Assembly: GCF_030433685.1 (NCBI RefSeq)
Contig: NZ_JAROCF010000001.1
Location: 434,001-498,000 of the forward strand
DNA: 64,000 bases
DNA from: Leifsonia williamsii
GTDB taxonomy: Bacteria; Actinomycetota; Actinomycetes; Actinomycetales; Microbacteriaceae
Reading direction: 5' to 3'
The notes beneath the pieces were generated by a model that saw nothing but the letters and a program-made list of their open reading frames with translations, was not told the origin of the DNA and did no database searches. Both the position numbers and the translations under genes were made by a program. Below are positions 1 through 64,000 of this stretch, piece by piece. Each line of letters starts with the position of its first letter. The first letter of the stretch is position 1.

Positions 1-71
1 TCTCCGCACTCGACGCCACCGAGCAGGATCAGTTGATCGCCCTGCTCGAACGGGTCGTCGCCGCCGGCTGA
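1..71 (+). CDS. C-terminal end of a MarR-family-like regulator (partial)
   Basis: Only the last 22 codons are inside the window, reading SALDATEQDQLIALLERVVAAG before a TGA stop. The pattern of a short helix with L-x-x-L-D-x-x-E-x-x-x-L-x-x-L-L is typical of the C-terminal dimerisation helix of MarR repressors. The gene is 58 bp upstream of a MATE exporter on the same strand, a common arrangement in which a MarR protein controls its own efflux pump. Family assignment rests on this tail and the neighbour only; the DNA-binding domain is outside the window. Confidence 0.5.
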   Translation, partial: SALDATEQDQLIALLERVVAAG

Positions 72-129
72 GCCCGGCCTCCCCCTCCATCGTCTTCTCA
101 AAGCCGTTCACCGGAACGGAGGTGCCGTC

Positions 130-1599
130 ATGTCTTCATCCAACCGCCACTACCTCGCCTCGGCGCCCATCTGGCGCTCGCTGGTGCACCTGTGCGTGCC
201 CATGATCGCCGGCTTCTCGGTCGGCAGCGTCTACAACGTCATCAACGCCGGCTTCGTCGGCTCGCTGCACTCCACTCCCCTGCTCGCCGCACTCACCTTC
301 TCGCTGCCCGTCTTCGCCCTGCTCATGGCGATCGGCGGCGTGTTCGGCGTCGGCGGCGGCACGTACATCTCGCGGCTGCTCGGATCGCAGGAGCAGCCGG
401 GGGCGGATGCCGCCGCCGGCTCCGCACGCATCCGCCAGATCTCCGCCTTCACGCTGTGGGGCTCGCTCGCCGCCGGCGCGGTGATCGGCGCGCTGGGCGT
501 CGTGTTCGCGACGCCGCTGGCCATGCTCGTCGGGGCGACGGGAGCCTCCCTCGCGCCGACCGCGCTCTACATCGGCGCGATGTGCGCCTTCACGCCGGTC
601 TACGTCGCCGCGTTCGCGCTGGAGCAGCTCGTGCGCGCGGAGGGGGCGGCCGTCGCCTCGATGACGGGCCTGATCGCCTCCACCATCGCGAACCTCCTGT
701 TCGACGTGCTGTTCATCCTGCTGCTGGGCTGGGGCGTGCTGGGCGCCGGTCTCGCTCTCGGCCTGTCGAACCTGGTCACGGTCGGCTATTACGTGTGGTG
801 GCTCTCGCGCCGGAGCACGGTCATGTCGCTCGCGCCGCGGTTCTTCCGCGCCGATCGGGAGATGCTGAAGACTGTGTTCGGCGTCGGCGCCTCCGAGCTC
901 CTGTTGTCGTCGTTCCTGATCGTGACGACCCTGCTGATGAACTGGCTCGCCATCGCCTACGGTGACGCGCTGCTGGCCGCAATGGGTGTGGCCCTGCGGA
1001 TCTCGCAGCTGCCGGAGATGATCGCGATGGGCGTCTTCATGGGCGCGATCCCGCTCTTCGCCTACGCCTACGGCGCCCGCAACCACGCTCGGCTGCGCTC
1101 GGCGATCGTCGGGAGCGCGGTCGCCATCGCCGGGATCGTGGCCGTGTTCTCGACGGCCGTGTTCCTCTTCCGCGACCAGGTGTTCGGGCTGTTCAGCGCC
1201 GACCCGTCGCTGATCGCGGACGGCACGCTCATTCTCACGGCCATGCTCGTCTCGACGCTGTTCAACGGCTTCACCGGGCTGATGATCGCGGTCTTCCAGG
1301 CCACCGAGCAGATGCGCAACGCCACGATCATGTCCGTCGCGCAGGGCGTGTTGTTCATCCCCGTCGTGCTCGCGATGAACACACTGCTCGGGATGAGCGG
1401 GCTGATCTGGGCGATGACCGTGACGGAGGTGCTGGTGTTCGCGCTCGGGGCGGCGCTGTTCCTGGCGTCGCGGCGGGCGCTGACGGCGGCGCCGTCGGCG
1501 GCGGCGGTCGAGGCGGCCGAGGCGGCGCTGGCGGAAGAGGGTCCGGAGGAAGGTGCGGAGGAAGGTGCGGAAGCCTCCCCCGCTGCCGCCGCCCGCTGA
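130..1599 (+). CDS. MATE-family multidrug efflux transporter
   Basis: Polytopic membrane protein of 489 residues with about 12 hydrophobic segments in two similar halves. It resembles MATE (MatE/NorM/DinF) cation-coupled exporters, which expel drugs or metabolites across the cytoplasmic membrane. The N-terminal half shows the family's glycine-rich first helices (MIAGFSVGSVYNVINAGFVG, then IGGVFGVGGGTYISRLLG). The last 40 residues are a low-complexity Ala/Glu tail, probably cytoplasmic. The ATG follows a GGAGGTG ribosome site. It probably forms a unit with the upstream MarR-like regulator. The substrate cannot be read from the sequence. Confidence 0.9.
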   Translation: MSSSNRHYLASAPIWRSLVHLCVPMIAGFSVGSVYNVINAGFVGSLHSTPLLAALTFSLPVFALLMAIGGVFGVGGGTYISRLLGSQEQPGADAAAGSARIRQISAFTLWGSLAAGAVIGALGVVFATPLAMLVGATGASLAPTALYIGAMCAFTPVYVAAFALEQLVRAEGAAVASMTGLIASTIANLLFDVLFILLLGWGVLGAGLALGLSNLVTVGYYVWWLSRRSTVMSLAPRFFRADREMLKTVFGVGASELLLSSFLIVTTLLMNWLAIAYGDALLAAMGVALRISQLPEMIAMGVFMGAIPLFAYAYGARNHARLRSAIVGSAVAIAGIVAVFSTAVFLFRDQVFGLFSADPSLIADGTLILTAMLVSTLFNGFTGLMIAVFQATEQMRNATIMSVAQGVLFIPVVLAMNTLLGMSGLIWAMTVTEVLVFALGAALFLASRRALTAAPSAAAVEAAEAALAEEGPEEGAEEGAEASPAAAAR

Positions 1600-1606
1600 C
1601 CCGGCG

Positions 1607-2212
1607 TCAGCCGCGCGCGGGCGGCGCGATGTGCGCCACGGCCTCCAGGTACACCTCGCGGTCGAAGTCGCGGAACAGGACGGACTGCGTCACGAAGCCC
1701 TGGATGATGCCCATGTAGAGCGTCGCGTCGGCCTGCGCGCGGGTCTCGGCCTCTGCGCGCGGCAGGCCCACGCCCTCCACGTACCAGTCGGCGAGGTAGT
1801 CGCGGAAGAAGCCGCGGATGCGCGAGCCCACGCGTTCGGCCATGTCGCCCAGGCGCGGATTGATCGGCACCTGGCCCCAGATCTGCATGAGCAGCGGGAG
1901 GTTGTCGCCCAGTTGCGCACTGAGGCCGTCGACCAGCAGCCGCACCAGGGCGGCGGGCTCGAGCATCGGCTCCGCCCGACGCGCCGCGGCCACGTCGAGG
2001 AAGCGGGCGTCGAGCACCTCGGAGACCGCGAGCTCGACCAGCTCCTCCTTGCTCTTGTAGTGGCCGTAGATCGCGCCGGCCGAGAGCCCGGACTCCGCGA
2101 TGATGTCGGCCATCGACGCCTGCTGGAAGCCGGAGCGCGCGAAGCAGCGGAGGGCCGCCTGCGCGATCTGGTGCCGCCGGGCGGCTCGGTGCTCGTCCGT
2201 GACCTTCGGCAT
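1607..2212 (-). CDS. TetR/AcrR-family transcriptional repressor
   Basis: 201 residues if started at the ATG of MPKVTDEHR, which has GGGAG just upstream; an in-frame start 8 codons earlier is also possible. The N-terminal helix-turn-helix is clear at about residues 25-55 (SMADIIAESGLSAGAIYGHY), with the family's Y-x-H-Y-x-S-K-E-E-L continuation. The rest is an alpha-helical ligand-binding domain of usual length. It is divergent from the membrane protein starting at 2317, and two inverted repeats in the 104-bp gap are good operator candidates. It therefore probably represses that gene and itself. It converges on the MATE gene, 7 bp from its stop. Confidence 0.88.
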   Translation of the reverse strand: MPKVTDEHRAARRHQIAQAALRCFARSGFQQASMADIIAESGLSAGAIYGHYKSKEELVELAVSEVLDARFLDVAAARRAEPMLEPAALVRLLVDGLSAQLGDNLPLLMQIWGQVPINPRLGDMAERVGSRIRGFFRDYLADWYVEGVGLPRAEAETRAQADATLYMGIIQGFVTQSVLFRDFDREVYLEAVAHIAPPARG

Positions 2213-2237
2213 GCGCGCTCCCGTCGCCGGTGACAAA

Positions 2238-2301
2238 AAGAATGATCGTTCTTGACAATAGCCGATCGGGCCCCCACCATAAAGAACGAGTATTCGTTTT
2301 T
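2238..2301. promoter_or_regulatory. Two inverted repeats, candidate TetR operators
   Basis: The gap between the divergent TetR gene and the membrane-protein gene is visibly AT-richer than its surroundings. AAGAATGATCGTTCTT at 2238-2253 is a 16-bp palindrome with one mismatched pair. AAGAACGA at 2282-2289 and TCGTTTTT at 2294-2301 form a second, looser one with a 4-bp spacer. Both use the half-site AAGAAYGA. A TTGACA hexamer at 2252-2257 overlaps the first repeat, so repressor bound there would block a rightward promoter. Binding by the TetR protein is inferred from position. Confidence 0.6.
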
Positions 2302-2316
2302 AAAGGAGCAGGAGCC

Positions 2317-3420
2317 ATGGCCACCATCGATCGGACCGATATCGGAGCTGCGGAGGTGCGCACCTCGGCCTCGCCCGCATCCCCCACTCCGCACACCCCC
2401 TGGGCGCGCGCGCTCGGCCTCGCCGTCGCGGCGGCGGCCGTCGTCGTCACCGTGCTGCTCGCCTTCCTCTGGCCGACGGTGACCTCGTCGGTCAAGGATC
2501 TGCCGATCGCGGTCGCGGGCCCCTCCGCCGCCGTCACCGCCGTGGAGAAGCAGCTCGACACCGCCGCGGACGACGCCTTCGCCGTCACCGGGGTCGACGA
2601 CCGGGCGGCGGCTGTCGAGCTGATCCGCACGCGCGACGTCTACGGCGCGATCGTGCTCGGCGAGAAGCCGGAGGTGCTGACGGCCTCCGCGAACGGCGCC
2701 GTCGTCAGCCAGCTGCTCGGCCAGGTGGCCGGGAAGCTGCAGGCGCAGGCCCAGCAGCAGGCCGACGCCGCCGTGCAGCAGGCGATCGCGGCGGGCAAGG
2801 CGCCCGCCGGAACGGAGGCCCCCACGATCCAGGTGCCGGTGACCGACGTGGTGCCGCTCGCCTCCACGGATGCCCGCGGAGTCGGACTGACGGCGTCGGC
2901 CTTCCCGCTGGTGCTCGGCGGGATGCTGGGAGGCATCCTCATCTCGATCCTCGTCGCCGGCAGCTGGCGACGGCTCGCCGCGGTCACCGCCTACGCCGTC
3001 GTCACCGGGCTCGCGGTGACGGGGGTGATGCAGGGGTGGTTCGGCATCCTGCAGGGCGGTTACTGGCTGAACGCGGCCGCCGTCTCGCTCTCGATGTTCG
3101 CGACCGCGGCCTTCATCGTCGGGATGAACGCCCTCCTCGGCCGGGTGGGGATCGCGGTCGGCGCCGTGCTGACCATGCTGATCGGCAACCCGCTGGCGTC
3201 CGCCGCCCAGCCCCTCCAGTTCCTGCCGGGACCGTGGGGCGAGATCGGCCAGTGGTTCGTGCCGGGGGCGTCGGTCTCGCTGCTGCGCGACCTGTCGTAC
3301 TTCCCGGACGCGAACGCCGCCTTCCCGTGGCTGGTGCTGGCCGCCTGGGGCGCGGTCGGCGTCGTCGCCATGCTCGCGGGGCACTTCCGGAACCAGGAGG
3401 TGAGCGAGGCGGCGGCGTGA
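2317..3420 (+). CDS. ABC-2/YhgE-like membrane protein, TetR-controlled
   Basis: 367 residues from the ATG preceded by AAAGGAG (2302-2308). One hydrophobic helix lies at about residues 32-53, followed by a soluble external region of roughly 140 residues that includes a Gln/Ala-rich stretch (QAQAQQQADAAVQQ). About five closely packed transmembrane helices make up the C-terminal half. This is the layout of YhgE/Pip and ABC-2-type (DUF3533-like) permease proteins. No ATPase gene is adjacent. With the divergent TetR it looks like a drug- or envelope-stress-responsive export gene. The substrate is unknown. Confidence 0.7.
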   Translation: MATIDRTDIGAAEVRTSASPASPTPHTPWARALGLAVAAAAVVVTVLLAFLWPTVTSSVKDLPIAVAGPSAAVTAVEKQLDTAADDAFAVTGVDDRAAAVELIRTRDVYGAIVLGEKPEVLTASANGAVVSQLLGQVAGKLQAQAQQQADAAVQQAIAAGKAPAGTEAPTIQVPVTDVVPLASTDARGVGLTASAFPLVLGGMLGGILISILVAGSWRRLAAVTAYAVVTGLAVTGVMQGWFGILQGGYWLNAAAVSLSMFATAAFIVGMNALLGRVGIAVGAVLTMLIGNPLASAAQPLQFLPGPWGEIGQWFVPGASVSLLRDLSYFPDANAAFPWLVLAAWGAVGVVAMLAGHFRNQEVSEAAA

Positions 3421-3441
3421 CGCCTCCCCCTGAACGCGGAA

Positions 3442-3480
3442 CGCCCGCGCCGGCCCTGGGGGAAAGGGCCGGCGCGGGCG
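3442..3480. terminator. Bidirectional hairpin terminator
   Basis: A perfect 15-bp GC-rich inverted repeat (3442-3456 and 3466-3480) with a 9-nt loop (TGGGGGAAA) lies between two convergent genes, 21 bp after one stop and 18 bp from the other. There is no long T tract on either side. Confidence 0.75.
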
Positions 3481-3498
3481 GCTTGATGCGGCCAGCGC

Positions 3499-4932
3499 CT
3501 AGCCGACGCCTTCGAGCGCGTCGGTCTCGGTGTTGCCGATGTTCTGGATGACCTCCGGGCGGCGCTTGCGCAGGTAGGCGAACCACGCCACCGCAGCGAC
3601 CAGCGTCAGCAGGAACAGGTACGGGATGACGTTCAGCGGGAACGCGGGCACCGGCCACACGTTCGCGAAGAAGACGTACGCCATGGCGGCGACGGCGACG
3701 ACAGCGCATACCCACACCAGCTTGTTCGGGATGCCCGCGCGGCGCGTGTAGACGATGCACGCGATCGCGACGAGCGCGTAGGCGACCATGTAGCCGTAGG
3801 TGCCATAGGTGTCGACCCACACGGTGATGTCCATCGGGTCGGAGCCGATGGCGAGCAGGATGACATCGAGCACGATCGCGGCGGGCCCGGCCACGAGCAG
3901 CACGCGGTGCGGGGTCAGGTGGCGCTCGTGGGTGCGACCGAAGCGCTCGGGCACCACACCCTCCTTGCCCATGACGTAGATCACGCGGCCGACGACGTTC
4001 AGCGGGGCCACCACGACGGCGAAGAACGAGGCGCCGACGCCGAAGGTGAGCACGGGGCCGAACCAGGCGGGCATGCCGATCAGTGCGGCGATGTCCTCGA
4101 GCGGGCTGGCGCTGGTCGCGAGGTCGTCGTGGAGCACGGCGATCTGCGTGTAGGCGGCGAAGACGTAGAGCACGCCGACGACGACGGCGCTCCACATGAT
4201 GGCGCGGGGGATGGCGGTGTACGGGTTCTTCGCCTCGCGGCCGAGGGCGTCCGCCGACGAGAAGCCGACGAAGCCGAGGATGCCGAGCACCATGCCGGCG
4301 GCCACGCCCTGGAACGGGGCGCCCTGCGCGAAGACCTGCGCCGGATCCCAGGCGGCGGGGCCGGCCCAGATCAGCGCGGCGACGAGCAGGATGGTGATGA
4401 TCGTCACCGACACGAGCTCCAGCACCAGCGACACACGCGCCGACAGACGGATGCCGCGGATGGTGAACAGCGTCGCGAGTCCGCCGAGGACGATGGCGAG
4501 GCCGATGTACCAGCCCGCACCTCCCGCCGGCACACCGAGCAGCGCGAGGAACTGGTTGAAGTACGCGACCGAGCCGCCGAGCGAGCCCGCCGCGATACCC
4601 CAGCAGCCGATGATCAACGTCACGCCGGCGAGGTAGGCGCCGGTCGGGCCGAGGCCCTTCGCCACGTACGTGTACAGCGAGCCGGCCGACGCGTGCTTGC
4701 GGGCGAAGACGACCACGCAGTAGCCGACGCAGAGGATGACGATGGTCGCCAGGATGAACGAGTAGATCGTGCCGTTGCCGGCGCCGACGAAGATCGACAT
4801 GGCGGTGAAGGCGATCACGGCGCTGGGCGCGATGTTGGCGATCGCCTGCGCGGCCAGCTCGGGGCCGCTCATGACGCCGCGGCGCAGGCCGGCGTCGGTC
4901 GGGCCTGCTGCCCGGTTCTGGGTGGTGGTCAT
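3499..4932 (-). CDS. APC-superfamily amino acid/amine permease
   Basis: 477 residues with about 12 transmembrane helices. The start shows the APC helix-1 region (ANIAPSAVIAFTAMSIFVGA) with its broken-helix glycine. It likely imports an amino acid or amine by proton symport in the cytoplasmic membrane. It lies 52 bp downstream of a zinc alcohol dehydrogenase on the same strand and ends at a shared hairpin terminator, so the two are probably co-transcribed and may take up and oxidise one substrate. A PucR regulator is divergent from the pair. I cannot name the substrate. Confidence 0.85.
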   Translation of the reverse strand: MTTTQNRAAGPTDAGLRRGVMSGPELAAQAIANIAPSAVIAFTAMSIFVGAGNGTIYSFILATIVILCVGYCVVVFARKHASAGSLYTYVAKGLGPTGAYLAGVTLIIGCWGIAAGSLGGSVAYFNQFLALLGVPAGGAGWYIGLAIVLGGLATLFTIRGIRLSARVSLVLELVSVTIITILLVAALIWAGPAAWDPAQVFAQGAPFQGVAAGMVLGILGFVGFSSADALGREAKNPYTAIPRAIMWSAVVVGVLYVFAAYTQIAVLHDDLATSASPLEDIAALIGMPAWFGPVLTFGVGASFFAVVVAPLNVVGRVIYVMGKEGVVPERFGRTHERHLTPHRVLLVAGPAAIVLDVILLAIGSDPMDITVWVDTYGTYGYMVAYALVAIACIVYTRRAGIPNKLVWVCAVVAVAAMAYVFFANVWPVPAFPLNVIPYLFLLTLVAAVAWFAYLRKRRPEVIQNIGNTETDALEGVG

Positions 4933-4984
4933 GGCTCTCCAGTGAGTCGGTACGGGTTTCGGGGGCGTGCGGGGTGGTGCGGCG

Positions 4985-6082
4985 TTACGGGATGAGCAGG
5001 GTGCGCAGGACGGACCCCTTCTCGAGGTCGTCGAAGGCCTCCGCGGCCTCCGCGAGCGGGCGCCGGCCCGAGATCAGCGGGTCGAGCTTCAGCTGGCCGT
5101 CCATGTAGCGGTCGACCAGCGCGGGGATGTCGATGGAGGGGCGCACCGAGCCGTAGTTGGAGCCGAGGATGCGCTGGTCGGCCTCCGCCAGCACCAGCGG
5201 CTCGAACGACGCCTTCGCGCCCGTCGGCGGCAGGCCGACGATGACCGCGGCGCCGCCGAGGCCGAGCATGCGGATGGCCTGCTCGGTCGTGGAGGTGCGG
5301 CCGATCGCGTCGAACGCGTAGTCGACGCCGTCGGGGATGAGCTCGAAGAGCTGCTCGACCGCGTCGGCCTGCGAGGCGTCGATGCGGTCGGTGGCGCCGA
5401 ACTGCAGCGCCATCTGGGTCTTGTCGGCGAGCACGTCGACGGCGACGATCCGCTCGGCGCCGGCGAGCTTCGCGCCCTGCACGACGTTGAGGCCGACGCC
5501 GCCGCAGCCGATGACGGCGACGGTGGAGCCGGGCTCGACGGCGGCGGTGTTGAGCACCGCTCCGACGCCGGTGGCGACGGCGCAGCCGACGACCGCGATC
5601 ACGTCGAGCGGTGCGTCGTCGCGGACCTTCACGGCGCCGGAGGCCGGGACCACGACCTCCTCGGCGAAGGAGGAGACACCGAGGTAGTGGTGCAGCGGCT
5701 CGCCGTCGCGCGAGAGCCGGGATGTGCCGTCGAACAGCACGCCCTTGGGCGCGACGACGGTGGCGACCTTCTGACAGCGCGCCTCGTGCCCGGAGCGGCA
5801 GTAGCGGCACTCGCCGCACGGCGGCACCCAGCTGAGGACGACGTGGTCGCCGACCGCGAGCGAGGTCACGCCCTCGCCGAGCTCGGTCACGACGCCGGAG
5901 CCCTCGTGGCCCATGACGAGCGGGGCCGGGGCGTCCCACTCGCCGCGCTTCACGTGCAGGTCGGAGTGGCAGACGCCGGCGGCGGCGATCCGCACCCGCA
6001 CCTCGCCGGCGCGCGGGGCGGCGAGCTCGACGTCGGTGAACGCGATCGGGGCGGACGGTTCGGCGAAGACGACGGCCTTCAT
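4985..6082 (-). CDS. Zinc-dependent alcohol dehydrogenase (MDR family)
   Basis: 365 residues of the medium-chain dehydrogenase type, the usual length. Catalytic zinc ligands are visible at C38 (GVCHSD) and H59-E60 (GHEGSG). The structural-zinc lobe has four cysteines at 89, 92, 95 and 103. A Rossmann motif (VIGCGGVGLN) lies near residue 195, followed by an acidic residue (VAVDV), favouring NAD over NADP. It should oxidise an alcohol to an aldehyde in the cytoplasm. It is the first gene of a likely operon with the APC permease and is divergent from PucR, which suggests a role in catabolism of the imported compound. Confidence 0.88.
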   Translation of the reverse strand: MKAVVFAEPSAPIAFTDVELAAPRAGEVRVRIAAAGVCHSDLHVKRGEWDAPAPLVMGHEGSGVVTELGEGVTSLAVGDHVVLSWVPPCGECRYCRSGHEARCQKVATVVAPKGVLFDGTSRLSRDGEPLHHYLGVSSFAEEVVVPASGAVKVRDDAPLDVIAVVGCAVATGVGAVLNTAAVEPGSTVAVIGCGGVGLNVVQGAKLAGAERIVAVDVLADKTQMALQFGATDRIDASQADAVEQLFELIPDGVDYAFDAIGRTSTTEQAIRMLGLGGAAVIVGLPPTGAKASFEPLVLAEADQRILGSNYGSVRPSIDIPALVDRYMDGQLKLDPLISGRRPLAEAAEAFDDLEKGSVLRTLLIP

Positions 6083-6174
6083 GGGACTCCTTCGTGCGAT
6101 GGTGCGGGCGGTGCTGCGATCTCGCTCGATGCTATGGAGGCGGTTCCGTCGCTGTCATTCACCGAATGTGTGGA

Positions 6175-6205
6175 TTCACGGCACTGATTCGACAATCCGT
6201 ACACT
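6175..6205 (+). promoter_or_regulatory. Candidate promoter of the PucR gene, leaderless
   Basis: TACACT at 6200-6205 is 7 nt before the ATG at 6213, and TTCACG at 6175-6180 is a weak -35 match 19 bp upstream. No ribosome site is seen, so the transcript probably begins at or very near the start codon. The 130-bp gap also contains a direct repeat of ATTCAC, which could be regulator sites for the divergent dehydrogenase promoter. Confidence 0.4.
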
Positions 6206-6212
6206 CTGACGC

Positions 6213-7637
6213 ATGACCCGCGACGTCGCCTCCCTTGTCCGCCCCCTCGGTGGACGGCTGATCGAGGGCGCGCTCGATGCCGGGATGAGGGTTGATGCCG
6301 TCGTCGGGTTGGACGAGTTCACGCTCGTTGGTCATCCCGCCTTCGCCACGGTCGTCGTCGTGCCCGGCCGCCGGGTCGCCGCCGCGCTGGACGCGGGCGA
6401 CGCGCGCACCGACTCCCTCCGCGGCGCCGTCATCGTCACGCACGGCGGCGACGCGTCCGTCACCCGGGCCATCGAGCGCGCGGGGGTCACCGCGATCGTG
6501 GCGACCGAGCCCTCCGACGACCTCCTCGCGCCCGTGCTCACCGCGCTGCTCGCGGTGGACCAGGCCGCCGAGGACCGCGCCGTGACGACCGCGATGAAGG
6601 TGCTGACCCTCGCGGCCCGGCGCGGCGGCGTCTCCGGCGTCGTCGCCGAGCTGGCCCACCGCATCGACGGCTGGGCGGTGCTGCTCGACCGGCACGGGCA
6701 GGTGATCACGACGGCGGGCGCGGGCGGCCTCCACGTCGACGATGCCCGGGCGGTCGCGCTCGGCCGCCCGGTGCGCGTGCGGCATCGCGCGCTCCAGGTG
6801 CACGCGGTCGGCGCCGACGAGGACCTCTCGGCGCGCCTGGTGGTCAGTCCGCGCACGGCTTCGTCGAGCCGCGCGCGCGAACTCGGCTCGCAGGCGGCGG
6901 CCCTGCTCGACCTGCTGCTGCGCACCGACGACCCGAGCCGAACTGAGCGGCTGGGGCGGGCGGTGATGGTGGAGGCGCTGCTCGCGGGCGGCGAGCCGGC
7001 GCGCTCCCTGCTGCAGGCCTGGGGCGTGCACGAGAGCTCGCTGACCGCCTTCGCCCTCACCGCCCGGTCGGCGTCGGTCGAGGTGGAGCGGCTCGTGTCG
7101 CACTGGCTGGACGAGCTGGGCGCCGCGCACATCCTCACCGAGAGCCGCGGAACGGTCACCGGGTTCGTCCGCGACGACCACGCCGACGCGCTCGCGGCCC
7201 GGGTGGAGGCGTACTCGTCGGCGCTGTTCCTCGGCCTCGGGACGCCGGCATCGACCGACGCGCTGGCCGGCGGCGCGGACGAGGCCCGGCACGCTCTCGA
7301 GGCGGCGCGGGCCGAGGGCCGCCGCGTGGTGCGCTACCGCGGCATCCCCACGATCCGCTTCGTGCTCGACCGCCTCGACCCCGCCGACACCCGCCGCCTC
7401 GCGCACCTCCTCGACCCCCTCCGCGACACCGCCGGCCGCCACGGCGACCTCACCGAGACGCTGCGCGCCTACCTCGCCGAGAACGGCGCGTGGGGCGCGA
7501 CCGCCGACCGGCTCGGCATCCACCGCCAGACCCTCACGGCCCGCATCCACCGGGTGGAGGCGCTGCTCGGGCTCTCGCTCGCCGATGCGGACGACCGCGC
7601 GGCGGCGTGGCTGGCGCTGCGGGCGATGGCGGGGTGA
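6213..7637 (+). CDS. PucR-family transcriptional regulator
   Basis: 474 residues. The N-terminal 130 residues resemble the PucR ligand-sensing domain, the middle is a GGDEF-like non-catalytic fold as in CdaR proteins, and the C-terminus has the HTH_30 domain (ENGAWGATADRLGIHRQTL) that marks the PucR/CdaR family. Such proteins usually activate catabolic genes when the substrate is present. It is divergent from the alcohol dehydrogenase-permease pair, so that pair is its likely target. Confidence 0.88.
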   Translation: MTRDVASLVRPLGGRLIEGALDAGMRVDAVVGLDEFTLVGHPAFATVVVVPGRRVAAALDAGDARTDSLRGAVIVTHGGDASVTRAIERAGVTAIVATEPSDDLLAPVLTALLAVDQAAEDRAVTTAMKVLTLAARRGGVSGVVAELAHRIDGWAVLLDRHGQVITTAGAGGLHVDDARAVALGRPVRVRHRALQVHAVGADEDLSARLVVSPRTASSSRARELGSQAAALLDLLLRTDDPSRTERLGRAVMVEALLAGGEPARSLLQAWGVHESSLTAFALTARSASVEVERLVSHWLDELGAAHILTESRGTVTGFVRDDHADALAARVEAYSSALFLGLGTPASTDALAGGADEARHALEAARAEGRRVVRYRGIPTIRFVLDRLDPADTRRLAHLLDPLRDTAGRHGDLTETLRAYLAENGAWGATADRLGIHRQTLTARIHRVEALLGLSLADADDRAAAWLALRAMAG

Positions 7638-7643
7638 GGAGGC

Positions 7644-8198
7644 TCAACCCGTCGGTCCGGACCCGTCGCTACCGACCCCCGGTCCTCGACCGCGTTGGGC
7701 GTCTCGGAACCAGGAGCGAATCGCGTTGATCATGCGGCTGTTGTACTGGGTGACGAATTCCACGGGACGCGGGTTGCTCCAGAACGGCGTCAACGGCGTG
7801 ACCCGTCGACGGCCTGCCTTCGTGACCCAATACACCGCGGCGTACCCTTTGCTGACCCGGCGGATGGATGACAGTGGGATGCGCCTGCTCCACAACAGGC
7901 CGTGGACGACCAGCGTCGCACCGTCGAGCCGCGCGCCGGAGAGAAGGGTCCACCGCGCTGCTCCGGCCGCAGAGGGGACCACTGCGAGCAGGGCGATAAC
8001 CAGCGTCTCGACGCGTGGTTCCGTTGCCAACACCGTCAGCGAGGCATAAGAGACCGCCGCGGCCGGAATGAGCATCCCGAAGCGAACCAAAGGGTGCGGC
8101 CTGAGTCGCACGCGATCACGATCGCCACTCCCGGCCGGTTCTCTCACCAGTCTCCTCGCACCCGCGGCGACTGCACTTCTCGCCGTCGGCGCCTCCAT
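7644..8198 (-). CDS. Membrane protein with PH-like domain
   Basis: 184 residues from the ATG of MEAPTARSAV; a longer frame reaches 8327 but has no better start. There are two adjacent hydrophobic segments at about residues 40-80. These are followed by a beta-strand-rich part (GARLDGATLVVHGLLWSRR, then IPLSSIRRVSKG) typical of bacterial PH-like domains in small actinobacterial membrane proteins. The C-terminus is basic. No function can be assigned. It converges on PucR, 6 bp away. Confidence 0.6.
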   Translation of the reverse strand: MEAPTARSAVAAGARRLVREPAGSGDRDRVRLRPHPLVRFGMLIPAAAVSYASLTVLATEPRVETLVIALLAVVPSAAGAARWTLLSGARLDGATLVVHGLLWSRRIPLSSIRRVSKGYAAVYWVTKAGRRRVTPLTPFWSNPRPVEFVTQYNSRMINAIRSWFRDAQRGRGPGVGSDGSGPTG

Positions 8199-8317
8199 CC
8201 TGGGTGATGGCAGCGTATCGGACCTCGGGGCGCGGTCCGCGTCAGGGCGAGGGTCTCCCCGCGCCCCACCCCACTCCCTACACTGAGCCGCACATCCTCG
8301 ACCGGGAGGGGCGCAGC

Positions 8318-8710
8318 ATGCCGTCATCCGCCGTGTACCTGAGCTACGACGACGCGGGGGCCGTCATCGGCTGGCTGGAGGCCGTGGGCTTCCATGTGAC
8401 GCAGCGCATCCCCGGGGAGGACGGGCGCATCATGCACTGCGAGGCCGTGCGCGAAGATCTCGTGCTCATGGTCGCCTCGGACGACGCGCCCTATCGCGTG
8501 CCCGAGCTGCTCGGGAACTCGACCGGCGTCGGCGTCTACCTCGTGACCGACGACGTGGAGGGGCTGTACCGGCGGGCGATCGACGCCGGGGCGGTCAGCG
8601 TGCATCCGCCCGAGGACACCGGGTGGGGCAGCAGGCGGGCGCGCGTACTCGACCCCGGCGGGCGGGAGTGGAGCTTCGGGTCGTACCGGCCCGGGGAGGC
8701 CGAGGGGTAG
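8318..8710 (+). CDS. VOC (glyoxalase/bleomycin-resistance fold) protein
   Basis: 130 residues with the beta-alpha-beta-beta-beta repeats of the vicinal oxygen chelate fold. It starts YLSYDDAGAVIGWLEAVGF and ends LDPGGREWSFGSY, the typical closing strand of the family. The metal positions are only partly conserved by eye, so it may be a binding protein rather than an enzyme. GGGAGGGG lies 7 nt before the ATG. Confidence 0.8.
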   Translation: MPSSAVYLSYDDAGAVIGWLEAVGFHVTQRIPGEDGRIMHCEAVREDLVLMVASDDAPYRVPELLGNSTGVGVYLVTDDVEGLYRRAIDAGAVSVHPPEDTGWGSRRARVLDPGGREWSFGSYRPGEAEG

Positions 8711-8753
8711 GCGCAGGAGGAGGCCGCCCTCCCGCTCCGCGTACGCTCGGAGC

Positions 8754-9446
8754 ATGAGCACCGCAGCCTCCACCCGTCCCGTCGCCCTCGTCACCGGCGC
8801 CTCCCGCGGCATCGGCCGCGCGATCGCCGTCGAGCTGGGGGCGACCCATCATGTGCTCGTCGGCGGCCGCGACGAGCGGGCGGTGGCGGAGGTCGTGGCG
8901 GCGCTGCCGTCGGCCGAGGGGTTCGTTGCCGATCTGGTGCACGGGCCGCTCCCCGCGCTCCCCGAGCGACTCGACGTGCTCGTGCACTCGGCGGGGGTGG
9001 AGGACGGCGGCACCATCGCGGACACCGACGCGGAGGTGTGGCAGCACGTCTTCGAGGTCAACGTCTTCGCGGTGGCTGCGCTCACCCGTGCCGCACTCCC
9101 GGCGCTGCGCGCAGCGGAGGGGCTGGTCGTCGCAATCAACTCCGGCTCGGGCCTGACAAGCGGGCCCGGCGGCGGCGTGTACGCGGGGTCGAAGTTCGCG
9201 CTGCGGGCCCTGACCGACGCGCTGCGCGAGGAGGAGCGGCCGCACGGCGTGCGCGTCAGCAGCATCCACCCGGGCCGCGTCGACACCGACATGCAGCGGG
9301 CGCTCGTGGCGCGCGAGGGCCACGACTACGACACGACCTACACGATCACGCCCGAGATGGTCGCCGCCGCCGTGCGCACCGCCGTCGACCTCCCCGCCTC
9401 CGGCACGGTGGAGTCGCTGAGCGTGCGACCGATGCGACGCCGCTAG
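8754..9446 (+). CDS. Short-chain dehydrogenase/reductase
   Basis: 230 residues with the SDR signatures TGASRGIG at 14-21, NSGSG for the catalytic serine region, and YAGSK for the catalytic Tyr-x-x-x-Lys. It is slightly short, lacking much of the usual substrate-lid extension. It should reduce or oxidise a small carbonyl/alcohol with NAD(P). TACGCT ends 6 nt before the ATG, which suggests a leaderless transcript. Its last 4 bp overlap the convergent reductase gene. Confidence 0.87.
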   Translation: MSTAASTRPVALVTGASRGIGRAIAVELGATHHVLVGGRDERAVAEVVAALPSAEGFVADLVHGPLPALPERLDVLVHSAGVEDGGTIADTDAEVWQHVFEVNVFAVAALTRAALPALRAAEGLVVAINSGSGLTSGPGGGVYAGSKFALRALTDALREEERPHGVRVSSIHPGRVDTDMQRALVAREGHDYDTTYTITPEMVAAAVRTAVDLPASGTVESLSVRPMRRR

Positions 9447-10429
9447 TCGCGCGCCTCGTGCACGTCGCGCGCCTTGAGCGTGCGGTACGTCGTCACCGGG
9501 TGGGTGCCGAGCACGATCTTGCCGCGCGAGTGCAGATTCTTCAGGTCGTCGTAGGCGGTCGCGATGTCGTCGAGCGGGTAGTAGCCGGAGATGAGGAGCG
9601 TGAAGGCGCGCTCGTCGGCGAGCCGGGCGACGCGCTCGAGCTGGGCGGTCGCGTGCGCGATCGACGCGGGGTCGTCCTGCAGCAGGCGCAGCTCGGTGTC
9701 GCGCCGGTCCTCGCTCGACCGGTACCGGGAGGCGGGGACGCCCAGCTCGTCGGCCAGCGCCCGCCCGTCCTGCCCGAAGTTGTCGATCAGCGCCGTGACG
9801 CCGAGGGGCGCGAAGGCGCGGATGCGCTCAGCGATGCCCTCGCCGTAGGTCACCGGCCGGATCCCGAGCTGGCGGAGGTAGTCGAAGTTGCGCTCGCCGC
9901 ACGTGCCGATCACCCGGGCGCCGCGGTGCTTGGCGAGCTGGGCCTCGATGCTCCCGACGCCGCCGGCCGCCGCCGAGATGACCACCGTGTCGTCAGGGCC
10001 GATCCGCAGGTCGTCGAGCGTGTCGAGGGCTGTGACGCCGGCGAGGAACAGGCCGCCGGCGACCTCCCACGCCACGTGCGGCGGCTTGCGCACGAGCGCG
10101 GCGACCGGGACGACGATGTGCGTGGCGTGGGCCCCCTGCCGGACGTGCCCGATGACCTCCTCGCCGCGCTTGAACCGGCCGGCCGCGTCGGCGGTCACCA
10201 CGATGCCGGCGAAGTCGCTGCCCGAGCCGCGCGGGAAGGGCTCGTCGGCCCAGGCGGTCTCGCGGCCGCTGCGGATGAAGCCGTCGATGTGGTTGACGCC
10301 CGCAGCGATCACCTCGACCAGCGCCTCCTCCGGCCCCGGGACCGGGAGAGGACGGGTCTGCGCCGTCAGGACGTCGGTGCCGCCGTTGCGGTCGTACTTC
10401 ATGACCGTCATCTCGTCGCGCTTGCTCAT
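9443..10429 (-). CDS. Quinone oxidoreductase-like NADP-dependent MDR protein
   Basis: 328 residues from MSKRDEMTV, with GAGGAGG about 7 nt upstream; a start 5 codons earlier is less well placed. It has the MDR fold without zinc cysteines. The early GVNHIDGFIRSG motif and the nucleotide-binding AAAGGVGSIEAQLAKHRGA motif are those of zeta-crystallin/QOR proteins that reduce quinones or enones. It is divergent from the LtrA gene. Confidence 0.85.
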   Translation of the reverse strand: MSKRDEMTVMKYDRNGGTDVLTAQTRPLPVPGPEEALVEVIAAGVNHIDGFIRSGRETAWADEPFPRGSGSDFAGIVVTADAAGRFKRGEEVIGHVRQGAHATHIVVPVAALVRKPPHVAWEVAGGLFLAGVTALDTLDDLRIGPDDTVVISAAAGGVGSIEAQLAKHRGARVIGTCGERNFDYLRQLGIRPVTYGEGIAERIRAFAPLGVTALIDNFGQDGRALADELGVPASRYRSSEDRRDTELRLLQDDPASIAHATAQLERVARLADERAFTLLISGYYPLDDIATAYDDLKNLHSRGKIVLGTHPVTTYRTLKARDVHEARD

Positions 10430-10573
10430 CGCCGGCCTCCTCACCGCTCCAGTTGCGTGTGCCAGCGACGCTATACCTAGCCAAGCGAGATTCTCTACTA
10501 TCTACCTTGTTTTCTCAGACTGGCGCATGCCGTGCTCTGGACCCAGCCCCGCGCGGTGCGGCAGACTCTGCCC

Positions 10574-11911
10574 GTGAGTGCGCCCTCGAGCGAGTCAGCG
10601 GAGGTCCGGTCGCGGATGCTGGAGGAGCTCCGGCACCGGATCCGGCCGATGACCGGGCGCGATCCCGGCGAGCGCGGGCGCGCGACCACACCCCTGGAGC
10701 TGCTCTACGACCTGACCTATGTCGTCGCCTTCGCCGCGGCCTCCGACCAGCTCGCGGAGCAGCTCGCCCACGGCGACGTCTGGCCGGCTCTCGGCGCATA
10801 CGCGTTCGCGGTGTGGGCGGTCAGCTGGGCATGGCTCAACTTCACCTGGTTCGCCTCCGCGTACGGCAACGACGACGTGCTGTTCCGGCTCGCGACCATC
10901 GTGCAGATGGTCGGCGTGATCGTGCTGACCTACGGACTGCCGGTGAGCTTCGAGGCGGCGGCGCACGGGGAGAGCCCCAACAACCTCCTTCTCGTCATCG
11001 GCTACATCGTCATGCGCGTGCCGCTGATCGTGCTGTGGGCGCGCGCCGCACGGCAGGACCCGCGGCATGGGGGGATCGCGCTCTCGTACGTGGTGATGAT
11101 CGCGGTCGCGCAGGTGGGCTGGCTGCTGACCGCGATCCTGCCGCTGCCGACCGGGGTCACCGTGGTCCTGCTCGTCGCGCTCGCACTGGCCGAGATGATC
11201 GGACCGGTCGTGGCGGCGCGCAGGTTCGGGTACTCCCCCTGGAACGCCGGACACGTCGCCGAGCGGTTCGCGCTGCTCACCCTGATCACCATCGGCGAGG
11301 TGATCGCCGGCACGACGGCGGCGGTCGGGGCGCTCACCCAGGAGAAGGGGTGGACGGTGGAGGCGGTGCTCATCGCCTCCTCGGGACTGGTCATGGCGGC
11401 ATCCGTCTGGTGGACGTACTTCCTCGTGCCGTCGCGGACGGTGCTGGAGCGGAGACCGCAGCGCACGTTCGCCTGGCGGTACGCGCACCTCGCCCTGTTC
11501 GGCTCGATCGCGGCGATCGGCGCCGGGCTGCACCTGACGACGATCGCGCTGGAGCACGGCGGGGTCTCGCTGCTGGGGATCGCGCTCGCGCTCGCGGTCC
11601 CGCTCGCCCTCACGATCGTGCTGATCTTCCTGACCTGGAGCGTGCTGCTGCGGGCCTTCGACGGGACGCACCTCCCGCTGCTGGCCCTGACCCTGGCGCC
11701 GCTCGTGCTCGCCGTCGTCGTCGGTGCGCTCGTGCACCCCGGCGAACCCCTGGACCTCGAGCGGCCGGGCGACCTGACGGCGCTCAGCACGGTCGTCGGA
11801 CTGGTCGCGCTGGGGGCGATCGTGGAGGTGGTCGGGCACGAGATCGTCGGCTACCGGCACACGATGCGGGCGTGGCGGCAGGACGGGGAGGCGCAGGGGG
11901 AGGCGGCCTGA
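10574..11911 (+). CDS. Low temperature requirement protein A (LtrA) family membrane protein
   Basis: 445 residues from the GTG at 10574. CAGACT ends 6 nt before it, the leaderless layout seen at other genes here; an ATG 14 codons earlier is possible. The N-terminus carries the LtrA signature TPLELLYDLTYVVAFAAASD, followed by about 12 hydrophobic helices. LtrA proteins are integral membrane proteins named from a Listeria mutant that grew poorly in the cold; their biochemical role is unknown. The upstream 140 bp are relatively AT-rich and hold divergent promoters. Confidence 0.8.
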   Translation: MSAPSSESAEVRSRMLEELRHRIRPMTGRDPGERGRATTPLELLYDLTYVVAFAAASDQLAEQLAHGDVWPALGAYAFAVWAVSWAWLNFTWFASAYGNDDVLFRLATIVQMVGVIVLTYGLPVSFEAAAHGESPNNLLLVIGYIVMRVPLIVLWARAARQDPRHGGIALSYVVMIAVAQVGWLLTAILPLPTGVTVVLLVALALAEMIGPVVAARRFGYSPWNAGHVAERFALLTLITIGEVIAGTTAAVGALTQEKGWTVEAVLIASSGLVMAASVWWTYFLVPSRTVLERRPQRTFAWRYAHLALFGSIAAIGAGLHLTTIALEHGGVSLLGIALALAVPLALTIVLIFLTWSVLLRAFDGTHLPLLALTLAPLVLAVVVGALVHPGEPLDLERPGDLTALSTVVGLVALGAIVEVVGHEIVGYRHTMRAWRQDGEAQGEAA

Positions 11912-11935
11912 GTCGAGGGCGCAGCACGGTGCCCT

Positions 11936-12862
11936 TCAGGCGCGAAGCGTCTCGCGCGGGTTCTCGCCGTACTCGGCGCGGTAGGCCGCCGAGAAGCGGC
12001 TGAGCTGCACGAAGCCCCAGCGCCGGGCGATCTCGGCCACCGTGGTCGCGCCCGCGTCGCCCGCACACAGCTCCTCGCGCGCGCCGGTCAGCCGCACCCG
12101 GCGCAGCATGGCCGTCGGCGTGGTGCCCAGGCGGCGGTGGAAGAGGTCCTGGAGGCCGCGGGGGCTCATCCGCGCCGCCTCCGCGATCTCGCGCACGCCG
12201 ATCGCCCGCTGCGCGTTGTCCTCGATGAACCGCACCGCCCGGCGGAGGGAGGCGGGGGCGCCGCTCTCCCGGTCGTGGACCTCCGCACCCGCCACCACGA
12301 TGGCGAAGGAGGTCAGCGCGCCCACGTAGAGCGCGTCGCTGGTCGCCGTGCGGATGAGGTCGTTGTGGAGCAGCTCGGGCTCGGTGAGGACCTGCTCGCC
12401 GTACGCGCTGACCCGGCGCCAGTGCTCGGCGCTCGTGGGGGAGACCGGCGCCACGTTCTCGAAGCGCAGCCGCGCCGAGCTGCCACCGTCACCGGTCGCG
12501 TAGTGGGCCAGCACGTCGAGCCGCAGGTTGACCAGCGTGAGCCGCAGGTCGTCGGACCACGACCGCACCTCCCCCGGGCGGAACAGGAACGGGCCGTCCG
12601 CCGGGATCTCGTCGCCGTTGGTCGTCGCGCGGTACGAGCCGGCCGCCCGCTCCCCGACGCTCAGCACCTCGAAGTCGACCACGGCCTCCGTCTGCGACGA
12701 CAGGTCGAACCGGGCGACCGTCACGCGGTCGTCGCCGAACACCGCCTGCCGGAACGCGAACGGACCCTCCCCCTCGATCAGGCGCACCCGGCGGTACATG
12801 CGGCCGATCAGTGCCGCGGCCTCCCCCGGGTCGGCGGTGCGGACGTCCTCCTCGAGGATCAC
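11936..12862 (-). CDS. AraC-family regulator, second of an overlapping pair
   Basis: 308 residues if it starts at GTG 12862, which overlaps the TGA of the upstream AraC gene as GTGA. The C-terminal 100 residues are a two-helix-turn-helix AraC domain (AVRFIEDNAQRAIGVREIAE, MSPRGLQDLFHRRLGTTP, and WGFVQLSRFSAAYRAEYGE). The N-terminal 190 residues are a beta-rich sensor region of the type that also occurs at 58459, sharing an F-L-x-x-P-G-[ED] turn and an L-V-N-L strand. The overlap implies translational coupling with its partner. No target can be read from the context. Confidence 0.85.
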   Translation of the reverse strand: MILEEDVRTADPGEAAALIGRMYRRVRLIEGEGPFAFRQAVFGDDRVTVARFDLSSQTEAVVDFEVLSVGERAAGSYRATTNGDEIPADGPFLFRPGEVRSWSDDLRLTLVNLRLDVLAHYATGDGGSSARLRFENVAPVSPTSAEHWRRVSAYGEQVLTEPELLHNDLIRTATSDALYVGALTSFAIVVAGAEVHDRESGAPASLRRAVRFIEDNAQRAIGVREIAEAARMSPRGLQDLFHRRLGTTPTAMLRRVRLTGAREELCAGDAGATTVAEIARRWGFVQLSRFSAAYRAEYGENPRETLRA

Positions 12863-13803
12863 CGGTCGAGCACCCACCGCGGGTTGCGGTCGTAGGTCTG
12901 GCGGTACAGCCGGGCGAACTCGCTCGGGCTGGCGAAGCCCCACCGCTGCGCGATGGACCGCACGGTGTCGCCCGCCGTCGGGTCGCCGCGCACGAGGTCG
13001 GCGTGGGCGGCGGCCAACCGGGTCAGGCGCAGCTGCTGCGCCACCGACTGGCCCAGCGGGGAGTAGCCGCGGAAGATGCCGTCCAGCTCGGCGGTGCCGA
13101 CGCCGGCGGCCGCGGCGGCGTCCTCCGGCGTGATCGGCAGGGACGCGTGGTCGTCGATGAACTGGGTCGCCACGCGGTAGCGCCGCAGCCTCCCCTCGGC
13201 GCTGATCGCCCGCGCAGGAGGATCGCCGCGGAGCTTGAAGGTCTCGAACACGCCGATCGCGATGTTGCGGTACAGGGTGGAGCGGATGAGCGGCTCCTCG
13301 AACGCCCACGAACCGGCGAGCTGGTCCGCGTACTGCAGCGTCGCGGCCAGGAAGTTCGCGCGCTCCTCCGAGATCGGCGTGGAGCCGTCGAAGTCGAGCC
13401 GGAAGGTGTCGTCGCCGTAGAGGGCGCGGCCGAGACGCAGCAGCGGCTCCTTGCGCAGGTAGGCGACGACCTCCTGCATCGCGCCGGGCACCTCCACCTC
13501 GGTCGGCCGGTCGACGCCCTGCAGCCACGGGAGGTTCGCGGCGCCCGTCTCGTCGCCCACCCGCCAGCGAACGATGCCCGACAGCGCGTAGGGGATGGTG
13601 ATGGTCTCGTCCGGCTCGTTCTCGCCCGAGAGGCCGCCTTGCAGCTGGAGGCGTGCGATCGAGAAGCGCTCGTCGCCGTCGATGCTCAGGCGGTAGCGGG
13701 GATCCGCCTCCCGGGCGAGGCGGGCGTGCGGGGAGATGCGCCGGAGACTCTCCTCGGCCTCGTCGGCCTGGACGGCCTCCAGCCGCCAGTGGAAGGTGTC
13801 CAT
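12859..13803 (-). CDS. AraC-family regulator, first of an overlapping pair
   Basis: 314 residues from the ATG of MDTFHWRLEA, with AGGAG 7 nt upstream. The AraC DNA-binding domain lies at about residues 215-314 (QFIDDHASLPITPEDAAAAA, then RWGFASPSEFARLYRQTYDR). The first helix-turn-helix is alanine-rich and looks less conserved than the second. The N-terminal sensor part is related to the downstream AraC protein and more loosely to the one at 58459. It probably heads a two-gene operon. Confidence 0.85.
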   Translation of the reverse strand: MDTFHWRLEAVQADEAEESLRRISPHARLAREADPRYRLSIDGDERFSIARLQLQGGLSGENEPDETITIPYALSGIVRWRVGDETGAANLPWLQGVDRPTEVEVPGAMQEVVAYLRKEPLLRLGRALYGDDTFRLDFDGSTPISEERANFLAATLQYADQLAGSWAFEEPLIRSTLYRNIAIGVFETFKLRGDPPARAISAEGRLRRYRVATQFIDDHASLPITPEDAAAAAGVGTAELDGIFRGYSPLGQSVAQQLRLTRLAAAHADLVRGDPTAGDTVRSIAQRWGFASPSEFARLYRQTYDRNPRWVLDR

Positions 13804-13911
13804 CGCCACTCCTGGTATTCGCCGGGGCCCGCTCCGCACGGCGGAGAGGACGTCGGTGCTGCGAACACTAAACCCGAGGGCTGCGGTCCGCCAGGGTCTT
13901 GGAGCGGACTC

Positions 13912-15987
13912 CTAGGAGCGCTCGTGGGCGCTTCGGAGAGTGCGGGGCGGCTCCAGCCAGCCGTCGCACACGACCACGTCGATCGTGCGGGCCAGCGGCT
14001 CGCCCGGACGCACGGTGACGGGGGCGTCCCAGGCGAGGGCGGAGCCGACCGCGGGATACTCGGCGGACCGGACGAACCAGGGGTCGGTGGTGTCCGGGGA
14101 TGCGGTGGTCTCCGGGCGTGCGGTGCCCTCCGGCGGGGCGGTGCCCTCCGGCGGGGCGGTGCTCTCCGGCGGCGCGGTGCCCTCCGGCGGCGCGGTGAAC
14201 AGGAGGCTGGCCGGCGCGCCGTCGAAGGTCGCGCGCCACAGGAGCCACGGCGAGCGCGAGCCGTTGACCGCGTGCTCGCCCGCCGCGTCGGCCGTGCGGA
14301 TGTCGATGCCCTTGCACGGCGCGAACCGCCAGAGGAAACCGCCGTATCCGGCGCCCTCCCGCCCCTTCGCGCCCGGGCTTCCGAGCTCGACGGGCCCGCG
14401 TGCAGCGTCGAGGGAGAAGTGGAGGCGGAGGCGCCAGGAGCGGTCGTCGACCTCCTCCCACCGCCACTCCCGCGTCTCGTGGAGGAGGTCGGCGCCGGCG
14501 GAGTCCCGCCAGGCGAGGTGCTGGGTGAGGGCGCCCGGCTCGCAGCGGGTGTCGAGGAGGGCCGCGCTGCCATGCGTGCGGCGCCAGCGGTAACCGGACG
14601 CGTCTGCCGCCGGCACGTAATCGGGGCCGCCCCAGAGGTTCGCGCCGTTCGCATCGGGCAGCCCGACGCCCACGCCCAGGTGCCAGGGGTGGTCGAGCGG
14701 GAGGTGATCGGTGAGCGCGACGCCGGCCCGGGTGCGGACGGGGTGGAGGTAGGGGCGCGGCGACAGGGAGGCGGCGAGGTCGGTGCCGGTGCGGGCGTGC
14801 GCGATCGTGTCGGGGCCGAGGCGGAGGGGGTCGGCGTCGAGGCCGGCGCGGTCGACCGCCCACGGCACGCCGAGCTGCGTGAAGGTCGCCTCGGCGGTGA
14901 CCGCGCGCAGCAGCGTGCGCTCGATGTCGCGCACGACCAGGTGCTCCGCAGGCCCCTCGCCGACGCGGTCGACGAACGCCGCCGGGATCGGGTGCGGGTC
15001 GGGAGCCGTGCGCACCGTCTCCAGCACCGTCATGTAGGCCTCGGTGTCGGCGAGCGCGCTCAGCAGCTCGGCGCTGCCCGCGCGGGCGTCGAGCAGGTTC
15101 TCGAGCAGGTCGGTGCGGTCGAAGCGGTGCGCGTGGGAGCCGTCCGCACCCTCCACCCGCACCTCGTCGAGCACGTAGAGGAGGGTGGCCGACGCCTCCG
15201 ACCCGTGCACCGTGATGAAGGGCTCGGCCTCCTCGGGCCCGCACAGCGTCAGCGCGCAGGTGACGTCCGGGCGGCCGTCGGCGCGGCGCACCCGGACGAC
15301 GCTCGTGTCGTCGCTCTCGGTCGGGTTCGCGCGGTGGAGGTCGACCTCCACGCGCATCCCCTCCTCGGCTCGGCGGACCCCGGCGACGGCCAGTGCTGTC
15401 ACGACTGCGTGCGACAGGGCGTTGGTGACCACGCCGTCGACCACGTCGACGCCGTCGAGCGTGCGGCGGCCCGCCCATCGGGAGCGGGAGAAGTACGCGC
15501 GGTCGCGGGTCCAGGCGCCGACCGCGGTCACCGCCCGCACGTCGCCGAGGCTCCCGTCGGCGATCGCCGTGCGCAGCCACGGCAGCGCTTGCGAGCCGAG
15601 GCTCTGGAAGCCGACCTGCACGAGCCTCCCCGCCTCCTCCGCCGCGTTCCGCAGCCGCGCGAGCTGGGCGAGGGAGGTGACCGGCGGCTTCTCGAGGTAG
15701 AGGTCGGCGCCCGAGGCCAGCACGCGCTCGGCCAGGTCGAAGTGGGTGTGGAGGGGCGTGGAGACGATGACGACGTCGAGGTCGGCCTCTCCCTCGAGGA
15801 GGGCGGGGAGGTCGGAGTAGGCCCGCGTGCCCTCCGGCAGTTCGCCGGGGTGCAGCGGGGAGGGGTCGGCCACGGCGACGAGCCTGGCCCGGCCCAGGCC
15901 GGCGAGGCGGGCGAGGTTGCGGCGGTGGACCGCGCCGAAGCCGTGCGCGCCGACGAGGGCGATGCGGGCGGGCGGCTGGTCGGTCAT
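13912..15987 (-). CDS. Gfo/Idh/MocA oxidoreductase fused to a PmoA-like (DUF6807) domain
   Basis: 691 residues. The first 360 are an NAD(P)-binding Gfo/Idh/MocA dehydrogenase: Rossmann motif ALVGAHGFGAVHRRNLARL at the start and the EKPPVTSLAQL catalytic-lysine region near residue 100. From about 390 on the sequence changes to a beta-sandwich PmoA-like domain (HPWHLGVGVGLPDANGANLW, YGGFLWRFAP), as in proteins found in sugar-degradation loci. Near residues 598-633 a run of degenerate six-residue repeats (PPEGTA) interrupts that domain. It probably acts on a sugar or sugar derivative. The ATG has AAGGGAAGCG upstream. It is on the same strand as the MHS transporter but separated by 221 bp with its own likely promoter. 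Confidence 0.85.
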   Translation of the reverse strand: MTDQPPARIALVGAHGFGAVHRRNLARLAGLGRARLVAVADPSPLHPGELPEGTRAYSDLPALLEGEADLDVVIVSTPLHTHFDLAERVLASGADLYLEKPPVTSLAQLARLRNAAEEAGRLVQVGFQSLGSQALPWLRTAIADGSLGDVRAVTAVGAWTRDRAYFSRSRWAGRRTLDGVDVVDGVVTNALSHAVVTALAVAGVRRAEEGMRVEVDLHRANPTESDDTSVVRVRRADGRPDVTCALTLCGPEEAEPFITVHGSEASATLLYVLDEVRVEGADGSHAHRFDRTDLLENLLDARAGSAELLSALADTEAYMTVLETVRTAPDPHPIPAAFVDRVGEGPAEHLVVRDIERTLLRAVTAEATFTQLGVPWAVDRAGLDADPLRLGPDTIAHARTGTDLAASLSPRPYLHPVRTRAGVALTDHLPLDHPWHLGVGVGLPDANGANLWGGPDYVPAADASGYRWRRTHGSAALLDTRCEPGALTQHLAWRDSAGADLLHETREWRWEEVDDRSWRLRLHFSLDAARGPVELGSPGAKGREGAGYGGFLWRFAPCKGIDIRTADAAGEHAVNGSRSPWLLWRATFDGAPASLLFTAPPEGTAPPESTAPPEGTAPPEGTARPETTASPDTTDPWFVRSAEYPAVGSALAWDAPVTVRPGEPLARTIDVVVCDGWLEPPRTLRSAHERS
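14087..14194. repeat. Six degenerate 18-bp tandem repeats inside a CDS
   Basis: Six in-frame units start at 14087, 14105, 14123, 14141, 14159 and 14177. The best-conserved unit is GTGCCCTCCGGCGGGGCG. On the coding strand each gives six residues, mostly PPEGTA or variants (PPESTA, RPETTA, SPDTT). The length is likely to vary between strains through replication slippage. Confidence 0.9.
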
Positions 15988-16076
15988 GGGCGCTTCCCTT
16001 CTGGTCGGGTGGGCGGGCAGTGTTCGAGCGGCCCCGCGGGGGGCCGGGTCGAGAGGCCGGGTCCAGGGGACCTTAT

Positions 16077-16091
16077 CGACCAGTCTGGTCG
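16077..16091. promoter_or_regulatory. Palindrome CGACCAG-T-CTGGTCG, candidate operator
   Basis: A perfect 7-bp inverted repeat around a single base lies 90 bp upstream of the Gfo/Idh-DUF6807 gene. Read on the minus strand it is followed at once by ATAAGGT, a possible -10 region. The shape resembles GntR/FadR-type sites (TGGTC-N-GACCA). No GntR gene is in the window, so the regulator is unknown. Confidence 0.45.
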
Positions 16092-16120
16092 CCCCTCCGC
16101 CCGTGCGGCCGGTCTCCCGG

Positions 16121-16179
16121 CACAGGGGTCCCGACACGCCGTTCCGGTGCGTGTCGGGCGGCGTGTCGGGACCCCTGTG
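16121..16179. repeat. Long palindrome with CGACACGCCG core (copy 1 of the GTCCC type)
   Basis: Perfect 21-bp inverted repeat (16121-16141 and 16159-16179) with a 17-nt loop, 30 bp downstream of the transporter stop. It could end that transcript, but no T tract follows. The arm core GTCCCGACACGCCG recurs inside the gene at 39149 and is related to three other palindromes in the window. Confidence 0.8.
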
Positions 16180-16208
16180 GCATGTGCGCGGGTGTCGCGC
16201 CCGCCGGG

Positions 16209-17615
16209 TCAGGCCCGGCTCGTCCGCGCGTCGGGCGTTGCGCCGGGCACGGTCTCGGCCACGCCGTCGGCCGCCGGCGTACCGGACGGGTGCTTCTGGT
16301 CGAGCGCGTCCAGCCCCAGCTTGGCGGTCTCGCGCGAACGCCACGCGGCGGCGGCGGAGACGAGCGACAGGACCAGGGTGGCGGTTCCGATGATGAGCGG
16401 CACCGACGAGCTCCCGGGCGGGGCGATCGCGGTGAAGATGCTCGGCAGGAAGCCGGTGAGGAACAGCGCGATGTTCTGCGACACGGCGAAGCCGGTGACG
16501 CGGGTGCGGGTCGGGAACAGCTCCTGGAAGTAGCTCGCGAAGGTCGCGTTCCACATCTGGTAGAGCACGCCGAAGATCAGGATGGCGAGCAGGATCGTCA
16601 GCCCCACGTTGCCCGTGCTGACCACGAACAGGTACGCGAACGACAGCAGGCCGGCGGCGAGCGGGCCGAAGATCATCAGCGGGCGGCGGCCGATGCGGTC
16701 GGAGAGCATCCCGAACAGCGGGATCAGGATGATCGCCACGATGTTGGCGAGCACCGGGATCCAGAGGTAGACGGACGGGCTCATCCCGACCCCGTAGGCC
16801 GGCTGCGTCGCGTAGGCGGTGCCGAACACCACGACCGTGGTGCCGATCACGTTGGCGAGACCCATGCAGACCGCGCGGAAGACCGTGCCGCCGTTCTCGC
16901 GGAACAGCTGGGCGACGGGGACGCGGGGCACACGATCCTGCTTCTCCTCGCGGAGGAAGGCGGGCGTCTCCTCCACCCGCGTCCGGATGATCAGGCCCGC
17001 GACGATGACCACGACGCTGAGCAGGAACGGGATGCGCCAGCCCCAGGCCTGGAAGGCCTCCGGCGACAGGAAGGTCGACAGCGGGATGAAGCTGGCCGAC
17101 GCGAGGATGCTGCCGGCCTGCGTGCCCTGGAGGCTGAAGCTCGTGAAGAACCCGCGCCGCCCCTCCGGAGCATGCTCGACGATCATCGCGCTCGCGCCGC
17201 CGAGCTCGCCCGCGACCGCGAAGCCCTGGATGAGCCGCAGCACCACGAGGAGGATCGGCGCCAGCACGCCGACCTGCGCGTAGGTGGGCAGCAGGCCGAC
17301 CAGGAGGGTCGAGATGCCCATCAGCATCATCGCGAACACGAGGACGCGCTTGCGGCCGTATTTGTCGCCGAAGTTGCCGAGCACGAAGGCGCCGATCGGG
17401 CGCGCGACGTAGCCGACGCCGTAGGTGGCGAGGGAGGCGATCAGCGCCACTGCGGGGCTCTCGCTGGGGAAGAAGATCTGCGGGAAGACCAGCGCCGCCG
17501 CTGACCCGTAGACCGCGAAATCGTAATACTCGAGCGCACTGCCGAACCAGCCGCTGATGGCGGCCCGCCGGGGCATGCGCCGCTCGTCCGCCGATGTCAC
17601 GCCGTTGTCGGGCAT
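16209..17615 (-). CDS. MFS transporter, metabolite:H+ symporter (MHS) type
   Basis: 468 residues, about 12 transmembrane helices. I chose the ATG of MPDNGVTSAD because AGGAG lies 6 nt upstream. The family signature GNFGDKYGRKRVL is present between helices 2 and 3, and the early GSALEYYDFAVYG motif marks MHS transporters such as ShiA and KgtP, which import carboxylates or related small metabolites with protons. Its promoter carries the same 14-bp operator as the dehydrogenase/aldolase operon at 18.3-22.9 kb, so it is probably the uptake system for that pathway. Confidence 0.9.
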   Translation of the reverse strand: MPDNGVTSADERRMPRRAAISGWFGSALEYYDFAVYGSAAALVFPQIFFPSESPAVALIASLATYGVGYVARPIGAFVLGNFGDKYGRKRVLVFAMMLMGISTLLVGLLPTYAQVGVLAPILLVVLRLIQGFAVAGELGGASAMIVEHAPEGRRGFFTSFSLQGTQAGSILASASFIPLSTFLSPEAFQAWGWRIPFLLSVVVIVAGLIIRTRVEETPAFLREEKQDRVPRVPVAQLFRENGGTVFRAVCMGLANVIGTTVVVFGTAYATQPAYGVGMSPSVYLWIPVLANIVAIILIPLFGMLSDRIGRRPLMIFGPLAAGLLSFAYLFVVSTGNVGLTILLAILIFGVLYQMWNATFASYFQELFPTRTRVTGFAVSQNIALFLTGFLPSIFTAIAPPGSSSVPLIIGTATLVLSLVSAAAAWRSRETAKLGLDALDQKHPSGTPAADGVAETVPGATPDARTSRA

Positions 17616-17664
17616 CGTCATCTCCTGTCGTCGTCGACTAGTGGATGGTAACGGAGCGCTCGTT

Positions 17665-17678
17665 GGTAAGCGCTTTCC
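17665..17678. promoter_or_regulatory. LacI-type operator GGTAAGCGCTTTCC
   Basis: 14-bp near-palindrome around AAGCGCTT with the central CG step typical of LacI/GalR operators. It is the exact reverse complement of the site at 22918-22931. It lies between the transporter's -10 and its start codon, where a bound repressor would block transcription. The LacI gene at 23116 is the obvious candidate regulator. Confidence 0.8.
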
Positions 17679-17692
17679 GTATGGTTGGGACA

Positions 17693-17721
17693 AGGTTAGG
17701 TTGGATCGATTCAGGTGTCAA
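17693..17721 (-). promoter_or_regulatory. Promoter of the MHS transporter
   Basis: On the minus strand TTGACA (17721-17716) is followed after 17 bp by TAACCT (17698-17693). The LacI operator begins 14 bp further downstream. The -10 fits the TANNNT form used by many genes in this window. Confidence 0.6.
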
Positions 17722-18268
17722 GACTCGGGGTGCGGATGCGGGAGATTGCATGCATTTCGGGGCGCTGGAGGTGGTGGTGCGCTACTCCGGAGGATGTGGC
17801 TGCGGGCGGGGCGGATTCCGGAGTTGGCCGCGTTCTTGCGGCGTGGCGGTTTGGGTGTCCGGAGTTGGGGCGGCTGGCGTCGGCCGCGTGGCGGGGTGCT
17901 TGGAGTGGTGGAGGCGCGGGGCGGCGGGCCGCCGAGCGGCGGGAGGCGGGGAGCGGGGAGCGGCGGGAGGCGCGCGCAGTGGAGGTAGGGCACGCGGCGA
18001 GGAGACGCGGACGTCTGCTGTTAGGGCGGCCGATAGCGCGGCCGGAGGCCGCCAGGTGGCGGCCTCTCCCGCGGCCCAAGGTCGGGTAGCGGCCGAAGGC
18101 CAGGTGGCCGCCCATAGGCGGCCGAAGGCCAGGTGGATCGCGCGCCGTTTCGCCGGCGTGGTGGATGTCCGTAACCACGGAGACCGCGGCGCGTCCTCGG
18201 CGCGTCGGCCGGTTGCGCCGGACATTTCGGTCGCGCGGGGTCTGAACTCCGGAGTTACGAACGGCGCG
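17722..18268. other. Gene-poor 550-bp region with short repeats
   Basis: I find no convincing gene. Frames on both strands are low-complexity Arg/Gly/Ala translations without recognisable motifs or ribosome sites. The + strand between 17760 and 18000 is strikingly G-rich over C. GCGGCCGAAGGCCAGGTGG occurs exactly at 18089-18107 and 18118-18136, with a looser copy at 18038-18059. A 12-bp perfect palindrome AACTCCGGAGTT sits at 18245-18256, and its half CCGGAGTT recurs near 17818 and 17858. It could be a decayed gene or a structured RNA. Confidence 0.5.
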
Positions 18269-19399
18269 TCAGCGGGCGGCGCGCGCCAGCGCGGCGGCCG
18301 CCGCGCGCGCCCAGCGCGCTGGCGCCGCCATCGCGGCGGCGGCACCGCCGGCGAGCCGGTCGAGGGCGACGGCGGCGGCGAAGCCGTCCGGGTCGGCCGC
18401 CAGCGAGCCCGCCACCAGCAGCGGCGACGCGCCCGCGGCGCGCGCGAGCTCGGCCACGTAGGTCGGCACCTTGCCGGCCGCCGACTGTGAGTCGAAGCGG
18501 CCCTCGCCGGTGATGACGACATTCGCGTCGGCGATGAGGGCGGGCAGTCCGATCACCGAGCCGACCGCGGAGGCGCCGGAGGCGAGTTCCGCTCCCCAGG
18601 CGAGGAGGCCGTAGCCGGTTCCGCCCGCCGCACCCGCCCCCGGCGAGTCGGGGCGGCCGACCACGGTCAGCAGCGCGGCGAGTCCGGCCTCCAGCTTCTC
18701 GATCTCGGCCGGGCCGGCGCCCTTCTGCGGGCCGAAGACGGTGGCGGCGCCCAGTGGACCGAGGAGCGGACTGGTCACGTCACTCAGAATCGTCGCCCCG
18801 CCGGGCGGCAGCGCGCGCACTCCGGAGAGGTCGACCTCCGCGATGTCGCGCAGGCCCCGGCCGCCGAGCGGCACCGGCTCGCCCGCCGCGTTGAGGAACC
18901 GCGCCCCGAGCGCGGTCAGGGCGCCGGTGCCTCCGTCCGTGGAGGAGCTGCCACCGATCGCCAGCACCAAGCGCTCGGCGCCCGCGTCGAGGGCGGCGCC
19001 GATCGCCTGGCCGAAGCCGAGGGTGTGCGCGTCGAGCGGGAGGAGACGTTCGGAACCGTCCCTGGCCAGCAGCCCCAGCCCGCTGGTCGCTGCCAGCTCC
19101 ACCACTGCCGTGCCGTCCGGCAGCAGCACCCACGCCGCGTCGACGGGAGCGCCTGCGGGTCCGGTGACGCGCACCGGGCGGCGGGAGGCGCCGGGGACGG
19201 CGGCAAGGAAGGCGTCGAGGGTCCCCTCTCCCCCGTCGGCCATCGGCGCCAAGACCGCCTCGTCCGCGGGGCGGGCGTCGCGCCAGCCGTCGGCCAGGGC
19301 GGTGGCGACCTCCGTGGCGGAGGCGGTGCCCTTGAAGGAGTCGGGGGCGATGACCACACGGAGAGGGTGTCGGTCGGTGTCCGCGGCGTCCTCGTCCAT
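18269..19399 (-). CDS. Glycerate 2-kinase (GarK/GlxK family)
   Basis: 376 residues, the usual length. The N-terminus has the family signature VVIAPDSFKGTASATEVA. Further on are PMADGGEGTLDAFLA and the GGSSSTDGGTGALTALGA loop, all conserved in GarK kinases that phosphorylate D-glycerate with ATP. The C-terminus is Ala-rich. It is the last gene of the operon starting at 22884, 5 bp after the isomerase stop. It likely feeds the pathway's three-carbon product into glycolysis as phosphoglycerate. Confidence 0.92.
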   Translation of the reverse strand: MDEDAADTDRHPLRVVIAPDSFKGTASATEVATALADGWRDARPADEAVLAPMADGGEGTLDAFLAAVPGASRRPVRVTGPAGAPVDAAWVLLPDGTAVVELAATSGLGLLARDGSERLLPLDAHTLGFGQAIGAALDAGAERLVLAIGGSSSTDGGTGALTALGARFLNAAGEPVPLGGRGLRDIAEVDLSGVRALPPGGATILSDVTSPLLGPLGAATVFGPQKGAGPAEIEKLEAGLAALLTVVGRPDSPGAGAAGGTGYGLLAWGAELASGASAVGSVIGLPALIADANVVITGEGRFDSQSAAGKVPTYVAELARAAGASPLLVAGSLAADPDGFAAAVALDRLAGGAAAAMAAPARWARAAAAALARAAR

Positions 19400-19404
19400 A
19401 CGCC

Positions 19405-20349
19405 TCAGCCTGCCACGGCCGGATTCGCGGCGTGTCCGGCGGCGACGGACGCAGCCGCACCGGTCTCACCCTCACCGGCCCCTCCGCGCTCCCCCAGCGG
19501 CACATACCGCCCGAACGCCTCCACCGTGCGGGCGACCGCCTCCACGGGCGGCGCGGCCCAGAGGTCCGCGTTGAAGATCTCGACCTCCACGTCGCCGGTG
19601 TAGCCGGTCGCCTCCACCGCCTCCGTGAGCAGCGCGAAGTCGATGTGGCCGTCGCCGGGCAGGCCGCGGGCGAGCAGTGCGTCGGCGGGGATGGGCGTCA
19701 AGAAGTCGCACACCTGGTATGTCGCGATCCGTCCGGAGGCGCCGGCGCGGGCGATCTGCGGGAGGACGTCCGGGTCCCACCAGATGTGGAACGTGTCCAC
19801 AGCCACGCCGACCGACGCCGCCGGGAACGGGTCCGCCAGGTCGAGCGCCTGCGCGAGGGTCGACACGACGGCGCGGTCGGCGGCGTACATGGGGTGCAGC
19901 GGCTCGATGGCGAGCGTCACGCCGGCGGCGCGCGCCTCCGGCTCCAGCTCGGCGATGGCCTCGGCGACGCGGAGGCGCGCCCCCGGGAGGTCCGTCGACC
20001 CCGCGGGCAGGCCGCCGGCGACGAGCACGAGGACGGCCGCCGAGCCGGGAGCGCCCGCGGCGGCGAGGGCGGCGGTCTCGTCGATCGCGCGCCGGTTGTC
20101 GTCGAGCGCTGCGCGGCGTTCCGGTCCGGGAGGGGCGGTGAAGAACCCGCCGCGGCACAGGCTGGAGACGCGGAGCCCGGAGTCGGCGACCATCCGCACC
20201 GCCTCCGCCAGCCCCACCTCGGCCACCGGCTCGCGCCAGAGCCCGATGGCCGGGACGCCCGCGTCGCCGGTGGCACGCAGGGCGTCGGCGAGGCTCGCGT
20301 GCTTGATCGTGGCCTGGTTGATCGACAGGCGGGGGTGCGCGGCGGTCAC
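19405..20349 (-). CDS. Sugar phosphate isomerase/epimerase (TIM barrel)
   Basis: 314 residues from a GTG at 20349 preceded by GGTGGAG. It has the xylose-isomerase-like barrel: LSINQATIKHASLADALRA at the start, then IEPLHPMYA and VDTFHIWWDPD for metal ligands (Glu, His, Asp), and the late VEVEIFN strand. Members isomerise or epimerise sugars and keto-sugars. The last 30 residues are a low-complexity tail. It lies in the operon between the DUF993 gene and glycerate kinase; its GTG start is embedded in a repeated sequence (see 20346-20543). Confidence 0.87.
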   Translation of the reverse strand: MTAAHPRLSINQATIKHASLADALRATGDAGVPAIGLWREPVAEVGLAEAVRMVADSGLRVSSLCRGGFFTAPPGPERRAALDDNRRAIDETAALAAAGAPGSAAVLVLVAGGLPAGSTDLPGARLRVAEAIAELEPEARAAGVTLAIEPLHPMYAADRAVVSTLAQALDLADPFPAASVGVAVDTFHIWWDPDVLPQIARAGASGRIATYQVCDFLTPIPADALLARGLPGDGHIDFALLTEAVEATGYTGDVEVEIFNADLWAAPPVEAVARTVEAFGRYVPLGERGGAGEGETGAAASVAAGHAANPAVAG

Positions 20350-20394
20350 GACTCCACCCCGTTCACCGCGAGCAGCCCGCGCCAGCGGCGTGCG
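20327..20394. repeat. Direct repeat at operon junction, downstream copy
   Basis: 68 bp matching 20521-20588 at 66 positions, with 50 bp identical in a row (20345-20394 versus 20539-20588). It spans the codons for RRWRGLLAVNGVES, a stop, and the GTG start of the isomerase. A third partial copy, GTCACGACTCCACCCCG, is at 20449-20465. Confidence 0.9.
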
Positions 20395-20543
20395 ATCGGC
20401 CGCATGCAGCCGAGGACCCCGGTGAACGAGAGACGCGCCCCGGCGGCGGTCACGACTCCACCCCGATCCCGGCGGAGGCAGGCGGCCGGCTCCGGGCAAT
20501 CGAAGGCCCCGCCGACCGCAAGGCGCGGGTGCGCGGCCGTCAC
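20346..20543 (-). CDS. 65-codon mini-ORF made by duplication of a gene junction
   Basis: Open frame from GTG 20543, overlapping the DUF993 stop as GTGA, to a TGA that overlaps the isomerase GTG in the same way. It begins VTAAHPRL, as the isomerase does (VTAAHPRLSINQ), and ends RRWRGLLAVNGVES, exactly as the DUF993 protein does. The middle (GGAFDCPEPAACLRR, GARLSFTGVLGCMRPIA) matches nothing I recognise. It may be a leftover of a duplication rather than a functional gene, but because both overlaps are kept, ribosomes could still pass through it to the isomerase. Confidence 0.5.
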   Translation of the reverse strand: MTAAHPRLAVGGAFDCPEPAACLRRDRGGVVTAAGARLSFTGVLGCMRPIARRWRGLLAVNGVES

Positions 20544-20588
20544 GACTCCACCCCGTTCACCGCGAGCAGCCCGCGCCAGCGGCGTGCG
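20521..20588. repeat. Direct repeat at operon junction, upstream copy
   Basis: Partner of 20327-20394, offset by 194 bp. It encodes the last residues of the DUF993 protein and the first codons of the mini-ORF. Confidence 0.9.
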
Positions 20589-21703
20589 GCCAGCTCCGGA
20601 TGCTCCAGCGCTCCGCAGGCGGCGGCGAGCCGGACGATCTCGGAGAGATGCGGGAGGCTGCGGGCCGCGTGCAGGCCGCCCACCATGCTGAACGCCTCCT
20701 GGTGGCCGTTGAGCCACGCGAGGAAGGCGACGCCCGTCTTGTAGAAGTAGGTGGGCGCGGCGAACACCTGGCGCGAGAGCGCCTGGGTCGGCTCGAGGAT
20801 GGCGCTGAACGCCTCCGGCGAGCCCGCGTCGAGTGCCTGGATGGCGGCGGAGGCCGACGGGGCGAGGGCGGCGAAGGCGCCGAGCAGCGCGTCGGAGTGC
20901 CGCTCGCCGTCGCCCGCGATCAGGCCCGCGTAGTTGAAGTCGTCGCCGGTGAACATGCGGACGCCGTGCGGGAGGCGCGCCCGCAGCGCCACCTCCGCCT
21001 CCGCGTCGAGGAGGCTCAGTTTGATGCCCGCGACGCGGTCGCCGGCGGCCTCGATGATCCGCAGGACGGTGTCCGCGTCGCCGAAGTATCCCTCCAGCTC
21101 GGGATCGAAGGCGGTGCCGAGCCAGTGCAGGACGACCGGCGCGGCCGCCGCCTCCAGCACCTCCCGGTAGACCCGCTCGTAGTCGCCGGGAGTCTGCGCG
21201 GCGCGGGCGAGGTGGCGGCTGGCCATGAGCACGACGCCCGCTCCGGCGTCCTCGGTGAAGTGCAGCTGCTGCTTGTACGCGTCGATCACGGAGTCGAGGG
21301 GGATGACGCGCTCGTCGACGTGGTCGGTGTTGACGCCGGCCACGATGCTGCCGCCGGCGGCCCTGGCCTCGGCGGCGCTGCGGGCGATCAGCTCGCGGGT
21401 CGCCGCCGCGTCGAGGCCCATGTTGCGCTGGGCGGTGTCCATCGCGTCCGCCACGCCGAGGCCCCACGACCAGAGGTGGCGGCGGAACGCGAGCGTCGCC
21501 TCCCAGTCGATGTCGGCCGGAGCGCCGGGCACGTTGTCGGCCCAGGGCTTCGGGATGACGTGCGCGGCCGCGTACGCCACCCGCGAGCGCAACGGGGTGC
21601 TGGGGCGCTCGAAGGCGGGTGCCTCGCCGAGGTCGGCGACGGTGGTGGTGCCGTCGGGGTGCAGGAGGGTGACGGGATGGAGGGAGGTGGCGGTGAGCGT
21701 CAT
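20540..21703 (-). CDS. DUF993 / dihydrodipicolinate synthase-like aldolase
   Basis: 387 residues. It resembles DUF993 proteins, distant members of the class I aldolase (DapA) barrel. K228 in AGIKLSLLDAEAE is in the right place for the Schiff-base lysine (compare GIKE/GIKD in DapA). HWLGTAFDPELEGYFGD and MFTGDDFNYAGLIAGDG are family-type segments. It would make or break a carbon-carbon bond on a keto acid or keto sugar. The ATG overlaps the upstream oxidoreductase stop as ATGA, so the two are coupled. In actinobacteria and rhizobia such genes often travel with Gfo/Idh enzymes and TIM-barrel isomerases, as here. The substrate is unknown. Confidence 0.78.
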   Translation of the reverse strand: MTLTATSLHPVTLLHPDGTTTVADLGEAPAFERPSTPLRSRVAYAAAHVIPKPWADNVPGAPADIDWEATLAFRRHLWSWGLGVADAMDTAQRNMGLDAAATRELIARSAAEARAAGGSIVAGVNTDHVDERVIPLDSVIDAYKQQLHFTEDAGAGVVLMASRHLARAAQTPGDYERVYREVLEAAAAPVVLHWLGTAFDPELEGYFGDADTVLRIIEAAGDRVAGIKLSLLDAEAEVALRARLPHGVRMFTGDDFNYAGLIAGDGERHSDALLGAFAALAPSASAAIQALDAGSPEAFSAILEPTQALSRQVFAAPTYFYKTGVAFLAWLNGHQEAFSMVGGLHAARSLPHLSEIVRLAAACGALEHPELAARRWRGLLAVNGVES

Positions 21704-22884
21704 GCGCGGGCCCCGGTGAGCTGCGCCGTTCCGAGCTCCCCCAGCGACAGCGGCGCCAGCTCCACCCGGCGGCCCTCCCGCGAGGAGCGCAGCCCCTCCT
21801 CGGCGAGCTGCACGCCGCGGGCGCCGGCCAGGAAGTCGTACGGGTGCGGGGCGTCCTCGATGACGTGACGGAGGAACTGCTCCCACTGGGTCTTGAAGCC
21901 GTTCTCGAACACCTCGTTGGCCGGGGACTCGATCCAGTCGGCGGCGTAGTCGTGCTCGTCGGCGAGGTCGGGGTTCCAGACGGGCTTGGGCGTGGCGTTG
22001 CGCGGCTGGATCTTGCAGCCGAACAGGCCGACGACCGCGCTGCCGTGCGTGCCGTCGACCTGGAACTCGACCAGCTCGTCGCGGTTGACGCGGGTGGTCC
22101 AGCTGGAGTTGAGCTGGGCGGTGACCCCGCCCTCCAGCTCGAAGATGGCATAGGCGGCGTCGTCGGCGGTCGCCGCGTACGGGAGGCCCTGCTCGTCGAC
22201 GCGCTGCGGGATCTCGGTGACGGCCTGCGCGTAGACCGAGCGGACGCCGCCGAACAGGTTCTCGAGCACGTAGCTCCAGTGCGGGAACATGTCGACGACG
22301 ATGCCGCCGCCGTCCTCGGCGCGGTAGTTCCAGCTCGGCCGCTGCGCCGCCTGCCAGTCGCCCTCGAACACCCAGTACCCGAACTCGCCCCTGACCGAGA
22401 GGATGCGGCCGAAGAAGCCGGAGTCGATCAGCCGCTTGAGCTTGCGCAGGCCGGGCAGGTAGAGCTTGTCGTGCACGACGCCGTTCTTGATGCCGGCGTC
22501 GGCGGCGAGGCGGGCGAGCTCCAGCGCCTCCTCGACGCTCTCGGCCGTCGGCTTCTCGGTGTAGATCGCCTTGCCCGCGGCGATGGCCTTGCGGATCGCG
22601 GAGGCGCGCGCCTTCGTCACGAGGAAGTCGGCGTAGATCGGCCAGCGGTCGTCGGCGAGCGCGGCGTCGAGATCGGTCGTGAAGTGCTGGAGGTCGTGGC
22701 GGCGGGCGAGCTCGGCCAGCTTCTCCTCGTTGCGGCCGACGAGCAGCGGCTCGACCTGCACGCGGCGGCCGTCGGAGAGCTCGACGCCGCCCTGCTCGCG
22801 GATCGCGAGGATCGACCGCACGAGGTGCTGCCGGTAGCCCATGCGCCCGGAGACGCCGTTCATGATGATGCCGATGGACGACAC
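21700..22884 (-). CDS. Gfo/Idh/MocA-family oxidoreductase
   Basis: 394 residues, starting at GTG 22884 with AAGGAG 6 nt upstream. The Rossmann motif IIMNGVSGRMGYRQHL and the catalytic EKPTAESVEEALELA motif are those of sugar dehydrogenases of this family. The C-terminal part has the expected beta-sheet (GGGIVVDMFPHW). It is the first gene of the operon oxidoreductase, DUF993, isomerase, glycerate kinase, and sits just downstream of the LacI operator. It probably oxidises the incoming sugar or polyol as the first step. Confidence 0.9.
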   Translation of the reverse strand: MSSIGIIMNGVSGRMGYRQHLVRSILAIREQGGVELSDGRRVQVEPLLVGRNEEKLAELARRHDLQHFTTDLDAALADDRWPIYADFLVTKARASAIRKAIAAGKAIYTEKPTAESVEEALELARLAADAGIKNGVVHDKLYLPGLRKLKRLIDSGFFGRILSVRGEFGYWVFEGDWQAAQRPSWNYRAEDGGGIVVDMFPHWSYVLENLFGGVRSVYAQAVTEIPQRVDEQGLPYAATADDAAYAIFELEGGVTAQLNSSWTTRVNRDELVEFQVDGTHGSAVVGLFGCKIQPRNATPKPVWNPDLADEHDYAADWIESPANEVFENGFKTQWEQFLRHVIEDAPHPYDFLAGARGVQLAEEGLRSSREGRRVELAPLSLGELGTAQLTGARA

Positions 22885-22917
22885 GTGAACTCCTTCGTGC
22901 TCGTGTGCGCGCCGGTG

Positions 22918-22931
22918 GGAAAGCGCTTACC
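22918..22931. promoter_or_regulatory. LacI-type operator GGAAAGCGCTTACC
   Basis: Exact reverse complement of the transporter operator at 17665-17678. It starts 4 bp downstream of the operon -10 hexamer and 34 bp upstream of the GTG start, so a bound repressor would block RNA polymerase. Confidence 0.82.
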
Positions 22932-22934
22932 AGG

Positions 22935-22963
22935 AGGGTAGGCGAGGAGGAGGGGCGCGTCAA
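22935..22963 (-). promoter_or_regulatory. Promoter of the LacI-controlled catabolic operon
   Basis: TTGACG (22963-22958) and TACCCT (22940-22935) on the minus strand, with a 17-bp spacer. The spacing and hexamers are nearly the same as at the transporter promoter (TTGACA-17-TAACCT). Confidence 0.6.
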
Positions 22964-22994
22964 GCGCGGCCACCCCTCCGGGCCCTCCGTCGAG

Positions 22995-23044
22995 TTGTCA
23001 CGACATGCCGTCTCCGGGCGTGCCGAGACGGCGTGTTGCGCCAA
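22995..23044. repeat. Palindrome TTGTCACGACATGCCG type (copy 1)
   Basis: Left arm 22995-23013 and right arm 23026-23044 pair well in the inner part (ACA-GCCGTCT against AGACGGC-TGT, one mismatch). The outer parts keep the family words TTGTCACG and TTGCGCCAA though they pair poorly. It sits downstream of the LacI gene and upstream of the operon promoter. Confidence 0.7.
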
Positions 23045-23115
23045 ATCGTTGGTGGAGGGGGTGGTGTGCGCCGGAGGCGGCCGGTCGGCGGGGGCGGCTG
23101 TGGCTGCCGAGGGGG

Positions 23116-24123
23116 TCAGTGGCCCGGCGTCGACGCTCGGAGGCGGACCTCGGCGGTGATCGCGGGGGCGTCGGCGGCCGGGGTGTCGGCGAGCGCCAGC
23201 TCGAGCGCCCTGGCTCCGATCTCGGCGAGCGGGAGGGACACCGAGGTGAGCGCCGGAGCGAGGTCGGCGGCGAGGGGGATGTCGTCGAAGCCGGCCAGCG
23301 CGATGTCGGCGCCGGGGGTGAGCCCGGCCTCCCGCACCGCCGTCATCGCGCCGACGGCCATGACGTCGGTGACGGCGAAGACGCAGTCGGGGCGGGCTCC
23401 TGACGCGAGCAGCTCGGCCATCGCGCGGTGGCCTCCCTCGCGCGAGAACTCGGCGTGACGGACGTCGGCGCCCAGCACGACGGAGCGGAACCCGTCGACG
23501 CGCTCGCGCACGGTGACGAGCTCGGGTGGACCGGCGAGCACCGAGAAGTCCGCGTAGCCGAGGCCGCGCAGCTCCCGAGCGAGCGCGGCGGCGCCGCCCG
23601 CGTTGTCGACGGCGATCGACCGCAGCCCCGGCGCGCCGGAGCCGATGGCCGCGACGCGCTCGGAGGAGGCGGAGAAGGCGCCGGCCGCGGAGCCGCCCGC
23701 AGCCTCCACCCCCACGACCCGGCTGCCCGCCAGCACGACCGCGCGCGGGCGCTGGCCGCGCAGGGCGGCGAGCGCGGCCTCCTCGCGGGCCACCGACTCC
23801 GCGCCCGCGTAGGGGCCGGTCGCCGTGATGGTCACGATCAGGCCGCGCTCGTCGGCCACGTGCATCACGCCCGAGGCGATGGAGGAGAAGTACGGGTCGG
23901 CGATGTCGCCGACCACCAGCGCGACGACGTTGCTGGTGCCGCGGGCGACCGCCTGCGCCTGCACGTTGGCGCTGTAGCCGAGGGAGCGGGCGGAGGCGAG
24001 GACGCGCTCCTGCAGGTCGGGCTTCACCCGCCGCTCGCTGCCGTTGAGCACGCGCGACGCCGTCGCCAGGGAGACGCCGGCGTGCGCCGCGACCTCGACG
24101 AGGGTCGGTGCCTTGTCGCTCAT
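23116..24123 (-). CDS. LacI-family transcriptional repressor
   Basis: 335 residues, standard length. The N-terminal helix-turn-helix and hinge are clear (TLVEVAAHAGVSLATASRVL, then NGSERRVKPDLQERV). The rest is a periplasmic-binding-protein-like ligand domain (VVALVVGDIADPYFSSIASG, AGFDDIPLA near the end). No ribosome site is seen; TAGGTT ends 6 nt before the ATG, so it is probably leaderless. It lies immediately upstream of the dehydrogenase/DUF993 operon. The two identical operators suggest it represses both that operon and the MHS transporter, released by a sugar-type inducer. No copy of the operator is near its own promoter. Confidence 0.92.
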   Translation of the reverse strand: MSDKAPTLVEVAAHAGVSLATASRVLNGSERRVKPDLQERVLASARSLGYSANVQAQAVARGTSNVVALVVGDIADPYFSSIASGVMHVADERGLIVTITATGPYAGAESVAREEAALAALRGQRPRAVVLAGSRVVGVEAAGGSAAGAFSASSERVAAIGSGAPGLRSIAVDNAGGAAALARELRGLGYADFSVLAGPPELVTVRERVDGFRSVVLGADVRHAEFSREGGHRAMAELLASGARPDCVFAVTDVMAVGAMTAVREAGLTPGADIALAGFDDIPLAADLAPALTSVSLPLAEIGARALELALADTPAADAPAITAEVRLRASTPGH

Positions 24124-24184
24124 GGGATCAACCTATCGGGCGTGATCCACGGCGGCGCGGGCGCGGCCTCAGCCGCGGCCTCTG

Positions 24185-24244
24185 TCGAGTTGTCACGACA
24201 TGCCGTCTCAGCGGCGGGCCGGACGGCAAGTCGTGACAACTCGA
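24185..24244. repeat. Palindrome TTGTCACGACATGCCG type (copy 2)
   Basis: 23-bp arms (24185-24207 and 24222-24244) with one mismatch and a 14-nt loop, upstream of the LacI gene. It is the most symmetrical copy of this repeat type. It is followed by a run of Gs. Confidence 0.8.
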
Positions 24245-24278
24245 TGGGGGGGGAGGAGGGGAGGAGGGGCGCCGCCGG

Positions 24279-24377
24279 TCAGACGGCGGCGGCCTGCTCC
24301 AGGGCGGACGCGTCCGGGGTCTCGGCCTCGTCGGCCGGGGCGAGGGTGCGGTCGATGTGCACGCGGAGCGAGCTCAT
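24279..24377 (-). CDS. Possible 32-residue peptide of unknown function
   Basis: Short frame MSSLRVHIDR followed by TLAPADEAETPDASALEQ and AAAV, preceded by AAAGGA 9 nt before the ATG. Upstream on the minus strand is a TATGAT hexamer (about 24460-24465). The peptide is acidic in the middle, has no cysteine and no hydrophobic stretch. It lies alone in the 510-bp gap between the LacI and diguanylate cyclase genes. It may be a real small gene or chance. Confidence 0.35.
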   Translation of the reverse strand: MSSLRVHIDRTLAPADEAETPDASALEQAAAV

Positions 24378-24593
24378 GGGGGTGTCCTTTCGGGTGGACG
24401 GGAGGGGGGATCGGGTGGTGCGGGGCGACGCTGTCCCGTCCGCACGGGCGGAAGCAGTCATCATAAACCGCAGAATCTGAGCCTCCGCCGGGCGTCGATC
24501 CGGCCACGCTATCCGACCGGCCGCCCGCTCCGCTCCACCCCATCCGGGCGACAAGTGCGCACAGCGCGAGCCCATAGCGCGGGCGCACAGCTA

Positions 24594-24633
24594 CAGGCGC
24601 AGAGCGCTGACGTCAGGCGCAGAGCGCTGACGT
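24594..24633. repeat. 20-bp perfect tandem duplication at a gene end
   Basis: CAGGCGCAGAGCGCTGACGT occurs twice in direct succession (24594-24613, 24614-24633). The second copy runs into the stop codon of the diguanylate cyclase gene. It contains AGCGCT and, across the join, GACGTC. It may be a slippage product. Confidence 0.9.
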
Positions 24634-25982
24634 CAGACGCCGACCGGCAGGGGCGCGTCCTCGCCGCCGAAGCCGCGCGCATCGACGATACGGTCGCCGC
24701 CGGCGTTCTTCGCGGTGTACATCGCCTGGTCGGCCAGCCGGATGAGCAGGTCCGGGTTCCAGGCCGAGGCGGCGGTGCGCGCGATCGAGAGGCCGATGCT
24801 GGCGCTGACCGGGAAGCCCTCCGGCAGGTCGTCGAACGGGCGGCGCACCTCGCGGCGGATGCGCTCCGCGACGTCGTGGGCGGCGATGCTGTCGGGCACC
24901 TCGCAGACGACCACGAACTCGTCGCCGCCGTAGCGGGCGACCAGGTCGTCGTGCCGCACGACGCCCTTGAGCCGCACCCCGACCTCCCGCAGCAGCAGGT
25001 CGCCCGCGTGGTGGCCGAGGCTGTCGTTGACCGCCTTGAAGCCGTCGAGGTCGATGAACATGACCGCCATGAGGGTCTCTGCCGCCTCCGCGTAGTCGGG
25101 CAGCAGCGTCTCGAGGAACCGGCGGTTGGCGAGGCCGGTGGTCTCGTCGTGCATCGCGGCGTGCTCCAGCTGCCGCTGCAGCCGCAGGCTCGTCGCGGTC
25201 TGGCCGGCCTGGCCGGAGAGCGCGTCCGCCAGCGGGGCGGCTTCGGCGTCGAAGGTGCGCGGGTGGAGGAAGAAGCAGACCCAGAGGCCGAACAGCTCGT
25301 CGTCGTGCCGGATCGGGGAGGCGAGCAACGCGTACACGCCGACCTCCCGGAACGCGCGGCCCAGCGCGGGCGACAGCTCCTCGGCCTGGTCGGCGCCGCT
25401 CAGCTTGACGACGCTGCGCAGCATCGACGCCTGCGGCGCCAGCGAGGTCAGATCGACCACGGCCTCCAGCGGGTTGCTGCCGGAGGTCTGCTCGAAGGCG
25501 CCGTGGTCGTCGAGCAGGAAGACGGCGGACTGCTCAGCGCCGTACGCCCGGGCGACGGTGGTGGCGAGGATGTCGGCCAGCTCGATCTCGGTCGTGGCGG
25601 TGGCGAAGGCGATGGAGGCCTCGATCACCAGCTCGAGCCGGTTGCGCGTGCGCTCCTCGAGCGAGCGGGAGCGGGTCAGGCGATCCTCGAAGGCCATGCG
25701 CTCCGTCGCATCCACCAGCACCACGAGCTGGCCGTCGGGCAGGGCGCTCCGTGTCGGCATCACCGCGCGACGACGGCCGTCGGCGCTCGCGAGACGCATC
25801 ACCGAGCCGTCGGTGGTGGCGCTCTTGGAGGGGCGAAGGAGGCTGTCGAGCGGCGTGCCGACGAGCTCCGTGAGCAGGCGGCCGGTCCACGCGGCGAAGA
25901 CGGCGTTCGCATCGACGATCGCGCCGGAGGCGTCGAGCTGGACGACCGCGCAAGGCAGGTCGTCCGCCGCCACTGACCGCAC
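24633..25982 (-). CDS. Soluble diguanylate cyclase, PAS-GAF-GGDEF
   Basis: 449 residues, no membrane segment. Residues 8-110 look like a PAS domain, 115-270 like a GAF domain, and 275-440 are a GGDEF domain. The active-site motif GGDEF is at 352-356, and the RxxD inhibitory site (RHDD, 343-346) is at the correct distance, so the enzyme should make cyclic di-GMP from two GTP and be product-inhibited. It starts at GTG with GAGGGAG upstream. It is followed (upstream on the map at 26075) by a phytochrome-type cyclase on the same strand, 92 bp apart. The sensed signal is unknown. Confidence 0.92.
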   Translation of the reverse strand: MRSVAADDLPCAVVQLDASGAIVDANAVFAAWTGRLLTELVGTPLDSLLRPSKSATTDGSVMRLASADGRRRAVMPTRSALPDGQLVVLVDATERMAFEDRLTRSRSLEERTRNRLELVIEASIAFATATTEIELADILATTVARAYGAEQSAVFLLDDHGAFEQTSGSNPLEAVVDLTSLAPQASMLRSVVKLSGADQAEELSPALGRAFREVGVYALLASPIRHDDELFGLWVCFFLHPRTFDAEAAPLADALSGQAGQTATSLRLQRQLEHAAMHDETTGLANRRFLETLLPDYAEAAETLMAVMFIDLDGFKAVNDSLGHHAGDLLLREVGVRLKGVVRHDDLVARYGGDEFVVVCEVPDSIAAHDVAERIRREVRRPFDDLPEGFPVSASIGLSIARTAASAWNPDLLIRLADQAMYTAKNAGGDRIVDARGFGGEDAPLPVGV

Positions 25983-26074
25983 GCGTGCTCCCTCGACTCG
26001 TCACCGGCCGGTTGGCGGCGTCACGGTATCGATCCTAACCGCTGCCGGCGCGGCTTCATACCGAAAGGTACGGG

Positions 26075-28006
26075 CTAGCGCGAGGTGCGGTTGCGGCCGG
26101 CCTTCTTGGCCCGGTACATCGCCGCGTCGGCGGCGTCGAGCAGTTGCTTGGCGGTGTGGCCGTCCTCGACTGCGATCACACCGCACGAGGCGGTGATCGT
26201 CACGTCGCCGCGCTTGGTCTGCACGGGGTGCCCGATCGCCTCCACCAGGCGCGAGGCCACCCGGTCGCCTTCCGCCTCGGTGAGCCCGGCGCACAGCACC
26301 ACGAACTCGTCGCCCGCGAGCCGCGAGATGACGTCGGAGGCCCGGCACGCCTGCGTCAACCGGTCGGCGACGGCACGCAGCACGGCGTCTCCGGTCTCGT
26401 GGCCCTGACGGTCGTTGACCGACTTGAAGTCGTCGAGGTCGAGGAAGAGCAGCACGCCGCTCCTGCCCTGCACCACGACGTCCTCGAGCGCGCGCTCGAA
26501 CGAGCGGCGGTTGTGCAGGCCGGTGAGGTGGTCGATGAGGGCCAGCTGGGCGAGCCGCGCCTCGTCGCGCCGGTCGAGAGCGCGCGCCAGTTCGCGGCCG
26601 AGGTCGCGGGCCTCGCCGGCCGTGCGACCCCATGCGATGGCGCTGCCCTGCACGCTCTCGCGCCATTCGGAGAACGAACGCCGGGGCGACAGCGGAGTGT
26701 CGCGGTTGCTCGCCGTCTGGTCGCCGAGCCAGCGGATGACCTGGGCGGCCTCGCGGCGGAAGAACAGGAGGACGCCGTGGCCGGGGACCGGGATCACCAG
26801 CATCCCGGCGAAACCCGGGGTGAGGGTCGCGAGCGCCGGGTGCGTCCGGCCGATCTCGTCGGTGTGCAGCGGCTCGGTGCCTGCCGCCGCGAGCAGGATG
26901 CTCCGGTCGACCAGCGGTACGTCGCCGACGCTGCGGCTGACGCCGTCGAGGGCGAGGATCGCGCCGTCGGCCTCCACCAGCGCGCACAGCGCGTCGCCCT
27001 TCTCGCTCAGTTCGAGGAGGGGGTCGTCGGCCGAGGGGACGTCCGCGAGCACGGCCGCACGCCGCTCCCGCAGCGACAGGTCGTGCCGCAGCTCGGCGAT
27101 CGACTCCAGCGCCCCGAGCTGCACCGTGAGCTGGGTGGCCAGCACCTCCAGCGCGCGCCGCAGCAGGATCGGCATACGCCGCTCGGTGCGGTGCGCGCAG
27201 GTGATCATGCCGACGAGGCGGTCGTCGGCGATCAGCGAGAACGACACCGTCGAGGCCTGGCCCATGTTGCGCATGAACGCGAGGTGGTGCGGCGAGACGG
27301 CACGCAGCTCGGCGCTGCTGAGGTCGAGGGGAGGCGCGCCCGGGTCGCTGCCGACGAGCGGTGTGCCCGGGTCCTCGGTGCTGACGATCGCGCGCGACAG
27401 CTTGGTCAGGTAGAGCGACCGCGCCTGCTGCGGGATGTCGGAGGCCGGGAAGCGCAGCCCGCTGTACACATCCATCCCGGGCTCGGACGCCTCGCCGGCG
27501 ATCTCGCCGTGGCCGTCCTCGAAGAAGCGGTACACCATGACCCGGTCGAAGCCGCTGATGCGCTTGACCTCCTCGGCGGCGGCCTGGCGCAGCTCCTCCG
27601 CGCTGGTGAGCAGGCCCAGGGTGCGGATCGCGTTGACGACCGATGGCGTGCCGAGGTCGGGAGCGCCCTCCGCCGGCTCCAGCTCGATGATGGCGTTGTC
27701 GCCCACCCGGTGGATGATCGCGTCGAAGGGCCGGCCGCTCAGCTCGACCCGCACGGGGTCGCCATGCGAGTCGGCGGCGACGGCCCACTCCAGCGTCGGG
27801 CTGCCGAGCTCGGACACCGAGCGGCCGAGCCAGCGGGCGGCGTTCTCGCTCACCGTGACGATCTCGAAGGTGTTCACGTCGACTGCGAGCAGCACGCCGT
27901 GCGACTGGATGCGGCCCGGCGTCCGGATCGGCTCCTTGACGCACTCCTCCAGCCGCTGTCGCTCGGCGGAGTCCGCCACATCGGGTACGGCGGCGGAGTC
28001 ATCCAT
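26075..28006 (-). CDS. Bacteriophytochrome-diguanylate cyclase (PAS-GAF-PHY-GGDEF)
   Basis: 643 residues from the ATG at 28006; TAGGTT lies 6 nt upstream, fitting a leaderless start. The biliverdin-binding cysteine is C22, in the typical ECVKEPIRTPGRIQSHG context. The GAF domain shows PASDIPQQAR with its key Asp at 190 and the SPHHLAFMRNMG histidine motif. The PHY tongue has PRRSF (441-445). The C-terminal cyclase has AGDEF at 564-568 instead of GGDEF, a variant found in active enzymes, and an RxxD site at 555-558. Red/far-red light should therefore alter cyclic di-GMP synthesis. No heme oxygenase, needed for biliverdin, is in the window. Confidence 0.92.
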   Translation of the reverse strand: MDDSAAVPDVADSAERQRLEECVKEPIRTPGRIQSHGVLLAVDVNTFEIVTVSENAARWLGRSVSELGSPTLEWAVAADSHGDPVRVELSGRPFDAIIHRVGDNAIIELEPAEGAPDLGTPSVVNAIRTLGLLTSAEELRQAAAEEVKRISGFDRVMVYRFFEDGHGEIAGEASEPGMDVYSGLRFPASDIPQQARSLYLTKLSRAIVSTEDPGTPLVGSDPGAPPLDLSSAELRAVSPHHLAFMRNMGQASTVSFSLIADDRLVGMITCAHRTERRMPILLRRALEVLATQLTVQLGALESIAELRHDLSLRERRAAVLADVPSADDPLLELSEKGDALCALVEADGAILALDGVSRSVGDVPLVDRSILLAAAGTEPLHTDEIGRTHPALATLTPGFAGMLVIPVPGHGVLLFFRREAAQVIRWLGDQTASNRDTPLSPRRSFSEWRESVQGSAIAWGRTAGEARDLGRELARALDRRDEARLAQLALIDHLTGLHNRRSFERALEDVVVQGRSGVLLFLDLDDFKSVNDRQGHETGDAVLRAVADRLTQACRASDVISRLAGDEFVVLCAGLTEAEGDRVASRLVEAIGHPVQTKRGDVTITASCGVIAVEDGHTAKQLLDAADAAMYRAKKAGRNRTSR

Positions 28007-28110
28007 CACTCAAACCTAGTGCGTGCGCCCTGCATAACGCCTGTTGGCCCTGAATTCGCCGGCGCGCAAGCCCCTCCCCCGATCCTCACAGCGGACGGAG
28101 GGTGTTTCTC

Positions 28111-29466
28111 ATGACAACCGAACAACGACGGCGCTCGATCATCCGCCGCATCAACCTCAGTGCCGCGTGGGGCGAAGGGCTCGACGGATTCGACCTCGGC
28201 GTGCTCAGTGTGGTGCTGCCGGCGCTGACCACCGCGCTCGGCCTGTCGCCGGTGGAGGCGGGCCTCATCGGGGCCTCGTCGCTGATCGGCATCTTCGTCG
28301 GCGCCCCGCTCGCCGGCTGGCTGACCGACCGCTTCGGCCGGCAGCGGATGTTCACTATCGACATCCTCTGCTTCATCGTGCTCGGCGCGCTGCAGGCGAT
28401 CGTGACGGAGCCGTGGCAGCTGTTCATCGTGCGCGTGCTGCTGGGCGTCGCGATCGGAGCGGAGTACGCGATCGGCGCGGCGATGCTCGCCGAGTTCGCG
28501 CCCAACCGCAACCGCGGCCGCCGGCTCTCGGCGCTGCTGGTGTGCTGGTACGGCGGGTTCCTCGTGGCCGTCGTGGTCGCCTACGCGATGACGGCGGGCG
28601 GTCTGTCGTGGCGGTGGATCCTCGCGACCAGCGTCATCCCGGCGGTCGGGGCGTGGATCGTGCGGCTGGGCGTCCCCGAGTCGCCGCGCTGGCTGCTCGG
28701 GCACGGCCGCCGCGCCGAGGCGGACCGCATCGTCGAGCGCGACCTCGGCCGCGACTACGTCGAGCGCGAGGGCATCATGGCCGAGCGGGAGGCGAGCGGA
28801 GGCTACCGCGAGCTGCTGCGCGGCGAGAACCTCCGCCGGCTGCTGTTCATCAGCGTCTTCTGGGCGTGCAACGTCGCGCCGTACTTCGCGATCTTCACCT
28901 TCGCGCCGGTCGTGCTGGAGTCGCTCCACCTCTCCGACCCGGCCTGGGGCACGATCGGGGTCAACGGCCTCGCCACCGTCGGCGCGCTCGTGGGCGCGCT
29001 GACGATCGAGCACGTCGGCCGGCGCAAGCAGCTGATCCCGCCGTTCTGGATCATGGCCGCCGCCCTCGCGGTGGTCGGCATCTGGTCGGGGGCGCCGGTA
29101 TGGGTGACCATCGTGTGCTTCGCCGTGTTCGCCTTCTTCAACGCGCTGCAGGGCAACCTCTCCGCGGTGTACCCGATCGAGATCATGCCCACCGAGGTCC
29201 GCAGCTCGGCGGTCGGTGTCGCGGCGGCGGCCAGCCGGATCGGCGCGGCGGCGGGCACGTTCCTCCTCCCCATCGGCATCGACACGATCGGGACCGGCTG
29301 GTGCATGGTCATCGCGGCCGTGATCTGCGTCATCGGAGCACTGGTGTCGCAGGTGATGGCGCCGGAGACGACCGGCAAGACCCTGAACGAGACGAGCGAC
29401 ACGTCGTCGGGAGCGACGGCGAAGAGCCCGGCGAAGGCCGAGGCGGGCGCGGGAGCCGGAGCGTAG
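28111..29466 (+). CDS. MFS transporter, sugar-porter-like
   Basis: 451 residues from the ATG at 28111 (GGAGGG 9 nt upstream; a GTG 3 codons earlier is possible). Twelve hydrophobic helices, with the family loop GWLTDRFGRQRM, VPESPRWLLGHGR at the end of the first half, and RSSAVGVAAAASRIGAAAG late, all typical of sugar/aromatic-acid MFS carriers. It ends in a low-complexity Ala/Gly tail. It is not obviously part of an operon; a methyltransferase begins 10 bp later but appears to have its own leaderless promoter. Confidence 0.88.
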   Translation: MTTEQRRRSIIRRINLSAAWGEGLDGFDLGVLSVVLPALTTALGLSPVEAGLIGASSLIGIFVGAPLAGWLTDRFGRQRMFTIDILCFIVLGALQAIVTEPWQLFIVRVLLGVAIGAEYAIGAAMLAEFAPNRNRGRRLSALLVCWYGGFLVAVVVAYAMTAGGLSWRWILATSVIPAVGAWIVRLGVPESPRWLLGHGRRAEADRIVERDLGRDYVEREGIMAEREASGGYRELLRGENLRRLLFISVFWACNVAPYFAIFTFAPVVLESLHLSDPAWGTIGVNGLATVGALVGALTIEHVGRRKQLIPPFWIMAAALAVVGIWSGAPVWVTIVCFAVFAFFNALQGNLSAVYPIEIMPTEVRSSAVGVAAAASRIGAAAGTFLLPIGIDTIGTGWCMVIAAVICVIGALVSQVMAPETTGKTLNETSDTSSGATAKSPAKAEAGAGAGA

Positions 29467-29476
29467 GGTCGCCTGC

Positions 29477-30238
29477 ATGGGCGGTGCCGGGTTCGAGGAC
29501 CACTTCGACCGCAACGCGGAGCGGTACGAGCGAGCGCGGCCTCCCTACCCTCCGGCCCTGTGGCGGGCGCTCCGAGAGCTCGGTGCGCTGACGCCCGGGG
29601 CACGGGCGCTCGATATCGGCGCCGGCACCGGTCAGGCCACGGCTCCTCTGGTGGAGGCCGGGCTCGCCGTCACGGCCGTGGAGCCCGGCCCCGCACTGGC
29701 CGCCCGCTTGGCCACGCGCGTGCCGGGCGCGACGGTGGTGAACGCCCGTGCGGAGGACATCGCGCTCGACGCCGGCGCCTTCGACCTCGTGACCGCGGCG
29801 ACGGCCGTTCACTGGTTCGACCTTGAGGTGCTGCTCCCGCGGCTGCATGCCGCTCTCGTGCCCGGTGGGCTGCTCGTCGTGTGGAGGAACGTGTACGGCG
29901 ACCCGGAGGCGGAGGTCACGCCGTTCCGCCGGGGAATCCAGGCCATCGTGGACCGTCGCCAGGCCCCGCCCCGCCCCGGCCCCGGCGAGCTGGAGGTGGA
30001 CCGCTGGCGGGAGCGGCTCACGGCCGGCGGGCTCTTCCTGGCCGAGCGGACCGTGAACCTCCGGTGGAGCATCGACCTCGACAGCGCGCGGGTGCGCGAC
30101 CTGTTCACGACCTTCAGCGACTGGACGCCCGAGGAGGCCGACGAGGCCGCGGCCGTCGCGGACCGGCTCGGCGGCACGGTCACCGAGCACTACGCGACCT
30201 GGCTGATCGCGCTGCGGCGGGCCGAGCTGGCAGACTGA
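29477..30238 (+). CDS. Class I SAM-dependent methyltransferase
   Basis: 253 residues. The SAM-binding motif LDIGAGTGQATAPL is at about 45-58, followed by VEPGPAL (motif II acidic residue) and a LVPGGLLVVWRNVY strand. The AVHWFD motif is common in trans-aconitate methyltransferase-like proteins. The start FEDHFDRNAERYERARPPYP is typical of that group. The substrate is unknown. TAGGGT ends 7 nt before the ATG. Confidence 0.88.
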   Translation: MGGAGFEDHFDRNAERYERARPPYPPALWRALRELGALTPGARALDIGAGTGQATAPLVEAGLAVTAVEPGPALAARLATRVPGATVVNARAEDIALDAGAFDLVTAATAVHWFDLEVLLPRLHAALVPGGLLVVWRNVYGDPEAEVTPFRRGIQAIVDRRQAPPRPGPGELEVDRWRERLTAGGLFLAERTVNLRWSIDLDSARVRDLFTTFSDWTPEEADEAAAVADRLGGTVTEHYATWLIALRRAELAD

Positions 30239-30242
30239 CCTC

Positions 30243-30284
30243 TCGACCGGCGGGTCTGGACCGGCGGGTCTCGACCGGCGGGAG
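30243..30284. repeat. Three 14-bp tandem repeats
   Basis: TCGACCGGCGGGTC in three near-identical copies in the 54-bp gap between the methyltransferase and the racemase gene. They end just before the racemase ribosome site. Confidence 0.85.
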
Positions 30285-30292
30285 GGGACGGG

Positions 30293-30988
30293 ATGAAGCG
30301 GATCGGGTTGCTCGGGGGCATGAGCTGGGAGAGCTCTGCGCTCTACTACGAGCTCATCAACGAGGAGGTGGCGCACCGGCTGGGCGGCGTGCACTCCGCC
30401 GACTGCGTGCTGATCTCGGTCGACTTCGACGCGGTGCGGGTGATGCAGCTGGAGGACCGCTGGGACGACGCCGGCGCGCTCCTCGCCCGCGAGGCCTCGC
30501 GTCTGGAGGCATCCGGCGCCGACTGCGTGCTGGTGTGCACGAACACGATGCACAAGGTCGCGGACGCGATCACCGCCTCCATCGGCATCCCACTGTTGCA
30601 CATCGCCGAGGTGACGGCGGGAGCGGTTACCGCCGCGGGGGTGACCGAGGTGGGGCTACTGGGCACCCGCTTCACCATGGAGGAGGACTTCTACCGCTCG
30701 GTGCTCGAACGTCACGGGCTGCGCGTGCACGTGCCGGACGCGGAGGCGCGTGAGCGGATCGACCGGATCATCTTCGACGAGCTGGTGCTCGGCGACATCC
30801 GCGAGGAGTCCCGCGCCGACCTCGTCGGGGTGATCGGCGAGCTGACCGCGGCCGGGGCCGAGGGCGCGATCCTCGGCTGCACCGAGCTGGAGCTGCTCGT
30901 GCGCCCGCAGGACACCGCGCTGCCGCTGTTCGCGACGACGCGGCTGCACGCGCACGCGGCCGTGGACTTCGCGCTCGGGAAGGGCTGA
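30293..30988 (+). CDS. Aspartate/glutamate racemase-family protein
   Basis: 231 residues, typical length. Both catalytic cysteines are present: C82 in VCTNTMH and C196 in GCTELELL. The start RIGLLGGMSWESS is the hallmark of the aspartate racemase (RacX/YgeA) branch. It is a PLP-independent racemase that moves a proton on the alpha carbon of an amino acid. It has a strong ribosome site (GGAGGGGACGGG). The specific amino acid is unknown. Confidence 0.9.
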   Translation: MKRIGLLGGMSWESSALYYELINEEVAHRLGGVHSADCVLISVDFDAVRVMQLEDRWDDAGALLAREASRLEASGADCVLVCTNTMHKVADAITASIGIPLLHIAEVTAGAVTAAGVTEVGLLGTRFTMEEDFYRSVLERHGLRVHVPDAEARERIDRIIFDELVLGDIREESRADLVGVIGELTAAGAEGAILGCTELELLVRPQDTALPLFATTRLHAHAAVDFALGKG

Positions 30989-31000
30989 GGGGGAGGCCCG

Positions 31001-31318
31001 TCACGCCGGCGGGTGGCTGTCGCCTCCCACGCCCGGCTCGAGGTCGTGCACGTGGTCGTCGACGCGGCGCTCGGCGTCGTCGCCGACGTTCCTGCCGCGA
31101 TTGCGGCGTACCAGGCCCAGCACCGTCAGCAGCACGCCCACGCCGATCAGCACGGCGGAGGCGAGCCACATCACCAGCGCGACACCGGCTCCCTCGCCTT
31201 CGGAGTTGGTGCCGGGCGTGGTCGCGAAGTAGGTGATCAGCGTCGCGAGTCCCAGCACGAAGAGGACGATGCCGACGATGGTCAGCGGTTTCGACCCGCG
31301 TGCCTCGATCATGCCCAT
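31001..31318 (-). CDS. Small two-helix membrane protein
   Basis: 105 residues. Two transmembrane helices (about 13-33 and 46-68) separated by a short polar loop, then a charged tail (RRNRGRN, HVHDLEPG). Actinobacteria have many small proteins of this shape and I know no function. GGGAGG lies 8 nt before the ATG. It follows the gene at 31320 directly, likely co-transcribed. Confidence 0.65.
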   Translation of the reverse strand: MGMIEARGSKPLTIVGIVLFVLGLATLITYFATTPGTNSEGEGAGVALVMWLASAVLIGVGVLLTVLGLVRRNRGRNVGDDAERRVDDHVHDLEPGVGGDSHPPA

Positions 31319-31319
31319 C

Positions 31320-31688
31320 TCAGGCCCTCCCGTCCGAGTCGGTGAGATCGTCGCCCTCAGCGCCCTCGCTCGCCAGAGCCGGCGGCACCTCGAACGACTG
31401 GCGCAGGCCGTTGATCCTGCTCTGCAGGTACTGCTCGGCCAGATCGTTCTCGGGCTCGGTGGCGGTCGTCGAGGCGGACTCGACCATCAGGATCGTGGAG
31501 GGGTTCAGCAAGAAGCTCGCGCTCACCTCATTGCCGTCGGCCCCGATGGCGCGGAGGGTCACGGTGTCGGTCTGGCTCATCCTCCCCAGCTGGGTGGCGT
31601 ACTCCATCAGCAGATCGGCGACCTCGTCGCCGACCAGGAGGGATTTGTCCGAATAGGTCACGTGCTTCACGATGCCGACGGTACGCAT
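31320..31688 (-). CDS. Conserved hypothetical protein
   Basis: 122 residues from MRTVGIVKHV. It is a predicted soluble alpha/beta protein with a central segment TDTVTLRAIGADGNEVSASF and an acidic C-terminus. No known family motif is seen. The next gene starts 1 bp after its stop, so the two are probably an operon. An in-frame start further upstream (31772) is not supported by a ribosome site. Confidence 0.6.
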   Translation of the reverse strand: MRTVGIVKHVTYSDKSLLVGDEVADLLMEYATQLGRMSQTDTVTLRAIGADGNEVSASFLLNPSTILMVESASTTATEPENDLAEQYLQSRINGLRQSFEVPPALASEGAEGDDLTDSDGRA

Positions 31689-31831
31689 CAGAGGGTGGAG
31701 CGCAGCCCGTTGACAAATGCCGCGCGCCTCCAACCTCCCGCAGCCCGCTACCCCGCCGCGGTCGGGCGTCAAGGCCTCGCAAGCGAGGCGCGGGAGAGGT
31801 GCGATGGAGGCGCGACGGAAGGAGACGACTG

Positions 31832-32248
31832 ATGACCGTGGTCCGCGATGTGATGACGCCCGGCGCCGAGTGCGTCCGGGAGGACGAGACGCTCTACGAC
31901 GCCGCCGTGCGGATGCGCGACCTCGACGTGGGCGCGCTGCCGATCTGCGGTTCGGACGACCGCCTGAAGGGTGTGCTGACCGACCGCGACATCGTGGTCA
32001 AGTGCCTCGCGACCGGCGGAGACCCGCGCACGGCGACGGCCGGCGAGTACGCCCAGGGCAAGCCGGTCACCATCGGCGCCGACGACGACGTGGTGGAGGC
32101 GCACGACGTGATGCAGCGCCACCAGGTGCGCCGCCTGCCCGTGATCGACGGCCACCGGCTGGTCGGGATGGTGTCGCAGGCCGACCTGGCGCGCACCAGC
32201 TCCCCGGTGCAGACCGGGGAGACGGTGGCGGAGATCTCGGAGGACTGA
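31832..32248 (+). CDS. Tandem CBS-domain protein
   Basis: 138 residues from the ATG behind GAAGGAG. Two CBS domains fill the protein: VRDVMTPGAECV to LTDRDIVVKC and VEAHDVMQRHQVRRLPVID to MVSQADLA. Stand-alone CBS pairs bind adenine nucleotides and act as energy or stress sensors; in mycobacteria similar proteins are hypoxia-induced. A small hairpin GCCTCGC-AA-GCGAGGC lies 43 bp upstream. The partner is unknown. Confidence 0.88.
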   Translation: MTVVRDVMTPGAECVREDETLYDAAVRMRDLDVGALPICGSDDRLKGVLTDRDIVVKCLATGGDPRTATAGEYAQGKPVTIGADDDVVEAHDVMQRHQVRRLPVIDGHRLVGMVSQADLARTSSPVQTGETVAEISED

Positions 32249-32317
32249 CCGGATGCCGCTAGCCGCGCGGCGGGCCGGCGCGGCAGGATGGTCGCACACA
32301 CAGCGGGAGGAGCGACC

Positions 32318-32488
32318 ATGAGCGACGACAGTGCCGACCGGCGACCCGACGAGTTTCCCGACCGCGCCGGTTACCCCGACGGCACGGGCAGCCTCGACGA
32401 GGGCACGGGCGCGTTCGGCGGCGCCGACCTCGGCGACCTGGAGGAGTTCGCGATGGAGGACGAAGAGGACGAGGACGGCAACGTCTGA
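32318..32488 (+). CDS. Small acidic hypothetical protein
   Basis: 56 residues from the ATG behind GGGAGGAG. Strongly acidic, with an end FAMEDEEDEDGNV and no hydrophobic segment. It is probably disordered. It converges on a hydrolase gene, 6 bp between stops. Function unknown. Confidence 0.6.
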   Translation: MSDDSADRRPDEFPDRAGYPDGTGSLDEGTGAFGGADLGDLEEFAMEDEEDEDGNV

Positions 32489-32494
32489 CCTGCG

Positions 32495-33085
32495 TCACGA
32501 CGCCGCGGGCTGCTCCCCCGGGGAGCGGCTCAGGAACGCCGCCACCTCCGCCACCATCGACGCGGGGACCTCGTGCCCGACGCCGGGCAGCACACGCTCG
32601 GTCAGGGTGCTGTGCGCGGGGAGGAACGCGGCCAGGCGCTGCACGTCGGCCTCGGTGATCGCGTCGTCCTGATCGCCGCGGACCCAGAGCACCGGCGGGC
32701 GGAGGCGGCCCAGTTCGGCGTCTCCGGCTTCGGCGTCGATGCTCATGAATCCGGCGAGCACGACCACGAAGGCGATCCGCTCGGGTGCGCGTCGCAGTGC
32801 CTGGAGGCCGGTGGCCGCTCCCTGCGAGTAGCCGACGATCCCGACCCGCTCGCCCGGGGCCTCCCGCTCGATCCAGTCGAGCACGAGGTCGGCGGCCGGG
32901 GCGACATCGGCCGACAGCGGGCCGGGCTTCGACCAGTCCTCGACGTGGAACCACTCGAACCGGTCGCCGAGCGGCAGCGGCGCCTGGAGCGCTTCGACCC
33001 GCCAGCCGGGCGGGACCGCCTCCGCGACCTGCGGGAGGTCGCCCGCCACGCCGTACCTGCCGTGCAGGATGAGCAGCACCGCCAT
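32495..33085 (-). CDS. Alpha/beta hydrolase, phospholipase/carboxylesterase type
   Basis: 196 residues. The nucleophile elbow GYSQGA and late D-Q-D-D and GVGHEVP segments provide the Ser-Asp-His triad of the carboxylesterase (YpfH/acyl-protein thioesterase-like) family. It begins LLILHGRYGVAGD. It probably hydrolyses a small ester. GATACT lies 7 nt before the ATG, suggesting a leaderless transcript. Divergent from the DNA ligase gene. Confidence 0.83.
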   Translation of the reverse strand: MAVLLILHGRYGVAGDLPQVAEAVPPGWRVEALQAPLPLGDRFEWFHVEDWSKPGPLSADVAPAADLVLDWIEREAPGERVGIVGYSQGAATGLQALRRAPERIAFVVVLAGFMSIDAEAGDAELGRLRPPVLWVRGDQDDAITEADVQRLAAFLPAHSTLTERVLPGVGHEVPASMVAEVAAFLSRSPGEQPAAS

Positions 33086-33144
33086 GACGCCCAGTATCCC
33101 CTCTCGGCATCCCGCGCGCAGCGCCGTGGTGGTTGAGTGGGGGC

Positions 33145-34665
33145 GTGCTGCTTCAGACGCTCGTCGACACGACCGATGCGGTCGCCGCGACGCGCTCCCG
33201 CCTGGCGAAGGTGGACGCGCTCGCCGCCCTGCTCTCCGAGCTCGCGCCCGAGGAGGTGGCGCCCGCGGTCGGCTTCCTCGTCGGCAAGCCGCGGCAGGGG
33301 CGCGTGGGCGTCGGCTGGCGCGGGGTCACCTCCGCGATCGGCGAGCCGGCGGCCGAACCGACGCTGACGGTCGGCGACCTGGACGAGCTGCTCGAGACGC
33401 TCGCGGCGCTCTCGGGCGGCGGCTCCACGGGCGAGCGCGCACGGCTGCTGCGCGCGTTCACCGAGCGGGCGACGGCGGGCGAGCAGGACTTCGTCGTGCG
33501 GGTGCTGCTCGGCGAGATGCGCACGGGAGCGCTGGAGGGCGTGCTCACGGACGCGATCGCCCGCGCCTCCGACCGCCCCGGCGAGACGGTCCGGCGTGCT
33601 GCGATGCTCTCCGGCGACCTCGGTTGGACCGCGCGGCTGGCGTTGACCGGCACCGCCGACGAGCTGGCGGCGGTCGGCCTGGAGGTGGGCCGGCCGGTGC
33701 TTCCGATGCTCGCGGCCTCCGCCTCCACCCCCACCGAGGCGCTCGCCACGACGGGGCGCGCGAGCGTGGAGCACAAGCTGGACGGCGCGCGCATCCAGGT
33801 GCACCGCCACGGCGACGACGTGCGCGTCTTCACCCGCAACCTCGCCGACATCACGCACCGGCTGCCGGAGGTGGTGGGGGTGGCGCGCCGGCTGCCCGTC
33901 GACGACGTGATCCTCGACGGCGAGACGCTGTCGCTCGACGAGGACGGCGGGCCGCGGCCGTTCCAGGAGACGATGTCGAGGTTCGGCGCGGACGCAGCCA
34001 GCGAGACGCTGCTGCATCCGTGGTTCTTCGACATCCTCCACGTCGACGGCCGCGATCTGCTTGACGAACCGCTGGAGACGCGGCTGGCCGAGCTCGAACG
34101 CGTCGCCGGGCCGTATCGCATCCGCGGCGAGGTCACCGACGACCCCGAGGTCGCCGAGCGGGTCTCGCGCGAGGCGCTGGCGGCGGGTCAGGAGGGCGTG
34201 GTCGTCAAGGCGGTCGACTCCCTCTATGCGGCGGGCCGCCGCGGCTCGAGCTGGGTGAAGGTGAAGCCGGTGCTCACCTACGACCTCGTCGTGCTCGCGT
34301 GCGAGTGGGGATCGGGGCGGCGCAGCGGCTGGCTGTCGAACCTCCACCTGGGCGCGCGCGACCCGGAGGGCGAGTTCGGCGAGCCGGGCGGGTTCGTGAT
34401 GGTCGGCAAGACCTTCAAGGGGCTCACGGACGAGCTGCTGCGCTGGCAGACGGAGTACTTCCAGCAGATCGAGGTGCGCCGCACCGCGGGCACGGTGTGG
34501 GTGGCGCCGACGACCGTGGTCGAGATCGCGATCGACGGCGTGCAGCGCTCCACGCGCTACCCGGGCGGGATCGCCCTGCGGTTCGCGCGGGTGAAGCACT
34601 ACCGCGACGACAAGGAGCCCGGCGAGGCGGACACGATCCAGACGCTGCGCGCTTTGCTGCGCTGA
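33145..34665 (+). CDS. ligB: ATP-dependent DNA ligase, LigB type
   Basis: 506 residues from GTG 33145, almost the length of mycobacterial LigB; an upstream TTG (33133) is possible, but that sequence looks more like a -10 box. The N-terminal 190 residues are the helical DNA-binding domain (EQDFVVRVLLGEMRTGALEG). The nucleotidyl lysine is K211 in EHKLDGARIQV. Later motifs FFDILHVDG, EGVVVKA and SWVKVKPV follow, then an OB fold. It seals DNA nicks using ATP. It is not next to ku or ligD, but LigD at 47 kb has no working ligase domain. Confidence 0.92.
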   Translation: MLLQTLVDTTDAVAATRSRLAKVDALAALLSELAPEEVAPAVGFLVGKPRQGRVGVGWRGVTSAIGEPAAEPTLTVGDLDELLETLAALSGGGSTGERARLLRAFTERATAGEQDFVVRVLLGEMRTGALEGVLTDAIARASDRPGETVRRAAMLSGDLGWTARLALTGTADELAAVGLEVGRPVLPMLAASASTPTEALATTGRASVEHKLDGARIQVHRHGDDVRVFTRNLADITHRLPEVVGVARRLPVDDVILDGETLSLDEDGGPRPFQETMSRFGADAASETLLHPWFFDILHVDGRDLLDEPLETRLAELERVAGPYRIRGEVTDDPEVAERVSREALAAGQEGVVVKAVDSLYAAGRRGSSWVKVKPVLTYDLVVLACEWGSGRRSGWLSNLHLGARDPEGEFGEPGGFVMVGKTFKGLTDELLRWQTEYFQQIEVRRTAGTVWVAPTTVVEIAIDGVQRSTRYPGGIALRFARVKHYRDDKEPGEADTIQTLRALLR

Positions 34666-34691
34666 GCGCCCCCTCGGCCCATCGAGGGGCG

Positions 34692-36356
34692 TCAGGGGCC
34701 CGTGGTGGGGGTGGCGGGAGGCTGGTTCGTGGACTCGGGGGCGGTGGTGCCCGTGGGCTCGGGCGACGGCGGGGGCGTCGTGGTCTCCTCCGGGGTCGGG
34801 GTGCTCTCGCCGCCGTTGCCTCCGTCGCCTCCGCCGCCCTGGTCTCCCTGATCCCCCGGAGCGGGAGCGGGCGGAGGTGCGGGCGCGGGCGCCGGGGATC
34901 CCTCGTCGCCATCGGTGCCTCCGTTGCCGCCCTGGTCGTCGTTCGGCGACGGCGTCGTGGGGGTGACCGCCGGCGCGGTGGTGCCGGGGGTGGGCCGGGG
35001 GCTGGTGGGAGCGACGTCCGGCGCGTTCAGGCTCGGCAGGAACGCGGCGAGCGCGACCGCCGCCGCGACCAGCACGATGCCGCCCGCGACGAGGGCAGCG
35101 ATCAGGCCGCGGCGCCGACGGCGAGGCCGGTCGCCATCGCCGCCGGTTCCTCCGCCTGCGTCATCTCCGAGGGAGCCGGTGGGAGGCGGGGGTGGGGCTG
35201 CGGCGGCGCCCGCTGCTGCTCCTGCGCCCGCGAGGCCGGCGGAGGTGATGGCGACCGTGGGGGCCGTGGGTGGATTCGAGGCTGCTGCCGCGGCGGTCTC
35301 GGTCGGTTCTCCCACGGTGGGCATGCGGCGCGTGACGTCGAGCGGTTCGGCGGCGCCGGCACCCGGCGCACCCGCTCCCGCAGCCGCTTCGGCGTCCTCC
35401 GCTCCGGCCGCTCCGGCCGCCAGCCCGGCGGCAGCGCCCAGCGCCGCCGCGCCCGCGACCCCGCCCAGACCGCCCGGCGTCGACTCCATCCGCTGGGTCG
35501 GCACGTCGACGGGCGCGGTCGGGCCGCCCCAGCCCTCGAGCTGCGGGCCGAGTTCGCGGGCGGCGACCGCCACCTCCAGCGCGGTCGGGCGCAGGTCGGG
35601 GTCGCGGGCGGTCATCGAGGCAAGGAGGCCGCGCCAGTCCTCGGGGAGGCCGGCCGGGATGCGCGGCTCGCGGGCCGCGCGGGCGGTCACCGCCTCCACC
35701 GGCGTGCCCGGGTACTCGGTCACACCGGTCAGGGTCTCCAGTGTCACGAGGCCGAGGGCGTAGACGTCGGCGGAGGGGCCGGGGTCCTTGCCCGTCGCCT
35801 GCTCCGGGCTGAGGTACGCGGCCGTGCCCATCACGAGGCCGGTCCCGGTCACGCGCTCGGCGCCGACCAGGTGAGCGATGCCGAAGTCGGCGAGCTTGAC
35901 CGGAGGGGCCGCGCCCGGGATGCCCGGCTCGCCGATGAGGATGTTCGCGGGCTTCAGGTCGCGGTGCACCATGCCGTGGTCGTGCACCACCACGAGCGCC
36001 TCCGCGATGCCCGCCAGCACCGCGACCGCCTCGGCCGTCGGCAGCCGGCCGCGATCGAGGCGGGTGCGCAGGTCCTCGCCGTCGACCAGCTCCATCACCA
36101 GGAAGCTCGGGGTCTCGTCGCCCGGCTCGGCCAGGTGCGCGTCGTAGAGGGCGACCAGGTGCGGGTGGCTCAGCCGGGCGAGCGAGGACGCCTCGCTGCG
36201 GCGGCGGAGGTCGTCGACCGCGGTGCCCGGATTGAACAGCTTGATCGCCACATCACGCCCGAGCTGCCGGTCGTAGCCGCGGTAGACGGTCGCCATGCCG
36301 CCGTGTCCGAGGCCGTCGCCGAGCTCGTAGCGGTCGAGAAGCACACGTCCATCCAC
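34692..36356 (-). CDS. Membrane Ser/Thr protein kinase (PknB-like)
   Basis: 554 residues from GTG 36356; TATGTT ends 7 nt before it, a leaderless layout (an ATG 4 codons earlier overlaps that box). The kinase domain fills residues 10-265: glycine loop GLGHGGMATVY, lysine at 39 (VAIKLF), HRDLKPANIL, and DFGIAHL. A Pro/Ala-rich linker leads to a basic stretch RPRRRRRG and one transmembrane helix (about 418-440). The outside part is Pro/Thr/Gly-rich with no PASTA domain. It probably senses something at the cell surface and phosphorylates cytoplasmic proteins. No phosphatase gene is adjacent. Confidence 0.9.
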   Translation of the reverse strand: MDGRVLLDRYELGDGLGHGGMATVYRGYDRQLGRDVAIKLFNPGTAVDDLRRRSEASSLARLSHPHLVALYDAHLAEPGDETPSFLVMELVDGEDLRTRLDRGRLPTAEAVAVLAGIAEALVVVHDHGMVHRDLKPANILIGEPGIPGAAPPVKLADFGIAHLVGAERVTGTGLVMGTAAYLSPEQATGKDPGPSADVYALGLVTLETLTGVTEYPGTPVEAVTARAAREPRIPAGLPEDWRGLLASMTARDPDLRPTALEVAVAARELGPQLEGWGGPTAPVDVPTQRMESTPGGLGGVAGAAALGAAAGLAAGAAGAEDAEAAAGAGAPGAGAAEPLDVTRRMPTVGEPTETAAAAASNPPTAPTVAITSAGLAGAGAAAGAAAAPPPPPTGSLGDDAGGGTGGDGDRPRRRRRGLIAALVAGGIVLVAAAVALAAFLPSLNAPDVAPTSPRPTPGTTAPAVTPTTPSPNDDQGGNGGTDGDEGSPAPAPAPPPAPAPGDQGDQGGGGDGGNGGESTPTPEETTTPPPSPEPTGTTAPESTNQPPATPTTGP

Positions 36357-36377
36357 GGCCCCCAACATACGCGCGGG

Positions 36378-37472
36378 CTATCGGAGCAGAACCGGCCCGG
36401 CGTCGATCCGCACCCGGAACAGTGAGTACGGGTACTCGCGCAGGTCCGTCCCGCCCTGATACTTCGCCTGGCGGTGCAGCTGGTTCGCGGTCACGTACAG
36501 GTACCCGTCGGTCGCGACCGACATCGTGTCCGGCCAGAGCAGTCGCGGATCGTGCACGAGGGTCTCCATCGTGCCGTCCGGGAGGCGGCGCAGTACCGCG
36601 TCGTGCTCCCAGTTGGTCGAGTAGAAGCGGCCCTCATCGTCGGTCTCGAGGCCGTCGGCGGCGCCGCCCTTGTCGCCTTCGTCGCGCACCAGCTCGCCGA
36701 CCCGCTCGTCGGGGAGGTCGCGGTCGCGCAGCGCCTCGGTCGGCACGCTGTACCAGCGCCGCGACAGCAGCGGGCAGTACCAGAGCCGCTCGCCGTCGGC
36801 CGAGATCGCGATGCCGTCGGAGCCCATGGTCACCGGCTTCGGCGGCCCGTCGGCCGGCCGTTCGGCGAACACCCGGCCCTCCACCACCGGCGTCAGCTCG
36901 GGCGGCGTCAGCGCCTTGGTGGAGGGATGGTCGTGCAGCCGGCGCCACGCCTCCCCGCTCTCCAGATCGACCACGATGATGCCGTTCGGGCCCTGGTCGG
37001 ACGAGTCGGTGACGTAGGCGACGCCGTGCCGCAGGTCGAACCGGACGTCGTTGACGTACGAGGTCGGCAGCGCGACGTCGGGCTCGAACACGATGGTCTT
37101 CGCCACGGTGTCGGTCTGGAGGTCGACGCAGACCAGTTTCGGGCCTCCCGGCTTCACCGGCTGCATCAGCGGGCTGCCGGTGTCGAGGATCCAGAGCCGG
37201 TCGGCGGGGTCGACGACGATGCTCTGCACCGACACCAGCCGCTCGGGGTCGTCGTCGCCGCGCGGCTGGTTGAACTCGTCGCTTGGGAAGGGCACGGGCC
37301 GGCCCTCCTTCAGCTCCACGACGGTCGCCGGGACGTCGTCGCCCCATTTCGGGTAGTTCACGAAGATGCGACCAGTGTGCGAGACGCTCACGCCGGTCGG
37401 CATGGGGCCGTCGTCGAAGCTGTGGACGAGTTCGAGCCCACCGGTGGGCGTGTCTGCCGGGTGATCGGTCAC
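36378..37472 (-). CDS. MRJP/SMP-30-type beta-propeller protein
   Basis: 364 residues from a GTG with GAGGAGG upstream. It resembles bacterial relatives of the major royal jelly/Yellow family: VSVSHTGRIFVNYPKWGDD at the start, PADRLWILDTGSP, SYVNDVRFDLRHGVAYVTDS and GSDGIAISADGERLWYCPL. These repeat strands suggest a six-bladed propeller. Database names for relatives include L-dopachrome tautomerase-related protein and gluconolactonase, but the activity is unproven. No signal peptide, so it is probably cytoplasmic. Confidence 0.8.
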   Translation of the reverse strand: MTDHPADTPTGGLELVHSFDDGPMPTGVSVSHTGRIFVNYPKWGDDVPATVVELKEGRPVPFPSDEFNQPRGDDDPERLVSVQSIVVDPADRLWILDTGSPLMQPVKPGGPKLVCVDLQTDTVAKTIVFEPDVALPTSYVNDVRFDLRHGVAYVTDSSDQGPNGIIVVDLESGEAWRRLHDHPSTKALTPPELTPVVEGRVFAERPADGPPKPVTMGSDGIAISADGERLWYCPLLSRRWYSVPTEALRDRDLPDERVGELVRDEGDKGGAADGLETDDEGRFYSTNWEHDAVLRRLPDGTMETLVHDPRLLWPDTMSVATDGYLYVTANQLHRQAKYQGGTDLREYPYSLFRVRIDAGPVLLR

Positions 37473-37572
37473 GGGGTCCTCCTCGGTTCGCGGTGCCCCC
37501 ACCCGACGCGGGCCGGGGCGCGGCGTCAAGGGGTTTCCATGATGGGGGTTCCGGGAGCGGGAGAATGGACAC

Positions 37573-38454
37573 GTGCACAACCTCGGACTCCTCTTCGACG
37601 TCGACGGCCCCATCGCGAGCCCGGTCACCCGCTCCATCAGCATCCCGAGCATCGTCACCGACCTCGTTGCGATGGCGGCCGCCGGCGTGCCGATCGCCTT
37701 CATCACCGGGCGCTCGGCCGACTTCATCCGCCACCAGGTGGTGACGCCGCTGTGCGCGGCCGGCCTCGGCGAGGCGCTGGAGCAGGAGGGCGCGCGCGTC
37801 TTCGGCGTCTTCGAGAAGGGAGGCGCGTGGGCGCCGATCACCGGCGACGGGATGGGTGAGGTCACCGTCGACGAGAGCGTCGCCTTCCCGCCGGCAGCGG
37901 TCGACGGCGTGCGCGACCTCGTGCGCGACGGGTTCGCCGACACGATGTTCTTCGACGAGACCAAGCGCGCGATGATCTCGGTCGAGCAGCGCACCGACGT
38001 GGACTCCGAGACCTACAAGGAGGCGCAGGGCCGCTTCGAGGACGCCGCGTTCGAGCTCCTCACCGGGCTCGGCCTCGGGCTGCGCTACGGGTCGCGGGAG
38101 AAACCGGATGCGGAGGGCCGCATCCCGTTCCGCATCGACCCGACGATCATCTCCACCGACATCGAGTCGATCCTGCTCGACAAGGACCGCGGCGCGCAGC
38201 GGGCGTTCGACTACTTCGCGGCGCGCGGCCCGCTGCCCCGGCGCTGGCGGTCGGTGGGAGACTCCCGCAGCGACTACAAGATGGCGGACTACGTGCACGC
38301 GGCCGGGTACGACGTCGCCCACGTGGACGTCCGCCCCTCCGACGGCGTGCTCGACCGGCCGTACCAGGTGATCACGATCGGCGACGCGATCCACGACGAG
38401 GCCGGCGCGGAGTTCCTGGCGCACTGGCGGGAGGAGCTCGGGCTCACGGCCTGA
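37573..38454 (+). CDS. HAD-superfamily hydrolase
   Basis: 293 residues from a GTG. Motif I is FDVDGPI (D9, D11), motif II ITGRSADF, and the late VGDSRSDYKMADY segment provides the acidic motif IV, with K-R in LDKDRGAQRA. This set and the size resemble Cof-type or trehalose-phosphatase-like phosphatases. It should remove phosphate from a small sugar or metabolite. Its last 11 bp overlap the convergent methyltransferase gene. Confidence 0.82.
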   Translation: MHNLGLLFDVDGPIASPVTRSISIPSIVTDLVAMAAAGVPIAFITGRSADFIRHQVVTPLCAAGLGEALEQEGARVFGVFEKGGAWAPITGDGMGEVTVDESVAFPPAAVDGVRDLVRDGFADTMFFDETKRAMISVEQRTDVDSETYKEAQGRFEDAAFELLTGLGLGLRYGSREKPDAEGRIPFRIDPTIISTDIESILLDKDRGAQRAFDYFAARGPLPRRWRSVGDSRSDYKMADYVHAAGYDVAHVDVRPSDGVLDRPYQVITIGDAIHDEAGAEFLAHWREELGLTA

Positions 38455-39076
38455 TGGCGCGGATCCGCTCCACCATCCCCGCCTTCAGCCGCTCCCGCTC
38501 GACCACGCGGAATCCTGTGGCCTCGACCCGGGAAAGGTGTCGGCGGGTCAGGTGCTCGCCGCGCACGGGCACGCTCCAGCGCTCCATCAGCCATTGCAGG
38601 GCGTAGACCGGCGGCCAGGTGCTCCCGATGTGATCGGCGAGCAGGAGGGTGCCGCCCGGCACCAGCACGCGGCGCATCTCCGCGACCGCGGCGTCGGGGT
38701 GCGGGATCGAGCACAGCGCGAGCGCGCAGACGACGGTGTCGAAGCGGGCGTCGGGGAACGGCAGCGCCTCCGCGTCGGCCTCGCTCAGCTCCACCTCGAT
38801 GCCCGCGTGCTCGGCACGGCTGCGGGCGACCGCCAGCATCTCGGGGGTGAGGTCGATGGCGGTGAGGGAGGCGACATCGCGGTAGTACGGGAGGGTGCGG
38901 CCCGTGCCGACCGCGACCTCCAGCACCCGTCCGACCGCTCGCGCGCCCAGCCACTCGCGAGTCCCCGCGAGCATACCGCGCTCGGTCTTCGCCATCACGG
39001 TGTCGTACCGCGCGGCCTCGCGGCGCCAGGTGCGGAGCTGGCGGAGGGTCTCGCGCGAGGGTCCCGTCATCGCCAT
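38444..39076 (-). CDS. Class I SAM-dependent methyltransferase
   Basis: 210 residues from the ATG behind GGGAGGTGG. The SAM motif VLEVAVGTGRTLPYY is at about 50-64, then LTAIDLTPEML and VVCALALCSIPHPDAAV. This is the Ubie/phosphatidylethanolamine methyltransferase-like type. The end (RRHLSRVEATGFRVVERERL) fits that group. The substrate is unknown. Confidence 0.87.
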   Translation of the reverse strand: MAMTGPSRETLRQLRTWRREAARYDTVMAKTERGMLAGTREWLGARAVGRVLEVAVGTGRTLPYYRDVASLTAIDLTPEMLAVARSRAEHAGIEVELSEADAEALPFPDARFDTVVCALALCSIPHPDAAVAEMRRVLVPGGTLLLADHIGSTWPPVYALQWLMERWSVPVRGEHLTRRHLSRVEATGFRVVERERLKAGMVERIRAIRP

Positions 39077-39148
39077 GTCCACCTCCCGATCCGGCGCCGA
39101 TGGTACGCGAGCGGCGACGGCCGGCACGAGACCCGCTAGCGTGGCGCT

Positions 39149-40513
39149 GTGCCGGACCCGACGACGATCCCCTCCGACCCCGCGACCGCGGCGCAGTCCC
39201 TGCTCGGCGACGACGCCGCGCGGAGGGCGCTGCAGCGGCGCACCCTCATGGTCGTGGTGATCAGCCAGGTGCTGGGCGGGGCCGGGCTCGCGGCGGGCAT
39301 CACCGTGGGGGCGCTGCTCGCGCAGCAGCTGCTCGGGTCGGACACGCTCGCGGGTGTGCCGACCGCGCTGTTCACGCTGGGCGCGGCCCTTACGGCGTTC
39401 CTCGTCGGGCGGGTGACGCAGCGGCTCGGGCGGCGGGGAGGTCTCGGGCTCGGTTTCGCCGCCGCCGGGCTCGGCGCGATCGGGACCGTCGTCGCCGCAG
39501 CGACCGACGCCGTCCCGCTGCTGTTCGTCGCCCTGTTCGTGTACGGCGCGGGGTCCGCGACGAACCTGCAGGCGCGGTACGCCGGTACCGACCTCGCGCT
39601 GCCGACGCAGCGCGGGCTCGCGGTCAGTGTCGCTCTGGTGTCGACGACGCTCGGCGCGGTCGCCGGGCCGAACCTCGTGGACCCGCTCGGCGGCCTCGCC
39701 GTCGGGCTGGGGCTGCCGGCGCTCGCCGGACCGTTCCTCCTCGCGGCGGCGGCCTACCTTGCGGCGGGCGCCGTGCTGCTGGCGCTGCTGCGGCCCGACC
39801 CGTTCCTGGTGGCGCGCGAGCTGGCGCGGCTGGAGGCGGAGGGGGGCGAGTCCGCGGGTCCCGACACGCCGCCTCCCGCGGCACCCGCGCGGCATGTCGG
39901 GACCCCCGGAGCGGTGCCGGACCCCACGCGGCCCGGCGCGCGGCCGCGCCCCGGCCCCGGCGCGTTCGTCGGCGCGACCGTGATGGTGCTCACGCAGATC
40001 GCGATGGTCGCGATCATGACGATGACGCCCGTGCACATGCGCGCCCACCACTTCGAGCTGTCGGCGGTCGGAGTGGTCATCGGCGTGCACATCGGCGCCA
40101 TGTACCTGCCGAGCCTCGTGACCGGGTGGCTCGTGGACCGCGTCGGGCGGCTCCCGATGGCCGCGGCCTCCGGCGTCACGCTGCTGCTGGCCGGGATCGT
40201 CGCCGCCCTGGCGCCCGCCGACTCGTTCGGGATGATCGTGCTCGCCCTGGCACTGCTGGGACTGGGCTGGAACTTCGGCCTCATCGCCGGGACCGCGCTC
40301 GTGGTCGACGCGACGCCTACCGCGATCCGCGCCCGCACGCAGGGCTCGATCGACGTGCTGGTCGCGCTGGCCGGAGCGGGTGGAGGCGCGGCCTCCGGGA
40401 TGGTGATGGCCGCCACCGACTACGCGACGCTCGCGCTCGCAGGCGGGGTGCTCGCGCTGCTGCTGGTGCCGGCGCTGCTCTGGGCACGGCGGAGCGGGCG
40501 CGCTGCGGCGTAG
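39149..40513 (+). CDS. MFS transporter with a palindrome inserted in its central loop
   Basis: 454 residues from a GTG 6 nt after TAGCGT. Twelve transmembrane helices; the first half has GRVTQRLGRRGGLGLG and the second TGWLVDRVGRLPMAA as the repeated MFS loop. The central cytoplasmic loop (about residues 230-270) is Pro/Ala-rich and is partly encoded by a 17-bp-arm palindrome of the family described at 16121. It is probably an exporter of unknown substrate. Confidence 0.85.
   Translation: MPDPTTIPSDPATAAQSLLGDDAARRALQRRTLMVVVISQVLGGAGLAAGITVGALLAQQLLGSDTLAGVPTALFTLGAALTAFLVGRVTQRLGRRGGLGLGFAAAGLGAIGTVVAAATDAVPLLFVALFVYGAGSATNLQARYAGTDLALPTQRGLAVSVALVSTTLGAVAGPNLVDPLGGLAVGLGLPALAGPFLLAAAAYLAAGAVLLALLRPDPFLVARELARLEAEGGESAGPDTPPPAAPARHVGTPGAVPDPTRPGARPRPGPGAFVGATVMVLTQIAMVAIMTMTPVHMRAHHFELSAVGVVIGVHIGAMYLPSLVTGWLVDRVGRLPMAAASGVTLLLAGIVAALAPADSFGMIVLALALLGLGWNFGLIAGTALVVDATPTAIRARTQGSIDVLVALAGAGGGAASGMVMAATDYATLALAGGVLALLLVPALLWARRSGRAAA
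39856..39905. repeat. Palindrome GTCCCGACACGCCG type inside a CDS
   Basis: Arms 39856-39872 and 39889-39905 (17 bp, one mismatch) with a 16-nt loop. It lies in frame in the MFS gene and codes for about 17 residues of the loop between the two halves. The arm shares GGGTCCCGACACGCCG with the intergenic palindrome at 16121. Confidence 0.85.
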
Positions 40514-40518
40514 CGGCC

Positions 40519-41022
40519 CTACTGCCGCCCGCGGTTGCGGCGCCGGACCTCCCGCGGCGCGCGCCCTCCGACGAACGACGCCCCCGGGTCCACGACGAAG
40601 CCGCGGCGCAGCGCCTCCCGGCCGACCAGCATCTTGAAGCCCATCTGGTCGCGGTTGCTGAGCGTGGTCTCGGCGAGCACCGTGCGGCCGGCGAGCGTGA
40701 GCTCCAGGAGCACCACGATCCGCTCCTCCACGTGCCCCGACGAGCTGCGCACCTGCCGCCGGTCGTGCACGGCGCACTCGACCACGGTCGCGTCGGCGTC
40801 GGAGTCCTGCCACGGCTGCACGGTGAACCGCACCCGGTCGCCGGGGAGCTCCTCCACGTCGTACGCGTGCAGGGCCGAGCTGCGGGCGCCGGTGTCGACC
40901 TTCACCTTGATCCACGGCACGCCGATGGCGCCGAGCCCCGCCCATTCGCGCCAGCCCACCACGGTCGATCCGGCCGCCGCCGCCTCGCCCGCTGTGGTGT
41001 TTGAATGGGAGTCCTGAGCCAT
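40519..41022 (-). CDS. RimB-like retropepsin-fold protease (Zn_protease/PF05618 family)
   Basis: 167 residues. The DTGA motif (D43, in KVKVDTGARSSALHA) is the single aspartyl-protease active site of this family, followed by YDVEELPGDRVRFTVQPW and GREALRRGFVVDPG near the end. In Pseudomonas a protein of this family, RimB, trims glutamates added by RimK to ribosomal protein S6. The gene is divergent from a RimK-family ligase, 26 bp apart, so the pair very likely add and remove glutamate on the same target. CAAGAT lies 6 nt before the ATG. Confidence 0.82.
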   Translation of the reverse strand: MAQDSHSNTTAGEAAAAGSTVVGWREWAGLGAIGVPWIKVKVDTGARSSALHAYDVEELPGDRVRFTVQPWQDSDADATVVECAVHDRRQVRSSSGHVEERIVVLLELTLAGRTVLAETTLSNRDQMGFKMLVGREALRRGFVVDPGASFVGGRAPREVRRRNRGRQ

Positions 41023-41048
41023 CCCCCCATCTTGTCAGGAGCCTGAAG

Positions 41049-42257
41049 TTGAAACTCGCCATCCTCTCGCGCGCTCCGCAGTCGTACTCGACCGGTCGGC
41101 TGCGCGCGGCAGCGCTGGAGCGCGGGCACGACGTGAAGGTGCTGAACACCCTGCGGTTCGCGATCGACCTCTCGGGGGAGGAGCCGGACCTCCAGTACCG
41201 CGGCCGGCTGCTTTCGGATTACGACGCCGTGCTGCCGCGCATCGGCAACTCGATCACCTACTACGGCACGGCGGTCGTACGGCAGTTCGAGCAGATGGAC
41301 GTGTACACGCCGAACACCGCGAACGGCATCACCAACTCCCGCGACAAGCTCCGCGCCAACCAGATCCTGTCGCGCCACAACATCGGCATGCCCGCGACCG
41401 CCTTCGTCAACAGCCGCGCCGACGTGCGCATGGCGATCGAGCGGGTGGGAGGCGCCCCGGTCGTGATCAAGCTGCTGGAGGGCACGCAGGGCATCGGCGT
41501 CATCCTCGCGCCGGAGGCGAAGATCGCGGAGGCGATCGTCGAGACGCTGCACTCGACCAAGCAGAACGTGCTCATCCAGAGCTTCATCAAGGAGAGCCGC
41601 GGCCGTGACGTCCGCGCGCTCGTGGTCGGCGACCGCGTGGTCGCGGCGATGCGGCGGGTGGCGAGCGGCGACGAGTTCCGCTCCAACGTGCACCGCGGCG
41701 GCACCGTCGAGAAGGTCGACCTGTCGCCCGAGTACCAGGAGGCCGCGGTGCGGTCGGCGCAGATCATGGGCCTCCGCGTGGCCGGCGTCGACATGCTCGA
41801 GGGCAACGACGGCCCGCTCGTGATGGAGGTGAACTCCTCCCCCGGGCTGGAGGGCATCGAGCGCGCGACCGGGCTCGACGTCGCCGGCGCGATCATCGAC
41901 TTCATCGACAACCAGGTCGCCTTCCCCGAGATCGACGTGCGGCAGCGGCTCAGCGTCTCGACCGGCTACGGGGTGGCCGAGCTGCTCGTGCACGTCAACG
42001 CCGACCTGGTCGGCCGCACGATCAAGGAGACCGGGCTCTGGGAGCGGGACATCACCGTCCTCACCCTGCACCGCGGCACGACGGTCATCCCGAACCCGCG
42101 CAGCGGCGTGAAGCTCGAGCCCGGCGACCGCCTGCTCTGCTTCGGCCGGCTGGAGGAGATGCGCTCGATGATCCCGGACCGCCGCAAGCGCCGCACCAAG
42201 GTGCGCAAGCTCCCGAAGGACCAGCTCCCCGCCCCCGCGCCGGCCCCCACCGAGTAA
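41049..42257 (+). CDS. RimK-family glutamate ligase fused to a TrkA-C/RCK_C domain
   Basis: 402 residues from TTG 41049, chosen because AGGAG lies 7 nt upstream and no ATG or GTG is near. Residues 1-290 are an ATP-grasp ligase of the RimK type (LKLAILSRAPQSYSTGRL, KLLEGTQGIGVIL, and metal-binding VMEVNSSPGLEGIE at 258-271). Residues 306-376 form an RCK_C (TrkA-C) domain: LVGRTIKETGLWERDITVL, HRGTTVIPNPRSGVKLEPGD and RLLCFG. RCK_C domains sit on ion-transport regulators and some bind cyclic di-AMP. The ligase should add glutamate to a protein or peptide; the extra domain may make it respond to a small ligand. Confidence 0.87.
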   Translation: MKLAILSRAPQSYSTGRLRAAALERGHDVKVLNTLRFAIDLSGEEPDLQYRGRLLSDYDAVLPRIGNSITYYGTAVVRQFEQMDVYTPNTANGITNSRDKLRANQILSRHNIGMPATAFVNSRADVRMAIERVGGAPVVIKLLEGTQGIGVILAPEAKIAEAIVETLHSTKQNVLIQSFIKESRGRDVRALVVGDRVVAAMRRVASGDEFRSNVHRGGTVEKVDLSPEYQEAAVRSAQIMGLRVAGVDMLEGNDGPLVMEVNSSPGLEGIERATGLDVAGAIIDFIDNQVAFPEIDVRQRLSVSTGYGVAELLVHVNADLVGRTIKETGLWERDITVLTLHRGTTVIPNPRSGVKLEPGDRLLCFGRLEEMRSMIPDRRKRRTKVRKLPKDQLPAPAPAPTE

Positions 42258-42322
42258 CAGCCGAGTACGCGCGAATTCGCCCGGAAACGGACGAGTACGC
42301 GGAGAATCTGCGTACTCGGCTG
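42258..42322. repeat. Palindrome CAGCCGAGTACGC with internal third copy
   Basis: Perfect 13-bp arms (42258-42270 and 42310-42322) with a 39-nt loop that contains another CGAGTACGCG at about 42292. It lies between the convergent RimK and LysR genes and may end transcription. A related palindrome is at 49437. Confidence 0.75.
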
Positions 42323-42345
42323 GTGCCCAGCCGGCGAGGGGCGGG

Positions 42346-43293
42346 TCAGCGGGGGCGGCCGGCGAGGGCGGGCGCGAAGGCGGCGGCGCGGGCGCGCAGC
42401 GCGTCGGCGACCGCCGAGACGGCGGCGATGCGCAGCGAGTCGGGGCGCACCACCATCCAGTACGGCAGGTGCTCGTTGAACTCGCCGGGCAGCAGGCGCA
42501 CCAGGTCGTCGTGCCGGTCGGCCATGAAGCAGGGCAGGAGGCCGATGCCGGCACCCGCGCGCGTCGCCTCCACGTGCACGAAGACGTTCGTCGAGGTGAG
42601 CGAGTCGCGCATCCGCGGCACCAGGCGGCGCGGGAGGTCGAGGTCGTCCACCTGCAGGATCGAGTCGATGAAGTACACGAGCGGGTGCGTCATCAGCTCG
42701 TCGGCGGTGCGCGGCGTCCCGTTGCGGGCCAGGTAGTCGCGCGTCGCGTACATCCCGAGCGCGTAGGAGCCCAGCTCGACGATGTGCGCGCGCTTGGTCT
42801 GCGGGTTGCCGACCACGACCTCGATGTCGAGGCCCGAGCGGTACTGCAGCGCACGCCGGGTGACCGTGACGATCTCCACCGAGAGCCCGGGATGCCGCTG
42901 CCGCAGCTCGGCGATGGCCGGCGCCGCGATGTAGGCGCTGAAGCCGTCGGTCGCGGACATCCGCACGACGCCCTGGATCGGGTCGGGCTCGGCGGAGGGG
43001 CTGGTGAGCTCGCCGACGGCGGCCTCGATCCTGGCCGCCGTGTCGGCCGCCTGGTGGCCGAGCGGGGTGAGCTCCCACCCCGACGCCGCCTGGGTGAGGA
43101 GGCGCCCGCCCAGCGCGTCCTCGAGCGCGGCGATGCGGCGGGAGACGGTGGTGTGGTCGACGCCCAGCTGCTCGGCAGCGCCTGAGAAGCGGCCGGCGCG
43201 CGCCACGGCGAGCAGCACGAGCAGGTCGTCGGAGCGCGGGCGCGCGGCGGGGCGCGCGGCGAGGCGCGCGGCGGGGTCGTGAGCGGCGGCCAT
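42346..43293 (-). CDS. LysR-family regulator of the ketone-body operon
   Basis: 315 residues from the ATG of MAAAHDPAAR. The N-terminal helix-turn-helix is clear (FSGAAEQLGVDHTTVSRRIA) after a short Ala/Arg-rich extension; the rest is the two-lobed effector domain. CATAAT ends 7 nt before the ATG, so it is probably leaderless. It is divergent from the transporter/dehydrogenase/CoA-transferase operon and so is its likely activator. An inverted repeat GTGCA-ATTA-TGCAC overlaps its own promoter. Confidence 0.88.
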   Translation of the reverse strand: MAAAHDPAARLAARPAARPRSDDLLVLLAVARAGRFSGAAEQLGVDHTTVSRRIAALEDALGGRLLTQAASGWELTPLGHQAADTAARIEAAVGELTSPSAEPDPIQGVVRMSATDGFSAYIAAPAIAELRQRHPGLSVEIVTVTRRALQYRSGLDIEVVVGNPQTKRAHIVELGSYALGMYATRDYLARNGTPRTADELMTHPLVYFIDSILQVDDLDLPRRLVPRMRDSLTSTNVFVHVEATRAGAGIGLLPCFMADRHDDLVRLLPGEFNEHLPYWMVVRPDSLRIAAVSAVADALRARAAAFAPALAGRPR

Positions 43294-43295
43294 GC

Positions 43296-43309
43296 GTGCA
43301 ATTATGCAC
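43296..43309. promoter_or_regulatory. Inverted repeat GTGCA-ATTA-TGCAC, candidate LysR site
   Basis: 5-bp arms around ATTA in the 104-bp gap between the divergent LysR and MHS transporter genes. It overlaps the regulator's own CATAAT -10 box, as expected for autoregulation, and has the T-N11-A form of LysR sites. Confidence 0.5.
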
Positions 43310-43397
43310 ACCCGCTTCGCAGGACTGGGCATTGATTCGCATCGCACCGCCGCCCAGACTGGCCCTCGGATGTCACCGTCGACATCGAAGGAGAGAC

Positions 43398-44795
43398 ATG
43401 GACACCGTCAACCCCACCGCTTCGGGCGCCGCCGACGCCCCCGCGGGCAAGCGCCTCAAGACCATCGTCGCCGCCTCCATGGCCGGCACGGTCGTCGAAT
43501 GGTACGAGTTCTTCCTCTACGCGACCGCCGCGAGCCTGGTCTTCGGCACCTTCTTCTTCCCCGCGGGCGGCACGCCGCTCGACGGGGTGATCGCCGCCTT
43601 CCTGACCTACGCCGTCGGCTTCCTCGCCCGGCCGCTCGGCGGCATCGTGTTCGGCCAGATCGGCGACCGGTTCGGCCGCAAGCCGACCCTCCAGGCCACC
43701 ATCATCATCGTCGGCGCGGCGACCTTCCTCATGGGCTGCCTGCCCGGCTTCGCCACCGTCGGCTACTGGGCGCCCGCGCTGCTGGTCGCGCTGCGCTTCA
43801 TCCAGGGCTTCGCCCTCGGCGGCGAGTGGGGAGGCGCGGTGCTGCTGGTGGCCGAGCAGAGCCCCGACCGCTCCCGCGGCTTCTGGTCGAGCTGGCCGCA
43901 GGCGGCGGTGCCGATCGGCAACCTCCTCGCCACCGTCGTGCTGCTGGTCACCTCGTGGGCGCTGTCGCCCGAGGCGTTCCTCAGCTGGGGCTGGCGCATC
44001 GCCTTCTGGCTGTCGGCCGTGATCGTGCTCGTCGGCTTCTACATCCGCACGCACGTGTCGGAGGCGCCGATCTTCGTGGAGGCGAAAGCGCAAGCCGAGG
44101 CGGAGCAGTCGCGCTCCTACGGGGTCGGCCAGGTGCTCAAGCGCTACCCGGGCGGCGTGCTGCAGGCGATGGGCCTGCGCTTCGCCGAGAACATCGTCTA
44201 CTACATCGTGGTCAGCTTCACGATCGTCTACCTGAAGGCGGTGCACGACTACGACACCAGCCAGCTCCTCCTCGCGCTGCTGATCGCGCACATCGTGCAC
44301 TTCCTGGTGATCCCGCAGGTCGGCCGCCTCAGCGACGTCATCGGCCGCAAGCCGGTCTACCTGATCGGCGCGGTGCTGGGCGCGACCTGGGCCTTCTTCG
44401 CCTTCCCGCTGTTCGACACCCTCAACCCGGTGCTGATCGTGCTCGCGGTGACGGTCGGCCTCGTCTTCCACGCCTTCATGTACGCGCCGCAGCCGGCGAT
44501 CATGGCCGAGCTCTTCCCGACCAGGATGCGGTACTCGGGCGTCTCGCTCGGCTCGCAGGTGACCTCCATCCTCGCCGGCTCGCTCGCGCCGATCCTCGCG
44601 ACGCAGTGGCTGAAGGACTACGACTCGTGGCTGCCGATCGCGCTCTACATCGTGGCGGCCAGCGTCGTGACCGCCATCGCCGTGCTGACGCTGCGTGAGA
44701 CCCGCGGGTCGTCGCTGCGGGCGCTGGACGCCGCCGACGCCGCCAAGTACGAGCCGGCCACGGGCTCCGTGCGCAGCGGGGCGGTCGCGCAGTGA
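43398..44795 (+). CDS. MHS-type MFS transporter, likely 3-hydroxybutyrate/ketone-body uptake
   Basis: 465 residues from the ATG behind AAGGAGAG. Twelve helices with the MHS signatures GTVVEWYEFFLYATAA and GQIGDRFGRKPTL. The next three genes, joined by overlaps or 1-bp gaps, encode 3-hydroxybutyrate dehydrogenase and both subunits of a 3-oxoacid CoA-transferase. This makes 3-hydroxybutyrate or acetoacetate the best guess for the imported compound, by proton symport. The substrate is inferred from context only. Confidence 0.88.
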   Translation: MDTVNPTASGAADAPAGKRLKTIVAASMAGTVVEWYEFFLYATAASLVFGTFFFPAGGTPLDGVIAAFLTYAVGFLARPLGGIVFGQIGDRFGRKPTLQATIIIVGAATFLMGCLPGFATVGYWAPALLVALRFIQGFALGGEWGGAVLLVAEQSPDRSRGFWSSWPQAAVPIGNLLATVVLLVTSWALSPEAFLSWGWRIAFWLSAVIVLVGFYIRTHVSEAPIFVEAKAQAEAEQSRSYGVGQVLKRYPGGVLQAMGLRFAENIVYYIVVSFTIVYLKAVHDYDTSQLLLALLIAHIVHFLVIPQVGRLSDVIGRKPVYLIGAVLGATWAFFAFPLFDTLNPVLIVLAVTVGLVFHAFMYAPQPAIMAELFPTRMRYSGVSLGSQVTSILAGSLAPILATQWLKDYDSWLPIALYIVAASVVTAIAVLTLRETRGSSLRALDAADAAKYEPATGSVRSGAVAQ

Positions 44796-45541
44796 CGACC
44801 GACCTGACCGGCCGCCGCGCGGTGATCACCGGCGGCGCGAGCGGGATCGGCGCGGCCTGCGCCTCCGCCTTCGCCGCCGCCGGAGCGAGCGTGGTCGTCG
44901 CCGACCTCGACGGTCCCGCCGCCGAGCGCGTCGCCGCCGACATCGGCGGCGAGGCCTGGCAGGTCGACCTGGCCGACACCGCGGCCCTCGCCGACCTGAC
45001 GCTGGAGGCCGACATCCTCGTCAACAACGCCGGCATCCAGCGGGTGAGCCCGATCGTCGACTTCGACCCGGCCGACTTCGCGCTGATCCTGCGGCTGATG
45101 GTGGAGGCGCCGTTCCTGCTGCTGCGGGCGGCGCTGCCGGGGATGTATGAGCGCGGCTGGGGCCGGGTGATCAACCTGTCGAGCGTGCACGGCCTCCGCG
45201 CCTCCGCCTTCAAGTCGGCCTACGTCACCGCCAAGCACGGGCTGGAGGGGCTCTCGAAGGTCACCGCGCTGGAGGGCGCCGAGCACGGCGTCACCAGCAA
45301 CTGCATCGACCCCGGGTACGTGCGGACGCCGCTGGTGGAGCGCCAGATCGCGGACCAGGCACGTGTCCACGGCATCCCGGAGGCGGAGGTGCTCGAGAAG
45401 GTGATGCTCACCGAGTCGGCGATCAAGCGGCTCGTGGAGCCCCGTGAGGTCGCGAGCCTGGCGCTCTGGCTGGCGGGCGACGACGCCGGGATGGTCACCG
45501 GCGCGAGCTACACGATGGACGGCGGATGGAGCGCGCGGTGA
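44792..45541 (+). CDS. bdhA: 3-hydroxybutyrate dehydrogenase (SDR)
   Basis: 249 residues from GTG overlapping the transporter stop (GTGA). SDR motifs: TGGASGIG (13-20), NNAGIQ, serine at 130, Y144-x-x-x-K148 (SAYVTAKHG). NAGIQRVSPIVDF and CIDPGYVRTPLVERQIADQ are close to known bacterial D-3-hydroxybutyrate dehydrogenases. It converts 3-hydroxybutyrate to acetoacetate with NAD. The neighbouring CoA-transferase then activates acetoacetate. Confidence 0.88.
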   Translation: MTTDLTGRRAVITGGASGIGAACASAFAAAGASVVVADLDGPAAERVAADIGGEAWQVDLADTAALADLTLEADILVNNAGIQRVSPIVDFDPADFALILRLMVEAPFLLLRAALPGMYERGWGRVINLSSVHGLRASAFKSAYVTAKHGLEGLSKVTALEGAEHGVTSNCIDPGYVRTPLVERQIADQARVHGIPEAEVLEKVMLTESAIKRLVEPREVASLALWLAGDDAGMVTGASYTMDGGWSAR

Positions 45542-46377
45542 GCATGACGACGACGGGCAGGGCCACGACGGGCACGACGACGGGCATCGACAAGGTCGTC
45601 GCCTCGGCGTCGGAGGCCGTCGCCGACATCCCGAGCGGCGCCTCCCTCGCGGTCGGCGGCTTCGGCCTCTGCGGCACCCCGATGGCGCTGATCGAGGCGC
45701 TGCTCGCGACGGGCGTCGACGGGCTGTCGGTCGTCAGCAACAACTGCGGGGTGGAGGACTGGGGGCTCGGCGTACTGCTCGGCGCGCGGCGCATCGCGAA
45801 GATGACCTCCTCGTACGTCGGCGAGAACAAGGAGTTCGAGCGCCAGTACCTCAGCGGTGAGCTGGAGCTCGAGCTCACCCCGCAGGGCACGCTCGGCGAG
45901 AAGCTGCGCGCCGGCGGCTCCGGGATCGCGGCCTTCTACACGCAGACCGGCGTCGGCACGCAGGTGGCCGAGGGCGGCCTCCCGCGCCGGTACCACCCGG
46001 ACGGGACGGTCGCCGTGGCGTCGCCGCCCAAGCCGGTCGCCACCTTCGACGTCGAGGGCGAGCCGCGGGAGTTCGTGCTCGAGGAGGCGATCACCACCGA
46101 CTACGCGCTGATCCACGCGGAGGTGGGCGACCGCCACGGCAATCTGCGCTTCCACGCCTCCGCCCGCAACTTCTCGCCGCTCGCCGCGATGGCGGGACGC
46201 ATCTGCATCGCGCAGGTGGAGCGGCTGGTGGAGCCGGGAGAGCTCGCGCCCGACGACATCCACCTCCCCGGGGTGTTCGTGCACCGTGTGGTGGAGGTGG
46301 GAGACGTGGAGAAGCGGATCGAGCGCCGCACGACCCGGCCGGACGCCACCGCTGCCGCAGCCGAGAGGACCTCCTGA
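45538..46377 (+). CDS. scoA: 3-oxoacid CoA-transferase subunit A
   Basis: 279 residues from GTG 45538, which overlaps the previous stop and has GGATGGAG 6 nt upstream; an ATG two codons later is possible. Typical motifs: [21 protein letters not shown] near the start, [14 protein letters not shown], and the G-G-x-G-I-A-A-F-Y-T segment. With subunit B it moves CoA from succinyl-CoA to acetoacetate. The N-terminus has a Thr/Gly-rich run ([13 protein letters not shown]). It is the third gene of the operon. Confidence 0.9.
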
Positions 46378-46378
46378 C

Positions 46379-47026
46379 ATGCCCCTGACCCGCGACCAGC
46401 TCGCCGCCCGCGCCGCCCTGGAGCTGCCGGACGGCGCCTACGTGAACCTCGGCATCGGCCTCCCGACGCTCATCCCCAACCACCTCCCGCCGGGCCGGAC
46501 CGTGGTGCTGCAGTCCGAGAACGGCATCCTCGGCGTCGGACCGTACCCGGAGGAGGAGGCGGTCGACCCCGACCTGGTGAACGCCGGCAAGGAGACGGTC
46601 ACCGTGCTGCCCGGCGCCGCCTTCTTCGACTCCGCGCTGAGCTTCGGGATGATCCGCGGCGGCAAGATCGACGCCGCGGTGCTCGGCGCTATGCAGGTGT
46701 CCGCGACCGGAGACCTCGCCAACTGGATGATCCCCGGCAAGATGGTGAAGGGCCCCGGCGGCGCGATGGACCTCGTGCACGGCGCCCGCCGCGTCATCGT
46801 GCTCATGGAGCACACCGCGCGCGACGGCTCGCCGAAGATCGTGGAGCACTGCACCCTCCCGCTGACCGGCCGTGGCGTGGTCGACCGCATCATCACCGAC
46901 CTCGCCGTGATCGACGTCACGCCCGCGGGCCTCGCGCTGATCGAGCTGGCGCCCGGCGTCACCGAGGAGGAGGTGGTCGCCGCGACGGCCGCGCCCCTCC
47001 GCCTCCCCGCCCACGCCTCGCCCTGA
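46379..47026 (+). CDS. scoB: 3-oxoacid CoA-transferase subunit B
   Basis: 215 residues; the ATG is 1 bp after the subunit A stop. The catalytic glutamate is E47 in [24 protein letters not shown] and the GNWMIPGK-like segment ([19 protein letters not shown]) are standard for this subunit. Last gene of the ketone-body operon. Confidence 0.92.
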
Positions 47027-47062
47027 CCGCCGCGACGGGAGGGCGGGAGTAGCGTTCGGGAC

Positions 47063-49066
47063 ATGGCACAGGCGGGCGCGCAGACGGTCGAGGTCGACGG
47101 GCGGAGGCTGCGGGTCAGCAACCTCGACAAGGTGCTGTATCCCGAGACCGGCACGACCAAGGCCGACGTCATCGCGTACTACGTCGCCATCGCGCCCGCG
47201 CTGATCCCGTACTCCGCCAACCGCGCCGTCACGCGCAAGCGCTGGCCGAACGGCGTCGGCACCGACGCGCATCCGCTCGACGCGTTCTTCGAGAAGGACC
47301 TCGGCAACGGCGTGCCCGACTGGGTGCAGCGCCGGGCGATCGAGCACTCCTCCGGCCCCAAGCAGTATCCGCTCGTCGAGGACCGCGCGACGCTCGCCTG
47401 GCTCGCCCAGTCCGCCGCGCTCGAGCTGCACGTGCCGCAGTGGCAGTTCGCCCGCACGGGGGGCGCGCGCAACCCCGACCGCATGGTGCTCGACTTCGAT
47501 CCGGGGCCCGGGGTCGACCTCCCGACCACCGCGCAGATCGCGCTGCTGGCGAAGGACATCCTCGAGGGCATGGGCCTCGACCCGCACCCGCTCACCAGCG
47601 GCTCGAAGGGCATCCACCTCTACACCGCGCTCGACGGCTCGCTGACCAGCGACCAGGTTTCGGCGGTCGCGCACGAGCTCGCCCGCGCGCTGGAGGCCGA
47701 CCACCCCGACGACATCGTCTCGGACATGAAGAAGTCGCTCCGCGGCGGCAAGGTGCTCATCGACTGGTCGCAGAACAACGGCAAGAAGACGACGATCGCG
47801 CCCTACTCGCTGCGCGGCCGGCCGCATCCCACCGTCGCCGCCCCGCGCACCTGGGACGAGCTGCGCGACCCGGGCCTCCGTCATCTCGACTACCGGGAGG
47901 TGCTGGAGCGCTTCGAGGCCGACGGCGACCTGCTGCGCCCGCTGCTGCGCTCGCGCGACGCCGGGCTGGAGCCGACGCCCGAGCACCTGGCGACCTTCAC
48001 GGCCACGCCGGACTCCCAGGGCAAGCTCGACAAGTACCGCTCGATGCGCGACGCCGACAAGACGCCCGAGCCCGTGCCGGAGGACCTGGGGATGCCCGGC
48101 AGCGGACGCTCGTTCGTGATCCAGGAGCACCACGCGCGGAGGCTGCACTACGACTTCCGGCTGGAGCACGACGGCGTGCTGGTCTCGTGGGCCATCCCGA
48201 AGGGTCCTCCGACGGACCCCAAGAAGAACCACCTCGCGGTGCAGACCGAGGACCACCCGCTCGAGTACGGCACGTTCGAGGGCGAGATCCCCGCCGGGGA
48301 GTACGGCGGCGGCCAGGTGTACATCTGGGACGCCGGCGAGTTCGAGCTGGAGAAGTGGCGCGACGGCGCGGAGGTCATCGCGACCCTGCAGGGCCGGCCC
48401 GACGGCGGCCTGGGCGGCGGGCCGCGACGGTTCGCGCTCATCCACACCGGCCAGGGCGGCGACGAGAAGAACTGGATGATCCACCTGATGGCGCCCAAAG
48501 CGGCAGCGGGAGGTGGAGCGGGCGAGGGCGACGGGGCGGCCGCTTCCGGCTCCGAGGAGCGCGACCCCGACCGCGTCCCCGCAGCCTTCCGGAGCGCATT
48601 CGCGCCCGCACCGCTCGCAGCGGCCCAGCGGCTTCCGGGCGCCTCCGCGCTGCCCGGAGGGACGCTGTACAGCCGCGCGCCCGCGGGCGAGCGGCTCGTC
48701 GTCGCGGTCGACGGCGACGACGTGCTGCTGTGGGACGAGGAGGGCCGCGCGGCCGGCAGAGGCTTCGCCCGTCTCCGCACGGCCGCCCAGGCGCTGCCCA
48801 CCGGCTGCGCGCTGGAAGGAGTGGCCGCCGACCAGGGGTTCGTCGCCACCGACCTGCTCGCGGTCGCCGGACGCGACATCCGCGACCAGCCGTTCCGGGT
48901 GCGGCGGCAGCTGCTGGAGCGACTGGCCGACGACTGGGAGCCTCCCCTCGCCCTCGCCGAGCTGACCGACGACCCCAAACGCGCACGGACCTGGCGCGAG
49001 GAGGGCGTCGTCGCGACCGGCGCGGACGCCGCGTACCCGGGCGAGGCCGTGCTCGTCCGGGCGTGA
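47063..49066 (+). CDS. ligD: LigD-like NHEJ protein: polymerase and phosphoesterase domains with a decayed ligase domain
   Basis: 667 residues. Residues 10-300 are the LigD polymerase domain (DxD metal site D144/D146 in VLDFDPGPG, then TSGSKGIHLY and VLIDWSQNNGKKT). Residues 340-480 are the 3'-phosphoesterase domain (H356/H357, H362, D364, R366 in HHARRLHYDFRLEHDG). Residues 520-667 can still be aligned with the ligase adenylation domain (ALEGVAADQGFVATDLLAV, GRDIRDQPFRVRRQLLERL), but the KxDG nucleotidyl motif is missing and the domain is short. It should fill and trim DNA ends for end joining and need another ligase. TAGCGT ends 7 nt before the ATG. Confidence 0.88.
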   Translation: MAQAGAQTVEVDGRRLRVSNLDKVLYPETGTTKADVIAYYVAIAPALIPYSANRAVTRKRWPNGVGTDAHPLDAFFEKDLGNGVPDWVQRRAIEHSSGPKQYPLVEDRATLAWLAQSAALELHVPQWQFARTGGARNPDRMVLDFDPGPGVDLPTTAQIALLAKDILEGMGLDPHPLTSGSKGIHLYTALDGSLTSDQVSAVAHELARALEADHPDDIVSDMKKSLRGGKVLIDWSQNNGKKTTIAPYSLRGRPHPTVAAPRTWDELRDPGLRHLDYREVLERFEADGDLLRPLLRSRDAGLEPTPEHLATFTATPDSQGKLDKYRSMRDADKTPEPVPEDLGMPGSGRSFVIQEHHARRLHYDFRLEHDGVLVSWAIPKGPPTDPKKNHLAVQTEDHPLEYGTFEGEIPAGEYGGGQVYIWDAGEFELEKWRDGAEVIATLQGRPDGGLGGGPRRFALIHTGQGGDEKNWMIHLMAPKAAAGGGAGEGDGAAASGSEERDPDRVPAAFRSAFAPAPLAAAQRLPGASALPGGTLYSRAPAGERLVVAVDGDDVLLWDEEGRAAGRGFARLRTAAQALPTGCALEGVAADQGFVATDLLAVAGRDIRDQPFRVRRQLLERLADDWEPPLALAELTDDPKRARTWREEGVVATGADAAYPGEAVLVRA

Positions 49067-49167
49067 CCCCGCCGCCGACCGCAGCGGCATTGCGCGCCGA
49101 GGCGCCGGGTGTACGGTGGCTGGGCGCCTCAGTTGAGAGCGCGACCCCCACGAAAGGAGCTCGCGGC

Positions 49168-49422
49168 GTGATCGTGCACCGCCTCACCGTCGACGGCAAG
49201 GACTACTTCCTCCCGGACCCGGTGGACGAGCTCAAGTCCCGCATCCTCTCCGCGGTCAAGGACGGCGGCGGCTACGTCACCATCCCGCCGCTGCGCGGAG
49301 GCCCGGGCGTCGACATCCTCTTCTCCCCCGGCATGCCGGTCACCTGGACCCAGATCGAGGTCGGCCAGGCGGAGCCCGAGGAGCGACCCGCGTTCAATAT
49401 CGACTCGTTCGACGGGATCTGA
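49168..49422 (+). CDS. Small conserved hypothetical protein
   Basis: 84 residues from GTG 49168, with AAAGGAG 8 nt upstream. It reads VIVHRLTVDGKDYFLPDPVD and later GGGYVTIPPLRGGPG, suggesting a small beta-rich fold. Similar short proteins are common in Microbacteriaceae; none has a known role. It is followed by a terminator hairpin. Confidence 0.68.
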   Translation: MIVHRLTVDGKDYFLPDPVDELKSRILSAVKDGGGYVTIPPLRGGPGVDILFSPGMPVTWTQIEVGQAEPEERPAFNIDSFDGI

Positions 49423-49436
49423 GCCGACCAGACAGC

Positions 49437-49475
49437 AACTGCCGAGTACGCGAACAGTCCGCGTACTCGGCAGTT
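49437..49475. terminator. Palindrome AACTGCCGAGTACGCG, terminator between convergent genes
   Basis: Perfect 16-bp arms (49437-49452 and 49460-49475) with a 7-nt loop, 14 bp after one stop and 41 bp from the other. It shares CCGAGTACGCG with the palindrome at 42258, so it may belong to a small repeat family as well as stopping transcription. Confidence 0.75.
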
Positions 49476-49516
49476 CTCGTTGGAGTTCGCGCGCACTCGC
49501 GAGCCGGAGGATCGGG

Positions 49517-50419
49517 TCAGAGGATGGACGCGTGCTGGCGCGCCCACCGGGTGAACTGCTCGCGCGGCGCCGGACGGGCGATCCAGAAACCCTGAGCCCG
49601 GTCGCAGCCCACGGCCGCGAGCCGGTCGTAGTCGCTGCGATGCTCGACGCCCTCGCCGACGACGCGCAGCCCGAGGTCGTGCGCCTCCTGCACCACCCGT
49701 GCCAGGGTGTCGGCGCGGGCGACGTCCTGCACGAGGGAGCGGTCGATCTTGAGCTCGGTCGCCCCCAGCTGCTCCACCCGGCGGAACGACGAGTGCCCGA
49801 TGCCGAAGTCGTCCACCGAAACGGTGACGCCCGCGGCGATGATCCCGGCGAGCCAGGGCGCGACGGGCGGGGAGTCGGCGAGCCGCTCGCCCTCGGTGAC
49901 CTCCAGGGTCAGGGTGTGCGGGTCGAGGTCGCCGGAGGTGAACGCGGCGTCGAGCATCCGGTACAACGAAGGGTCGCGCAGCTGCGATGCGGAGACGTTG
50001 ATCGCGACGGCGATCGGACGGCCGTCGGCGGTGGTGGTGGGCCACGCGCTGCACTCGGAGAGGATGCGCTCGGTCAGCGCGCTCAGCATCCCGTGGGTCT
50101 CGGCGGCGGCGACGAACACGTCGGGAGCGATCACCCCGCGCTCGGGGTGCGCCCAGCGGGCGAGCGCCTCGGCGGCGACCAGGTTGCCGGTGGCCACATC
50201 GACAAGCGGCTGGAAGGCGGCGCTGATCTGCCGGGCCTCCAGAGCGTGCACGAAATCGCGGACGAGGCCGTCGAACTCTTGCTCGCGTGCCTCGGCCGCT
50301 GCGACGGCGTCCGGTTCGCTGTGGTGCACCTGGTCGATGGTTGTCGCTCCGAGCCTCCGTGTCAACCGGGCCGACACGACCCGATCCCGGTCAGGAGGCC
50401 GGTTCTGCCGCGGAATCAC
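49517..50419 (-). CDS. EAL-domain cyclic di-GMP phosphodiesterase
   Basis: About 300 residues; I favour GTG 50419 because CATTAT lies 5 nt upstream, but the start is uncertain (GTG 50377 is also possible). The EAL domain covers about the last 240 residues: AEALARW for the EAL motif, INVSASQL, DDFGIGHSS, ELKIDRSL and VVGEGVE, then QGFWIARP. The metal- and substrate-binding residues look complete, so it should cleave cyclic di-GMP. The N-terminal 55 residues show no known sensor domain. It is divergent from an AraC-type regulator. Confidence 0.85.
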   Translation of the reverse strand: MIPRQNRPPDRDRVVSARLTRRLGATTIDQVHHSEPDAVAAAEAREQEFDGLVRDFVHALEARQISAAFQPLVDVATGNLVAAEALARWAHPERGVIAPDVFVAAAETHGMLSALTERILSECSAWPTTTADGRPIAVAINVSASQLRDPSLYRMLDAAFTSGDLDPHTLTLEVTEGERLADSPPVAPWLAGIIAAGVTVSVDDFGIGHSSFRRVEQLGATELKIDRSLVQDVARADTLARVVQEAHDLGLRVVGEGVEHRSDYDRLAAVGCDRAQGFWIARPAPREQFTRWARQHASIL

Positions 50420-50499
50420 GGCGGATAATGGACTTCCGACCCTGGTCACGCCGCCATTCCGGTGCAAAGACGGGGTTGAATCTCGCGAGTTGGAGGAGT

Positions 50500-51441
50500 A
50501 TGGAGCACCACCGCGTGGCCGTACTCGTGCTCGACGGGGCCAAGCCGCTGGACGTCGGCATCCCCGCGCAGGTCTTCTCGACGCGGCCCAGCATGCCCTA
50601 CCGCGTGCGGGTGTGCGGCGCGGCCCCCGGCCTCGTCACGGGCGGCGACGGGCTCTCGTATCACGTGGCCGACGGCCTGGAGGCGCTGGAGTGGGCCGAG
50701 ACGGTGTTCATCCCCGGCTACCGCGAGCCGGCCACCACGGAGCCCCCCGCCGCGGTCGTCGCTGCGCTGTCGGCGGCGCACGAACGCGGCGCCCGGCTGG
50801 CCGCGATCTCGACCGGCGCGTTCGCACTGGCGGCCACCGGCCTCCTCGACGGCAAGCGCGCGACCACCCACTGGCACTACACGCGGGCGCTGCGGGAGCG
50901 GCATCCCCTCGTCCGGGTCGACGAGAACGTGCTGTTCGTCGACGAGGGCGACGTGCTGACCTCGGCGGGCGCGGCCTCCGGGATCGACCTGTGCCTGCAC
51001 CTCGTGCGCCGCGACCACGGCGTCGCGCTCTCGAACCACGTCGCCAGGCGGCTCGTCGCAGCGCCCTACCGCAGCGGCGGGCAGGCGCAGTACGTGCCGC
51101 GCAGCGTGCCGGAGCCGCTCGGCGACCTGTTCGCCGAGACGCGGGAGTGGGCGCTCGCGCACCTGGCCGAGCCGCTGACGCTGGAGGCGCTCGCCCGCAA
51201 CGCGCGCGTCTCCGAGCGCACCTTCTCGCGCCGCTTCGTCGAGGACACCGGGTACACGCCGATGCAGTGGGTGCTGCGCGCCAGGGTCGACCTCGCCCGC
51301 GAGCTCCTGGAGCGCACCGACCTCACGACCGAGCAGATCGCGGCGAGCACCGGCCTGGGCACGGGCGCGAACCTGCGCCTGCACTTCCAGCGCATCCTCG
51401 GCACGACCCCCACGGACTACCGCCACACCTTCTCCGCCTGA
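50500..51441 (+). CDS. GlxA-type AraC-family regulator with DJ-1/PfpI domain
   Basis: 313 residues from the ATG behind GGAGGA. Residues 1-190 are a DJ-1/PfpI-like domain (VAVLVLDGAKPLDVGIPAQV and AAISTGAFALAATGLLDGK, with the usual cysteine replaced by Thr-Gly). Residues 210-313 are an AraC DNA-binding domain (LTLEALARNARVSERTFSRR, TTEQIAASTGLGTGANLRLH). This family regulates amine and amino-acid breakdown in other bacteria. The target here is not evident; the next gene is GAPDH. Confidence 0.9.
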   Translation: MEHHRVAVLVLDGAKPLDVGIPAQVFSTRPSMPYRVRVCGAAPGLVTGGDGLSYHVADGLEALEWAETVFIPGYREPATTEPPAAVVAALSAAHERGARLAAISTGAFALAATGLLDGKRATTHWHYTRALRERHPLVRVDENVLFVDEGDVLTSAGAASGIDLCLHLVRRDHGVALSNHVARRLVAAPYRSGGQAQYVPRSVPEPLGDLFAETREWALAHLAEPLTLEALARNARVSERTFSRRFVEDTGYTPMQWVLRARVDLARELLERTDLTTEQIAASTGLGTGANLRLHFQRILGTTPTDYRHTFSA

Positions 51442-51545
51442 CGCCAGGAGGTTGGCGAGATGCTTGCGGTAGGTGGCAAGTCGGCCACTGGTGGGGTCCC
51501 GGCCGGCTGTCGCAGGGTGGAGGGGCACCCCCACGAAAGGACATC

Positions 51546-52544
51546 ATGACCCGCATCGCCGTGAACGGATTCGGCCGCATCGGACGCAACACCCTCCGCG
51601 CCCTGCTGGAGCGCAACAGCGAGCTGGAGGTCGTGGCCGTCAACGACCTGACCGCCCCCGACACGCTCGCCCACCTCCTCTCCTACGACAGCTCCCTGGG
51701 CCGCCTCGGCCGCCCGGTCGAGGTCGACGGCACCGACCTGATCGTCGACGGCCACCGCATCGCCGTGCTCGCCGAGCGCGACCCGGCCGCCCTGCCGTGG
51801 GGCGACCTCGGCGTGGAGCTCGTGCTCGAGTCGACCGGACGCTTCACCTCCGCCGACGCAGCCCGCGCGCACCTGACCGCCGGCGCGAAGCGCGTGCTCG
51901 TCAGCGCGCCCGCCGACGGCGCCGACGTCACGCTCGCCTACGGCGTCAACACCGACGCGTACGACCCGGCGAAGCACACGATCGTCTCCAACGCCTCCTG
52001 CACCACCAACGCGCTCGCGCCGCTGGCCTCGGTGCTCGACGACCTCGCCGGCATCGAGCACGGCTTCATGACGACCGTGCACGCGTACACGCAGGAGCAG
52101 AACCTGCAGGACGGCCCGCACCGCGACCTCCGCCGCGCCCGTGCCGCCGCCGTCAACATCGTGCCGACAACCACCGGCGCCGCGAAGGCGATCGGCCTGG
52201 TGCTGCCGAACCTCGACGGCAAGCTGTCGGGCGACTCCATCCGCGTGCCCGTGCCGGTCGGCTCCATCGTGGAGCTGAACACCACGGTCTCGCGCGAGGT
52301 GACCCGCGACGAGGTGCTCGCGGCCTACCGCGAGGCGGCCGACGGGAGGCTGCGCGGCATCCTCGACTACTCCGACGCGCCGCTCGTGTCGAGCGACATC
52401 ACCGGCCAGCCCGCCTCCTCGATCTTCGACGCGGCGCTCACCCGCGCCGAGGGCCGCCACGTGAAGGTCGTCGCCTGGTACGACAACGAGTGGGGCTTCT
52501 CCAACCGCGTCGTCGACACGCTGGAGCTGCTCGCGCGCTCCTGA
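51546..52544 (+). CDS. gap: Glyceraldehyde-3-phosphate dehydrogenase, type I
   Basis: 332 residues. RIAVNGFGRIGRNTLRALLE at the start, NDLT at about 33-36 with Asp favouring NAD, catalytic Cys in SNASCTTNALAP, and WYDNEWGFSNRVVD near the end. It oxidises glyceraldehyde 3-phosphate in glycolysis. It stands alone without pgk or tpi, so it may be a second copy besides the glycolytic operon. AAAGGA lies 6 nt before the ATG. Confidence 0.95.
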   Translation: MTRIAVNGFGRIGRNTLRALLERNSELEVVAVNDLTAPDTLAHLLSYDSSLGRLGRPVEVDGTDLIVDGHRIAVLAERDPAALPWGDLGVELVLESTGRFTSADAARAHLTAGAKRVLVSAPADGADVTLAYGVNTDAYDPAKHTIVSNASCTTNALAPLASVLDDLAGIEHGFMTTVHAYTQEQNLQDGPHRDLRRARAAAVNIVPTTTGAAKAIGLVLPNLDGKLSGDSIRVPVPVGSIVELNTTVSREVTRDEVLAAYREAADGRLRGILDYSDAPLVSSDITGQPASSIFDAALTRAEGRHVKVVAWYDNEWGFSNRVVDTLELLARS

Positions 52545-52568
52545 CGGCCGGCAGCCCCACCCAGCCGC

Positions 52569-52787
52569 TCAGTCGCCCGTGCCGGCCTCCGGCGCGGGCG
52601 ACGGGCGTACCGGGGCGTCGTCGCGGATGTCGATGCGCTTCACGCCGTCGCCGCGGTCGGTGACCCGGATGCGGGGAGCGGCGTCCTCCTCCGTCGCGTC
52701 GGGTGCGGTCGTCAGCTGGTCGCGGCGCGCCTCCTCGGCGCTCATGTCCTCGGCGCTCACGTCCTCGGCGCTCATGTCATCGCTCAT
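52569..52787 (-). CDS. Small acidic hypothetical protein with MSAED repeats
   Basis: 72 residues. It begins MSDDMSAEDVSAEDMSAEE, three imperfect five-residue repeats encoded by tandem 15-bp DNA repeats at about 52735-52780. The C-terminal half (RIRVTDRGDGVKRIDIRDD) may be a small beta structure. No known family. It could be co-transcribed with the lipase gene upstream, 41 bp away. Confidence 0.55.
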   Translation of the reverse strand: MSDDMSAEDVSAEDMSAEEARRDQLTTAPDATEEDAAPRIRVTDRGDGVKRIDIRDDAPVRPSPAPEAGTGD

Positions 52788-52828
52788 GCCCCACACAGTG
52801 GCCGCGTCCCCGGCCGCACGCAAGCCCG

Positions 52829-53863
52829 TCAGGAGGTGTGCGCGGCGAGGAAGTCGAGGGTGCGCTGCAGCGCCTCCTGGGCCTCCGGGCTGTCGAGCTT
52901 GAACTGGTACTCGTGCGGCAGCGCCGGCTCGTGGTCGGCCGGCCAGAACAGCTGGTCGACCTCCACGCCCTGGGCCTTCAGCGCACGGGCCATCGGGATG
53001 GACTCCATCCAGGTCAGCGCGTCGCCGTTCCCGCCCGTGATGAACGTGGGCGGGAAGGCGGGCGTCACGTGGTCGATGGTCGACATGGTGTTGCCGACGA
53101 ACGTCTGCGACCACGCCTTCGTGCCCGTGTACGACCACAGCGCGGTCTGGAAGCCCCAGGCGCCGATCCCGGTGAGGTCGGCGAGCGCGTCCATGTCGTA
53201 CACGCCGCAGTTCAGCACCGTCGCCACCAGCTGATCCGCCTCCAGCGCGGGCCGGATGCCCATGAGGTGCGCGTAGTCGGGGTCGGTGGTCAGCAGCGCG
53301 AGCTGGCTGGCGAGCTGCGACCCGGCCGAGTCGCCGGCGAGCACGATGCGCGTCGGATCGACGTGCAGCTCGCCGGCGTGCTCGCGCACGTAGCCCAGCG
53401 CGTCGTTGAGCTGGCGCACAGCCAGCGGGTACTCGCCCTCCGGGCCGTACGTGTAGTTGAGCGCGACACCCGCGTAGCCGTGGCTCGCGAGGATGCGCAG
53501 GTACGGGGTCACGTCGGCGCTCGCCCCCGAGATCCACGCGCCGCCGTGAACCCAGACCACCACGGGCAGCGGCTCGTCCGCCCCGGTGGGCCAGACGGCG
53601 TCGAGCGTGGTGTCCGGGGAACCGGGGGCATAGCGGATGCCGCTCCGGACCTCCACCCCCGAACTCGGCGTGTGCCGCTCGAGCTCGGCGACCGTCTCGG
53701 CCGCGCCCTTCTCGAACACCGAGCGGATCAGGAGCGCCGACGGCCACGGCGTCGCCCGCACGACGCCGGCGACGACCAGCACGCTCGCCACGGCGATCGC
53801 GCCGGCGTTGACGAGGCGCTGGGCACGGCGACTCAGCAGCGGGCGACGCGGCAGCTCGTCCAT
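52829..53863 (-). CDS. Membrane-anchored alpha/beta hydrolase (HSL-like esterase)
   Basis: 344 residues. One N-terminal transmembrane helix (about 18-38) then an external or periplasm-facing hydrolase: oxyanion-hole HGGAW and nucleophile elbow GDSAGSQ, with late GGNGDAL and ADHEPALP segments supplying Asp and His. This is the hormone-sensitive-lipase family, acting on short esters. It starts 6 bp after the aldo-keto reductase stop, so the two are likely one operon. Confidence 0.85.
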   Translation of the reverse strand: MDELPRRPLLSRRAQRLVNAGAIAVASVLVVAGVVRATPWPSALLIRSVFEKGAAETVAELERHTPSSGVEVRSGIRYAPGSPDTTLDAVWPTGADEPLPVVVWVHGGAWISGASADVTPYLRILASHGYAGVALNYTYGPEGEYPLAVRQLNDALGYVREHAGELHVDPTRIVLAGDSAGSQLASQLALLTTDPDYAHLMGIRPALEADQLVATVLNCGVYDMDALADLTGIGAWGFQTALWSYTGTKAWSQTFVGNTMSTIDHVTPAFPPTFITGGNGDALTWMESIPMARALKAQGVEVDQLFWPADHEPALPHEYQFKLDSPEAQEALQRTLDFLAAHTS

Positions 53864-53869
53864 CGGCGG

Positions 53870-54871
53870 CTAGCTCCGCGATCCGTCCGCCAGGCAGCGG
53901 TCGATCTCGGCCAGCTCGTCGGCGGTGAGCTCGGGGCCGTGGACGGCGACGAGGTTCTGCTCCAGCTGCTCGACGCTGCTGGCTCCGATGATCGCCGAGA
54001 CCACGACCGGGGTGCGCAGCACCCACTGGAGCGCCAGCTGGGCGAGCGTCTGGCCCCGGCCCTGAGCGATGTCGTTCAGCGCGCGGGCCTTCGCGACCTT
54101 CTCGTCGGTGATGTCGGAGGCGTGGAGGAACACGCTCGTCTTCGCCCGCGAGTCCTCGGGGATGCCGCCGAGGTAGCGGTCGGTCAGGAGGCCCTGGGCG
54201 AGCGGCGAGAACACGATCGCGGCCGCGCCGGCAGCCTCCACCGCCTCCAGCACGCCCTGCTCCGGGGTGCGGTCGAAGAGGGAGTAGCGCGGTTGGTGCA
54301 GCAGCAGCGGGTTGCCGGCGGCGGCCAGCAGCGCCGCCGCCTCGGTCGTGCGCTCCGGGCCGTAGTTCGAGATGGCCGGGTACAGGGTCTTGCCCTGCTG
54401 GATGGCCGTGACCAGCGCGCCCATCGACTCCTCCAGCGGCGTGTCGGGGTCGGGCCGGTGGTGGTAGAACACGTCGACGTAGTCGAGGCCGAGCCGCCGG
54501 AGGCTCTGGTCGAGCGACGAGAGCAGGTACTTGCGCGAGCCGAAGTCGCCGTACGGGCCGGGCCACATCGTGTAACCGGCCTTGGTGGAGACGACGATCT
54601 CGTCGCGGTACGCCTTGAGGTCGGTCGCGAGGATGCGGCCGAAGAACTCCTCGGCGGCCCCGGGAGGCGGCCCGTAGTTGTTCGCCAGGTCGAAGTGGGT
54701 CACGCCGCGGTCGAAGGCGCGCAGCACGATCGCGCGCTGCGTCTCGTAGGCGCGCGCGGTGCCGAAGTTCTGCCACAGCCCCAGCGACAGCGGCGGCAGC
54801 AGCAGCCCGCTCCTCCCCGCCCTCCGATACGGCATCGCGTCATAACGGGTGGGATCAGCGAGGTGGGGCAT
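53870..54871 (-). CDS. Aldo/keto reductase, YghZ-like
   Basis: 333 residues from the ATG behind AGGAG; a longer start is possible. The barrel carries the AKR tetrad Asp-Tyr-Lys-His: FDLANNYGPPPG (Asp and Tyr), VVSTKAGYTMWPGPYG (Lys), and VFYHHRPDPDTP (His). It is close to the L-glyceraldehyde-3-phosphate reductase YghZ group. It reduces small aldehydes with NADPH. It precedes the membrane esterase gene by 6 bp. Confidence 0.9.
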   Translation of the reverse strand: MPHLADPTRYDAMPYRRAGRSGLLLPPLSLGLWQNFGTARAYETQRAIVLRAFDRGVTHFDLANNYGPPPGAAEEFFGRILATDLKAYRDEIVVSTKAGYTMWPGPYGDFGSRKYLLSSLDQSLRRLGLDYVDVFYHHRPDPDTPLEESMGALVTAIQQGKTLYPAISNYGPERTTEAAALLAAAGNPLLLHQPRYSLFDRTPEQGVLEAVEAAGAAAIVFSPLAQGLLTDRYLGGIPEDSRAKTSVFLHASDITDEKVAKARALNDIAQGRGQTLAQLALQWVLRTPVVVSAIIGASSVEQLEQNLVAVHGPELTADELAEIDRCLADGSRS

Positions 54872-54935
54872 CGTCACTCCTGTCGTGGGCACGGCGTACG
54901 CTGCCACAACTTAGCAGTGGGCGGTGACTCCGCCG

Positions 54936-55682
54936 TCACGGAGGAGGCTGTCGCCGCTCGTCCGTCGTCAGCTCGTCGACGAGCGCCAGCAGCCGCGGGC
55001 TGCCCAGGATGCGGAAGTGGCCGCCCACCGGCAGCTCCTCGTTGCGCGCCGCACCGCGCAGGCGGCTGCCGCCGGGGATGTGCGGGTCGTACCAGCCCCA
55101 GAGCGACACGATGCGGGCGTTGGCGGCGGCCTCCGCGGCGAGCGCGACCATCGCGGGGTCGTCCGGCCGCAGGGCGCGCAGGGCGTGCACGGGCAGGTAG
55201 CGCGCCAGGCTCGACCCGGAGAACGGCGTGGCGATCGCGACCGTGCGGCGTACGCGCTCCCCGGCGCCCGGGAGGCCCATCAGCGTCTTGGCGACGAGCC
55301 CGCCCTTGCTGTGCGCGACGATCGTGACGTCGCGGAGGTCGTGCTCCTCCAGGTGACGCGCGACGAGCGCCGCACCCTCGGCGAGCGAGAGCCGGTTGCG
55401 GCCGAGTGCGGTGATCACGTGCACGGGGTGACCGGCGGCGTGGAGGCGACGGGCGAGCGGACCCATGAACCGCCAGGTCTCGTAGATGCCGGGGAGGAGC
55501 ACCACCGGCGACCCCTGCGCGCCCCGCGCGGAGCCCGGCGAGACCAGCGCCTCCGGCACCTCGTGGTCGAGCGCCGCGCGGAGCTGGTGCCGGACGGCGT
55601 ACTCGTAGTCGAGCACCAGCACGCCGAGCCGGCGCAGCGGACGCAGCAGGTCCGCCGGCGAGCGGCGGCCGGCTCCGCTCAC
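54936..55682 (-). CDS. Lipase-like alpha/beta hydrolase
   Basis: 248 residues from GTG, overlapping the stop of the upstream hydrolase gene (GTGA). It has VVLLPGIYETWRFMGPLARR, the elbow AHSKGGLVAKTLMG and IATPFSGSSLARYL, typical of triacylglycerol lipase/PGAP1-like proteins. A late GGHFRILG supplies the histidine. It is the third gene of a coupled operon with a dehydrogenase and another hydrolase. Confidence 0.82.
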   Translation of the reverse strand: MSGAGRRSPADLLRPLRRLGVLVLDYEYAVRHQLRAALDHEVPEALVSPGSARGAQGSPVVLLPGIYETWRFMGPLARRLHAAGHPVHVITALGRNRLSLAEGAALVARHLEEHDLRDVTIVAHSKGGLVAKTLMGLPGAGERVRRTVAIATPFSGSSLARYLPVHALRALRPDDPAMVALAAEAAANARIVSLWGWYDPHIPGGSRLRGAARNEELPVGGHFRILGSPRLLALVDELTTDERRQPPP

Positions 55683-56461
55683 GGTGTCGCCCCGACCGCC
55701 GAGCGCGCCAGCTCCGTCAGCAGCTCGGCCGTGCGGTACGGCGCCCCGTGCATGACCAGGTGCGGCGGTCCGGCGACGGCCTCCGCCCGGCCCTGCCGCG
55801 CCCGCTCCGCGAGCGCCAGCACCCAGGCGTCCCGCGCGATGGGGTCGCGGGCGCCGCGCACCACCAGAACCGGCACGGCCACGTCGGCCACCTCCTCCTC
55901 GGTGCGGTACTCCAGCATGGCGGGGAGGTTGGCGAGGTACCAGCGCGGGCCGGCCTTCAGGTAGTCGCCGATCACCACGACATTGCCGCGCGGGCTCTCG
56001 CGCAGGGTGTCGAGCCCGAGCAGCATCGCCGCGCGCAGCGGGTGCCGGTCGCGCGGCTGCATCACCGGGCCGAGCAGGGCCAGCGCGCCGGCGAGGTCCG
56101 GCCGGAGCTTGGCCAGGGCGATCACGATCTGCGTGCCCATGGAGTGGCCGACGAGCACCGCACGCCGGATGCCGAGGCCGTCGAGCGCCTCCGCCACCGA
56201 GCGGGCGAAGCCCTCGATTTCGGGCGCCTCGGCCGGCTTGGGCATGGCCTTGCCGAACCCGGGGAGGTCGACCGCGACCACGCGCCCCGCCCGGGCGAGC
56301 ACGGGCACCAGGCGCTCGAAGTACCGCGAGGACACCCCGATGCCGTGGACGAGGACGAACACAGGCCCGGCGGGCGCGCCTCCGCCGCCGCCTCCGCCGC
56401 CTCCGGTGTCGACCGTGACGACCGCGCGGGTGCCGCCCGGCCTCCGCTTCCTCACCCTCAC
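55679..56461 (-). CDS. Alpha/beta hydrolase
   Basis: 260 residues from GTG 56461, which overlaps the dehydrogenase stop (GTGA). It has VLVHGIGVSSRYFERL, elbow VGHSMGTQI, and late VVRGARDPIA and GPPHLVMHG for Asp and His. A run of nine glycines precedes the first strand, encoded by a GCC/TCC-type repeat at about 56376-56402. Second gene of the coupled operon. Its substrate is unknown; it may act on an ester or lactone linked to the dehydrogenase reaction. Confidence 0.85.
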   Translation of the reverse strand: MRVRKRRPGGTRAVVTVDTGGGGGGGGGAPAGPVFVLVHGIGVSSRYFERLVPVLARAGRVVAVDLPGFGKAMPKPAEAPEIEGFARSVAEALDGLGIRRAVLVGHSMGTQIVIALAKLRPDLAGALALLGPVMQPRDRHPLRAAMLLGLDTLRESPRGNVVVIGDYLKAGPRWYLANLPAMLEYRTEEEVADVAVPVLVVRGARDPIARDAWVLALAERARQGRAEAVAGPPHLVMHGAPYRTAELLTELARSAVGATP

Positions 56462-57672
56462 GCGGCCGGATCGAGAACGGTCTTGATCCACCCCTCCTCG
56501 CGCCGGTCGAAGCTGCGGTAGGCGTCGATCGCGCTCTCGGCGCCGACGTGCTGCGTGATGAACGCCGTCGGGTCGAACAGCCCGGCGGCGACCAGGTCGA
56601 TCAGCGGCGGCGTCACCGCGCGGTGGTTGCAGTTGCCCATGCGCACGCTGAGATTCTTGTTCATCGCGGCGCCGATCGGGTAGCTCGTGAGCTGCGGCGA
56701 GTAGACGCCGATGATGCCGATGCGTCCGGCCTTCGCGACCGACTCCACCGCCCAGCGCGCCGCCTGCGTCGGGCTGTCGCCGGGCACCCAGGTGTCCCCG
56801 TCGGGGTTCGTCTCGGGCGCGACCTCGCCGACCTCCTGCGCGAAGGCGTCGGCGAGCTGCTCCGCATCCTCGGCGGCCGGGCCGCGCTGGGGGCGCTGGG
56901 CGTCCACGCCGACGGCGTCGATCACCGCGTCGACGCCGGCGCCGCGGGTGAGGTCGAGCAGCGACTCCACCGGCGACTCGGCGTTGAAGTCGATGATCTC
57001 GGCGTTCTGCGCGAGCGACTGCGCGAGCCGGGTCTCGATGCCGTCGATCGAGAACACGCGGCCGGCGCCCTGCCGGAACGCGGAGGCGATCGCGAGCTGG
57101 CCGACGATCCCCGCGCCGTACACGGCGACGGTGTCGCCCCTCCGGACGCCCGCGAGCTCGGCCCCGAACCACGCGGTCGGGAAGATGTCGGAGAGCAGGA
57201 TCGCCTGGTCGTCGCTCACGGCCTCCGGCAGCGGGATGAGCGTGTGCTGCGCCCACGGGATGCGGGCGTACTCGGCCTGCAGGCCGTTCACCGGGCCCGT
57301 CGTCTCCGGACCGCCGAAGAAGGCGGTCCCCGCGGCCGGACCGTTGGGGTTCGCCACGTCGCACTGGGCCGTGTTGCCCGCGCGGCACTGCGCGCAGACG
57401 CCGCACGACATGGTCGAGCACACGATGACGCGGTCGCCGGGCGAGAAGCCGCGCACGGCCTCCCCGACCTCCTCGACAACGCCGACCGCCTCGTGCCCGA
57501 GGATCGTGCCCGGAACCATGCCGCTCATCGTGCCGCGCACCATGTGCAGGTCGGTCCCGCAGATGGCGCTGGTCGTGATGCGGACGATCGCGTCCGTCGG
57601 CTCCTGGATGCGCGGGTCGTCGACGGTGTCGAGCCGGATGTCGCCGACGCCGTGCCACACGACTGCCTTCAT
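56458..57672 (-). CDS. Zinc-dependent dehydrogenase, glutathione-independent formaldehyde dehydrogenase type
   Basis: 404 residues behind GGGAGGA. MDR fold with catalytic zinc ligands in ICGTDLHM and GHEAVGV and four structural-zinc cysteines in the CGVCAQC region. It carries the extra block (GPAAEDAEQLADAFAQEV) and the GNCNHRAVTP motif of the formaldehyde-dismutase-like group. It oxidises an aldehyde or alcohol with bound NAD. It is the first gene of an operon in which each gene overlaps the next by 4 bp. Confidence 0.88.
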   Translation of the reverse strand: MKAVVWHGVGDIRLDTVDDPRIQEPTDAIVRITTSAICGTDLHMVRGTMSGMVPGTILGHEAVGVVEEVGEAVRGFSPGDRVIVCSTMSCGVCAQCRAGNTAQCDVANPNGPAAGTAFFGGPETTGPVNGLQAEYARIPWAQHTLIPLPEAVSDDQAILLSDIFPTAWFGAELAGVRRGDTVAVYGAGIVGQLAIASAFRQGAGRVFSIDGIETRLAQSLAQNAEIIDFNAESPVESLLDLTRGAGVDAVIDAVGVDAQRPQRGPAAEDAEQLADAFAQEVGEVAPETNPDGDTWVPGDSPTQAARWAVESVAKAGRIGIIGVYSPQLTSYPIGAAMNKNLSVRMGNCNHRAVTPPLIDLVAAGLFDPTAFITQHVGAESAIDAYRSFDRREEGWIKTVLDPAA

Positions 57673-57802
57673 GGGGTCCTCCCTCTGGATGCTGTCCCGA
57701 TCGCCACGGAGGGTACGCCCCGCGCCTCCACCAGGGCCCCGGGTTGAAAACGGCTGCCCACGGGGTACTCGTGAGTGATAGGACAAGCGAAGAGGAGGGG
57801 CC

Positions 57803-58243
57803 ATGCCCGCATCCGAGGAGCTGCCGTCGACGCTCGCCCGGTCGCCGAAGCACGCGCAGGAGGTCTGGTCGGCCGCCCACGACGCCGCCGTCGGCGAGTA
57901 CGGCGAGGGCGAGCGGGCGCACCGCACGGCGTTCGCCGCGCTCAAGCACCAGTACGAGAAGGTCGGCGACCACTGGGAGGAGAAGGAGCAGCGCGGCCCC
58001 TCCGACCGCAAGGCCGAGGGCGGGGTCGGCACCCGCGCGCAGACCCAGGAGGGCGTCGACGCGAACGCCTCGAAGGAGCACCTGATGGACATCGCACGCC
58101 GGCTCGACATCGCGGGCCGATCCACCATGAAGAAGGACGAGCTGGTCGAGGCGATCAAGCGCGAGAACCGGCGGGAGACGGCCGCGCGACGGCGGTCGGA
58201 CGCCGCGTCGGACGGCGCTTCGGGCTCCGAAGGAGGGCGCTGA
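57803..58243 (+). CDS. ChaB-domain protein with C-terminal Rho-N/SAP-like domain
   Basis: 146 residues behind GAGGAGGGG. Residues 5-60 match ChaB (ELPSTLARSPKHAQEVWSAA, then FAALKHQYEKVGDHW). Residues 88-125 look like a Rho N-terminal/SAP-type helix-extended-helix (SKEHLMDIARRLDIAGRSTM, KKDELVEAIKR), a nucleic-acid-binding module. The middle and end are charged and disordered. The combination is common in actinobacteria; the function is unknown. A small membrane-protein gene follows 2 bp after. Confidence 0.82.
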   Translation: MPASEELPSTLARSPKHAQEVWSAAHDAAVGEYGEGERAHRTAFAALKHQYEKVGDHWEEKEQRGPSDRKAEGGVGTRAQTQEGVDANASKEHLMDIARRLDIAGRSTMKKDELVEAIKRENRRETAARRRSDAASDGASGSEGGR

Positions 58244-58245
58244 CC

Positions 58246-58419
58246 GTGCGTGATGTGATCGCCTTCATCCTGTGCTTCGCGCTGTTCCTGTTCGGACTGT
58301 TCCTGCTCGGGATGGCCAATGTGCTCCCTCCGGTGCAGGGGCTCGTGTTCTTCTGCGGGATCCTGTGCGTCGCGCTGTCGTTCGGCATCCCCGTGCATCT
58401 GCTGTCCAAACTCGACTGA
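58246..58419 (+). CDS. Small two-helix membrane protein
   Basis: 57 residues from GTG 58246, with AAGGAGGG about 10 nt upstream. Two hydrophobic helices (VIAFILCFALFLFGLFLL and GLVFFCGILCVALSFGIPV) with a short loop. It probably shares a transcript with the ChaB gene. Function unknown. Confidence 0.65.
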   Translation: MRDVIAFILCFALFLFGLFLLGMANVLPPVQGLVFFCGILCVALSFGIPVHLLSKLD

Positions 58420-58458
58420 GCCCGGTGCGGACACACCCCGCCGGGGTACGGTGAGCGC

Positions 58459-59403
58459 ATGACCGAGCTCACCACGTTGCGCAGCGCGACGACGGACCCG
58501 CACGAGGCCGACATGCTGCTGCGCGCGGCCAACGGGCGCTTCGCGTTCGCCCAGGAGCCCGGCCGTGAGTTCGCCTTCCGTGTGGAGCAGCAGGGGGACT
58601 CCGACCTGCAGGTGGGCCGCTACAGCATCGGCGGCGACTGGATCTCCGAGGGCGAGTTCGACCAGTTCTGCGTGGCGACGGTGCTCGGCGGCGACTACGA
58701 GTGGGACATCGACGGCGAGCGCGACTTCGCGTTCCGCGCCCCGTTCCTCCTGAAGCCGGGAGACACCCTGTACTGCCACGCGCAGAACGTGAGGATGGTG
58801 AACCTGTACCTCTCGGCCGACCGGCTGCTCGAGGTCGCGCGCACCACCTCCGGCGACGACTCGCTGGTTCTGGCCTTCGACTCGCCGCGGCCGATCAGCG
58901 CGGCGCACGCGGGCTACCTGCTGACGGCGGCGAAGGTCGCGGGCGAGTTCGTCACGTCGGGCACGATCGAGAACGACCTGGTGCGGGCCAGCCTGTTCCA
59001 CCGGCTGGCGCTCGCGACGGTGAAGTGCTTCCGGATGACGGGCGAGCGGGAGGAGCGGCCGGTGACCCCCGCGGACGTCCACCGCCGCTTCCGCCGCGGC
59101 CTGCGCTTCATCGAGGACAACGCCTCGCTGCCGATCACGCTGGGCGACATCGCACAGGCGGCGGGCGGAAGCCTCGCACAGCTCGACATCGCCTTCCGGG
59201 AGCACATCGGGATGGGGGCGAGCGCCTGTCTGCGCCGCGTGCGGCTCGGCGCTGCGCGGGACGAGCTGCGAGCGGGCCGCGCCGATGGCGTCGAGACCGC
59301 GGCGGCCCGCTGGGGGTTCGCCGACGCCGAGCGGTTCGCGCGGGCGTACCGGGCGGAGTTCGGCGGCGACGACCTCCTCCGCTCGCCGGATGCAGAAGTG
59401 TAA
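58459..59403 (+). CDS. AraC-family regulator, paralogue of the pair at 12-14 kb
   Basis: 314 residues. The DNA-binding domain is at about 205-305 (LRFIEDNASLPITLGDIAQA, LRRVRLGAARDELRAG, and WGFADAERFARAYRAEFGG). The N-terminal sensor half shares the pattern F-L-L-K-P-G-D and M-V-N-L-Y-L with the AraC proteins at 11936 and 12859, so these form a local family. TACGGT ends 6 nt before the ATG (leaderless). It has no obvious target next to it. Confidence 0.86.
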   Translation: MTELTTLRSATTDPHEADMLLRAANGRFAFAQEPGREFAFRVEQQGDSDLQVGRYSIGGDWISEGEFDQFCVATVLGGDYEWDIDGERDFAFRAPFLLKPGDTLYCHAQNVRMVNLYLSADRLLEVARTTSGDDSLVLAFDSPRPISAAHAGYLLTAAKVAGEFVTSGTIENDLVRASLFHRLALATVKCFRMTGEREERPVTPADVHRRFRRGLRFIEDNASLPITLGDIAQAAGGSLAQLDIAFREHIGMGASACLRRVRLGAARDELRAGRADGVETAAARWGFADAERFARAYRAEFGGDDLLRSPDAEV

Positions 59404-59476
59404 TCTTCGCGGTCGCTGTATCTTTTCCGCGCATTGCGGACGAGCATGGTGGCAACCCCGGCGGCGGGAGGCCAGC

Positions 59477-59839
59477 ATGGGAACACTCACCTACGACTCG
59501 ACGGCGATCGCGTTCGACGATCGCCTCCTGCTCCACCTGCAGATCGTGATCGTCAACAAGCTGCGGCGCCGGGAGTCGTTCGCGATGTCGTGGCGCGACG
59601 CCGCCGAGACAGGGGACGGCCGCAGCGCGATCTGGATCGACCCCAGCATCCCGCTCTTCTTCAAGTACGACGGCTCGCGCGTGCCGACGATCAACCGGGA
59701 GTGGCTGGCGCTGCTCGCGGAGTCGGCCGGAAGCTCCACCGGCCTCATCGTGTGCGCCGAGGACGGCTCCCCCGAGCGCGCCGCGCGGTTCTTCGACCAC
59801 GAGCGCTCCCACCGCGGCCGCACACCCGCGCCCTATTAA
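59477..59839 (+). CDS. Small conserved actinobacterial protein (DUF7882-like)
   Basis: 120 residues behind GGGAGG. It begins MGTLTYDSTAIAFDDRLLLH and has LRRRESFAMSW and IWIDPSIPLFFKYDGSRVPT, matching a protein type frequent in Microbacteriaceae that is sometimes wrongly labelled ATP-dependent DNA ligase. It is far too short to be a ligase and has no KxDG. Function unknown. Confidence 0.7.
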   Translation: MGTLTYDSTAIAFDDRLLLHLQIVIVNKLRRRESFAMSWRDAAETGDGRSAIWIDPSIPLFFKYDGSRVPTINREWLALLAESAGSSTGLIVCAEDGSPERAARFFDHERSHRGRTPAPY

Positions 59840-59933
59840 TCGCCCCGATCCCCGGGCTGTCAATGCCTGACGGGCGCCTCCCATCCCCGGTTCGGTGGGG
59901 CTACATCACCGGAGACGAGAAGGGGAATCACTC

Positions 59934-60815
59934 ATGTTCTTCCACCGACAGGAGTTGCAGCACACCGTCAAGCCGAACCAGCCCGACGCGGTCTACGCGC
60001 GCAAGCTGCAGGAGGTGCTCGGCGGCCAGTACGGCGAGATCACGGTCGCGATGCAATACGGGTTCCAGGCCTGGAACATCCACATCCCTGGCAAGTACCG
60101 CGACCTGCTCTACGGCATCGGCGCCGAGGAGTTCGGCCATGTCGAGATGCTCGCGATCATGATCGCGCAGCTCCTCGAGAAGGCGCCGCTCGGCATCACG
60201 GAGGACGCCGTGCAGAACGACCCGACGGTGGCAGCGATCATCGGCGGCACCGACGTGCAGCACGCGATCGTCGCCGGCGCCGGCGCACGCCCGGTCGACA
60301 GCAACGGCAACCCCTGGTCCGGCGCGTACGTGACGGCCAGCGGGAACCTGCTCGCCGACTTCACCGCCAACGCGAACGCGGAGATGCAGGGCCGCCTCCA
60401 GGTCGCCCGGCTCTACAACATGACCGACGACGCGGGCGTGCGCGACCTGCTCGCCTTCCTCCTGGCCCGCGACACCATGCACCAGAACCAGTGGATGGCC
60501 GCGGCGGCCGAGCTGCGAGCGGAAGGCGCAGAGGACTTCCCGGTCCCGAGCAACTTCCCGCTCAAGCAGGAGGACCGCAGCGTGTCGTACCAGTACCTCA
60601 ACTTCTCCGACGGCCCGGCGGCCGCCGACGGCAGCTGGGCGAGCGGCCCCACCCCCGACGGCAAGGGCGAGTTCACCTACCACGACGGCCCCACCACGAC
60701 CGCGCCGATGCCGCCGGTGACGCACCCCGACTCCCGCTTCTACGGGACGACGGAGCTGCCGAACGTGGTGGAGAAGGCGGCGGGGGTGGTGCAGGACAAG
60801 CTGAACAAGGAGTAG
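59934..60815 (+). CDS. Manganese catalase
   Basis: 293 residues behind AAGGGG. The dimanganese ligands of the ferritin-like four-helix bundle are visible: E35 (QYGEITVAMQY), E66 and H69 (GAEEFGHVEML), E150 (NANAEMQGRL) and H183 (RDTMHQNQW). It breaks down hydrogen peroxide in the cytoplasm without heme. The C-terminal tail (GPTPDGKGEFTYHDGP) wraps neighbouring subunits in known structures. It ends at a terminator hairpin at 60834. Confidence 0.93.
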   Translation: MFFHRQELQHTVKPNQPDAVYARKLQEVLGGQYGEITVAMQYGFQAWNIHIPGKYRDLLYGIGAEEFGHVEMLAIMIAQLLEKAPLGITEDAVQNDPTVAAIIGGTDVQHAIVAGAGARPVDSNGNPWSGAYVTASGNLLADFTANANAEMQGRLQVARLYNMTDDAGVRDLLAFLLARDTMHQNQWMAAAAELRAEGAEDFPVPSNFPLKQEDRSVSYQYLNFSDGPAAADGSWASGPTPDGKGEFTYHDGPTTTAPMPPVTHPDSRFYGTTELPNVVEKAAGVVQDKLNKE

Positions 60816-60833
60816 GTGGGGGCGGGTCGCGGG

Positions 60834-60861
60834 AGGGGTCGGCCGGGAGGCCGGCCCCTTT
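60834..60861 (+). terminator. Terminator of the manganese catalase gene
   Basis: 11-bp stem (60834-60844 and 60849-60859, one G-T pair) with a GGGA loop, followed by a short T run (TTT). It begins 19 bp after the stop. Confidence 0.75.
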
Positions 60862-60864
60862 CCA

Positions 60865-60925
60865 CAGCCGTGGCTATGTAATATTTAACAGTTGCAATTT
60901 CAGACTTCAGTTGGCTAAGTTTGCC
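60865..60925 (+). promoter_or_regulatory. AT-rich candidate promoter of the secreted-protein genes
   Basis: This is the most AT-rich stretch in the window (GTAATATTTAACAGTTGC region). TTGCAA at 60892-60897 and TAAGTT at 60916-60921 are an 18-bp-spaced promoter candidate; TAATAT at 60879-60884 is another possible -10. The following 95-bp leader to the GTG at 61020 contains no gene that I can see. Confidence 0.35.
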
Positions 60926-61019
60926 CCCAAGGGGATCGCTGACTGGAGATCGTTCCGGCGGCGCCGGGTGATGACCGCTGTCAGCACCATTCGATCGAGA
61001 ACGATGGGGAGCGCCATCC

Positions 61020-61787
61020 GTGGCGCGCTCGGATTGGGTGCGAACAATGAAATTGCTCGGGAGGAGCATTGCCAACGCTGGCGGCGCGGCGATCGCCATC
61101 GCATCGCTGCTGTGCATGGGTGGGGTGGCGGCGAACGCTGGGGAACCGGAGCCGGATCCCTTGGCGGCGGTGGCCAGGGTCGCCCCCGAGTCGGTGAGCG
61201 ACGCGGCTGACGTGCAGCCGGTCACCACTTCACCGGAGGCCGTCGACGCCACGGTCAACGGGACGAACGTGATCGTGCCGTCTGATCCGGAAGAGAGCGT
61301 CCGGCTCTCGTCCGGAAACGGTGACGCATCACTGGGACTTCCGTTTGCAGGAGTGGCTGACGGTGCCGTCGTGAGAGGCGACGGAGCCGTGTCGTATGAC
61401 AACAACAACGGGTCATCGACCGTTCCGATCGTTCGACGGGATGGAAGCGTCCAGATCAACACGGTGATCCGCCACTCGGGCGCTCCGAAGCGCTACGACT
61501 ACGCCGTCAGCGTGCCGAGCGGACAGTCGCTCCACCTCGCACCGGACGGGTCCGTGTATGTCGCCGCCGAGACAGGTGTTCCAAGCTTCTACATCGCGGC
61601 TCCGTGGGCGAAGGACGCCGCCGGCAATCCCGTTCCCACCCACTTCGAGCTAGCGGGCAAGACTCTGACTCAGGTGGTCGATTTCACCGCGGAGACAGCA
61701 TTCCCCGTCGTGGCCGATCCCACGGTCTACAGCACCGGTCAGGCGTCGTACAACTGCGTCCTGACGAACGGGAGCAGCTATTCATGA
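61020..61787 (+). CDS. Secreted protein of unknown function, N-terminal part of a possibly split protein
   Basis: 255 residues from GTG 61020 (GGGGAG 8 nt upstream; an ATG at 61047 is also possible). A Sec signal peptide covers residues 1-40 with likely cleavage after AANA. The mature part is beta-strand-rich (PRDGSVQINTVIRHSGAPKR-like region, SVPSGQSLHLAPDGSVYVAA) and ends with FPVVADPTVYSTGQ. In actinobacterial secreted proteins a V-V-A-D-P strand of this kind is usually followed by a Gly/Cys-rich hydrophobic C-terminal domain. Here the frame stops shortly after, and that type of domain is in the overlapping next frame. Confidence 0.65.
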   Translation: MARSDWVRTMKLLGRSIANAGGAAIAIASLLCMGGVAANAGEPEPDPLAAVARVAPESVSDAADVQPVTTSPEAVDATVNGTNVIVPSDPEESVRLSSGNGDASLGLPFAGVADGAVVRGDGAVSYDNNNGSSTVPIVRRDGSVQINTVIRHSGAPKRYDYAVSVPSGQSLHLAPDGSVYVAAETGVPSFYIAAPWAKDAAGNPVPTHFELAGKTLTQVVDFTAETAFPVVADPTVYSTGQASYNCVLTNGSSYS

Positions 61788-62038
61788 CACCAGGAGCACC
61801 GCTCACCAACTGCAAGGGCAGTTACCTGCAGAAGTACTACAACGGCGTGATGGCGAAGTCGGTAGGGCTGATATTCAACGGAAAGTACAACGTCAAGCCG
61901 ACGGGCGCCGGTTGGTGCATTCTCGCGCTCGCCGGAGCCGCGACGCTGGCATGGAACCCGATCAGCGCCACCGGGCTGTGGGTCGCTTCTACAGCAATCA
62001 CCCTCGGCGGCGCATACGGGAGCTGCTACCAGATCTAG
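61784..62038 (+). CDS. Hydrophobic Gly/Cys-rich peptide or detached C-terminal domain
   Basis: 84 residues; the ATG overlaps the previous stop as ATGA. It starts MTPGAPLTNCKGSYLQKYYN and has a hydrophobic glycine-rich second half (AGWCILALAGAATLAWN, then ITLGGAYGSCYQI) with three cysteines. It has no signal peptide of its own and no ribosome site except coupling. It looks like the missing C-terminal domain of the protein before it, separated by a -1 frameshift or kept as a coupled second product. Such hydrophobic tails resemble bacteriocin-like domains, but this is only a resemblance. Confidence 0.55.
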   Translation: MTPGAPLTNCKGSYLQKYYNGVMAKSVGLIFNGKYNVKPTGAGWCILALAGAATLAWNPISATGLWVASTAITLGGAYGSCYQI

Positions 62039-62042
62039 CGGG

Positions 62043-62453
62043 TCATCGGCCCCCGCGTCCGCCCGTCGTCTGGCGGATCCGGGGGCCGCTGGGCACCCAG
62101 ATGGCGACGAAGAAGACCATGGCAACGATCACAGCAAGCACCACCCCGAACCAGACCGAGCTACCGCGCGCCACGGTCAGGACCAAGGCCAGCGAAATGA
62201 CCAGCACCAACGCGCCGACGGCCAGGTAGGCGACAGCCGCCAAACCCCGCGGACGCGTGTCGACCTTGTTCCGAACCGCGCGGTCGATTGCGATTGCGAC
62301 AAGGGCAGCGGCGGCAGAAACCAATCCGCCCATCTGAACCGGCAGTATCGCGAACGCGAATACCGATCCCCCGGCTAGCAGCGCCAGAGCCGAGGAGTAC
62401 CACACCCGCCCTGCGTTACGGGCGGGCCTCTCGCTATCGTTCTCGTTGGTCAC
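62043..62453 (-). CDS. Four-helix membrane protein, possible partner of the secreted protein
   Basis: 136 residues with four hydrophobic helices (about 20-40, 43-60, 70-92, 97-118) and charged ends. The gene is convergent with the secreted-protein genes, 4 bp apart. Small membrane proteins next to secreted peptide genes often give immunity or export, but opposite transcription weakens that. No family recognised. Confidence 0.6.
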   Translation of the reverse strand: MTNENDSERPARNAGRVWYSSALALLAGGSVFAFAILPVQMGGLVSAAAALVAIAIDRAVRNKVDTRPRGLAAVAYLAVGALVLVISLALVLTVARGSSVWFGVVLAVIVAMVFFVAIWVPSGPRIRQTTGGRGGR

Positions 62454-62650
62454 GTGTCCCCCTTGCGAGCGTGTTCGACACTTCCAGCATAGAGAAGAGA
62501 CATCTCATATTCTAGTTACGGGTCCGCCGGTCACTCCAGCGGTACACCGTTCCCGCGACGGCGGGGAGGGCTGCAGGCGGTGGCAATACCCCACCCGCCC
62601 CCGCCGCGCAGCCCCCTTGCCGCGCCCGCCCCCGGTGGTTGCATCGGGGC

Positions 62651-63547
62651 ATGCCTGAGAACCAATACACCTTCGACAACCCTGTTGACCGTTACCCCAG
62701 CATCGAGCCGCCGGCGGAGCACGTGGACGAGCCGGGCACCGAGAAGGACCTCACGCCTCCCGCGGACCACGGCGAGACCAGCTACGTCGGGTCGGGCCGG
62801 CTGACCGGGCGCAAGGCGCTCGTCACCGGAGGCGACTCCGGGATCGGTGCGGCGGCCGCGATCGCGTTCGCGCGCGAGGGCGCCGACGTGGCGATCGTCT
62901 ACCTGCCGGAGGAGGAGGAGGACGCCCAGCGCATCGCGGGCCTCATCCGCGAGGCGGGGCGCACGGCCGTCACCATCGCCGGCGACCTGGCCGAGCGCTC
63001 CTTCACCGACGAGGTGATCTCGCGCACGGTCTCGGAGCTGGGCGGCATCGACATCCTCGTCAACAACGCGGGCAAGCAGGTCGCGGTCGAGAGCCTCACC
63101 GACATCACGGACGAGCAGTTCGACAAGACCATGAAGACGAACGTCTACGCGATGTTCTGGCTGACCCGCGCGGCCCTCCCGCACCTCCCGGCCGGCTCGT
63201 CGATCATCAACACGACGTCGATCCAGGCGTACCAGCCGAGCGAGACGCTGGTGGACTACGCGACGACGAAGGCCGCGATCAACACCTTCACGAAGGGCCT
63301 GGCGCAGCAGCTGGCGCCGAAGGGCATCCGCGTGAACGCCGTCGCCCCCGGCCCGATCTGGACGCCGCTGCAGCCGAGCGGCGGTCAGCCGGCGGAGGCG
63401 CTGCCCGAGTTCGGCAAGCAGACTCCGCTCGGCCGCGCCGGGCAGCCGGCCGAGCTCGCCCCCGCGTACGTCTTCCTGGCGTCTTCGGAGTCGAGCTACG
63501 TCATCGGTGAGACCCTTTCGGTGACCGGAGGCATGCCGACGCCGTAG
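62651..63547 (+). CDS. Short-chain dehydrogenase, YghA/general stress protein 39 type
   Basis: 298 residues. A 50-residue N-terminal extension (with PADHGETSYVGSGRLTG) precedes the SDR core: TGGDSGIGAAAAIAFAREGA, NNAGKQ, and YATTKAAINTFTKGLAQQ with the catalytic Tyr and Lys. The extension and the APGPIWTPLQPSGG motif are typical of YghA/GSP39 proteins, induced by stress in Bacillus. It probably reduces a small carbonyl with NADPH. It is followed by a strong hairpin. Confidence 0.9.
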   Translation: MPENQYTFDNPVDRYPSIEPPAEHVDEPGTEKDLTPPADHGETSYVGSGRLTGRKALVTGGDSGIGAAAAIAFAREGADVAIVYLPEEEEDAQRIAGLIREAGRTAVTIAGDLAERSFTDEVISRTVSELGGIDILVNNAGKQVAVESLTDITDEQFDKTMKTNVYAMFWLTRAALPHLPAGSSIINTTSIQAYQPSETLVDYATTKAAINTFTKGLAQQLAPKGIRVNAVAPGPIWTPLQPSGGQPAEALPEFGKQTPLGRAGQPAELAPAYVFLASSESSYVIGETLSVTGGMPTP

Positions 63548-63559
63548 CGCGCGCCTCCG

Positions 63560-63609
63560 CTTGTCACGACACGCCGCCCCGGGGAGTCCCGGGGCGGCGT
63601 GTTGCGTCA
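63560..63609. repeat. Palindrome TTGTCACGACACGCCG type (copy 3)
   Basis: Arms 63560-63582 and 63587-63609, loop GAGT. The inner 15 bp pair perfectly; the outer words TTGTCACG and TTGCGTCAA match the copy at 22995. It lies between convergent genes and probably also acts as a terminator. Confidence 0.8.
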
Positions 63610-63647
63610 ACTCGACGGTCGGCCAGCGGGGGCGCCGGAGGAGGTGG

Positions 63648-64000
63648 CTACTCCCAGGGCAGCCGCAGCAGGTGCGCGTCGGCGTTCTCGGTGAGCACCA
63701 GGTGCGTCGCCGTGGCGATGCCGCGCAGCATCCCGGAGCGCTGGTGCGGCACCGCGACGAGGGCGCCCTCCTCGCGCACGCACGCGATCGCCTTCGCCCC
63801 GTGGCGCGGCAGCTCCCCGAGCGGCAGCGGGCAGGGCGGAAGCGGTGCGAGCGGCGTGCCGAGCGCTCCGCACAGCAGGGGCCAGCCCAGCAGCAGGAGG
63901 TCGACAACGGCGGCGAGCGGATTGCCCGGCAGGGCGAGCAGGACCCGGCCGTCCGGCAGCTCGGCGAGCAGCACGGACGATCCGGGGCGGAGCGCCACCC
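63648..64000 (-). CDS. moeA: Molybdopterin molybdotransferase MoeA, C-terminal part
   Basis: The last 117 codons are inside the window; the gene continues beyond base 64000. It reads VALRPGSSVLLAELPDG then LLALPGNPLAAVVDLLLLGW, the conserved end of the MoeA catalytic domain, and then the C-terminal beta domain. MoeA inserts molybdate into molybdopterin to finish the molybdenum cofactor. The window gives no information on its operon. Confidence 0.85.
   Translation of the reverse strand, partial: VALRPGSSVLLAELPDGRVLLALPGNPLAAVVDLLLLGWPLLCGALGTPLAPLPPCPLPLGELPRHGAKAIACVREEGALVAVPHQRSGMLRGIATATHLVLTENADAHLLRLPWE

Follow-up and report, generated by a model that had tools for sequence, protein, structure and literature searches.

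A ligase gene of the RimK type that carries an added RCK_C domain, and a divergently transcribed gene for a RimB-like protease, form a conserved gene unit in the stretch of the Leifsonia williamsii genome analysed here (64,000 nucleotides, hereafter the window) and in its relatives. The reading that we prefer, and to which we give about even credence, is that the two enzymes write and erase glutamate chains on a target other than a glutamate tail of ribosomal protein S6, with the RCK_C domain acting as regulator or dimeriser of the ligase and with something other than a cyclic dinucleotide as the general signal. The pair is laid out in the window as follows.

40519..41022, minus strand: RimB-like, retropepsin-type protease gene (167 aa, ATG start, PF05618)
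40885..40896, minus strand: DTGA motif, protease residues 43-46, with the putative catalytic Asp
41023..41048, no strand: 26-bp gap between the divergent genes, containing the AGGAG of the ligase gene
41049..42257, plus strand: RimK-RCK_C ligase gene (402 aa, TTG start)
41049..41330, plus strand: Rimk_N pre-ATP-grasp domain, ligase residues 1-94 (Pfam PF18030, 118.6 bits)
41340..41906, plus strand: RimK ATP-grasp domain, ligase residues 98-286 (Pfam PF08443, 202.9 bits)
41910..41972, plus strand: linker, ligase residues 288-308, the most conserved part of the ligase
41973..42164, plus strand: RCK_C (TrkA_C) domain, ligase residues 309-372 (PF02080, 39.9 bits against a cut-off of 27)
42165..42254, plus strand: basic C-terminal tail, ligase residues 373-402, as read from the sequence; relatives keep the basic part

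The preliminary description had recognised a RimK-type ATP-grasp ligase, an added TrkA-C/RCK_C domain at about residues 306-376 and, 26 bp away on the other strand, a retropepsin-like protein with a DTGA motif, and the Pfam matches bear out all three; the span quoted there (40519-42257) takes in both genes. By its PF02080 match, ligase residues 309-372 are an RCK_C domain, and PF05618 covers protease residues 21-152 with 83.3 bits (cut-off 27), the DTG motif being present. The TTG start follows an AGGAG (41037-41041) at a spacing of 7 nt and is backed by a gap-free alignment with solved RimK chains from residue 1 on. Solved Pseudomonas RimK chains align without gaps over ligase residues 1-288 (336 and 330 bits), as does a solved E. 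coli RimK chain over residues 1-289 (298 bits). The solved RCK_C chains of KtrA, KtrC and KhtT gave only weak profile matches to the RCK_C domain (E 0.015-0.07). Among NCBIfam models, the ligase scores 251.7 bits against the RimK alpha-L-glutamate ligase family model TIGR00768 (cut-off 143.4) and 331 bits against the S6-L-glutamate ligase model NF007764, whose printed cut-off is 331. The protease reaches 77.3 bits with the RimB equivalog model NF052261, under its cut-off of 200. Its DTGA motif recurs in 106 of the 107 RimB-like neighbours found, the remaining one having DSGA, and by analogy with D31 of RimB the Asp of this motif would be catalytic. Elsewhere in the window lie a gene on the minus strand (34692-36368) for a protein with a serine/threonine protein kinase domain, the C-terminal half of which is long, of low complexity and rich in Pro, Gly and Thr, and two CoA-transferase genes (PF01144) side by side on the plus strand (45526-47026).

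The fusion itself is more than chance, because in each of three homologue searches PF02080 is annotated on every one of the best 120 of 8000 scored homologues and because the RCK_C domain is under purifying selection. In uncorrected medians of pN/pS for the ligase against 80 homologues, the two RimK domains gave 0.188 and 0.198, the linker (288-308) 0.083 and the RCK_C part (309-376) 0.343, so that constraint is weaker on the RCK_C domain than on either RimK domain. The linker also ranks highest in conservation across 29 proteins, with a mean frequency of the commonest residue of 0.95; one sequence (L112) went into this comparison without its first 237 residues, which slightly depresses the values of the RimK part, and the linker stays on top. 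Ten residues, namely R333, D334, T339, R342, G343, P348, P350, D360, R361 and C364, are invariant in 29 of 29 proteins.

To survey the class, 394 genomes were searched with a query that ran from the last part of the ATP-grasp domain through RCK_C and had to match in full. The fusion was found in 29 of them, comprising 13 of the 21 genomes of the window's own family (f1), two of f4, one of f9 and 13 of f34, and in all 29 a PF05618 gene adjoins the ligase gene, which upholds the earlier proposal that the two genes belong together. In fact, PF05618 occurs in just one further genome of the 394 (G345), where the gene shares its strand with a neighbouring RimK that is not fused. Within f1, 13 genomes carry both genes and eight carry neither. 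The divergent orientation is equally constant: the window has it, and so do all 28 small loci taken from the remaining fusion genomes and all 80 named loci. The latter are the best 80 of 510 and come mostly from Curtobacterium, Agromyces and Leifsonia, which suggests an origin of the window in Microbacteriaceae. Similarly, 19 of 20 larger regions, which come from genomes already counted, are divergent, and G345 is the one that is not.

In many relatives a third gene, with an AstE/AspA-type catalytic domain, adjoins the protease gene on the protease strand. PF04952, tried as the AstE/AspA model, did not fit this gene, and PF24827 was used instead. Strong PF24827 matches (E <= 3.4e-37) were obtained in 17 of 52 genomes, of which one is G345 and the other 16 belong to the 29 with the fusion. 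The 16 include all 13 genomes of f34, both of f4 and G375 of f1; the hydrolase gene adjoins the protease gene in 13 of the 16 and lies 2.6-7 kb away in the other three. By contrast with these, none of the 22 genomes without a ligase-protease pair had a strong match, G380 giving weak ones only, and a profile search of the window's genome returned no PF24827 match. Within the 3-kb flanks of the best 80 of 510 named loci the single convincing copy is in L079, a contig from a metagenome-assembled genome labelled Propionibacteriaceae, which holds the three-gene set and a ligase 84% identical to that of the window. A weak AspA match in L068 was discounted, as it spans 82 residues and overlaps rimB. 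AstE/AspA enzymes cleave N-acyl amino acids.

The target most naturally expected of a RimK enzyme, and the one named in the preliminary description, is S6. S6 ends in ...GDSEE in E. coli and in ...DNADE in Pseudomonas (PMC11957791). Among the 30 genomes that pair RimK with RimB, 29 of them with the fusion and G345 with an unfused ligase, no S6 ends in Glu, as compared with two of 22 comparison genomes (L176, L179), and the S6 of the window's genome ends in ...AARKAATSEKASA. S6 was therefore rejected as the likely target. The S6 of G375 (L160), an f1 genome, carries an extended Ala- and Glu-rich tail whose last residue is Lys. It is unlikely, in our estimate, that S6 is nevertheless modified by a ligase that accepts a C-terminus not ending in Glu. 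A ligase score that equals the printed cut-off of the S6 model favours an enzyme of the S6 type, and hence argues against the reading that we prefer, and several S6 tails in the family are long and look mobile; however, the lack of a Glu end in 30 of 30 S6 proteins is joined by the observation that S6 stops right after its conserved core in 13 of 13 f34 genomes, every one of which has all three genes. Pseudomonas RimB is reported to require runs of five to six Glu, which it cuts on any carrier protein, the S6 fold being dispensable, and the authors of that work consider that RimK may serve other functions where S6 lacks a terminal Glu (PMC11957791). Another possibility is that the ligase makes a small glutamyl metabolite that the AstE/AspA enzyme and the protease recycle, which would agree with the activity of AstE/AspA enzymes on N-acyl amino acids and with the presence of the hydrolase gene in the genomes of 16 of the 29 pairs. 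Other RimK relatives make coenzymes, as reported in the same paper, but RimB-type proteases act on glutamate runs, which a small product would not contain (PMC11957791), and 13 of the 29 fusion genomes have no hydrolase gene; we regard this possibility as quite improbable.

The preliminary description had further proposed that glutamylation may be controlled through the RCK_C domain by a nucleotide second messenger or the ion state, and the second-messenger part is mostly not supported. RCK_C domains are recognised receptors of c-di-AMP, with the signature (I/L)(I/L)x2DxRx5N(I/L)(I/L) (PMC10117811). At the D, R and N of this signature the ligase has G329, W331 and T336, as placed by an alignment with S. 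aureus KtrA that is weak (E 0.32). The absence of the signature is by itself not decisive, because BusR, which binds c-di-AMP (PMC8517857), departs from it too, with N, W and T at these positions, so that the W and the T are common to BusR and the window's RCK_C domain. All 13 f1 proteins have W at residue 331, where most others have R, and we infer that W331 is the counterpart of Trp159 of BusR, a coupling residue outside the pocket. The genomic evidence is the stronger. The DAC domain (PF02457) gave no match in the window's genome and none across the 21 f1 genomes, of which 13 carry the fusion, in a search whose control was positive in 11 of 14 known genomes, and these absences contradict c-di-AMP as a signal in the window's family. 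Outside f1 the domain is present in 16 of 16 fusion genomes and in 30 of the 31 genomes of the same search. For GGDEF (PF00990) no match was found in 11 of the 29 fusion genomes and only weak ones in three more f1 genomes, and neither DAC nor GGDEF was found in four of the 29 (G094, G168, G289 and G382). Therefore neither nucleotide is the general signal, unless the models miss the synthesising enzymes. The window's genome has two GGDEF matches in all, both in the window and about 13-16 kb from the ligase gene.

24633-25982, minus strand: gene for a GAF-GGDEF protein (PF00990), adjoining the second GGDEF gene
26075-28009, minus strand: gene for a PAS_2-GAF-PHY-GGDEF protein of the bacteriophytochrome type (PF00990)

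Because of these two genes c-di-GMP is a possible signal in this particular genome; as a general signal it falls with the 11 fusion genomes in which no GGDEF was found. The same evidence bears on the view that c-di-GMP controls the ligase through its RimK core with RCK_C as a bystander, a view modelled on Pseudomonas RimK, which is stimulated by c-di-GMP and not by c-di-AMP (PMC7343187). We consider it very unlikely on account of those 11 genomes, despite the two GGDEF genes near the ligase gene. That RCK_C instead binds c-di-AMP and so couples S6 glutamylation to this nucleotide is, we believe, extremely unlikely. Its standing as a receptor domain, the DAC genes in every one of the 16 fusion genomes from other families and the two residues held in common with the binder BusR argue for such coupling; against it are the 21 f1 genomes without a DAC match, the window's own included, the G, W and T at the signature positions, the S6 proteins without a terminal Glu and the missing response of Pseudomonas RimK just mentioned. 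Moreover, just two of six RCK_C domains of S. venezuelae bind c-di-AMP (PMC10117811). A purely structural RCK_C domain, holding dimers or tetramers together and sensing nothing, strikes us as somewhat unlikely. RCK_C domains do dimerise (PMC8517857), RimK is a tetramer (PMC10092738), and RCK_C is the less constrained half of the ligase. The invariant polar residues (R333, D334, R342, D360, R361 and C364, in 29 of 29 proteins) and the near-invariant linker suggest, however, more than mere glue would need. To our knowledge many RCK_C domains have no known ligand, which would suit a structural role.

Taken as a writer and eraser of alpha-linked glutamate chains, which remains our preferred reading, the pair would operate as follows. 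RimK-RCK_C would ligate glutamate with the use of ATP, as its membership in the RimK family predicts; the RimB-like retropepsin would cut long glutamate runs and, by analogy with Pseudomonas RimB, may also steer the ligase; and in many relatives the AstE/AspA hydrolase may complete the set, perhaps by trimming the remaining glutamates or by acting on the glutamyl product. The acceptor is probably another protein or a small molecule, or there may be none and the chains free, rather than the glutamate tail of S6. RCK_C, attached by the near-invariant linker, most probably makes the ligase dimeric and adjusts it in response to an ion or a metabolite. The evidence for this reading consists of the domains, the strict pairing, the three-gene set in relatives, also on a single strand in four loci of other classes, the placement of the fused ligases in one tree group, the purifying selection, the cyclase domains not found, the S6 proteins without a Glu end and the indifference of Pseudomonas RimB to the carrier protein, and from it the ligase activity, target, ligand and direction of control are inferred. 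Counting against it, in addition to the S6 model score, are the protease score under the NCBIfam RimB cut-off, the weaker constraint on RCK_C and the nine of 15 loci from other classes with no partner found in the flank, described below.

Several known systems resemble this one in part. Pseudomonas RimABK consists of the RimK ligase, the retropepsin-like protease RimB and the c-di-GMP phosphodiesterase RimA, and shares with the window the RimK core and an adjoining gene for a PF05618 protease with the DTG motif. It differs in that its genes form an operon (PMC10092738), whereas here the genes are divergent and RCK_C is fused to the ligase, S6 has no Glu end and an AstE/AspA gene occurs in many relatives. 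In the RimBK hybrid of Desulfotalea psychrophila, RimB is fused to the N-terminus of RimK, likewise a RimK chain with a partner domain, and the protease is active on polyglutamylated S6 and no ligase activity on S6 was seen (PMC11957791); here it is RCK_C that is fused, at the opposite end of RimK, and the protease has a gene of its own. The RimK of E. coli has the RimK core in common but no RCK_C, and its gene stands alone (PMC10092738). The c-di-AMP-binding proteins KtrA, KtrC, KhtT, BusR and Streptomyces CpeA share RCK_C by Pfam; unlike them, the carrier here is an ATP-grasp ligase, the KtrA-type signature is absent and no DAC match was found in the family. Among open-licence papers, the subscription literature being mostly outside our scope, none was found on RimK with TrkA-C/RCK_C or on RimK in Nocardioides. 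Similarly, a search for RimK with aspartoacylase found no open-licence paper on bacterial gene clusters, and one for RimK with ATP-grasp and desuccinylase gave only work on malonylation, judging by the entries of the papers.

In 396 genomes from across the phylum the full fusion was found 22 times, and 15 of these genomes belong to other classes; near relatives of one such fusion carry the labels Nitriliruptoraceae, Egibacteraceae, Acidimicrobiales and Acidimicrobiia. For the flanks of the 15 loci the tblastn queries were the protease of the window and a single AspA, a search that distant copies may escape. Four of them (L240, L241, L242 and L245) have the single-strand order RimB-AspA-RimK-RCK_C, L244 has RimB-RimK-RCK_C-AspA and L239 has a divergent RimB without AspA; the other nine, one of which is a 3.3-kb contig, had neither RimB nor AspA in the flank examined. 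Therefore the ligase can stand without RimB and AspA close by. Of five unfused loci, L254 reads RimB-RimK-AspA and four are without RimB and AspA. Two genomes, G571 (L250/L257) and G690 (L251/L256), hold a fused and an unfused RimK together. In a tree of 42 fused and nine unfused ligases, every fused one lies on one side of a single branch (100/100), and therefore a single origin fits; this branch is long, long unfused sequences were flagged, and two truncated fused sequences (L224 and L228) were omitted. No fusion was seen on plasmids: a RimK match occurs in 44 plasmid records, but in each it spans less than 80% of the query, and none extends past residue 302. Conserved antisense reading frames over the ligase or hydrolase genes (L199:8048-8833 and L203:4936-6264) were dropped, having no Pfam match, as was a second RCK_C-like match on contig C11 of G176 (L204:51-425).

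A more specific version of the non-ribosomal reading, which we put forward as doubtful, is a reversible poly-alpha-glutamate system in which potassium, sodium or some other osmotic cue is sensed by RCK_C. Glutamate is a usual counter-ion of potassium. If this were true, an osmotic cue would set, through RCK_C, the amount of glutamate locked into chains, and the RimB-like protease, together with the AspA-type hydrolase in many relatives, would release it again. More generally, the usual target and signal molecules do not fit the system described here, and therefore both target and signal look new. So far the understanding of RimK and RimB has been shaped by S6 and c-di-GMP in Pseudomonas; the RimK-RCK_C group spans several classes of one phylum, in hosts without a fitting S6 end or messengers. 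It thus raises the question of what else RimK and RimB act on, which is already in print (PMC11957791), and that of which signal RCK_C domains respond to if not c-di-AMP.
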